Positions 1 through 32,647 of a stretch of DNA of 32,647 bases are shown piece after piece. Below the pieces are notes generated by a model. It saw nothing but the letters and a program-made list of their open reading frames with translations, was not told the origin of the DNA and searched no databases. The stretch's first letter is position 1, and each line of letters begins with the position of its first letter. The stretch covers positions 1 through 32,647 of the forward strand of contig NZ_WEZF01000036.1 of the NCBI RefSeq assembly GCF_009177065.1. The letters are read 5' to 3'. The stretch is from Tautonia marina. Its GTDB lineage: Bacteria; Planctomycetota; Planctomycetia; Isosphaerales; Isosphaeraceae. A program made the position numbers and the translations under genes.

Positions 1-210
1 TCCTATAGGAAAACGAAGTTGTTCGTCTCAAGTGGACAGGATCGGGTAATCTCAGCACATCCACCGACGACGAGCCGAGAGTCTAATCCAGTCTCACATC
101 CGGATCAAAATGATGCGATTGCACGGTACGGAGCCGTGTTTTCTGACAGAAAGCTAGCCCGTCGGGTCGCCCGATCCGAATCGGCTGCGAGGGTCGTCGT
201 CGAGGTGTAG
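1..210 (+). other. Open reading frame at the window edge, unrecognised
   Basis: The frame is open from base 1 and ends in a TAG at 208-210; inside it a TTG at 19 could act as a start, giving 63 residues. The composition is less GC-rich than the rest and I recognise no domain. It ends 11 bases before a strong hairpin (222-251), which is the only contextual hint that it may be the 3' end of a real gene lying outside the window. It may equally be noise. Confidence 0.15.
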
Positions 211-221
211 CGAGTAGAGAG

Positions 222-251
222 TCGTCCGGTCGGATGAAGCCGACCGGACGA
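222..251. terminator. 12-bp inverted repeat, probable bidirectional terminator
   Basis: A perfect 12-bp stem (222-233 pairing with 240-251) closes a six-base loop, ATGAAG. It is GC-rich and lies between the end of the edge frame (210, plus strand) and the end of the methyltransferase gene (337, minus strand), so it could stop transcription from both sides. No T-run follows on either strand, so an intrinsic terminator is inferred from the stem and position only. Confidence 0.5.
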
Positions 252-336
252 TCAGCTTCGGTGGATTACAAAGTTTGTACGATCGAGCAACCGGTGGGAC
301 GGGATTCCCGCCCTGTTGTCGTATGCCCGATCGACC

Positions 337-1119
337 TCAGCCGGGCTTCGTCGCCCTCGTGGCAATGAACGTGGCGATCCGCCCGGCGAGCGGCGAGTTC
401 GGGTCCACGTCCTCGTAGAAGCCTGTCAGGGCGAACCCGGCGGCGACCTGCCCGCCGATCTGGTCCTCCAGGGTGTGCCCGAAGATCAGCGGCTCGTCCA
501 TTTCGGCGAGCCTCTGCCGCTGCTCGTCGTCGAGGCTCGTCAGGTCCGAATACGGGATCGAGTAGGCGACCCGGAACTCCCCCCGATCCAGGGCGGACTC
601 GTCGAACAGGTAGAGCACCGGGTTGGTGAAGCCGGAGAGCAGCGATCCCCCCGGACGCAGCACCCGGAACGCCTCCCGCCAGTCGGGGCGCACGTCGGGG
701 ACGAAGCCGTTCGAGCAGGGGTGGACGACCAGGTCGAAGCGGTTGTCGGGGAAGGCGGACAGGTCGGCCATGTCGCCCCGGACGGTCTCGATCGTGAGCC
801 CCTCCCGCTCGGCGACCATCCGGTCTCGGTCGAGTTGGGCGGGGCTGTTGTCCAGGACCGTGACGTTCGCCCCGGCGGCGGCGAGCACCGGTGTCTGCTG
901 CCCGCCTCCGCCCGCCAGGCAGAGGACATCAAGCCCCCCGAGCGGCGGGAACCAGTCGACGGGGACGGGCTTGGAGGGCGTCAGGACGATCGACCAGTCG
1001 CCGCTGCGGGCCCGGGCGATCACCCCGGTGTCGACGGGGAGGGTCCAGCGGTTGCCCCGCTCGACCTGCCGGTCCCAGGCGATGCGGTTGTAGGAGAGGA
1101 TGTCGTCCGGGTCGGTCAT
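337..1119 (-). CDS. Class I SAM-dependent methyltransferase
   Basis: The product is a 260-residue Rossmann-type methyltransferase (Methyltransf_11-like). The SAM-binding motif I region is the glycine-rich [11 protein letters not shown], followed by VTVLDNS (acidic end of beta 2) and, later, the [11 protein letters not shown] segment typical of beta 5 in this fold. The substrate cannot be read from the sequence. I prefer the ATG at 1119 (protein begins [11 protein letters not shown]), preceded by a GGGGA about 8 bases upstream; a GTG at 1143 in the same frame would add eight residues. The gene stands alone, ending toward the 222-251 hairpin, and the next gene upstream (YbaK) is 44 bases away on the same strand, so the two may be co-transcribed. 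Confidence 0.85.
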
Positions 1120-1163
1120 GAAGCGTTCCCCGATCTCCGACACACCTCATCGGTCGCCGGGTT

Positions 1164-1649
1164 TCACCGCTTGTCCTTGGCGATTGAGGCGACCTTGGCG
1201 CTCGTCACCCTGATGTAGTCGCCGGGTGCGAGCAGGACTTGCAGTCCCCGCACACCGGCCGAGATCGAGATGATCTCGAACAACTCGGCGGTCTCGTCCA
1301 GGAAGACCGGGTAGCTCTTCTTGCATGCCAGGGCGGTCACGCCGCCCCGGACGTAACCGGTCAGCGGCTCGACCTCCTTCAGCGGCACGGTGTCAATCTT
1401 CTTGTCGCCCGTTGCCTTCGCCAGGGCCTTCGGGTCAAGCTCGCAGTCGCCCGGCACGACGGCCAGGCAGACGCCGTGCTTGTCGCCACGGGCCACCAGC
1501 GTCTTGAACACCCGCTCGGGCGGCAGGCCGACCTTGCGGGCGACCGTCTCGGCGGCCAGGTTGTCGGGATCGACCTCGTACTCCCGAAGCTCGAACGGGA
1601 TGCCCTGGCGCTCCAGCAGGCGGACGGCGTTGGTCTTGGGGACGGCCAC
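1164..1649 (-). CDS. ybaK: Cys-tRNA(Pro) deacylase YbaK/EbsC family
   Basis: This is a 161-residue YbaK-type trans-editing protein; the family hydrolyses Cys-tRNA(Pro) made by mistake by prolyl-tRNA synthetase and acts in the cytosol. The sequence runs as expected for the fold: an N-terminal TNAVRLLERQGIPFE helix, VFKTLVARGDK with the conserved lysine region, LAKATGDKKID, and the GYVRGGVTALACKK segment that forms the substrate pocket. Length matches the usual 155-165 residues. I chose the GTG at 1649 because it gives the family's normal N-terminus and has GGAAGAG just upstream; an in-frame ATG at 1685 would add 12 residues of low-complexity sequence. It is divergent from the MBL-fold gene at 1790. 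Confidence 0.88.
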   Translation of the reverse strand: MAVPKTNAVRLLERQGIPFELREYEVDPDNLAAETVARKVGLPPERVFKTLVARGDKHGVCLAVVPGDCELDPKALAKATGDKKIDTVPLKEVEPLTGYVRGGVTALACKKSYPVFLDETAELFEIISISAGVRGLQVLLAPGDYIRVTSAKVASIAKDKR

Positions 1650-1789
1650 GGCTCTCTTCCGACTTGGGGAACCATCGGGGGGCATCCGTCGCCGAGACCC
1701 CGGCGTCCGGCGATCTGGTAGGATACCACGGTGTGGGGCGGATCGCCTCGCCCTTGCCGGTCACGAGCCAGCCCCGGAGCACTCGACCG

Positions 1790-2614
1790 ATGCCCCACTT
1801 CATCTGCACGACCTGCGGCACCCAGCACGCCGAGTCCCCGGAGCCGCCCGACCGCTGCCCGATCTGCGAGGACGAGCGCCAGTACATCGGCTGGCAGGGT
1901 CAGCAGTGGACCACCCTCGACCGACTCCGGGCCGACCACGAGAACCAGATCCGCACCGAGGAGCCGGGGCTGACGGGCCTCGGCACCACGCCGAAGTTCG
2001 GGATCGGGCAGCGGGCGCTGCTGGTCCGGTCGCCCGGCGGGAACCTCCTCTGGGACTGCGTCTCGCTGATCGACGAGGCGACGATCCGGGTGGTCAACGA
2101 CCTGGGCGGGCTGTCGGCGATCGCAATCTCGCACCCGCATTATTACTCGTCGATGGTCGAGTGGAGCCGGGCCTTCGGCGGCGTCCCCATCTATCTGCAT
2201 TCCGCCGACCGCCGGTGGGTCATGCGTCCCGATCCGGCGCTCGAATTCTGGGACGGGGAGACCAAAGCGCTCCACGACGGGATCACCCTGGTCCGCTGCG
2301 GCGGGCACTTCGAGGGCGGCACGGTCCTGCACTGGCCCGCCGGTGCCGACGAGAAGGGGGCATTGCTGTCCGGCGACATCCTCCAGGTCTGCATGGACCG
2401 CCGCCATGTCAGCTTCATGTCCAGCTATCCGAATTACATCCCGCTACCCGCCGAGGCGGTGCGAAGGGCGGTTGCCGCCGTCGAGCCGTTCGCCTTCGAC
2501 CGCATCTACGGGTTCATGTTCGACCTGGCGATCCCCGAGGACGCCAAAGCTGCGGTCCACCGCTCGGCGGATCGTTATTTGCGGATGATCGGGGCGGGAG
2601 GGAACGGGCCATGA
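1790..2614 (+). CDS. MBL-fold metallohydrolase-like protein with N-terminal zinc ribbon
   Basis: A 274-residue protein. Residues 6-26 form a rubredoxin-like zinc ribbon (C6-x2-C9 and C23-x2-C26). The rest is a metallo-beta-lactamase fold: the segment AISHPHYYS (H115, H117) aligns with the HxHxDH motif, GGHFEGG supplies H173 and LLSGD supplies D196. The aspartate and last histidine of HxHxDH are tyrosine and serine here, so the second metal site appears to be lost; it may be a single-metal enzyme or non-hydrolytic. The start at 1790 is chosen because it places the zinc ribbon directly at the N-terminus. The stop overlaps the start of the DUF2809 gene (ATGA at 2611), so the two genes are probably translationally coupled. 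Substrate unknown. Confidence 0.82.
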   Translation: MPHFICTTCGTQHAESPEPPDRCPICEDERQYIGWQGQQWTTLDRLRADHENQIRTEEPGLTGLGTTPKFGIGQRALLVRSPGGNLLWDCVSLIDEATIRVVNDLGGLSAIAISHPHYYSSMVEWSRAFGGVPIYLHSADRRWVMRPDPALEFWDGETKALHDGITLVRCGGHFEGGTVLHWPAGADEKGALLSGDILQVCMDRRHVSFMSSYPNYIPLPAEAVRRAVAAVEPFAFDRIYGFMFDLAIPEDAKAAVHRSADRYLRMIGAGGNGP

Positions 2615-3066
2615 GCCCCGTGCCCTGGAGACGACCACCGATTTTGTGGATCGCCCTGTTCGCATTGACGATCGCCCTGGGCATCGGTTCCCGGCGCTTC
2701 GCTCCCCACCTGCCCGGCCTCGTGGCGACCTATGCCGGGGACACGCTCTGGGCGACGGCGGCGTTCCTGGGGCTCGGGCTGCTCCTGCCCGGGGCTGCCA
2801 CGGGACGGGTCGCCTCGCTGGCGATGCTGGTCTCCGTCCTGGTCGAGGTCAGCCAGTTGTACCACGCCCCCTGGATCGACTCGATCCGCCGGACGACCCT
2901 CGGAGCGCTGCTGCTGGGGCACGGCTTCCTCTGGTCCGACCTGGTCTGTTATGCCGTCGGCGTCTGCCTGGGTGTGGGCGTCGAGGTCGTGGTCGGGGTC
3001 CTGCCGGGCAGGGAGGGTCGCCCCGCATCCGATCAGGGCAATCGGACGCAGGACCGCCGATCCTGA
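2611..3066 (+). CDS. DUF2809 family membrane protein
   Basis: A 151-residue integral membrane protein with about four hydrophobic helices (roughly residues 11-25, 39-58, 64-82 and 108-129). The pattern of FAPHLPGLVATYAGDTLWA near the first loop and the VEVSQLYHAPWIDSIRRT segment with a short LG..LLG tail is characteristic of DUF2809, a family of unknown function related in layout to VanZ-like proteins. It begins inside the stop codon of the MBL-fold gene (ATGA), so it is the second gene of a two-gene operon. The C-terminal 20 residues are polar and look disordered. Confidence 0.85.
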   Translation: MSPVPWRRPPILWIALFALTIALGIGSRRFAPHLPGLVATYAGDTLWATAAFLGLGLLLPGAATGRVASLAMLVSVLVEVSQLYHAPWIDSIRRTTLGALLLGHGFLWSDLVCYAVGVCLGVGVEVVVGVLPGREGRPASDQGNRTQDRRS

Positions 3067-3118
3067 ACGACTCGTGGCCGTGGCCTGGTCGGGCCCTGGC
3101 GTGCGGATTCGTGCGGCC

Positions 3119-4060
3119 TCAATACGAGGTCCGATCCTCCGAGCGGGGGTCGTCAACCGCCTCGCCGCTGTTCAGCTTGCCCCGCAGCGCATCGGGACGG
3201 AAGGGGCCGCTGGCGTCGTAGTAGGGCTCGTGGAGGTCCACGACGTTGACCATCACCCCCGGCTCGTCGGTCGGCAGCCTCGCCCCGACCAGCCCGTCGG
3301 GCGTGATGAACCGGCTCGGCCAACTCCTCGGGGCCGACGAGTTGTTGATCGAGACGAACATGTTGTTCACGCCGGCGTACGCCCGGGCCGTCACCGGCAT
3401 GATCTCCGGGTGGATGCTCCCCGGCTTCTGCCGGGCGTTGTAGAACGAGTGCAGCATCAGCCGCACGCCGAGCTTGCTGTACTCCCGGTACAGTTCCGGG
3501 AAGCGGATGTCGTAGCAGATCAAGAGCCCGCACCGGACCCCGTCGACCTCGAAGGTGACGAAGTGGTCGCCCGGCGAGTAGTGCTCCAGGTCGCCGGCGG
3601 TGCAGAACCGCTTGTCGTAGCGGTCGACGATCCGGCCCTCGGGGTTGATGACGTAGAGGCTGTTGTGCGGCCGGTGGTCGCCGCCGAGCCGGTGGGTGCT
3701 GCCCAGGACGACCCAGACGCCCAGATCTCGGGCCGTCGCCAGGATCGCCTCGGTCTCCGAGTGCAGGGCGTCCCAGTCCAGGCCATCGATCGACGGCAGG
3801 TCGACCCCGGCGTAGCCGGACAGGGCGCACTCTGGGAAGTGGATCAGGTTGGCCCCCTCGTCGCTCGCCTGGCGCATCTGGGATCGGATCCACTCGCCGT
3901 TGGACCGGATGTCGTCCGAGACGGGGAACTGGCAGGTGGCGAGCCGGAGTACCCCGTCCGACTCGTCGGCGTCCTCCGCCCCGGCGGCGGGGACGCAGGA
4001 CGCCAGGGTGGCGAGCACGGCGATCAGGGTCGTCGTCCGGGCGATTGGCGGTCGTTGCAT
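3119..4060 (-). CDS. Carbon-nitrogen hydrolase (nitrilase superfamily), probable lipoprotein
   Basis: A 313-residue nitrilase-fold amidohydrolase. The catalytic Glu-Lys-Cys triad is visible as E77 in FPECALSGY, K150 in DRYDKRFC and C182 in LICYDIRFPE. What is unusual is the N-terminus: a basic start, a hydrophobic stretch and LASC ending at C22, which reads as a lipobox. Nitrilases are mostly cytosolic, so export to the periplasm or membrane is inferred from that signal. Closest general resemblance is to aliphatic amidase or N-carbamoyl-type enzymes, but the substrate cannot be fixed from sequence. It is transcribed convergently with DUF2809 and divergently from the gene at 4368. Confidence 0.85.
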   Translation of the reverse strand: MQRPPIARTTTLIAVLATLASCVPAAGAEDADESDGVLRLATCQFPVSDDIRSNGEWIRSQMRQASDEGANLIHFPECALSGYAGVDLPSIDGLDWDALHSETEAILATARDLGVWVVLGSTHRLGGDHRPHNSLYVINPEGRIVDRYDKRFCTAGDLEHYSPGDHFVTFEVDGVRCGLLICYDIRFPELYREYSKLGVRLMLHSFYNARQKPGSIHPEIMPVTARAYAGVNNMFVSINNSSAPRSWPSRFITPDGLVGARLPTDEPGVMVNVVDLHEPYYDASGPFRPDALRGKLNSGEAVDDPRSEDRTSY

Positions 4061-4367
4061 GCGTCGGTTCCTCCTATGGGGTCCTCGGCGTCATGGGACC
4101 AGATCGTCGCCGCCCGTGCAAGAAGGGACGCCTCGGTGGGCGTTGCGTCGGGGCCATCAGCCTGACGACGCCCAAGCAGGGGCAATGCAGAGGTGTCGGG
4201 GCGACCGGCGACGTTGGACGGCATCCGCCAGGGCATCGGCCTCCGCCGGACAGGCCGACACGTCACGGTCGTTCCGGTACGATCGGAGCGGCCCCTGGAG
4301 GAGCGTCCTGAAGCGATGGACACCTTGACCGGGCGGCGAGGGAACGAGGGCAGGTGGAGCAAGGACA
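4061..4367. other. Divergent intergenic region, no gene recognised
   Basis: About 300 bases between the nitrilase start and the start of the gene at 4368. It should hold promoters for both. I see long high-GC open frames in several phases but none with family resemblance, and no clear -35/-10 pair or hairpin. Confidence 0.4.
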
Positions 4368-5093
4368 GTGCGGACAGCCGACGAATACCTCCTCGACCTC
4401 TCGGAGTCGCCGGAACCAATGCTCGCCAACCACGCCGGGCGGGTCTTCGATGCGGTCTGGCGGGTCGACTTCTCGGCCCCCGGCTTCTGCCTGATCGACC
4501 TGGGGCGTGGCGTCGGCTCGCACGACCTCCGGTCCCTGATGCTCCTGCTCAAGCGGCACTTGGACGGTGTCGCCGCCGATCGGGGCATCTCCCCGTTCCG
4601 CTTCCGATCGATGGGACGCTTCGACCAGCAAGAGACGACGAAGTTCCACCTGGACGGGGCTCCCGACAGGTCCCTGCTGATGCTGGGGTACGAGCCCTCG
4701 GTGGTCCACAGCCGCTTGTCCCTGGCCGACTACGCCCGTTGTGCATACGACCTGGGGATCGAGCCCCGGCGGTTCCTGGAAGAGTTCAACCCCATGTATC
4801 GCAAGGGGGAGGAACTACTCGCACCGCACCTCACCGAACTGCCTGAGCCCGCCGAGGGCCACTCCCGCATCCTGCTGATCAACAACAGTCGCTTGCCGTT
4901 CTCCGAGGCACGGACGAACCCGCTGGGCGTGCTGCACAAGGCCGAGATCATCGCCCCCGACGAGTCGGAGCGGCGGGTCGTCAACTCGATCATGCTCGTC
5001 GTGGCGGACGAGCCCGACTCGGAGGAGGTCGGTGAGGAGCAGCGTCGGGAATTCGCCACCACCGACCGGATCAGCGAGAAATTCCGGGCCTGA
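4368..5093 (+). CDS. Hypothetical protein, possibly 2-oxoglutarate/Fe(II) dioxygenase-like
   Basis: A 241-residue soluble protein that I do not recognise by name. It contains H94-L-D96 in FHLDG, a second histidine H190 in GVLHKAE, and R203 thirteen residues further on. That HxD...H...R spacing is the facial triad plus 2-oxoglutarate-binding arginine pattern of Fe(II)/2OG dioxygenases, so a cupin-type dioxygenase fold is a reasonable guess and no more than that. The GTG start at 4368 has AAGGA immediately upstream but at a short spacing of two bases; an in-frame ATG at codon 18 is an alternative that would leave the motifs intact. No operon partner is evident. Confidence 0.6.
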   Translation: MRTADEYLLDLSESPEPMLANHAGRVFDAVWRVDFSAPGFCLIDLGRGVGSHDLRSLMLLLKRHLDGVAADRGISPFRFRSMGRFDQQETTKFHLDGAPDRSLLMLGYEPSVVHSRLSLADYARCAYDLGIEPRRFLEEFNPMYRKGEELLAPHLTELPEPAEGHSRILLINNSRLPFSEARTNPLGVLHKAEIIAPDESERRVVNSIMLVVADEPDSEEVGEEQRREFATTDRISEKFRA

Positions 5094-5215
5094 CTGGCGA
5101 GGGTCGGGCTGGTTCGCTCCTCGGCCTGCCGATGGGCGGGGACATTCAGGATCAAGCCCGGCTCGAAGGCCGCCTCCAGGACCTCCCTCCACGGATCCCC
5201 GACCGTCCTCCGTCC

Positions 5216-5683
5216 TCAGATGTGGCACCCCGGGCCGCCGGTCTTCTGGAGGTACCGCTGGTGGTACTCCTCGGCCCGCCAGAACGTCGACGCCGGCACG
5301 ATCTCCGTGGCGATCGGTTGCCCGAGACGACCGCTCGCCTGCAACTGCTCTTTCGACGCCTCAGCCGCCTTGCGCTGCTCTTCGTCGTGGTAGAAGATCG
5401 CCGAGCGGTACTGCGAGCCGAGGTCCCATCCCTGACCGTCCCGCTGGGTCGGGTCGTGGATCGACCAGAAGACCTCCAGCAGCCGATCGTAGCCGACCTG
5501 GTCCGGGTCGTAGTCGACCTGGACGACCTCGGCGTGCCCGGTCTGGTCGGTGCAGACCGCCTCGTAGGTCGGGCGCTCCGTGTGCCCGCCCGTGTAGCCG
5601 ACCGCCGTGTCGGTGACCCCCGGTATCCGCCGGAATGCCTCCTCGACACCCCAGAAACATCCCGCCCCGAACGTCGCCTTCAT
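5216..5683 (-). CDS. msrA: Peptide-methionine (S)-S-oxide reductase MsrA
   Basis: A 155-residue MsrA, which reduces methionine-S-sulfoxide in proteins and free methionine using thioredoxin or glutathione equivalents. The signature GCFWG places the catalytic cysteine at residue 9; the conserved YTGG, YDP, HDPTQ..GQG.D.G.QYRS and FW.AE.YHQ.Y segments follow in order. The C-terminus ends GGPGCHI, where C153 is a candidate resolving cysteine. Length is at the short end of the family because there is no leader. The ATG at 5683 has GGGAGG six bases upstream, which decides the start over longer alternatives in the same frame. Confidence 0.95.
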
Positions 5684-5766
5684 GGTCGCCTCCCGGTTGA
5701 TAGCAGCAAGTCCCGTCTTCCGAAAGTGTTTTAGGGGCAGGCGATCCGCCCGGCAAGGCAGGTGTG

Positions 5767-6200
5767 CTACCACCCGCCCGGCAGCCCCCAGAGCCCCGGC
5801 GTGATGAGTTCGACCGAGTTGCCGGACGGGTCCCGGAAGTAGATCGACCGTCCGCCCCGGGGCCATTCCACCTCCTGCTCGACGGCGACCCCATGGGCTT
5901 CGAGCCTCCGACGCCAGTCGTCCAGCTTGTCGGCACGGATGCCGAGGGCGAAGTGCCCCGGTCCCCTCGCACCGTGCGGAGGCAGCGTGTCGCCCTTGAG
6001 CGTCGTCACGGGATTGAACACGAGAAGGACACCGTCGCCGACCCGGAAGAAGACGTGCCGCCCCGCCTCCCGGCTCATCACCTCCAGACCCAGCACTCCC
6101 GGTAGAACACCTCGGCGACGTCCAGGTCGTCGACGTAGGCCGCCGTCTCGACGATCGCCTCGACCTTGGTCGGTTCGTTCATCCTCGCCTCGTCGGGCAT
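5767..6200 (-). pseudogene. Glyoxalase/bleomycin resistance family gene with one-base frameshift
   Basis: Translation from the ATG at 6200 (GGGAGG six bases upstream) gives [10 protein letters not shown], then [20 protein letters not shown], then YRE and a nonsense tail CWVWR with a stop at 6078. The next frame continues exactly where the family should: [19 protein letters not shown], then LVFNP, a GPGHFALGI beta strand, and [13 protein letters not shown], the classic VOC-domain ending. Adding one G after the GAG codon near 6095 restores EVFYREVLGLEV and a single VOC-domain protein of about 144 residues (vicinal oxygen chelate fold; metal-dependent lyases or dioxygenases). So this is a gene broken by a single-base deletion, or a sequencing error. 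Its start is two bases after the stop of the upstream gene at 6203-6562, suggesting co-transcription. Confidence 0.85.
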
Positions 6201-6202
6201 GG

Positions 6203-6562
6203 TCAGCCTCCCCTCGACGACGCCGCTCCTTCCGCCCGGAACGCCGACTCGTCGCCCAGATGGAAGAAGAGCTTGCCGAAGAGCAGGTCGCCTTCTAGCA
6301 CCGCCCATCCCCGCCCCATCGCCGGGTCCATCTCGTCGCTGCCCTCCCAGGACCACTCGATGCAGGGCTTGCCGTCCCGCACCCCCTCCCGAGAGTCGAT
6401 GATGCCCTGGACGAGGCCGAACCGAAACTCGCCCCGCTGGTCGACCTCGAACTCGATGAAAGCTTCCTCCTCGTCGAGGTCGTCCACGTCCCAGGCGCTC
6501 ATCGAGACGATGTGCCAGCGTCCCTCGAACGGCGACCTCGGCTTCGACTTCTTCTTCGTCAT
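6203..6562 (-). CDS. Conserved hypothetical protein, small acidic beta-rich
   Basis: A 119-residue cytosolic protein. After a lysine-rich start (MTKKKSKPRSP) comes FEGRWHIVSMSAWD, an acidic DVDDLDEEE stretch, then alternating strands ending in GRGWAVLEGDLLFGKLFFHLGDES. I have seen this layout in conserved hypotheticals of many bacteria; no function is established. The ATG at 6562 is chosen because the conserved part begins right after it; in-frame upstream extensions are proline/arginine-rich noise. It ends two bases before the frameshifted glyoxalase gene, so the two probably form one transcript. Confidence 0.75.
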   Translation of the reverse strand: MTKKKSKPRSPFEGRWHIVSMSAWDVDDLDEEEAFIEFEVDQRGEFRFGLVQGIIDSREGVRDGKPCIEWSWEGSDEMDPAMGRGWAVLEGDLLFGKLFFHLGDESAFRAEGAASSRGG

Positions 6563-6753
6563 GATCAAGCCCCCGGCTCCCGAGTCGTCGCCCGGATGAG
6601 CAAACACGCCTCTGCCCCGGGCCCGTGGTCCGTCCGGTGGGAGAAGGGTATCCTGGTCCGAGGGCCTCCGGCGACCGTCACGCCCTTCGATGATCTCTCG
6701 CAAGAGCATCGACCCTACCCTCCGTCCAGCCTCCCCTCGGACATGCATCTCCG

Positions 6754-7230
6754 ATGACCCGAACCCGCAAGCTCGCCCAGGTCCTCGCCCTCATCGTCCC
6801 GATCGCCGTCCTGATCGTCTACCGCATCCTGCCCTCGAAGTCCCCAGCCAACCTCGGTGTCGAGGACGGTCGCCTGGCAGGCTGTCCCGACTCCCCCAAC
6901 TGCGTCTCATCGCAGTCCGACGACCCCGAGCACCGGGTCGAGCCCCTCCCGCTCCGTGGGTCGGCGTCGGAGGCGCTCGGTCGGCTCAAGTCGGTCCTGG
7001 AAGCGATGCCCCGGACGAGGATCGTCGACGAGCGGAACGGCTACCTCCATGCCGAGGCGACCAGCCTGGTGTTCGGGTTCATCGACGACCTGGAGTTCCT
7101 GGTGGATGAGGACGAGCAGGTCATCCACGTCCGCTCGGCGTCCCGAGTCGGGCACTCGGACCTCGGCGTGAACCGGGATCGGGTCGAGCGGATCAGGGAG
7201 GCGTATGGACAGTCTGGCGGGGGCGAGTGA
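6754..7230 (+). CDS. DUF1499 domain-containing protein
   Basis: A 158-residue protein with one N-terminal hydrophobic segment (about residues 8-25, membrane anchor or signal) followed by the DUF1499 domain. The diagnostic motif is GCPDSPNCVSSQ with two cysteines, and later FVDE-like ... FGFIDDLEFLVDED and VRSASRVGHSDLGVNRDRVERIR, all typical of this family. DUF1499 proteins are widespread and of unknown function. The gene is monocistronic: divergent from the 6562 gene and convergent with the methyltransferase ending at 7297. Confidence 0.88.
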   Translation: MTRTRKLAQVLALIVPIAVLIVYRILPSKSPANLGVEDGRLAGCPDSPNCVSSQSDDPEHRVEPLPLRGSASEALGRLKSVLEAMPRTRIVDERNGYLHAEATSLVFGFIDDLEFLVDEDEQVIHVRSASRVGHSDLGVNRDRVERIREAYGQSGGGE

Positions 7231-7296
7231 CCGAGGCGGGGTGATTTCCTCATTGTCATCCATCGAGAACTTTGGTCCTGCTCGATCGATCGCCGA

Positions 7297-7911
7297 TCAC
7301 TTCCTCGCCACTCCCCGATACATCGATCCGAGCAGTCGGGGCGTCCCCTCCAGGAGGAACCGTTCGACCTCCACCTCCCGGAACGGCTGCCCCCGGACGA
7401 CCGCCTCCACGTCCAGGTCAAGCCGGCAGCCGTCCGCAAGCACCCGCTGGATCGGGGTCAGCCGATGCTGCCAGCGTCGGACACACGGGTCGTCGTTCAG
7501 CCCGTGCTCCAGGAACAGGAAGCGACCGCCGGGCTTCAGCACCCGGTAGACCTCGGACAGCGCCCGCCGAACATCCGGGATGCTGCACAGCGTCCAGGTC
7601 GACACCACGCAGTCGAAGCGATCGTCTTCGAACGGCAGGCTTTCCGCCACGGCGAGACGATGGTCGACCTCCACCGTGCTGCGGGCGATCCTCTTCCGAC
7701 CGATGCGACCCATCCCCTCGCCGGGGTCGACGGCGGAAAGCCGTCGGACGTGCTCGGGATAGTGCTCCAAATTCAGCCCCGTGCCGAAGCCGATCTCCAG
7801 GACCTCGCCAACCACGTCGACGAGGAGTTCGGAGCGGAGCCGGGCCATCTCGGGACGCCGCATCGCCCGATCGCAGAGGCGGGGGAAGATGTGCCGGGAG
7901 TAGATACCCAT
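7297..7911 (-). CDS. Class I SAM-dependent methyltransferase
   Basis: A 204-residue methyltransferase. Motif I is VLEIGFGTGLNLEHY, motif II VDPGEGM, motif III region FDCVVSTWTLCSIPD and the post-motif LKPGGRFLFLEHG. The LEHG plus a C-terminal RW.HRL.P..R...DGC..D stretch is the pattern of the small METTL7/UbiE-like methyltransferases found in many bacteria, some of which act on thiols or lipids; the substrate here is unknown. The ATG at 7911 has only a weak AAGAG upstream. Convergent with DUF1499. Confidence 0.85.
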   Translation of the reverse strand: MGIYSRHIFPRLCDRAMRRPEMARLRSELLVDVVGEVLEIGFGTGLNLEHYPEHVRRLSAVDPGEGMGRIGRKRIARSTVEVDHRLAVAESLPFEDDRFDCVVSTWTLCSIPDVRRALSEVYRVLKPGGRFLFLEHGLNDDPCVRRWQHRLTPIQRVLADGCRLDLDVEAVVRGQPFREVEVERFLLEGTPRLLGSMYRGVARK

Positions 7912-8262
7912 GGTTTGCCCAACTCTTCAGCGAGATGGTTTGGGATCGATGGGAGTTCGTCGCTCCAATGATCCATCCTCCAGGGCAGCCAGAACCGTGC
8001 CGACGGCGGCCCGGTCGGTCTTCGGGATCAGGCCGAGGGCGGAGGTCGGCGAGGTCGGCCCGGTGCGCTCGTCGGATCTCCGTCATGCGTCTCCGCCTGG
8101 CTGGGTCAGTCCGTTCGACCCGGATACGATCCTTGGCGGGAAAGGTGAGGCGATCGTGACCGGCCCGGTCTCCACCCCTCGGCGGGTCTCATCAGCCGAC
8201 CGCCGAACGTCGTCCCGACGATCCGTTTCGACACGCACGAACGTCGAGCTTCAAGAGGCGGC
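7912..8262. other. Intergenic region, no gene recognised
   Basis: Roughly 350 bases between the methyltransferase start and the DUF1080 gene end. One minus-strand frame (about 8083 to 7932) reads like protein (GLIPKTDRAAVGTVLAALED) but has no standard start codon after its upstream stop and matches no family I know. It might be a fragment of a decayed gene. Confidence 0.35.
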
Positions 8263-9663
8263 TCAATCCGCATCGGGCGTCCTCGGCCTGTCCCGCCCCT
8301 GGGGAGCGACCTTGCGAGCATCGGATGGTATGGCCGCCTGCTCGGGCGTGATCAGGGGCAGGTCGTCCGGCAGGTGCTTCAGGGAGAAGTTCCGATACTG
8401 GATCGTCATCGGCGGGCCGACGTGGACCTGGACCGCCAGCACGCCTTCGAGCGACCGTCCCCGATCGTCCAGGTCGATCACCTCCACCGTCGGGTGCCCG
8501 TCGATCCAGTGCCGGTGCCGGTTCCCCTCGACCACGACCCGGTACTCGTGCCACTGGCCCGGCTCGAACGCCTTGAGCGGGAACTCGCCCACGACCCAGG
8601 GCTGCCCCTCGGTGTCGATGACGACCTGCTCCCCGGTGTGGGCCAGGATGCGGCGACCCCGCTCCTCGTAGAGCATGCCGTCGTAGTCGGGCCGGTTGGA
8701 CACCACGTCGCATTGGTAGCCGGTGACGACCCACTCGCCCAGGTCGGGCCGCTCGGCCCCCCGATACTGGATGCCGCTGTTGCCGCGGGGCGAGACCTTC
8801 ACCATGACCCTCAGTTCGAAGTTCCGGAGGGTGCCGCCCCGCCAGACGAGGAAGCGGTTGTAATCCAGCGAGCCGTCGGCCCTACCCGTCAGGCAGCCGT
8901 CCTCGACCGACCAGTATGCGGGGCTGCCCTCCCAGCCGGACAGGTCTCGCCCGTTGAAGACCGATTCGAAGCCCTCGGGGGGCGTCGGCCCGCCCGGCTC
9001 CTCCCCCGGCCCCAGTTCCCGGATGCGGATGTTCCGCCAGCGGACCCGATACGGCCCCTCATCCTTCGGGATGCCGTGGACCTGGAGTCCGATGAAGCCC
9101 CGATCGTCCAGGTCGTCGGTGAAGTCCGAGGCGGCGACCCCGTTGACCCACGATCGGTAGCGGTCGCCCTGCACGACGATCCGGTAGCGGTTCCAGCCGC
9201 CGTCCTCGAAGGCGTCTTCCGCCTCCGGATTAATCTCGGCGAGCCATTGCCCCCTGCGTCCCTCGTCGTAGAAGCGGCCCGCCGTGCCGGTCTCGTTCCG
9301 GGCGACCTCGCACTGCGGGCCGTAGACCACGCCGGGCCGCTCCGAGCCCTCGCCATAGACATGGCTGCGGACCTGCACGCCCGAGTTGAGCCGGGGGTCG
9401 TCGAGCTTGACCTCGAACTCCAGCTCGAAGTCGGCATAGTCGCCTTTGCAGAGGAACGTGTTGGGGCTGCCCTCGACGGTGGTGCCGACGATCGCCCCGT
9501 CCTCGACCTCGTAGGTGGCGAAGCCGCCCCGCACGGTCCAGCTGTCGAGCGACTCGCCGTCGAAGAGCGAGACCCAGCCGCCCTCGTCCTGGGCCTGGGT
9601 GGTGAGCGGGAGGATCAGGGCGATCAGGAGGGCGGGCAGGATGGGCGAAGGATGCAGACGCAT
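8263..9663 (-). CDS. Exported protein with two tandem DUF1080 (3-keto-disaccharide hydrolase) domains
   Basis: A 466-residue secreted protein. Residues 1-25 form a signal peptide (hydrophobic PALLIALILPLTTQAQ with an AQA-type cleavage site). Two concanavalin-like DUF1080 domains follow, at about 28-217 (starting WVSLFDGESLDSW) and 231-435 (starting FESVFNGRDLSGWEG). Each has the family's internal NSGIQ/NSGVQ motif, a YGPQCEV or GYQCDV strand and a YRIVVQG or YRVVVEG NRHRHWIDG segment. DUF1080 proteins are amplified in planctomycetes and some are 3-keto-glycoside hydrolases. The C-terminal 30 residues are polar and probably disordered. Divergent from the selenoprotein-like methyltransferase at 9905. 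Confidence 0.92.
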   Translation of the reverse strand: MRLHPSPILPALLIALILPLTTQAQDEGGWVSLFDGESLDSWTVRGGFATYEVEDGAIVGTTVEGSPNTFLCKGDYADFELEFEVKLDDPRLNSGVQVRSHVYGEGSERPGVVYGPQCEVARNETGTAGRFYDEGRRGQWLAEINPEAEDAFEDGGWNRYRIVVQGDRYRSWVNGVAASDFTDDLDDRGFIGLQVHGIPKDEGPYRVRWRNIRIRELGPGEEPGGPTPPEGFESVFNGRDLSGWEGSPAYWSVEDGCLTGRADGSLDYNRFLVWRGGTLRNFELRVMVKVSPRGNSGIQYRGAERPDLGEWVVTGYQCDVVSNRPDYDGMLYEERGRRILAHTGEQVVIDTEGQPWVVGEFPLKAFEPGQWHEYRVVVEGNRHRHWIDGHPTVEVIDLDDRGRSLEGVLAVQVHVGPPMTIQYRNFSLKHLPDDLPLITPEQAAIPSDARKVAPQGRDRPRTPDAD

Positions 9664-9904
9664 GTGGAGGGTCTCCGATCGGTTCGACGCCGGGGAGGCA
9701 TGGCGGTGCCGTGACCCCGGAGTTGCGGGGACATCGGGCGACCCGTCTCCTCCGGCGTGCGAGCGGGCGAGTGGGATCGTGCCGTCGGCCTTCGCCCCTG
9801 GATGGCGGGAGGCCGACCGGGGACGATTCTCGCCCCGCCTGTCGTCGGGGTCAAAGGGTCGGTATCCTTGGAGATGGAGAAGCTCTGAGAACGGAGGACC
9901 GACG

Positions 9905-10648
9905 ATGACTCCCCCTGATGACCTGCCGGACGACCTCCGTTCCTCGATCCTCGACCGCTTCGGCAAGGTCGCCACGGACCCCGATCGGGAAGAGCGGTTC
10001 CCGGTCGGACCCGAGAGCGCCAAGGCCCTTGGCTACGACGCTGCCGAGGTTGATGCTCTGCCGCCCTCGTTGACCGAGTCGTTCTGCGGCGTGGGCAACC
10101 CGTTCTCCCTGGGCGAGCCCGAGCTCCGTCAGACCGTCCTGGACCTGGGATGCGGGGCGGGCTTCGACACGCTGCTGGCGGCACGCCGGGTCGGGGCGTC
10201 CGGCAGGGCGATCGGCGTGGACATGACGCCCGGGATGGTCGCCAAGGCTCGGAGGAACGCCGAGGCCCTCGGCACGGCGAATGCCGAGTTCCTGCTGGCC
10301 GGGATCGAACGACTGCCGCTGCCCGATAAGTCGGTCGACCTGGTCATCTCCAATGGCGTGTTCAATCTCTGCCCCGAGAAGCTTGCGGTCCTGGCCGAGG
10401 TCGTCCGGGTCCTGAAGCCCGGCGGTCGGCTCCAGATGGCCGACATCCTGCTGGAGCCGCACGTCACGCCAGAGCAGGCGGCGAGCAAGGGCTCCTGGTC
10501 CGACTGAATCGCCGGGGCGATCTGGGAGCGGTCGCTCCTGGGGATGCTGGCGGACGCCGGGTTCGTGGAGGCCGTGGTCCACGGCTGGACCGGCTACCGG
10601 ACCTCGTCGTGTACGCAGGGGGCCTTGATCTTGGCAAGGAGGGCATGA
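9905..10648 (+). CDS. ArsM-like SAM methyltransferase, probable selenocysteine protein (in-frame TGA at 10505)
   Basis: Reading through the TGA at 10505-10507 gives a 247-residue protein. Residues 1-200 carry a full methyltransferase core: VLDLGCGAGFDTLLAARRVG (motif I), IGVDMTPGMVAKAR and RVLKPGGRLQMADI, as in arsenite methyltransferases. After the TGA (residue 201) the frame continues with IAGAIWERSLLGMLADAGF, then HGWTGYRTSSCTQGALILARRA and a TGA at 10646. This is the ArsM C-terminus, where the family has a catalytic Cys followed by x-A-G-A and a second Cys near the end. Thus C61 (FCGVGNP), U201 and C236 would match the three conserved cysteines of ArsM. A hairpin with a GGUC loop lies 22 bases behind the TGA. 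GGAGG at 9893-9897 decides the ATG at 9905. Alternative: a Cys-to-stop mutation or error. Confidence 0.75.
10521..10542 (+). promoter_or_regulatory. Candidate bacterial SECIS element behind the in-frame TGA
   Basis: A hairpin inside the coding sequence: GGAGC (10525-10529) pairs with GCTCC (10534-10538) around a GGTC loop (10530-10533), and the stem extends outward through G24-T39, T23-G40, C22-G41 and possibly T21-G42. The loop starts 22 bases after the TGA, inside the 16-37 base window known for bacterial SECIS elements, has G at its first positions, and contains the G-U pair of bases that SelB contacts in the E. coli fdhF element (loop AGGUCU). Function is inferred. Confidence 0.68.
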
Positions 10649-10724
10649 CGGCGGCAGGCTCGTGCCCTTTGAGACGGTTTTGGATCGGTTTGGCCACTGA
10701 GGCAACCCGACCTCGGGGGTTGGA

Positions 10725-11714
10725 TCACCCGCCGTGGCCGATCTGCCCCAGGAAGTCCCGGTAGGCCGCATCCGGGTCGGGCTCGCCGTCGAAGGCCAGG
10801 ATGCCGAACCTCAGCCGCAAGGTCTCGCCCGCCTCGACGATCACCCGGCTCGGCTCGCCCCCGGTGAAGGCGTTGCGCCCGAACGGGTTGGCCACGAGCA
10901 GGCCGTAGTCCCGGGCGTGGTACCACGGGCGGCGGAAGTTGCCGGGGTCGGGCATCAGCAGCAGGCCGACCCGCTTGCCGTCAATCTCCCCGGCGTAGGA
11001 GCACCAGTCGGCCTGCGCACCCCAGACCTGGGCCTCGTTGACTCTCCCCTCGCTGTCGGTGATCCGCCCGCCGTTGACCACCGCCAATTGAGTAGCGAGC
11101 CGGACCCCCAGGCCCATCTCCTCCTGGTCGCCGAAGGCGAGGGCGCCGCCCATGGGGCGGAACTCCGAGTCCCAGACCAGCAGCGTGCCGGCGGGCCGGA
11201 CCAGGATCTCCAGCCGGCAGACCTCCTCGGCGATGACCTCGCCGTCCTTGAGGTAGCGATTCCGGACGGCGAAGCGGCCCCGGCCCGGCCCGCCCTGCGG
11301 TTCCTCGACGAGCCCGGCGTGCCGGATGGGCTCTCTGTTCCGCCAGGAGTCTGCCCCATTAAGGTCGCCGAAGGCCAGCCAGAGCCCGGGATGGAACGTC
11401 GGGTGGTCGTCGATATCCACGCCCTCGACCGGCGGGTTGGTGCGGGTGACCTGCAACCCGCCGGGAGTGCGGAGGTGCTCCAGGAACGGGCGAGGGATCT
11501 GGCCTTGATCGAAGAGATAGGTGGCGAAGGGCTCCCCGCCGATGGTGATCCGGAGGCCGTTGGGAAGCCCCTCGAAGGCGACGGCGGGCGCCTCGGTGTC
11601 GGATTCGGCCTGAGCGATCTCCTCAGGCTCCGGGTCGTCGTCGAACCATGCCAATCCCGGCATGACGAGCAGGGCAAGCGTCTGCAACAGCATCAAGCGC
11701 CAGCGGACGGTCAT
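10725..11714 (-). CDS. DUF6807 (PmoA-type) exported protein
   Basis: A 329-residue protein with a signal peptide (about residues 1-22, LMLLQTLALLVMPGLA). The body is the beta-rich DUF6807 fold common in planctomycetes and verrucomicrobia: FATYLFDQGQIPRPFLEHLRTPGG near the start, HPTFHPGLWLAFGDLNGADSWRN, then an EFRPM strand, GLGVRLA, and NPFGRNAFTGGEPSRVIVEAGETLRLRFG at the end. Function is not established; members are usually near sugar oxidoreductases and DUF1080 genes, as here. Only 22 bases separate it from the stop of the sialidase-like gene upstream, so the two form an operon. It is convergent with the selenoprotein-like gene. Confidence 0.88.
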   Translation of the reverse strand: MTVRWRLMLLQTLALLVMPGLAWFDDDPEPEEIAQAESDTEAPAVAFEGLPNGLRITIGGEPFATYLFDQGQIPRPFLEHLRTPGGLQVTRTNPPVEGVDIDDHPTFHPGLWLAFGDLNGADSWRNREPIRHAGLVEEPQGGPGRGRFAVRNRYLKDGEVIAEEVCRLEILVRPAGTLLVWDSEFRPMGGALAFGDQEEMGLGVRLATQLAVVNGGRITDSEGRVNEAQVWGAQADWCSYAGEIDGKRVGLLLMPDPGNFRRPWYHARDYGLLVANPFGRNAFTGGEPSRVIVEAGETLRLRFGILAFDGEPDPDAAYRDFLGQIGHGG

Positions 11715-11736
11715 GGTGTGGCTCCTCGGCGGGGGA

Positions 11737-13014
11737 TCAAGTCGGCGCCAGGCGATTCGGACGGCACCAGCGGACCCGGGCCAGAAGCGTGTCGCCCCGC
11801 CATCCGTCCTCCGGCAGGGTTTCGCCCACGGTTACCCAGGACTCCTCCGGGGTGGCGGCGACCGTGTGGAAGTTGCCCATGCGGGCCACGTGCGTCGGGT
11901 CGTCGATCCCGTCGCCGAGCAGCGGCAGGACGACCCGCTCCGACGACCGGATCAGCCGCAAGCGGTCCCGGTCCACCTCGGAGACATACAAGGGTGCCCG
12001 CCAGCGCATGACGTTGACGTTCGCCTCATCCCTGCGGGTGTAGACCAGGAACAGCCCGTCCGAGTGCGGCAGCCAGTGCTGCTGGGTGGTGGACATGACC
12101 AGCGGCTCGCCGTCGTCCCAGCACCAGGGCCGCTGCGGTTCCCAGCGCAGACCGTCGTCGGAGACGGAGACGTAGCCCCGGTCGTCCTCGGCCCGGATCG
12201 TCAGGTAGAAGCGTCCCTCCAGGCGGGCCAGCGAGGGCTCCAGCAGACCCCGACCACTCGTATCGACCAGTTCGGAGCCCACGTCCCGGATGCGGAGATC
12301 CCTGCCATCGAACGAGCAGCGCACGGTCGTGACCGAGCGGTGGGTGCGGCCCTCGGGTCCGAAAGACAGCGGGACGAGCACGTCGCCGTCGTCGAGGGCC
12401 ACCCGCTGCGAGCAGCCGCAGGTATAGATCGCCGAGCCCCGAGGATCGTCCCACTCCAGCCGCCTGGGCTCCGACCAGTGCCCATCCGGGGATCTGACGA
12501 CAGAGACGGGCCATCGCCTCCGCTGGGGCCGGGCCAGGACGCCGCCCTCGTAGTAGACGTTGTGCCCGATGGCCAGGACGGAGTTCGTCTGCGCATGGTA
12601 CTCGGGCACCACGTCGCAGACGCCCACCTCCCAACCGTCGCCAAGGTCCCGTCGCCCCAGCCCCGGGATCGGATCCGGCGGGTTCCAACTGCGGCCCAGG
12701 TCCGGGGAGGTCGTCCAGTGGACCGGCCCGAACACGTCGGAGCCGCCGATGGACTGGAGGGTCATCAGGGCGACGGGGCCGTCGGCGGCGGGGACCATGC
12801 AGGGTCGGGGGTGGAACCACGTCGTCCCTCCCCGGCGCCCGGGAAAGATGACCTCCCGCCCGATGCCGGCGATCAGGCCACCGCCATCTCGGTCGTCGCC
12901 ATCGCCCCCGGAGGCCGGCAGGTGGACGGCACCACCCGCCGCAAGGGAGGAGACGAGGCCGATCCCCGTGCCCAGGAAGCGGCGACGGTCGAGGAACTCG
13001 ATGGAGCTTGCCAT
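11737..13014 (-). CDS. Tat-exported BNR/sialidase-like protein
   Basis: A 425-residue protein. The N-terminus has a twin-arginine signal (DRRRFLGTGIGLVSSLAAGG, residues 9-28) for folded export. The rest is a six-bladed beta-propeller of the sialidase/BNR type: Asp boxes are visible as SPDLGRSW (103-110) and later SDDGLRW. Segments such as FHPRPCMV, CDVVPEYHAQTNSVLAIGHNVYY and LLEPSLARLEGRFYLTIRAEDDRGYVS resemble exo-sialidase-like planctomycete proteins, but I cannot confirm the arginine triad, so glycoside hydrolysis is a guess. The ATG at 13014 fits a Tat start. First gene of an operon with DUF6807. Confidence 0.87.
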   Translation of the reverse strand: MASSIEFLDRRRFLGTGIGLVSSLAAGGAVHLPASGGDGDDRDGGGLIAGIGREVIFPGRRGGTTWFHPRPCMVPAADGPVALMTLQSIGGSDVFGPVHWTTSPDLGRSWNPPDPIPGLGRRDLGDGWEVGVCDVVPEYHAQTNSVLAIGHNVYYEGGVLARPQRRRWPVSVVRSPDGHWSEPRRLEWDDPRGSAIYTCGCSQRVALDDGDVLVPLSFGPEGRTHRSVTTVRCSFDGRDLRIRDVGSELVDTSGRGLLEPSLARLEGRFYLTIRAEDDRGYVSVSDDGLRWEPQRPWCWDDGEPLVMSTTQQHWLPHSDGLFLVYTRRDEANVNVMRWRAPLYVSEVDRDRLRLIRSSERVVLPLLGDGIDDPTHVARMGNFHTVAATPEESWVTVGETLPEDGWRGDTLLARVRWCRPNRLAPT

Positions 13015-13105
13015 GACGGATGCCTCATGCAATCGGGCTGACGAGGGTCCAGGGCCTCCGGGACATCCCGGCCGACGCCGATTGTCCCCCTCGCCGGACC
13101 CGCCG

Positions 13106-13522
13106 TCAAACCGCCGGTGTCCGCACGGTGGGTTCCGAGGCCGGGCGGCCGCCATCTTGCCGATCCCGGGTCTCGGAAGCTGCGACGCCGAGCGCCACCC
13201 TGAGCGGGCATCCTTCTCCCGCCGGCTCCCCCCGCCGGTATCGGCCCAGCAACTCCTGGGACCGCCGGGCGAGCATCCGCCGGACCTCCCGCCGCTTCCC
13301 CTTGACCCGGGGGATCGCCATCGAGTCATATGCGGTGGTCCGGTGCCGCATCCAGGCGATCACGGCCGCCTCGGCCCGCTGCTCGACGGGGATTCGACTG
13401 GTCCTGGCCACGGTGCCGCTGCCGACGGGAGTTGCATGCTCGGTGACGGCACGGGCGAGGCGATCGGCAAGGTCAGCATGGGCCGGGTGGAATGCAAGGA
13501 AGGCCAGTCGCTGGGCTACATG
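13106..13522 (-). pseudogene. 5'-truncated DUF2293 gene fragment
   Basis: The open frame runs from just after a TGA at 13523-13525 to the stop at 13106. It reads AQRLAFLAFHPAHADLADRL, then ARAVTEHATPVGSGTVART, then IPVEQRAEAAVIAWMRHRTTAYDSM and KGKRREVRRMLARRSQELLGRYRRG: this is the C-terminal DUF2293 domain. Full-length members have a long N-terminal part that is missing here; the homology begins abruptly with no start codon or ribosome site (the first GTG at 13411 lies mid-domain). The tail after RRGEP is low complexity. I infer a truncated remnant; translation of a short form from the GTG is possible. Confidence 0.6.
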
Positions 13523-13556
13523 TCACCTGCCGAGTACGAACGAGCCGGATAAACCG

Positions 13557-14102
13557 TTAACTCGGCGCCCGCCATCCGTGGGGAAGTCCATGATGTTCGG
13601 GCGGGTTGTCCAGCGCCGCCTTGAGATCGACCTCGACGGTGTGCCGGTAGAGGAAGAGGACTGGGTAGTCCAGTTCGTGCGGCTCATACTCCGATAGGGC
13701 TTGCTTCAGAAGCTCGTCCGCCGCCAACTTGTAGGCCCTCGCAACCTGGGGCAGATCACGGCAGGCCATCCCCCCCATAAGTGCCCCGTGCCGCCACGTC
13801 TCGTCCATCTCCTCGGACGGCTCCTGAAAGATCGGGCTGTTCAGCCGGGCGAGTTTGAGCAGTGGCTCGTCGTACTGCCGACCGCTGTTGAGAGCATAGT
13901 GAACGGCGTCCTCGTCGTTTCCCAACTCCAAATGCTCGGCGACGACTGCCAGCACTCTTAAGTCGGCTTCGGAAAACTGACGCTCCCGGCCCTTGGCAGG
14001 TCGAGCGGTGAGGCTCAGATACTCGGCGAACTACTCCGCCCATCGCTTCACCTTATTTCGGTCAACGCCCAGGAGACGAGACACTTCCGAAACCGTCGCC
14101 AT
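13557..14102 (-). pseudogene. MerR-like HTH plus HEPN-like protein, amber-interrupted and 3'-truncated
   Basis: From the ATG at 14102 (GGAGG two bases upstream) the frame reads MATVSEVSRLLGVDRNKVKR WAE, a MerR/excisionase-type helix-turn-helix, then a TAG at 14031-14033, then FAEYLSLTARPAKGRERQF SEADLRVLAVVAEHLE without any frame change. Residues continue as GNDEDAVHYALNSG, a FQEPSEEMDETW stretch, and near the end YPVLFLYRHTVEVDLKAAL, which resembles HEPN-type helices. It stops at 13557 soon after NPPEHHG, where related proteins go on. So the gene has a nonsense codon at position 24 and a lost C-terminus. A restart at ATG 13955 would give a 132-residue piece without the HTH. Confidence 0.7.
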
Positions 14103-14192
14103 AGCCTCCAATCTCCTCACCGTGGGTTTCTTTCAAGGATCGAAACATCTTACGAAGGCAGAGGTCCAAGATCGTTACAACCGGCACAATCT

Positions 14193-14530
14193 CTATCTGA
14201 TCAGGTCCGATCGCCCGAGCGCCTGGGCGAGGTTCTTGAGGTGCTGGCGGACCGCCTGGGGGTCGTCCAGGTCCCGGGACTGGACGACGATCACCGTGTC
14301 GCCGTCGAGTTCGAGCATGCCTCGGAGCAGCTGGTCCCGCCGGGCCGTCTTCGGATCGCCGTGCAGCCCCCGGCTCATGCCGTCGAGGTAGACGGCGACT
14401 CTGCTCGGCTCGTGGAGCCAGTCCGGCTCGGTGGACAAGACGATCCGCTGTCGGCAGGCCCCCGCCGGGAACTGGCGGTCTTGCAGCAACCGCTGGAGCC
14501 GGGCCTGGCCGGCTCTGTCCGAGGCGATCC
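14193..14530 (-). pseudogene. C-terminal fragment of a large helicase with endonuclease-like (Vsr-type) tail
   Basis: About 110 residues read as one compact domain: LQRLLQDRQFPAGACRQRIV, a PDWLHEPSRVAVYLDGMSRG strand pair, LHGDPKTARRDQLLRGMLEL and DGDTVIVVQSRDLDDPQAVRQ. The AVYLDG...RD..LRG.L...G.TVIVV pattern is the PD-(D/E)XK/Vsr-like module at the very end of big DEAD/DEAH-box (DUF1998-type) helicases. No helicase sequence precedes it: the frame upstream (to 14624) is proline-rich filler. I take it as the 3' remnant of such a gene, perhaps from a former defence island. Confidence 0.5.
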
Positions 14531-14641
14531 GGGCTGGGATCAGAGGACTTGAAAACGGTCCGGGAGGTGATGATCGAGGCGGGTTGCTTTTGAAAACGTG
14601 CCCCGTTCCGGGAGACGCAGCCAACGCCTCGAATGTCGAGG

Positions 14642-16249
14642 TTATTGATCCGCCCGGGATCGGATTTGATCAAGAAATGCCCGATCGAGGCGGGAGCGGA
14701 CGACTCGCCAATCGACCCCGAGGCGGCGCCCTGCCTCCTTGTAATTCGCTCCCGTCCGGTGGTAGGCCATCGCGAAGTAACGGCCGACCAGGTCATCGCT
14801 TGAGAGCGAGGCCTCTCGGACCTGATCGAGGTACTGTTCGACCGGCCCGCGGTTGCCGGCCTGGGCCGTCGGCAAAGGGGGCCGATACGAGCCACGGACC
14901 ATGACGTTCCGGACGCATCGGCTGAGCTCTCGAACGTTGCCGGGCCAGGAATAGTCTCGCAGGTTCTTCTCGATCCAATCGACGACCTCCCGGGTCAGCG
15001 CATCGGCTTCCAGGGCCAGTCGCTCGGCCTCGGACGACCCGTCAGGCCCGGGGCTCAGCTCGCCGAGGAGTTCGCTGGCGAGGAACCGGACCAGTTCCGT
15101 CAGCTCCTGGCTTCTTCGATCGGGGTCGGCCAGTTGATCGGCAAGCGAAGGGGTCGTGATGTGGTCGTCGCAGAGGCGGTGGAAGAAATCTTCGCGGAAT
15201 CGTCCGTCTCGCATCGCGGCGCTGAGGTCCCGATTCGTCGCGGCAATGATCTTACCGTGGAATTCCCGGGGCCGGGTCGTCGTCTCGCCTACCCGCACGA
15301 AGCGCCGGTCCTGGAGAACGCGGAGCAGCTTGACCTGAATCGCCTCGGCGAGCTCGCCGATCTCATCCAGGAACACCGTGTCGTCGGGGCCAGAGCATTG
15401 CTCCAGCCACCCCTTGCGATCAATGGCCCCGCTGAAGGCACCCTTGACGTGGCCGAACAGCTCCGATTCGATCAAGGTCGGGCTGAAGGCAGACAGGTTC
15501 AGCGGCGTATAGTCTGATCGGTTGAATCGCCGGGACTCTTCATCAAAGGCAAGATAGCGCGACCGACCGATCGCCTGGGCCACAAGCTCCTTTCCGCTGC
15601 CTGAAGGGCCCGTAATCAGGGTCGTGATCGGGGCCATCCGGTCGTGAAGGAATCGCGTGTAGCGGCGCATGTCTCGGGTGAAGATGGAGTCCCAGGCCGC
15701 CGCCCGGAGCCTGGCGGCCGGCATCGAGCCGCCAATGATCTTCTGGAAGATGTGCGCGAACGCCCGCTCGATCTGATAGAAACCGGCGAAGATCACCGCC
15801 GGGTTGTGAGCCGAAGGGAGCCGCCTCCCCGGAATGCGAAGCAGCCGCTCGAACTCGCCTTGAAACTCCTTCCAGAACCCGACGGGATCACCCTCCCGAT
15901 CCCGCATCACCAGGCCGTCGAAGGCGCTCATGTGATGGCTGTAGAGCAGGTAGAGGGCGAGGTCCTCGTAGAGGAGGAGTTCCTCTTCTGAAGCCGATTG
16001 GCCCTGCACCAGGCGAGAACGCATCTCCTCGACGAGCGTCTCGGCGCGCCTCCTCAGCAGGAGGACATTCGGGAACAACCGCTCGATCGGCACTCCCGGT
16101 CGGGCCCAGATGACCGAGCCGACCTCGACGAACGCATCTCCCAGCGCCTGTCGCTCCAGTTCCAGGCGATCGGGCAGGAACGGGTTGCAATAGCCGATCC
16201 CGGCAATCGCTCCGGCGATCCGATTCTCCGCCGGGCTGAGAAGGGCCAT
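14642..16249 (-). CDS. Sigma-54 dependent transcriptional activator (enhancer-binding protein)
   Basis: A 535-residue regulator. The N-terminal 205 residues are helical and of no recognised sensor family (no phosphoacceptor domain). The AAA+ domain starts about residue 206: Walker A GPSGSGKE (214-221), the sigma-54 contact loop as GAFSGA (270-275, with Ser for the usual Thr), Walker B TVFLDEIGEL (291-300), and the sensor segment IIAATNRDL. WPGNVRELSRCVRN marks the end of the AAA+ domain. The C-terminus has a Fis-type HTH (YKEAGRRLGVDWRVVRSRLD). The ATG at 16249 fits the family better than a longer in-frame start at 16324. It is divergent from the peptidase operon at 16536, which it may control. 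Confidence 0.92.
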   Translation of the reverse strand: MALLSPAENRIAGAIAGIGYCNPFLPDRLELERQALGDAFVEVGSVIWARPGVPIERLFPNVLLLRRRAETLVEEMRSRLVQGQSASEEELLLYEDLALYLLYSHHMSAFDGLVMRDREGDPVGFWKEFQGEFERLLRIPGRRLPSAHNPAVIFAGFYQIERAFAHIFQKIIGGSMPAARLRAAAWDSIFTRDMRRYTRFLHDRMAPITTLITGPSGSGKELVAQAIGRSRYLAFDEESRRFNRSDYTPLNLSAFSPTLIESELFGHVKGAFSGAIDRKGWLEQCSGPDDTVFLDEIGELAEAIQVKLLRVLQDRRFVRVGETTTRPREFHGKIIAATNRDLSAAMRDGRFREDFFHRLCDDHITTPSLADQLADPDRRSQELTELVRFLASELLGELSPGPDGSSEAERLALEADALTREVVDWIEKNLRDYSWPGNVRELSRCVRNVMVRGSYRPPLPTAQAGNRGPVEQYLDQVREASLSSDDLVGRYFAMAYHRTGANYKEAGRRLGVDWRVVRSRLDRAFLDQIRSRADQ

Positions 16250-16535
16250 CGACGAGACTCCTGAAATCGACGAGCAGACGACAATTAATGTTGGAACCGT
16301 GCAAAAAATGTCGCGCTTCTTCAAGCCCCCTCAACCCGACCGAGTCGACACGGTCTCCCGAACCTTTTTGGAGAAAACGATTTGGAATTTCGCATCGTCC
16401 GCGGCACGCAAGTTGGATTATGACAAGTCACTGGTTCGACCACTCCCTTTGATCACGCCGTCCCGGCATTCCTGAGGGCACCGAGCCGGGGCAGGCCCAT
16501 ATGCACCCGAGCCCCCCGATCGAGGAACCAGGAAA
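16250..16535. promoter_or_regulatory. Divergent control region between the sigma-54 activator and the peptidase operon
   Basis: The 286 bases are less GC-rich than the flanks, with A/T runs at 16300-16308 and 16373-16390. Both neighbours must be transcribed from here. A partial -24/-12-like match on the minus strand (GAC, five bases, TTGCA, ending near 16300) lacks the GG of the -24 box, so I do not call a sigma-54 promoter. Enhancer sites for the activator would be expected here but none was identified. Confidence 0.4.
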
Positions 16536-17609
16536 ATGACGCGACGCCCCGCTTTCGCCCGTCGCGTGCGGATCACTGCAGGCATCATGACCCTGGCCCT
16601 TCTGGGGGCCGCGATCGGGAGCTATTCCGCCATGATTCGGATGCCAGGCCGGAGTCATCGGGGGCCGCTGCCGCCTCTCGATCAGGAGCAGGAGTCCCTG
16701 CGAGCGATGCTCGCGCGATCCGTCGATCTCCTTGCCGTCGAGATTGGCGGCAGGTCGCTGGACGGCAACCAGGAGGGGCTGGCCAGGGCAGCAGATGCTC
16801 TCGGCGACGAACTGTCGAGGTTCGGGTACGAGGTCGAGCGTCAGTCGTTCGAGGTCCGGGGGCGGAGTTGCTCGAACCTGATCGTCGAGATCCCAGGCTC
16901 CCGGAAGCCCGACGAGATCGTGGTCGTCGGGGCCCATTACGACTCGTGCGGCGACGCCCCGGCGGCCAACGACAACGCCTCCGGAGTCGCGGCAACGCTC
17001 GCCCTCGCCCATTCCTTCGCCGCGAAGCGGTCGGTGGCGGACCGCACCCTTCGCTTCGTGCTGTTCACCAACGAAGAGCCACCGTTCTTCCAAACCGAAA
17101 CGATGGGCAGCCGGGTCTACGCCCGGAGATGCCGAGCGCGGGGCGAGGCGGTCGTCGCCATGCTTTGCCTGGAGACAATCGGCTTCTACTCCGATGAGCC
17201 CGGGAGCCAGCAGTACCCGTTCCCGCTGAGCGCCTTCTATCCGTCCCGGGGAAACTTCATCGGGTTCGTGGGGGATCTCGCCTCGCGAAAGCTGGTCAGG
17301 CGCGTCGTCGGGTCGTTCCGATCGCACGCGGCCTTCCCCTCCGAGGGCACGGCCTTACCGGGAGGCCTTCCGGGCGTCGGCTGGTCCGATCACTGGTCGT
17401 TCTGGCAGGAGGGCTATCCCGCCGTGATGGTGACCGACACCGCGCCCTTCCGCTATCCCCAGTATCACACTCCCGAAGACACACCAGACAAGCTCGACTT
17501 CGACCGCATGGCCCGGGTCGTCGCCGGCCTCGATCGCGTAATCGCCGACCTGATCGCGAACCCTTCGGACCCAGACTTCAACTCGCAGGCAACGGAGACC
17601 GCCAAATGA
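16536..17609 (+). CDS. M28 family zinc aminopeptidase, membrane-anchored or exported
   Basis: A 357-residue M28 peptidase with an N-terminal hydrophobic segment (about 12-30) after a basic start, so a signal or anchor. Zinc site residues are visible: H134 and D136 in GAHYDSCGD, D146 in NDNASG, the catalytic and ligand pair E180-E181 in FTNEEPP, E213 in LCLETIGFYS and H311 in YHTPEDT. The PA insertion domain is absent, as in the compact members. It likely trims N-terminal residues from peptides outside the cytosol. It is the first gene of an M28-M20-M24 operon; its stop overlaps the next start as ATGA at 17606. Confidence 0.93.
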   Translation: MTRRPAFARRVRITAGIMTLALLGAAIGSYSAMIRMPGRSHRGPLPPLDQEQESLRAMLARSVDLLAVEIGGRSLDGNQEGLARAADALGDELSRFGYEVERQSFEVRGRSCSNLIVEIPGSRKPDEIVVVGAHYDSCGDAPAANDNASGVAATLALAHSFAAKRSVADRTLRFVLFTNEEPPFFQTETMGSRVYARRCRARGEAVVAMLCLETIGFYSDEPGSQQYPFPLSAFYPSRGNFIGFVGDLASRKLVRRVVGSFRSHAAFPSEGTALPGGLPGVGWSDHWSFWQEGYPAVMVTDTAPFRYPQYHTPEDTPDKLDFDRMARVVAGLDRVIADLIANPSDPDFNSQATETAK

Positions 17610-19162
17610 CGTCGATTGATCAATCCCGAAGGCCGGTTGGCTGGACCCGGCAATGGCTCCGCCGAGGTGGAGTCGGCATGGCGGGGATGGTCCTCACGCT
17701 GCCGACCATCCTCGCTGTCAACACGCTCGGGTTTCGCAGCAAGCAACTCGACATTCCTCCGGCCGATCGGATCGAGCCCCTGGAAGGTTTCGCGGAGCGG
17801 CTGGGGAACGCCATTCGGCTCCGGACGGTCGCCCCGGGGGAGAGGGAGCCGTTCGATCCCACGCCCTTCGACGCGATGGCCGACCTTCTGGCCGAGTCGT
17901 TCCCCAAGGTCCACGAGCGGCTTGATCGGCAGGTCTTCGGCGGGCACAGCCTGCTCTACCGATGGCAAGGGACCGACCCGACCCAACGGCCAATCTTGCT
18001 CATGTCCCATCTCGACGTGGTTCCGGTCGAGGACGGGACCGAGGACGACTGGACCCATCCCCCGTACTCAGGGACGATCGCCGACGGCTTCATCTGGGGC
18101 CGAGGGGCCCTGGACGTGAAGTGCGGTGCGCTCGGGATGCTGGAGGCCGTCGAGCGGCTCCTGATCGACGACTTCCGGCCGGCATGCGACGTCTATCTCG
18201 CATTCGGCCACGACGAGGAGGTCGGCGGCCTGGAAGGGAATCGCGTGATCGCCCAGGCGCTGCAGGAACAAGGCGTCCGCTTCCGATTCGTTCTGGACGA
18301 GGGGGGTGGGCTGACCGAGGGAATCATCGACGGGATCAACGCGCCCGTAGCCTTTGTCGGGATTGCCGAGAAGGGGAATGCTCTGCTCGACCTGGTGGCA
18401 ACGGGCGGTGGGCATTCCTCGATGCCTCCGCGACAGACGGCCGTCGGCCGGCTCGCCTCGGGGATCGCTCGCCTGGAGGCCAACCCCTTTGCCCCTCGGC
18501 TCGACGGTGCCACCGGCGCGATGCTCGACCACCTCGGGCCCGAGATGCCCTGGCCCCGCCGCGCGGCGATCGCCAACCGCTGGCTGACCGGGGGGCTGAT
18601 CGCGGCTCAGTTCTCGAACGAGCCCTCGTTGAACGCGCTGATCCGCACCACCACCGCGGTCACGGTGTTCCGGGGCGGCGAGACCGGCAATTCGCTCCCT
18701 GGGCGTGCCGAAGCCCGAATCAACGTCCGCTTGCGGCCTGGAGATTCGGCAGAGGCTGTCCGGGATCGCATCATGACGCTGGTCGGCGACGACGAGGTGA
18801 ATATCGAGCGGTGGGACGTCGGCTCGGAGGCCTCGGCCGTCTCGTCAACCGCGTCGCCGTCCTTCAAGCTGCTGCATCGGACGATCGCCGAGGTCTACCC
18901 CGGCTCGATCGTGGCGCCGGGCCTTTCGATGGTCGCGACCGATTCGAGGCATTACGCGGCGATCGCCGACGACATCTACCGCTTTCTGCCGCTACGGGTG
19001 ACGGGCGACGACCTGGAGCGGATTCACGGCACCGACGAACGGATCGGCGTGGAGGACTACGCCGCCCTCATCGGATTCCTCGCCAGACTGATCCGGAATG
19101 CGGCGGCCGAGGTCGATCAGGACGGGAGCGCCACGAAGGCCGGCGGAGAGATCGAGCGATGA
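17606..19162 (+). CDS. M20 family peptidase, PM20D1-like
   Basis: A 518-residue M20 metallopeptidase with a hydrophobic N-terminal segment (about 22-41). Di-zinc ligands and catalytic residues: H135 and D137 in MSHLDVVPV, bridging D170 in GRGALDVK, catalytic E204 and ligand E205 in GHDEEVGG, D231 in VLDEGGG and H474 in RIHGTDERI. The dimerisation lid domain (GGHSSMPP...) interrupts the catalytic domain near residue 270. The order, the D231 region and the total length match the N-acyl-amino-acid hydrolase/carboxypeptidase PM20D1 branch rather than short M20 deacetylases. Overlaps both neighbours by ATGA, so translation is coupled. Confidence 0.93.
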   Translation: MTSIDQSRRPVGWTRQWLRRGGVGMAGMVLTLPTILAVNTLGFRSKQLDIPPADRIEPLEGFAERLGNAIRLRTVAPGEREPFDPTPFDAMADLLAESFPKVHERLDRQVFGGHSLLYRWQGTDPTQRPILLMSHLDVVPVEDGTEDDWTHPPYSGTIADGFIWGRGALDVKCGALGMLEAVERLLIDDFRPACDVYLAFGHDEEVGGLEGNRVIAQALQEQGVRFRFVLDEGGGLTEGIIDGINAPVAFVGIAEKGNALLDLVATGGGHSSMPPRQTAVGRLASGIARLEANPFAPRLDGATGAMLDHLGPEMPWPRRAAIANRWLTGGLIAAQFSNEPSLNALIRTTTAVTVFRGGETGNSLPGRAEARINVRLRPGDSAEAVRDRIMTLVGDDEVNIERWDVGSEASAVSSTASPSFKLLHRTIAEVYPGSIVAPGLSMVATDSRHYAAIADDIYRFLPLRVTGDDLERIHGTDERIGVEDYAALIGFLARLIRNAAAEVDQDGSATKAGGEIER

Positions 19163-20397
19163 CTCAGATCACCGTTGACGAATATCGCGAGCGGATGGAA
19201 CGCCTCGGCGACGCGGTCAAGAGCGCCGGCCTCGACCTCTTCCTGGTCTCCTCGTTCGACAGCATCTACTACCTGACCGGGGCGGGCTTCGAGCCGCTCG
19301 AACGACCGTTCTTCCTGCTCGTCGGCCCGGGGCGAGACCGCAAGCCGGAATTGATCGTCCCCCGGCTCGACGAGCGCCACATGCGCAAGGCGAGCCACCT
19401 TGTCGGGACCATTCACACCTATCGCGAATACCCGGCGCCCGAGGGGAGGCGATGGATCGACGAACTCTTGCAACGGATCGGCCCGGCCCGTCGGATTGGC
19501 ATCGAGCCCTCGCTCGCCCGGGGGCTCTCGGACGAGATCGCCGACCGAGAGGTGATCGCCGTGCCGCTGGTCGAGCAACTCCGAGCCGTCAAGACTCCGG
19601 CAGAGATTGCGATGATCCGCCGGGCGGCCCGATACGCCGACCTCGCCGTTGGCCGACTCCTGGACGCCTCCTATCGAGGGGCAACGGCCGCGGCCTGCTA
19701 CGCCCGGACCGGGGGACTCACGAAGACGATCATCCGGGAGCAGAATCCGTTTGAGCCGCTGACGACTCGCGTCCTGATGGCAACCTGGCCCGCGCCGAGG
19801 AGCGCGCAGCCGCACTCGGTCCCCGACCTCAACGACCGGCTCGGCCCGGGGGCACACGTCGCCCTGGCCTTCCTTCGGGTCAACGGCTACGCCGCCGAAT
19901 GCGAGCGGACCTACTTCACGGTCCCGCCCGACGCCGAGTCGCGAGGTGTCTTCCGAGCGATGAACGAGGCTCGGCACCTGGTCTTCCGATCGATCCGCCC
20001 CGGTCTATCTTGCGGAGAGCTGGATGCCATGGTCTCCGAGTTCCTCCGGGCCAGAGGATTTGAAGGCGAGGACTGCCGACTTCACCGACTCGGACACGGA
20101 ATCGGCCTGGGCAACCACGAGGCCCCCTGGCTCGCGGAAGGCTCCGAGGACGAGCTGGGCGAGAACATGGTCGTCAGCGTCGAGCCCGGCATTTATGTAT
20201 CGCCCGGGTCCTCACCCGGGGGCGGCTTTCGGCACTCCGATACTGTTCTGGTGACGGCGGATGGCTGCGAGCGTCTCACACGATTCACCGACGACCTGGA
20301 CGAGCTGATTGTTCGGGGCTGGAGGCCGCTCGCCCGACTGAACAGCGCGATGGTCTCCGGAGCCCTCGACCTGCGCGGGAAACGCCCCCAGCCCTGA
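19159..20397 (+). CDS. M24 (pita-bread) family protein, creatinase-like, metal ligands largely lost
   Basis: A 412-residue protein: creatinase N-terminal domain (1-145) and a pita-bread catalytic domain. In Xaa-Pro peptidases five ligands bind two metals; here the first aspartate aligns with L236, the second with E247 (NGYAAECERTYF), H313 is kept in LGHGIG, E342 is kept in VVSVEPGIY and the last glutamate is S360 in RHSDTVL. Also visible is PHS with H219, like the histidine used by creatinase. So a metal-free, creatinase or ectoine-hydrolase-like reaction is more likely than dipeptide cleavage. No signal peptide, unlike its two partners, so it would act in the cytosol on what they release. 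ATGA overlap at 19159. Confidence 0.9.
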   Translation: MTQITVDEYRERMERLGDAVKSAGLDLFLVSSFDSIYYLTGAGFEPLERPFFLLVGPGRDRKPELIVPRLDERHMRKASHLVGTIHTYREYPAPEGRRWIDELLQRIGPARRIGIEPSLARGLSDEIADREVIAVPLVEQLRAVKTPAEIAMIRRAARYADLAVGRLLDASYRGATAAACYARTGGLTKTIIREQNPFEPLTTRVLMATWPAPRSAQPHSVPDLNDRLGPGAHVALAFLRVNGYAAECERTYFTVPPDAESRGVFRAMNEARHLVFRSIRPGLSCGELDAMVSEFLRARGFEGEDCRLHRLGHGIGLGNHEAPWLAEGSEDELGENMVVSVEPGIYVSPGSSPGGGFRHSDTVLVTADGCERLTRFTDDLDELIVRGWRPLARLNSAMVSGALDLRGKRPQP

Positions 20398-20566
20398 AAC
20401 GATATCTTAGCGATCCCCTTTTGACGGAGACCGATGATGGCCTGATCGAGGACCGATCGGGAGCCCTTGGCCCGAGACCGCTTGTGGCTCGACCGCTTGG
20501 CTGATAGAGTCGGGCTGTTCAACAACTGTTCGTCTCTTCCCAGGCCCAGGGGGCAGCGAGGCCCGG

Positions 20567-21976
20567 ATGATACGACTGCTCGGCCCCGGATCCCGGCTCT
20601 GCGACGGTTACCGACGCCGGGAAATCCTCCGCATTGGCGGCCTCGGCCTGCTCGGTGGCCTCGGGTTGCCCGACCTTGCCCGGGGTGGCGTGGGTCCAAC
20701 CGCTGCCCCCCTGACGGCAGGCAATGCCTTCGGGAAGGCGAAGTCCTGTATCGTGCTTTTCCTGATGGGAGGCCCGCCGCAGCATTCCACCTGGGATCCC
20801 AAGCCCGACGCTCCCGCCGAGGTCCGGGGAGATTTCGGCCCGATCGCCACGACGGTTCCCGGCCTCTCGATCTCCGAGTTGCTGCCTCACACCGCGAAGG
20901 TTGCCGACAAGCTTTGCCTGCTGCGGGCCGTCTCGACCGGCGACAACGCCCACTCCTCCAGCGGCTATTACATGCTCACCGGGCAGCCCCATCAGCCCAA
21001 GAACTTCGAAAACGCCAATCCGGGGCCGCCCAACGACGCCCCCGTGATCGGTGCCCTTCTGGGGACGCTCGGGCAGTCGGACGCCCCTTTGCCGCCGACG
21101 GTCACGCTCCCGATGCGGATCTTCAATACCGACGGAAGCGTTTGGCCCGGCCAGGATGCCGGGTTGCTCGGCCGGGCGGCAGACCCCTGGTTGCTCAATG
21201 CCCGGCTCTCGCCAGAGGGCTACCGCATTCAGGAAATCGACCTGCCCGCCGACCTCGACCCGACCCGCCTTGGGGAGCGCATGGGCCTGCTCGATCGGAT
21301 CGAGCGCGGCCTCGACGCCAGCCCCTCGGACACCGTCGACCCCTTCGACGAGCACTCCCGGCGGGCCTTCGACCTCTTGCAGTCCTCCGGATCGCGCCGG
21401 GCCTTCGACCTGGCTCAGGAACCGGAGGCCGTCCGAACACGTTACGGGGAAACCCCTTTCGGCCAGGGAGTGCTGCTGGCCCGAAGGCTGGTCGAGGCCG
21501 GTGTCCGGCTCGTGCAGGTCAACTGGTATCGAGGTCCGGACGAGCCCCCCGCCAACCCCTGCTGGGATAGCCACGTTGCCGAATCGAGCCGCTTGAAGGA
21601 CGTCCTCGTGCCGCCGACGGACCTGGCCTTCTCGGCGCTGATTGAGGATCTGGATCATCGTGGCATGCTCGACGAAACGCTGGTCGTTTGCATGGCCGAA
21701 TTCGGCCGCAGTCCCCGGCTCGACGCGAACGGCGGCCGAGGGCACTGGGGCTCGGTCTTCTCCGTCGCGCTCGCCGGTGGTGGGATCAAGGGGGGCCAGG
21801 TGTTTGGCTCGTCCGACGAGATCGGGGCCTACCCTCGAGACGGCCTGGTGCGTCCGGAAGACCTGACCGCCACCCTCTTCCACTGCCTCGGATACGCCCC
21901 GCACTCCGAGTATCTCGACCCGCTCGGTCGCCCGCACCCGGTTAGCCGGGGAGAGGTGATCCACTCCATCCTCTGA
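20567..21976 (+). CDS. DUF1501 domain protein, Tat-exported
   Basis: A 469-residue DUF1501 protein (sulfatase/alkaline-phosphatase-like fold), a family strongly expanded in planctomycetes and usually paired with DUF1553/DUF1549 cytochrome-like genes, which are absent here. The N-terminus is a twin-arginine-like leader (RRREILRIGGLGLLGGLG). Typical segments follow: SCIVLFLMGGPPQHSTWDPK, ELLPHTAKVADKLCLLRAVS, SSSGYYMLTG, CWDSHVAE, and near the end VVCMAEFGRSPRLDANGGRGHWG. Function is not established. It follows the peptidase operon after a 169-base gap on the same strand, so it might be co-regulated but is probably separate. Confidence 0.93.
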   Translation: MIRLLGPGSRLCDGYRRREILRIGGLGLLGGLGLPDLARGGVGPTAAPLTAGNAFGKAKSCIVLFLMGGPPQHSTWDPKPDAPAEVRGDFGPIATTVPGLSISELLPHTAKVADKLCLLRAVSTGDNAHSSSGYYMLTGQPHQPKNFENANPGPPNDAPVIGALLGTLGQSDAPLPPTVTLPMRIFNTDGSVWPGQDAGLLGRAADPWLLNARLSPEGYRIQEIDLPADLDPTRLGERMGLLDRIERGLDASPSDTVDPFDEHSRRAFDLLQSSGSRRAFDLAQEPEAVRTRYGETPFGQGVLLARRLVEAGVRLVQVNWYRGPDEPPANPCWDSHVAESSRLKDVLVPPTDLAFSALIEDLDHRGMLDETLVVCMAEFGRSPRLDANGGRGHWGSVFSVALAGGGIKGGQVFGSSDEIGAYPRDGLVRPEDLTATLFHCLGYAPHSEYLDPLGRPHPVSRGEVIHSIL

Positions 21977-22271
21977 GCGACCAATCCCCCGACCGGCCGA
22001 GGTTCGATCGCCCGACCGCCGCGCGATGACGAGACGTGGTGCGCGCCGACCGGAGGCTGAGGCGGTGAAGCGTGAACTGGCAGGTTACGTGAACACATGA
22101 GCGCAAGACTCGATTCCCTGTCCGGGAGTCACATGAGCAACCGAATTGAACTGAATCCGACCGCATCATCGACCAGCCAGACGATGGCGTAGTTGAAGGT
22201 TGGGGTTTCGCATTCGAGAACTCCTCCTACAATGAAAGAAGGTCCAATCGTTTCGCTCGAGTGTGGTACGT
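21977..22271. other. Intergenic region before the metal efflux operon
   Basis: About 295 bases with no gene. A TACAAT near 22227 is a candidate -10 element for the efflux operon, but I found no -35 at normal spacing, and no clear dyad for a metal-sensing regulator. Confidence 0.35.
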
Positions 22272-22643
22272 ATGACGCGCCTCGGCATCATTACCTTTCT
22301 GATCGGGCTGATCCTGGCCGACCCGGTGTTCTGCCGGTCGATTGAGGCCACGGGACCATGCACCGAGATGTCGGGGATTGGACACGACCACCAACCGACG
22401 CCACTGGACAGTTGCCAGGACGAGGCCCACAACTGCGCCTGCCAGGGTGTCACGATCACACCGCACGCCAGGGACGATGTCGCGCCGCTGCCGGCCACGA
22501 CGATCTTCTGGTCCTCGCTGCTCGGGTCAGACCCGTTCGGGGTCTGCCTCCCGTTCTCATCCACCATCCCCATTCCGGGCGACGCGGACGGCCCTCCTGT
22601 CGGCCGATCGACGCGCATTGCCCTCTGTTCGTACCTGATCTGA
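22272..22643 (+). CDS. Small exported Cys/His-rich protein of the metal efflux operon
   Basis: A 123-residue protein with a hydrophobic N-terminus (residues 4-20) that looks like a signal peptide. Mature sequence contains seven cysteines counted over the full length (21, 30, 48, 55, 57, 92, 119) and four histidines (38, 40, 53, 65), including GHDH and CAC. That composition suggests periplasmic metal binding. I recognise no family; similar small proteins precede czc-type genes elsewhere (CzcI-like position). It is followed 105 bases later by the adaptor gene in the same direction. The ribosome site is weak; a GTG at 22263 in frame would add three residues. Confidence 0.6.
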   Translation: MTRLGIITFLIGLILADPVFCRSIEATGPCTEMSGIGHDHQPTPLDSCQDEAHNCACQGVTITPHARDDVAPLPATTIFWSSLLGSDPFGVCLPFSSTIPIPGDADGPPVGRSTRIALCSYLI

Positions 22644-22748
22644 TCCCGGACGACGCTCACGCTTTCGTCTCGGCGACCCCCGCCGCCGGTTTGCGGCGAT
22701 CGGTTGTCGAGGTCCGCTGATCGTCCGTCTTGAACCGGGATTTGATTC

Positions 22749-24266
22749 ATGATGCGATTGTCGCAATTCTTGATGCCGAAAGGCTTTGTCGTCGGCCTGC
22801 TGCTGGGCGCCGTCGTCGGCGGCATGGCCATCGTTCTCGTCCCCTGGAGTCCCGTCCTTCCCTCCAACAGTCGGGCAGCGACGGACACCGGAGGGGATCA
22901 TGAGGGGCATGAGGAGGACGAGCACGTCCCCGGCCTCGTCGAGCTCCCCAAGGAGCAATGGCGGGCCGCCGGGCTCCGGATCGAGCCGGCCGTCCGGGGA
23001 GACCTGACCCTGGTCCGCACGGTCACGGGCAAGGTCACCACCAACGAGGACCGCCTGGCTCATGTCTACTCGCTGGTCGAGGGGGTCGTCCACGAGGTCT
23101 ACGTTCGCTTCGGCGATCGCGTCGAGCAGGGAGCCGAGCTGGCTCTGATCGACAGCCGGGAGATCGGCCAGGCGAAGCTCGACCTGGTCGCGGCCCGCCA
23201 GGGGATCCGGATTGCCGAGGTCAACGAGGAGTGGGCCGTAACCATTCACCAGAATGTCTCCGACCTGATCAACGCCCTCGAAGCCGAGCCGCCCGTGCAG
23301 GAGGTCGTCGGCCGTTTCGAGGGCCGCCCGATGGGCGAGTACCGCGAGCAGTTGATCTCCTCCTATGCCAAGATGGTCCAGGCCCGCACCGAGTTCGATC
23401 GCGATCTGGAACTCAACCGCCTCAACGTGTTAAGCGATAAGCAGTACCTCCAGACCAAGGCGGCGTATGAATCGGCCCTGTCAACCTTCAAGGCCCTGAT
23501 GGAGCAGATCGCCTTTACCTCCGAACAGCACCTGCTCCAGGCCCGCCAGGCATTGGAGCAGGCGCAGGTCGCCGAGGGCTCGGCCCGATCGGCCCTGATG
23601 ATCCTCGGCTACGACGAGGGGCAAGTGGCGTCGATGGACCCGCTTGGCGAGGGGGAGGATGTGGCCCACTACACCATCGACGCCCCGTTCGCCGGGACAA
23701 TCACCCAGAAGGACGTGGTCATCGATGAGCGCGTTGGGCCGCAGATCAAGCTGTTCGACCTGGCCGACCTGTCGACCGTCTGGGTGCAGGCCGACATCTA
23801 CGAGAAGGATCTCTCCCTGCTGGCCGGCCTCCTGGGCCGAACGACCCGTTTTCGAACCGAGGCCTACCCCGATCGGATCTTCGAGGCCGAGGTCTTCTAC
23901 GCAGGCGACCTTGTCGACCCTGAAACACGCACCGTTCGGCTGGTGGCCGAGGCCGACAACTCTGATCAGCTGCTCAAGCCAGGGCAGTTCGCCACGGTCG
24001 AGCTGCCCGCCGGGATCGCGGAGGATGTGCTGCATGTGCCGTCGATGGCCTTGCAAGAGGACCGCGACGAAACGTACGTCTTCGTCCACCTCGGCGACGA
24101 GGACTTTGAGCGGCGAGACGTGGTGGTCGGCCGCCGGATTCCGGGCCAGGCGGTCGAGGTCGTCGAGGGGCTGAGCCCCGGCGAGCCGGTCGTCGTCTCC
24201 GGAGCGTTCGCCCTGAAATCGGCAATGCTCGGCGAAGCGCTGGGTGAAGCCGGACACGCGCACTAA
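22749..24266 (+). CDS. czcB: CzcB-like RND efflux adaptor (membrane fusion protein)
   Basis: A 505-residue HlyD/CzcB-type periplasmic adaptor. An N-terminal membrane segment (about 12-32) is followed by a metal-binding-looking stretch GDHEGHEEDEH (residues 49-59). The lipoyl-like half domains are at VYSLVEGVVHEVYVRFGDRVEQGAEL and HYTIDAPFAGTITQKDVVIDERVG; the long coiled-coil hairpin lies between (about 140-275). A beta-barrel domain (LSTVWVQADIYEKDLSLL) and a membrane-proximal domain (VPSMALQEDRDETYVFV) complete the order. It links the inner-membrane pump to an outer-membrane channel. Only 17 bases separate it from the pump gene. Confidence 0.9.
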   Translation: MMRLSQFLMPKGFVVGLLLGAVVGGMAIVLVPWSPVLPSNSRAATDTGGDHEGHEEDEHVPGLVELPKEQWRAAGLRIEPAVRGDLTLVRTVTGKVTTNEDRLAHVYSLVEGVVHEVYVRFGDRVEQGAELALIDSREIGQAKLDLVAARQGIRIAEVNEEWAVTIHQNVSDLINALEAEPPVQEVVGRFEGRPMGEYREQLISSYAKMVQARTEFDRDLELNRLNVLSDKQYLQTKAAYESALSTFKALMEQIAFTSEQHLLQARQALEQAQVAEGSARSALMILGYDEGQVASMDPLGEGEDVAHYTIDAPFAGTITQKDVVIDERVGPQIKLFDLADLSTVWVQADIYEKDLSLLAGLLGRTTRFRTEAYPDRIFEAEVFYAGDLVDPETRTVRLVAEADNSDQLLKPGQFATVELPAGIAEDVLHVPSMALQEDRDETYVFVHLGDEDFERRDVVVGRRIPGQAVEVVEGLSPGEPVVVSGAFALKSAMLGEALGEAGHAH

Positions 24267-24283
24267 TCCAGGAGGACGAACGC

Positions 24284-27200
24284 ATGATCGATCGCATCAT
24301 CGACGCATCGCTCAACAATCGGTTCGTTGTCCTCCTGCTGGTCCTGCTGCTCGTCGTCGCTGGCATCGCGGCCATGCGCCGCCTGCCGATCGACGCGGTC
24401 CCCGACGTGACCAACGTGCAGGTGCAGGTGCTGACCAACGCCCCCTCGCTGGGGCCGGTCGAGGTTGAGCAGTACATCACCTTCCCGGTTGAGGCGGCCA
24501 TGAGCGGCCTGCCCCGGGTCGAGGAGGTCCGCTCGGTGACCCGTTTCGGCCTTTCAGCCGTGACGATCGTCTTCGAGGAGGGGACCGATCTCTACTGGGC
24601 CCGCAACCTCGTCGATGCCCGGCTCGGCGAGGCGACCAAGAGCATTCCTGCCGGCTACGGCGAGCCGGAAATGGGCCCGCTTTCGAGCGGCCTGGGGGAG
24701 ATCTTCCAGTTCCAGGTCAAGGCCGCCCCGGGATACGACTACAGCCTCATGGAGCTGCGCTCGATCCTCGACTGGCAGGTCGCCTTCCAGCTCCGCAGCG
24801 TTTCGGGAGTTGTTGAAGTGAATTCCTTCGGCGGTGAGCTGAAAACCTACGAGGTCCAGCTCGACCCGTCGAAGCTGCTCAACTACAAGATCCCGCTCAA
24901 CACGGTCTTCGAGGCGCTCCAGCGGAACAACCGGAACCAGGGCGGCGGCTACATCATTCACGACCGCGAGCAACGTCTCGTCCGCGGCGAGGGCTTGATC
25001 ACGAGTCTTGCCGACGTGGAGAACATCGTCCTGGCCAGCCGGAAGGACGGAACGCCGATCCACGTTCGAGACATCGGCGAGGTCCGCTTCGCCCCTCTCT
25101 TGCGACAGGGGGCCGTCACCCGAGACGGCGAGGGGGAGGCGGTCATCGGCATCGTCATGATGCTCATCGGCGAGAACGGCCGAGTCGTCGTCGACCGCGT
25201 CAAGGACCGGATCGAGGCGATCGAAGCCTCACTGCCGCCGGGGGTCGTCATCGAACCGTTCTACGACCGCACCGACCTGATTCTGCGGACCATCAACACG
25301 GTGGTCGAGAACGTCAGCAGTGGCGCCTTGTTCGTGGTCGTGATGCTCTTGCTGCTGGTAGGCAACCTGCGGGCGGGGCTGATCGTGGCGGCGGCGATCC
25401 CGCTGTCGGCCTTGTGCATGATCATCACGATGGAGGCGCTCGGTGTCTCGGCCAACCTGATGAGCCTTGGCGCGATCGACTTCGGCATCATCGTTGATGG
25501 AGCCGTGGTGGTGGTCGAGAACTGCATTCGACGGGCCGGCGACTACGCGAAGGCCCACCCTGAGAAGAGGTCGGTTCCGCTTCGGGTCTTCCGAGAGGCC
25601 AGCAAGCAGGTCGGCCGGCCGGTGCTGTTCGCCGGCCTGGTGGTCATCGTTGTCTTCCTACCGGTCCTGAGCCTCCAGGGGATCGAGGGGAAGATGTTCC
25701 GGCCGATGGCGATCAGCTTCATGTCGGCGCTGGCCGGGGCGCTGGTCCTCTCGGTGACGGTGATGCCGGTGCTGGCGTCGCTGCTGCTCGCCCGCCGAAT
25801 GACGCAGAAGGATACGCTTCTGATCCGGGGTGCCCGGGCCTCCTACGCTCCGTTGCTGCGCCAGGCGTTGGATCGGCCCTGGGTGCCGGTGGCGATTGCC
25901 GCGCCGCTGCTCGTCGCCGGGGGCCTGATCGCCTCCGGCCTGGGCGCTGAGTTCATCCCCAGGCTCGACGAGGGGGCCGTCGCCCTGCAGGCATGGCGGC
26001 TGCCGAGCGTCGCGCTGGAGGAGTCGATCGAAGGGACGACGAACATCGAACGTGTGCTGATGCAGTTCCCCGAGGTCATCACCGTCGTCTCCAAGACCGG
26101 CCGACCGGAAATCGCCACCGACCCGATGGGCGTGGAGATCAGCGACATCTTCGTCATGCTCCACCCCCGGGCCGAGGTCTCGCCGCTGGAATGGCCGCTG
26201 GTCCTGCTGGGGCTCCGGAGCCGACCCGAGGATCGTTGGACGACGATCCGAAGTCCCGACGACCTTCTGGCCGTCATTCGAGCTGTCCATCGCGAGATGA
26301 CCGGACGGCAGGACATCCCCGAGGCGAAGGTCCGCCAGTTGCGGGAGCTGGCAGACGACATCTTCCGTGACTTCGACGAGCAGAATCTCCGGTTCGACAA
26401 GGAGCGGCTGGTCTTCGTCATGGACCAACTGCTGACACGCTACGTCCCGTCGAACACATTCAGTGATTCGCAACCGATCGAGCTGCGGGTGCAGGAGCTC
26501 ATCTCCGGCGTGCGCTCCGACGTGGGGATCAGCCTCTACGGGCCGGACCTCGACGTCCTCAAGCGAAAGGGAGACGAGATCGTTGCTGCCGTCTCTCGGA
26601 TCTCCGGCGGGGCCGACGTGCGGGCGCAGCAGATCGCCGGCTTGCCAAACATCCGCGTGGTCGTTGATCGCGACGCCCTGGCCCGCTACGACATCAACGC
26701 CGGAGACGTGATGGACGCCGTCGCGGCGATCGGTGGCAATGTCGTCGGCCAGGTACTCGAAGGCCAGCCGAGGTTCCCGCTCCAGGCCCGCTACGCCCCG
26801 CAGTACCGCACCGACCTGGAGACGCTCCGGCAGATCAAGATTGCCGACCCGCTCGGTCGGCAGATCCCGCTGGAGCAGTTGGCCGAGCTGTCGGTCGAGG
26901 AAGGCCCGGCTCTGGTGACCCGCGAGTCGATCCAGCGCCGCCTTCAGATCGAGGCCAACGTCCGAGGCCGCGACCTGGCCGGATTCGTCGCCGACGCGCA
27001 GCGGGCCGTCCGCGACGAGGTCGATCTGCCCCCCGGCTACGTCATCACCTGGGGCGGCCAGTTCGAGAACCTCCAGGAGGCAACGGCCCGGCTCTCGGTC
27101 GCCGTGCCGGTCGCGCTCCTGCTGATCTTCGCGCTGCTCTACGCGACCTTCGGATCGCTGCGGCTGACGCTCTTGATCTCCCTCAACGTGCCGATCGCCG

Positions 27201-27634
27201 CCACGGGGGGCATCATCGCGCTCTGGGCTCGCGGAATGCCCTTCTCGATCTCCGCGGGCGTCGGCTTCATCGCCCTGTTTGGCATTGCGGTCATGAACGG
27301 CGTGGTGCTGGTCGAGTCCATCCGAGACCTGCGGCACAACGGCACTGGCCTGCGGGAGGCAGTCTTCTACGGAGCGATGGACCGGCTGCGGCCGGTGCTG
27401 ATGACCGCGACGACCGACGCGCTCGGGTTCCTCCCCATGGCCCTCTCCACCAGTGCGGGTGCCGAGGTGCAGCGGCCGCTGGCCACGGTGGTCATCGGCG
27501 GGGTGGTCACCTCCAGTCTGCTGACCCTGCTCGTCATCCCGGCCATCTACGGCTGGTTCGAGCCGCCCCCGAGCGCGATCGAGGAAGATCCGGGGGACGC
27601 CCCGACCGCTTCAGGAGAAGATGACGGTCCATGA
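24284..27634 (+). CDS. czcA: CzcA/CusA-type heavy-metal RND efflux pump
   Basis: A 1116-residue inner-membrane proton antiporter, with the usual 12 transmembrane helices in two halves and two large periplasmic loops. TM4 carries the heavy-metal class signature SLGAIDFGIIVDGAVVVVEN (about 393-412) with two aspartates and a glutamate in the proton path. The loop segment KTGRPEIATDPMGVEISDIF resembles the Co/Zn/Cd/Ni (CzcA) type more than the Cu/Ag (CusA) type. The protein is about 50-70 residues longer than CzcA: an extra segment at about 640-720, predicted helical and charged, lies just before SQPIELRVQELISGVRSDV. No outer-membrane CzcC gene is next to it. The operon ends at the 27666 hairpin. 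Confidence 0.93.
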   Translation: MIDRIIDASLNNRFVVLLLVLLLVVAGIAAMRRLPIDAVPDVTNVQVQVLTNAPSLGPVEVEQYITFPVEAAMSGLPRVEEVRSVTRFGLSAVTIVFEEGTDLYWARNLVDARLGEATKSIPAGYGEPEMGPLSSGLGEIFQFQVKAAPGYDYSLMELRSILDWQVAFQLRSVSGVVEVNSFGGELKTYEVQLDPSKLLNYKIPLNTVFEALQRNNRNQGGGYIIHDREQRLVRGEGLITSLADVENIVLASRKDGTPIHVRDIGEVRFAPLLRQGAVTRDGEGEAVIGIVMMLIGENGRVVVDRVKDRIEAIEASLPPGVVIEPFYDRTDLILRTINTVVENVSSGALFVVVMLLLLVGNLRAGLIVAAAIPLSALCMIITMEALGVSANLMSLGAIDFGIIVDGAVVVVENCIRRAGDYAKAHPEKRSVPLRVFREASKQVGRPVLFAGLVVIVVFLPVLSLQGIEGKMFRPMAISFMSALAGALVLSVTVMPVLASLLLARRMTQKDTLLIRGARASYAPLLRQALDRPWVPVAIAAPLLVAGGLIASGLGAEFIPRLDEGAVALQAWRLPSVALEESIEGTTNIERVLMQFPEVITVVSKTGRPEIATDPMGVEISDIFVMLHPRAEVSPLEWPLVLLGLRSRPEDRWTTIRSPDDLLAVIRAVHREMTGRQDIPEAKVRQLRELADDIFRDFDEQNLRFDKERLVFVMDQLLTRYVPSNTFSDSQPIELRVQELISGVRSDVGISLYGPDLDVLKRKGDEIVAAVSRISGGADVRAQQIAGLPNIRVVVDRDALARYDINAGDVMDAVAAIGGNVVGQVLEGQPRFPLQARYAPQYRTDLETLRQIKIADPLGRQIPLEQLAELSVEEGPALVTRESIQRRLQIEANVRGRDLAGFVADAQRAVRDEVDLPPGYVITWGGQFENLQEATARLSVAVPVALLLIFALLYATFGSLRLTLLISLNVPIAATGGIIALWARGMPFSISAGVGFIALFGIAVMNGVVLVESIRDLRHNGTGLREAVFYGAMDRLRPVLMTATTDALGFLPMALSTSAGAEVQRPLATVVIGGVVTSSLLTLLVIPAIYGWFEPPPSAIEEDPGDAPTASGEDDGP

Positions 27635-27665
27635 CCCACTCGCCATCCCTCCCAAATCGCAACAC

Positions 27666-27696
27666 GGCCCGGCTCCCTCACTGAGGAAGCCGGGCC
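27666..27696. terminator. Strong hairpin terminating the efflux operon
   Basis: GGCCCGGCT (27666-27674) pairs with AGCCGGGCC (27688-27696); inside, CCTC and GAGG add four more pairs around an ACT loop with one mismatch. It sits 31 bases after the pump stop codon. There is no T-run, as is usual for GC-rich planctomycete terminators, so Rho-independent action is inferred from the stem. Confidence 0.7.
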
Positions 27697-28553
27697 TGAT
27701 GTGTCGTAACGCGTTTCCGGGTAACGCTTAGCGCTTGCTGATCTCCCGCGTGTTCAAAGTGCCTCCCGAAGGACTCCCGGCCCGGTCAAATTACCCAACT
27801 CACCTCGGCTGCTCGTTCCGACCGGTTCAACGGGAGATTCCGATCACGCCCCGCGCGGACGAATGTCTCATATCAATTCTGAGGCCTCGCAATTCCCTCT
27901 AGTTCCCATAATCTGCAAAAGCAGAAGTGCAATTTTGCCAGCGTTGATACCCTGCATCCCCAAATCTGAAGTGTTCTGAATGCTCCTGACGCGGAGAATC
28001 AGTTTGAGATTCCACGCGACAAATATGTGCAGGTAGTTCTCACGAACCACGAAGGCGGAGGCTGGCAAGCTGGGCAGTTTTTCTTGACTTTGCCAGTGTG
28101 AGGGGGGAATTTTGGATTGGAGTTCAGGACTGATTATACATTTTACCAAGCCGATCAATCCTCCGCTTTCTGCCCTTCATTCGCAGGCCTCTTATTGTCA
28201 AATAAAGCATGCGGCCCCACTTTTTGGGTCAGTGCAACTGACAGAATCCGGGCATGAGTGCTTACCCAGATCTCCGGAAGCTCGAGGCGGATCTTTCGAA
28301 CTCTTGTCAGGATCGACGTTTAAGTCGTTTGGAATCAGCCTTCAATGAGAAGACTGGTATTTGATGCGTCAGAGAGACCATTAGCTCTTTAACTCTCTCC
28401 AATATCCGAGGTCAAAGGCATCCCATCAGGGTCAGACACCCTCATGCAAGTACACGGGACGCCTGGCTGCGACTCGCGAACTTCAGGGGCCGATTTGGAT
28501 GCCAAGGGCCTCACACCCGCTCCATAGTGTTTTCATTTAAGGAGCCCATCAAG
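27697..28553. other. Gene-poor, lower-GC stretch
   Basis: About 850 bases without a recognisable gene and visibly richer in A/T than the flanks, especially 27860-28400. Small open frames exist: minus 27868-28158 (96 residues) and a tiny plus-strand one at 28254-28364 (36 residues, MSAYPDLRKLEADLSNSC, then a charged tail) whose codon use looks coding-like. Neither matches a family I know. The phrases GGGTCAGTGCAACTGACAG (28227-28245) and AGGGTCAGACACCCTC (28428-28443) look like mobile-element edge sequence, but no transposase is present. The promoter of the ASST gene must lie at the 3' end of this stretch. Confidence 0.4.
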
Positions 28554-31500
28554 ATGCGACAGCAACCTACGCGTTCTCCCGGGCGGAACGTATCCAGATC
28601 GAGCACGGCCCGGAGCTCGAGGGTGCATCGCCCCGAATGGATGCCGCTTGAAGTTCGTAATCTATTAGCGGTCTCTCTCATGGGAGATGGCCCCTTCTCA
28701 CTGGTTGGATCGCCAGTCGCCTGGACGGCAACCACTAGCGATCATGGCGAGTCTCCTGTCTATCAGTTCAGCGTAGGCCAGCTTGGAGAGGCCTTGACAG
28801 TGGTCCGCGACTTTAGTCCGGATAATAGCTTCCGTTGGAGCCCGATGGATGAAGGGGATCATGAGGTTCGCGTGACGGTCAAGGAGAGCTTTAGCGCTGA
28901 GGTGAGCGAGTCGGAAAGCGAAATCTACACAGCGGAATCTCGAGTGGTCGGAGACGAAGCGGTCATTAGACCGAGGGAGAATCCGCGACCAGTCGGCTCG
29001 GCCTCTCGGTTCTTCGATGTTGATGGGGATCTGGGTGCCGATCTTTTGGTCTACGACACGGACACGGCCACTTGGGTCATCACCTACGCGGATGGCCGGC
29101 AGGAAACCAAGCTGTTTGGTGCGCCTCGAGACGTGGGGATACCGGGGGATTATGACGGAGATGGCGTAACCGATCTGGCTGTGTTCCGTCCAGTTAGCGA
29201 CATTCTGCCCGGGACTTCGCACTGGTTCGCGGTTCTCTCGGGGGGTGGAGTGATCAACCAGGCCTTTGGCGCCGCGGGCGATGAAGCCGTTCCGGCCGAT
29301 TACGACGGCGACGGTGTAACCGACATGGCGGTTTACCGAAGGGAAAGCGACTTGCTCCCTGGAGCTGCGCACTGGTTCGCGGTTCTCTCGGGGGGTGGAG
29401 TGATCAACCAGGCCTTTGGCGCCCCCGGAGACGACGCCATTCCGGCCGACTATGACGGCGATGGAATTACGGATCTGGCGGTATATCGGCAAGAGAGTGA
29501 CATCCTGCCAGGGGCGGCACACTGGTTCGCGACGTTGTCTTTGGGAGGAGTAATCAACCAGCCATTCGGCGGCACGGAGGATATGGCAATTCCAGGCGAT
29601 TACGACGGTGACGGGAAGTCTGATCTCGTGGTCTTTCGAAACGATAGCGACCTCGTGCCGGGGGCTTCGCATTGGCTCGGAACACTGTCGGGCGGGGGCA
29701 TCCTCAACCAAGCCTTCGGCGGACCCTGGGACGACCCAGCTCCAGCCGATCACGACGGTGACGGGATCACCGACCCCGCCGTCTACCGTCCGCAAAGTTC
29801 CGAGGCCTTCTTGCTCCAATCACACGACCAAGCACTCGCACTCGCATTTGACAACATGGGGCTCGGTCTGCGTACCCGCCTTCTCGGGCCGCTCTGGCTG
29901 CCGATTGAAGCAGAGGGTCGAAGATCGATCTCGCTCACTAACAGCGGCCCTGCCGATTCCCTGGTCGGTTCACCCGTTACCTGGACGGCAGGGTCTAGTG
30001 GTTTTGGCGACTCAGCGGTCTACCAATTTCGAGTTGGGCAGGTCGGCGGCCCCTCATCAGTCGTCCGTGACTTCAGCGTGAGCAACAGCTTTACCTGGAC
30101 CCCGATGCAGGAAGGGGACTTTTGGGTCCAGGTTGTGGTAAAGGCGGGCTTCAACTCCGAGACGAGCGATTCGACAAGTGCGAATTACAACGCAATCTCT
30201 CGGGTCGTGGGATCTGAAGCGACGGTTAGCCCAACCTCCAATCCGCTGGTGGCGCTCTACAGTGCGCCTTCCTCGGAGGGTGGGACGATGTTTGTCGAGT
30301 TCAGGCCCCTGGGCTCGGATGGGCCGTGGTCCAAGACCGACGCACTGCCGATCGAGTCGGGCCTGAGCACCAATTTCCTGGTCGCCGGCATGCTTGCCGA
30401 TGCGACGTACGAAATGCGCCACGTTATCGATGACGGATCTGCGTCGGCCGCAATCGCATTTACGACTGGGGCATTGCCGACGAACCTGAATTTCCCGAGC
30501 TTCTCGATCGACCAGGCTCCGACTGATGAGGCCGATCTCACGCAAAACCTCGTGGTCCATTTCGGTCTGTTGCAACCACCGGGTACGATCAATACCTTGG
30601 CGACAGATCGTGATGGGAATATTGCTTGGTACTTTGATTCCGTGGCCCAGGCATTCCCCAACATCGGATTGAGCATTGCCCCTGGTGGATCGGTGTTGTT
30701 GGCAAGTTATCAAGATGGTCATCGGCTACGCGAGGTCGACTTGGCGGGTAATACGATTTGGGAGACAAACATAGGCGCGGTCAATGCTCAGTTGGCCAAG
30801 TTGGGCCAAGACTCGATCGTTAGTTTTCACCACGACGCCGAGCGTTTACCGAACGGCAAGACGGCTGTCCTTGCGAATGGACTTAGGACGATCGATGTCG
30901 ATGGCACACCAACCGAGTACCTCGGCGATATGGTCCTCGTCTTCAACGAGAACCTTGAGGTGGAGTGGGTCTGGGATGCCTTTGATTGGCTTGACACCAA
31001 CCGCCTCCCGATCAACGGCGACTTCGGCCCGGAAGACTGGATGCACTCGAACGCGGTCTCCTGGTCTCCTGCCGACGGCAATCTGGTGATCTCCGTGCGC
31101 CACCAGAACTGGGTGATCAAGATCGATTACGCCAACGGGACCGGCGACGGCCACGTCGTCTGGCGTCTGGGTGAGGACGGGGACTTCACTCTCAATTCCT
31201 CGGACCCATCCCCTTGGTTCTCGTACCAGCACGATGCCAACTATGTGGATAACACAACCCTGATAATCTTTGATAATGGGAACACGCGTCGTTTGTTGGA
31301 TGACGAGGCGCACAGTCGCGGCCAAGCCTTTGTCTTGGATGAAGCGATGATGCAGGCGAGCCTGGTCTTGAACGCCGACCTCGGAGGCTTTGCAGTGGCC
31401 CTGGGAAGCGCTCAGCGGCTGCCCAACGGTAATTTCGTGTTCAACTCGGGAATAGAAGCGCATACCATCGAGGTTCTCCCCGATGAGTCAACGGCTTTTC

Positions 31501-31592
31501 AGCAAACCATGGCCATACAAGGGCGAGGGCTCCAATATCGTTCGTACATTTACGACACGCTCTATGGAAGGCCCACGTGGTCTGAAGGCTAG
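28554..31592 (+). CDS. Secreted arylsulfotransferase-like (ASST) protein with FG-GAP repeats
   Basis: A 1012-residue exported protein. It lacks a classic signal but has the planctomycete leader: a basic, Ser/Arg-rich start and PEWMPLEVRNLLA (about 28-40). Then come an Ig-like module (about 43-136), five FG-GAP/VCBS-type units of about 50 residues with calcium-binding DYDGDGVTD loops (about 196-412), a second copy of the same Ig-like module (about 460-558), a fibronectin-like stretch, and an ASST propeller (about 648-1003) with NTLATDRDGNIAWYF, HHDAERLPNGKTAVLAN, DWMHSNAVSW and YQHDANYVDNTTLIIFDNG. ASST enzymes move sulfate between phenolic compounds; that activity is inferred. AAGGAG nine bases upstream decides ATG 28554. 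Codon use is less GC-rich than neighbours. Confidence 0.9.
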   Translation: MRQQPTRSPGRNVSRSSTARSSRVHRPEWMPLEVRNLLAVSLMGDGPFSLVGSPVAWTATTSDHGESPVYQFSVGQLGEALTVVRDFSPDNSFRWSPMDEGDHEVRVTVKESFSAEVSESESEIYTAESRVVGDEAVIRPRENPRPVGSASRFFDVDGDLGADLLVYDTDTATWVITYADGRQETKLFGAPRDVGIPGDYDGDGVTDLAVFRPVSDILPGTSHWFAVLSGGGVINQAFGAAGDEAVPADYDGDGVTDMAVYRRESDLLPGAAHWFAVLSGGGVINQAFGAPGDDAIPADYDGDGITDLAVYRQESDILPGAAHWFATLSLGGVINQPFGGTEDMAIPGDYDGDGKSDLVVFRNDSDLVPGASHWLGTLSGGGILNQAFGGPWDDPAPADHDGDGITDPAVYRPQSSEAFLLQSHDQALALAFDNMGLGLRTRLLGPLWLPIEAEGRRSISLTNSGPADSLVGSPVTWTAGSSGFGDSAVYQFRVGQVGGPSSVVRDFSVSNSFTWTPMQEGDFWVQVVVKAGFNSETSDSTSANYNAISRVVGSEATVSPTSNPLVALYSAPSSEGGTMFVEFRPLGSDGPWSKTDALPIESGLSTNFLVAGMLADATYEMRHVIDDGSASAAIAFTTGALPTNLNFPSFSIDQAPTDEADLTQNLVVHFGLLQPPGTINTLATDRDGNIAWYFDSVAQAFPNIGLSIAPGGSVLLASYQDGHRLREVDLAGNTIWETNIGAVNAQLAKLGQDSIVSFHHDAERLPNGKTAVLANGLRTIDVDGTPTEYLGDMVLVFNENLEVEWVWDAFDWLDTNRLPINGDFGPEDWMHSNAVSWSPADGNLVISVRHQNWVIKIDYANGTGDGHVVWRLGEDGDFTLNSSDPSPWFSYQHDANYVDNTTLIIFDNGNTRRLLDDEAHSRGQAFVLDEAMMQASLVLNADLGGFAVALGSAQRLPNGNFVFNSGIEAHTIEVLPDESTAFQQTMAIQGRGLQYRSYIYDTLYGRPTWSEG
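29218..29273 (+). repeat. 56-bp direct repeat, copy 1 (inside FG-GAP units)
   Basis: This stretch is identical to 29368-29423, exactly 150 bases downstream, which is one 50-residue FG-GAP unit. It encodes HWFAVLSGGGVINQAFGA. Neighbouring units encode similar protein with diverged DNA, so these two look like a recent duplication or gene conversion. Confidence 0.9.
29368..29423 (+). repeat. 56-bp direct repeat, copy 2
   Basis: Second identical copy, offset 150 bases from 29218-29273, in frame, so the repeat number could change without breaking the reading frame. Confidence 0.9.
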
Positions 31593-31612
31593 GAGCGTTC
31601 GAGCCTGAAAGA

Positions 31613-31658
31613 GTCGGCACCGAGAGGGATAGAAATCCCTATTCCTCTCGGCTCCGAC
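31613..31658. terminator. Long hairpin after the ASST gene
   Basis: GTCGG (31613-31617) and CCGAGAGG (31620-31627) pair with CCTCTCGG (31644-31651) and CCGAC (31654-31658) across a two-base internal loop, with more pairing possible in the loop (AGGGA/TCCCT). It begins 20 bases after the ASST stop and is a probable terminator. Confidence 0.75.
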
Positions 31659-31759
31659 GAACCAGGCCCGCTCATGACTCGCACTTCCGTTCGTGGAGTG
31701 GGGTTCCCTATCGGGTGGCTTGATCAAACGCCTACGTCATCGGCGGGCCTCGGTCGCGA

Positions 31760-32037
31760 TCAGAGGTAGCTGGGCGATTCGACACGCCGCTCGGCTTCCG
31801 CCTCCGCCGCCAGTCGATCAGCCTCGGCATCGGAGAGCGTCCAACGCTCGTCTGTCCAGTCCGGCCACGGAGCCCAAGGCTCGGCGTGTTCGGCCAGTTG
31901 GGAGGCATACCATTCGGCGTCGGCGGTCGAGTAGCCGACCCGAGGGAGGGGGTTGCCGTAGGCGTCGGTCGGGCGATCGAGCCGAGGCCGAAGCGGGTGG
32001 TCTTGACGCGGCGGGTGCTGTCGAAAAGGATCGTCAT
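31760..32037 (-). pseudogene. Small planctomycete hypothetical gene with one-base frameshift
   Basis: The ATG at 32037 has AAGGAG eight bases upstream. It reads MTILFDSTRRVKTTRFGLG and then leaves its frame near 31981. If one C is added at that point (GGCC read as GGC) the frame continues LDRPTDAYGNPLPRVGYSTA and runs to a TGA at 31760 with DAEWYASQLAEHAEPWAPWP and an acidic, alanine-rich tail. The restored product would be about 92 residues, a short soluble protein of no known function; proteins starting ILFDxTRRVK are familiar from planctomycetes as small hypotheticals. Real decay and sequencing error are both possible. It is divergent from the gene at 32213. Confidence 0.7.
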
Positions 32038-32212
32038 GGGTGGGGCTCCTTGCTAGCCTTGCCCTCGGGGGGTCGGGTGAGTACCAGTCACTCGGCCCCC
32101 TCTCGTTTTCTGGCTTGCCCTTTGCTCGTCCGACATAAAACTGTATATTAATATGTAGCATAAAATCCAACATCGGTGTGCCCATAAAATCAGCAAAACA
32201 GGGGAGCGATCC

Positions 32213-32416
32213 ATGGCGGACGCCACGCGCACCCGAGGCCGACCGCCGTCTGAGCGGAAGCGGACGGGCCAGGTCAAGTTTCGGTGTTTCGAGGAATGGG
32301 CCGATTGGCTCCGATCGGCCTCCGACCACACCGGCCAGGATGCGGCGGAGATCATCGCGGAAGCTGTCGCCGCTTGGGCGAAGCGAAAGAAGCTGCCCGC
32401 GCCGCCGGAGCGGTGA
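32213..32416 (+). CDS. Small basic protein, ribbon-helix-helix-like
   Basis: A 67-residue protein: a basic, flexible start containing TRGRPPSERKR (AT-hook-like GRPP), a strand-like VKFRCF, then two helices EEWADWLRSASDHTG and DAAEIIAEAVAAWAKRKK. Strand-helix-helix is the RHH layout, so DNA binding as a small regulator or antitoxin is a reasonable guess. GGGGAG lies six bases before the ATG, so translation is likely. No toxin-like partner follows; what follows is a coding-like fragment in the same frame (32417-32533). A lower-GC patch at 32130-32200 upstream may hold its promoter. Confidence 0.7.
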   Translation: MADATRTRGRPPSERKRTGQVKFRCFEEWADWLRSASDHTGQDAAEIIAEAVAAWAKRKKLPAPPER

Positions 32417-32533
32417 ACCGGCGCCCGCACCTTCCTCCGCGCCCGCGCCGACCGCGTCCAGGAACTCCTCGACGCCCTCGTCTCCCTCGGCCAGGCCCGC
32501 GAACTGGACGGGGGCCGCTACGTCGCCTCGTGA
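32417..32533 (+). pseudogene. Coding-like remnant in frame after the RHH-like gene
   Basis: Directly after the TGA at 32414-32416 the same frame stays open for 38 codons: TGARTFLRARADRVQELLDA, then LVSLGQARELDGGRYVAS and a TGA. It has strong coding character and reads like the last helix-turn-strand of a longer protein (possibly a winged-helix type end), but no start codon. I take it as a fragment of another gene joined here, less likely the lost end of the RHH-like gene. Confidence 0.35.
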
Positions 32534-32647
32534 TTCCCGCCTCGTCCTGGCCCGACCGAGTGGGAGGGAATTACGGTGAAACGGTTTCAAAAATCATAGT
32601 CATAGGGGACGGTGTTCGGCTGGCCAAGGGTTTCGGTCCATCCTTCG

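Follow-up and report, generated by a model that had tools for sequence, protein, structure and literature searches.

The question raised by this locus is whether an in-frame TGA in a methyltransferase gene of Tautonia marina is read as selenocysteine (Sec) and, if so, whether the product can still be regarded as an arsenite methyltransferase (ArsM). The gene is located on the plus strand of the window (the whole stretch of 32,647 nucleotides analysed) at positions 9905-10648, the final TGA included, and codes for an ArsM-like S-adenosylmethionine (SAM) methyltransferase of 247 amino acids with Sec201. A Shine-Dalgarno-like GGAGG, read directly from the plus strand (9893-9897), lies 7 nt before the ATG at 9905. 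Codon 201 of this frame is TGA (10505-10507, plus strand) and is followed by 46 open codons up to the stop TGA at 10646-10648, so that a gene caller treating the first TGA as a stop would truncate the product at codon 200. In agreement with the original prediction that translation runs on past this codon, the family profile match covers the 46 codons 3' of it. Moreover, in 9 of 10 pairings with relatives (all but that with L023) the part after the TGA has a lower pN/pS than the part before it, and thus behaves as coding sequence. The possibility that the final TGA (10646) also encodes Sec was considered and rejected, as the frame beyond it soon stops and several relatives end with TAG or TAA there. 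The scan of the window against Rfam at the gathering score gave no match, and no tRNA was found in it by ARAGORN.

The prediction of a hidden selenoprotein depended on the presence of the Sec machinery in the genome (7.07 Mb, 80 contigs, 97.76% complete). All of its components were found, namely SelA (522 bits), SelB (367 bits), SelD (350 bits), which carries one in-frame TGA of its own, and tRNA-Sec (66.5 bits, anticodon TCA). Relatives were gathered by likeness to the T. marina protein or to the NF041537 family; L-numbers denote their loci, G-numbers the genomes, and a row is one aligned relative. The loci are the best-scoring ones (best 30 of the own phylum, best 25 of the phylum around L039, a Syntrophaceae record) rather than all matches. 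Over all sets, site 201 is TGA in 61 rows, the window included, and Cys in 54, the latter being the residue which homologues had been expected to show. The TGA rows comprise 20 from the first two sets, 18 from the own phylum and 23 from the phylum around L039. The first two sets hold 64 readable rows including the window (20 TGA, 42 TGC or TGT, TGG in L020 and CGA in L068), with L067, frameshifted before site 201, standing outside them. The best 30 loci from 294 genomes of the own phylum gave 18 TGA and 10 Cys rows once the window itself and one duplicate had been left out, and the best 25 loci from 395 genomes of the phylum around L039 gave 23 TGA and 2 Cys rows. Matches ending short of the site (L052-L060, 9 of the 44 in one set) were removed before counting; L157-L159 repeat L039, L041 and L033, and L113 is the window itself. 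The TGA is therefore kept by relatives in several phyla, others having Cys at this site.

Three of the rows that have neither codon deserve a description. The CGA belongs to a degenerate copy in G002, a genome of the same genus (L101:9876-10466), which lies near homologues of the window genes 10725-11714 and 3119-4060. The frameshifted L067 is a copy in G019. The TGG of L020 (1569-1571) is accompanied by a retained hairpin, and the genome that contains it has SelA and tRNA-Sec over the cut-offs.

SelA scores over its cut-off in all nine genomes with an unbroken TGA copy, the own genome included, versus 36 of 59 genomes overall. Among the 11 named TGA genomes SelA is over the cut-off in eight, G061 has tRNA-Sec, and G063 (3.4 Mb) and G065 (1.4 Mb) have neither SelA nor tRNA-Sec over the cut-off.

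Downstream of the TGA, a SECIS-like hairpin was located at 10521-10542 (plus strand), with a 9-bp stem (10521-10529/10534-10542) and a GGUC loop (10530-10533). According to PMC13188914, the limits of such an element are an upper stem of 4-16 bp, a loop of 3-9 nt with G within its first two places, a distance of 16-37 nt after the UGA and an energy of -7.5 or lower. The window hairpin, taken alone, falls within all of them (9 bp, GGUC, 22 nt, -12.0 kcal/mol). A hairpin of -6 kcal/mol or better is present in 61 of 61 TGA rows versus 5 of 54 Cys rows, and at -7.5 the proportions are 56 of 61 and 1 of 54, the TGA rows that fall short being L017, L019, L022, L023 and L107. In 15 aligned rows the eight central stem pairs are kept in 79.2% of cells, a value reached by none of 500 shuffles (mean 71.3, sd 2.0). 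Changes on both sides occur at four stem pairs, a number that is also reached by 32 of the 500 shuffles, while sliding the 3' arm by one column keeps 65% of the pairing and likewise yields four pairs changed on both sides. Folded without constraint, the 56 nt that start with the TGA take, at lowest energy, a pairing other than the GGUC hairpin. Covariation over the 15 rows gives partial support to a putative SECIS element.

The features expected of a bacterial selenoprotein gene are found together here: an in-frame UGA, homology on both sides of it, Cys homologues at the site, and SelA, SelB, SelD and tRNA-Sec in the same genome. Hence, the prediction of a hidden selenoprotein is strongly supported by the machinery, the hairpin, the conserved TGA, the Cys relatives and the selection acting after the TGA, and we infer with near certainty that codon 201 is read as Sec in the cell. 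Decoding of the TGA as Trp or plain readthrough was rejected, since the tRNA-Sec, the hairpin and the Cys relatives point to Sec. That the TGA is a true stop, marking an allele in decay or a TGC misread in sequencing, is hardly credible: decay does occur in kin (CGA in G002, whose match starts only at residue 91, the frameshifted copy in G019 and TGG in L020), but 61 TGA rows each with a hairpin, the lower pN/pS 3' of the TGA in 9 of 10 pairs and the encoded Sec machinery speak against it, and none of the relatives examined hinted at error or decay of the window copy.

As to the nature of the protein, the read-through product matches Pfam Methyltransf_31 with 105.8 bits. Its top NCBIfam matches are three "exception" models for selenoproteins that are methyltransferase fusions, of which two carry arsenite methyltransferase in their names; ArsM comes next. 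The predicted model (pLDDT 89.6, pTM 0.89) is closest to CmArsM (4fr0; Z 26.8, rmsd 2.2 over 204 residues), and the next matches are 5evj (Z 26.3) and 6cx6 (Z 26.1), so that three ArsM entries lead the best methyltransferase of another kind (Z 22.1). Unrelated methyltransferases score about as high as six further ArsM entries (20.7 to 20.9) and AS3MT (20.5). There can be little doubt that the protein is a SAM methyltransferase, and the predicted class I fold, closest to ArsM, bears out its earlier description as ArsM-like.

The metal-binding site is another matter. CmArsM Cys72, Cys174 and Cys224 were mapped onto the protein through solved ArsM fragments, and the numbering agrees with the PDB titles of the mutants C72A (5eg5) and C224A (5jx7). 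The place of Cys224 is taken by Sec201, which supports the proposal that Sec stands at a conserved catalytic cysteine. The places of Cys72 and Cys174, however, hold Val63 (10091-10093, plus strand) and Gly151 (10355-10357, plus strand), neither being Cys. It follows that C61 and C236, proposed originally as the remaining conserved cysteines, do not correspond to the canonical partners, and the Sec-Cys-Cys arsenite site built on them is unsupported, C236 in addition not being conserved.

This altered site is shared by most of the Sec relatives. With the V/G pattern defined as V at 63 (in rare cases T or L) combined with G at 151, the 89 full-length rows fall into 40 V/G rows (35 Sec, 4 Cys, 1 Trp) and 49 rows which retain both cysteines (48 Cys and a single Sec, L031). 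Truncated L066 and L128, broken L067 and L068, and L134, which shares its genome and place with L075 and was considered its duplicate, are outside these counts. Over all sets, once truncated rows and the L039 phylum are counted in, 60 of 61 TGA rows, the window included, show the double loss versus 4 of 54 Cys rows, the other 50 keeping both cysteines. Within the V/G rows a chalcogen is nearly fixed (39/40) at position 201 alone. The rows are related, and the double loss counts as one event: the 62-row tree of the first sets unites the V/G rows in a single clade of 23 (support 100/99), the V/G pattern arising by one change and Sec, Cys and Trp at 201 changing four times. Among the four named genomes with Cys in a V/G copy, SelA was found in one and tRNA-Sec in two. 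The V/G Sec clade was seen in Planctomycetota, Nitrospinota, the phylum around L039 and others. V63 and G151 also occur in the fusions L160-L163, which score over the NF041537 cut-off of 510, in L165 and L166, whose further part was taken for DUF2284, and in L171 and L173, which end with GGTUKPK and were taken for UXPK-star, the last two labels being readings by eye and not profile matches. The catalogued Sec fusions, carrying the same loss, thus seem to be part of the altered clade. As the relatives were picked by likeness to the T. marina protein or NF041537, Sec ArsMs that retain the cysteines are under-sampled.

Among the 40 V/G rows, Cys is present at the position of C61 in 5, of C156 in 17, of C236 in 9 and of C83 (within the DLGCG stretch) in 30. 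The set around L039 has Cys61 in 21 of its 23 TGA rows. In T. marina, the non-canonical Cys61 (FCGVGNP; codon 10085-10087, plus strand) precedes the position of the lost Cys72 by two residues. A tree of 63 V/G rows with 5 others requires at least two gains of Cys61, one before a group of 22 rows and the other before a group of four (the window, L017, L018 and L062; support 97/88). Since a cysteine was gained repeatedly so close to the lost Cys72, a Sec201-Cys61 pair is plausible, and Cys61 may serve as a second ligand beside Sec201. It is possible that this pair is the surviving part of the earlier site in another form, the canonical three-ligand site being excluded.

In this sample Sec is almost always accompanied by the loss of the partner cysteines, a single event on the tree, which suggests that it either replaces three thiols alone or does something else. 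We favour the reading, with a probability of about 0.6, that the protein is an ArsM-fold SAM methyltransferase with Sec at UGA 201, which has lost two arsenic cysteines and handles a soft substrate by means of Sec201. UGA codon 201 would be decoded via the downstream SECIS hairpin and the cell's own SelA, SelB, SelD and tRNA-Sec. The clade presumably exchanged Cys72 for Val and Cys174 for Gly and retained only the Cys224 position, mostly as Sec. The Sec201 selenolate, probably helped by Cys61, would then grip one soft atom next to the methyl group of SAM for transfer of that methyl; the atom might belong to a partly methylated arsenical or to some other metalloid or chalcogen compound offering one or two exchangeable sites. 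For the substrate being soft and held by Sec the odds are about even, and arsenite itself is a less likely substrate. In the available text of PMC3877260, CmArsM binds arsenite by three cysteines, monomethylarsenical (MMA) by two and dimethylarsenical (DMA) by one; C72A loses arsenite methylation and keeps that of MMA, and C174A and C224A lose both.

The T. marina genome also encodes a canonical Cys ArsM (ORF L105, 5468-6367), whose matched stretch scores 280 bits versus the cut-off of 263, so arsenic need not be the substrate of the Sec protein. By eye, this gene is followed by ArsC-like, AhpD-like (CEAC) and peroxiredoxin genes (L105:5468-9193, contig C14) and preceded by a reductase-like gene; it is apparently the ordinary arsenic locus of the genome.

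These observations bear on the possibility that the protein is an ordinary Sec arsenite methyltransferase, in which Sec201 together with C61 and C156 or C236 would bind and methylate As(III). The ArsM fold, the arsenite methyltransferase names of some of the best family models, the presence of C61 and an ACR3 gene near one relative are consistent with it, and Sec forms are listed as arsenite methyltransferases with UxxG in the available part of PMC13188914. Yet V63 and G151 replace the very residues at which the substitutions C72A and C174A abolish arsenite methylation by CmArsM (available text of PMC3877260), the score of 209.7 bits is below the ArsM cut-off of 263, Cys is found in only 17/40 (C156) and 9/40 (C236) V/G rows, and a canonical ArsM is encoded elsewhere in the genome. 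We consider arsenite methylation of this kind unlikely.

The window Sec gene stands alone, with a minus-strand gene on either side, and none of the adjoining genes read is an ars or metal gene; inference of function from an operon was rejected, because the neighbours also differ among the relatives. In the stretches read around the relatives' Sec genes, the broken copy in G019 has ACR3 (440 bits) and a Cys ArsM nearby, L019 a CusB-like gene carrying a heavy-metal domain as well as a gene for a P-type cation ATPase, L153 a heavy-metal ATPase gene, and L103 ArsR-like, CpaM and HgcAB-like genes. The neighbours of L099 are a LysR-like gene, a cupin, a CxxU AhpD-like gene and RND-like genes, and nothing metal- or arsenic-like was recognised within the stretches read around the other relatives. 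Judged from the gene content, the neighbours in some relatives may point to metals or arsenic.

Several further arrangements were observed. The window itself contains genes for a CusB-like adaptor and an AcrB-type RND pump (22749-27634), 12 kb from the Sec gene, homologues of which are found near the Sec gene in L099. A second small methyltransferase is encoded on the minus strand of the window (7297-7911), its homologue (L018:1363-1980) lying directly after the Sec gene in L018. In L097:3195-4796 (G032; the same gene as L063) the Sec methyltransferase is fused in frame into 534 codons, the further part matching NnrU (PF07298, E 2.9e-6). In G292 (L138:7466-11119) the Sec gene is flanked by a hydrogenase small subunit gene (TIGR00391, over the cut-off) and, on the other side, by a large-subunit-like gene whose matches stay under their cut-offs. 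The AhpD/CMD-like gene of L099 (1777-2325, minus strand; PF02627) has an in-frame TGA in its CxxU motif (CHYU) and directly follows the Sec methyltransferase, the pair looking like a separate-gene version of the ArsM/AhpD fusion. In G014 (L103:5869-9825) an ArsR-like gene, a gene for an unnamed probable membrane protein, CpaM (NF043040, 268.5 bits) and an HgcAB-like fusion (NF043039, 356.9 bits) precede the relative of the Sec gene, an order which suggests that Sec methyltransferases may be connected with corrinoid chemistry.

Such neighbours lend some substance to the alternative that Sec performs redox or methyl-relay work with a corrinoid or AhpD-like partner instead of holding a metalloid. 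AhpD-like parts are fused to or adjoin relatives (with CxxU in L099, L160, L161 and L163, and with CxxC in L162), one relative sits behind HgcAB-like and CpaM genes, and most uncharacterised selenoproteins are thought to be redox proteins, according to the available part of PMC13188914. However, there is no such partner beside the window gene, and the SAM-methyltransferase domain and fold are retained; a redox or relay role therefore seems doubtful.

We thus retain the reading in which Sec201 holds a soft substrate for SAM-dependent methylation. If it is extended to the relatives, many of the Sec proteins called arsenite methyltransferases (nearly all in our biased sample), fusions included, may constitute one clade devoid of the three-cysteine site, which would use a single selenolate, joined by a new Cys in two lineages, that of the window among them, on a substrate other than arsenite, in a Sec chemistry not yet described; this wider proposition is as apt to fail as to hold. 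The cysteine losses put the name "arsenite methyltransferase" in doubt for a whole clade of Sec proteins, and for the V/G clade it is probably a poor label.

The caution that such Sec methyltransferases may already appear in selenoproteome surveys was justified. In Table 1 of PMC13188914, Sec arsenite methyltransferase (UxxG) stands under "Experimentally verified", with a citation of Fomenko 2007, and the available portions of PMC9312934, PMC2398784 and PMC5029168 list it as well, the last with 41 selenoproteins in 39 organisms. For the fusion families PMC13188914 cites Haft and Tolstoy 2025. Since UxxG forms are already catalogued, the T. marina selenoprotein is a further case of a known kind. 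The words "arsenite" and "methyltransferase" are absent from the main text of the paper on planctomycete selenoproteins (PMC4807772), and neither occurs in PMC12013277. In a survey of 343 ArsM sequences, a minimum of three of four conserved cysteines was required for a sequence to be kept (available text of PMC5552862), a rule by which the V/G clade would have been passed over. In our partial search of the literature no description of the cysteine losses was found; an earlier report may exist, and the altered site is accordingly put forward as a variant for which we found no description rather than as an unreported one.

Compared with the known systems, the T. marina protein resembles the UxxG selenoprotein of NF008823/PRK11873 in its ArsM fold and in having Sec in a U-I-A-G stretch that fits UxxG. 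It differs in lacking equivalents of Cys72 and Cys174, the comparison with the listed reference protein being by motif, and its 209.7 bits lie below the NF008823 cut-off of 263, while L031, the sole Sec ArsM met that keeps both cysteines, scores 327 bits against the same model. The best family match is the ArsM/AhpD domain selenoprotein NF041537 (249.6 bits, profile positions 13-248 of 345); the score is under the cut-off of 510, and the T. marina frame ends at residue 247 without an AhpD domain. The four matches over this cut-off have Sec at the same site and V and G at the places of Cys72 and Cys174. NF041536 (ArsM/DUF2284, 230.4 bits) and NF047649 (MTase/UXPK-star, 233.7 bits) match over the methyltransferase part, but the T. 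marina protein has one Sec and no second domain and remains under their cut-offs of 575 and 460, respectively. With CmArsM, CrArsM and AS3MT (4fr0, 5evj and 8xt7) it shares the same predicted fold (Z 26.8, 26.3 and 20.5). Where ArsM binds As(III) by three cysteines, however (available text of PMC3877260), the T. marina protein has Sec, Val and Gly.
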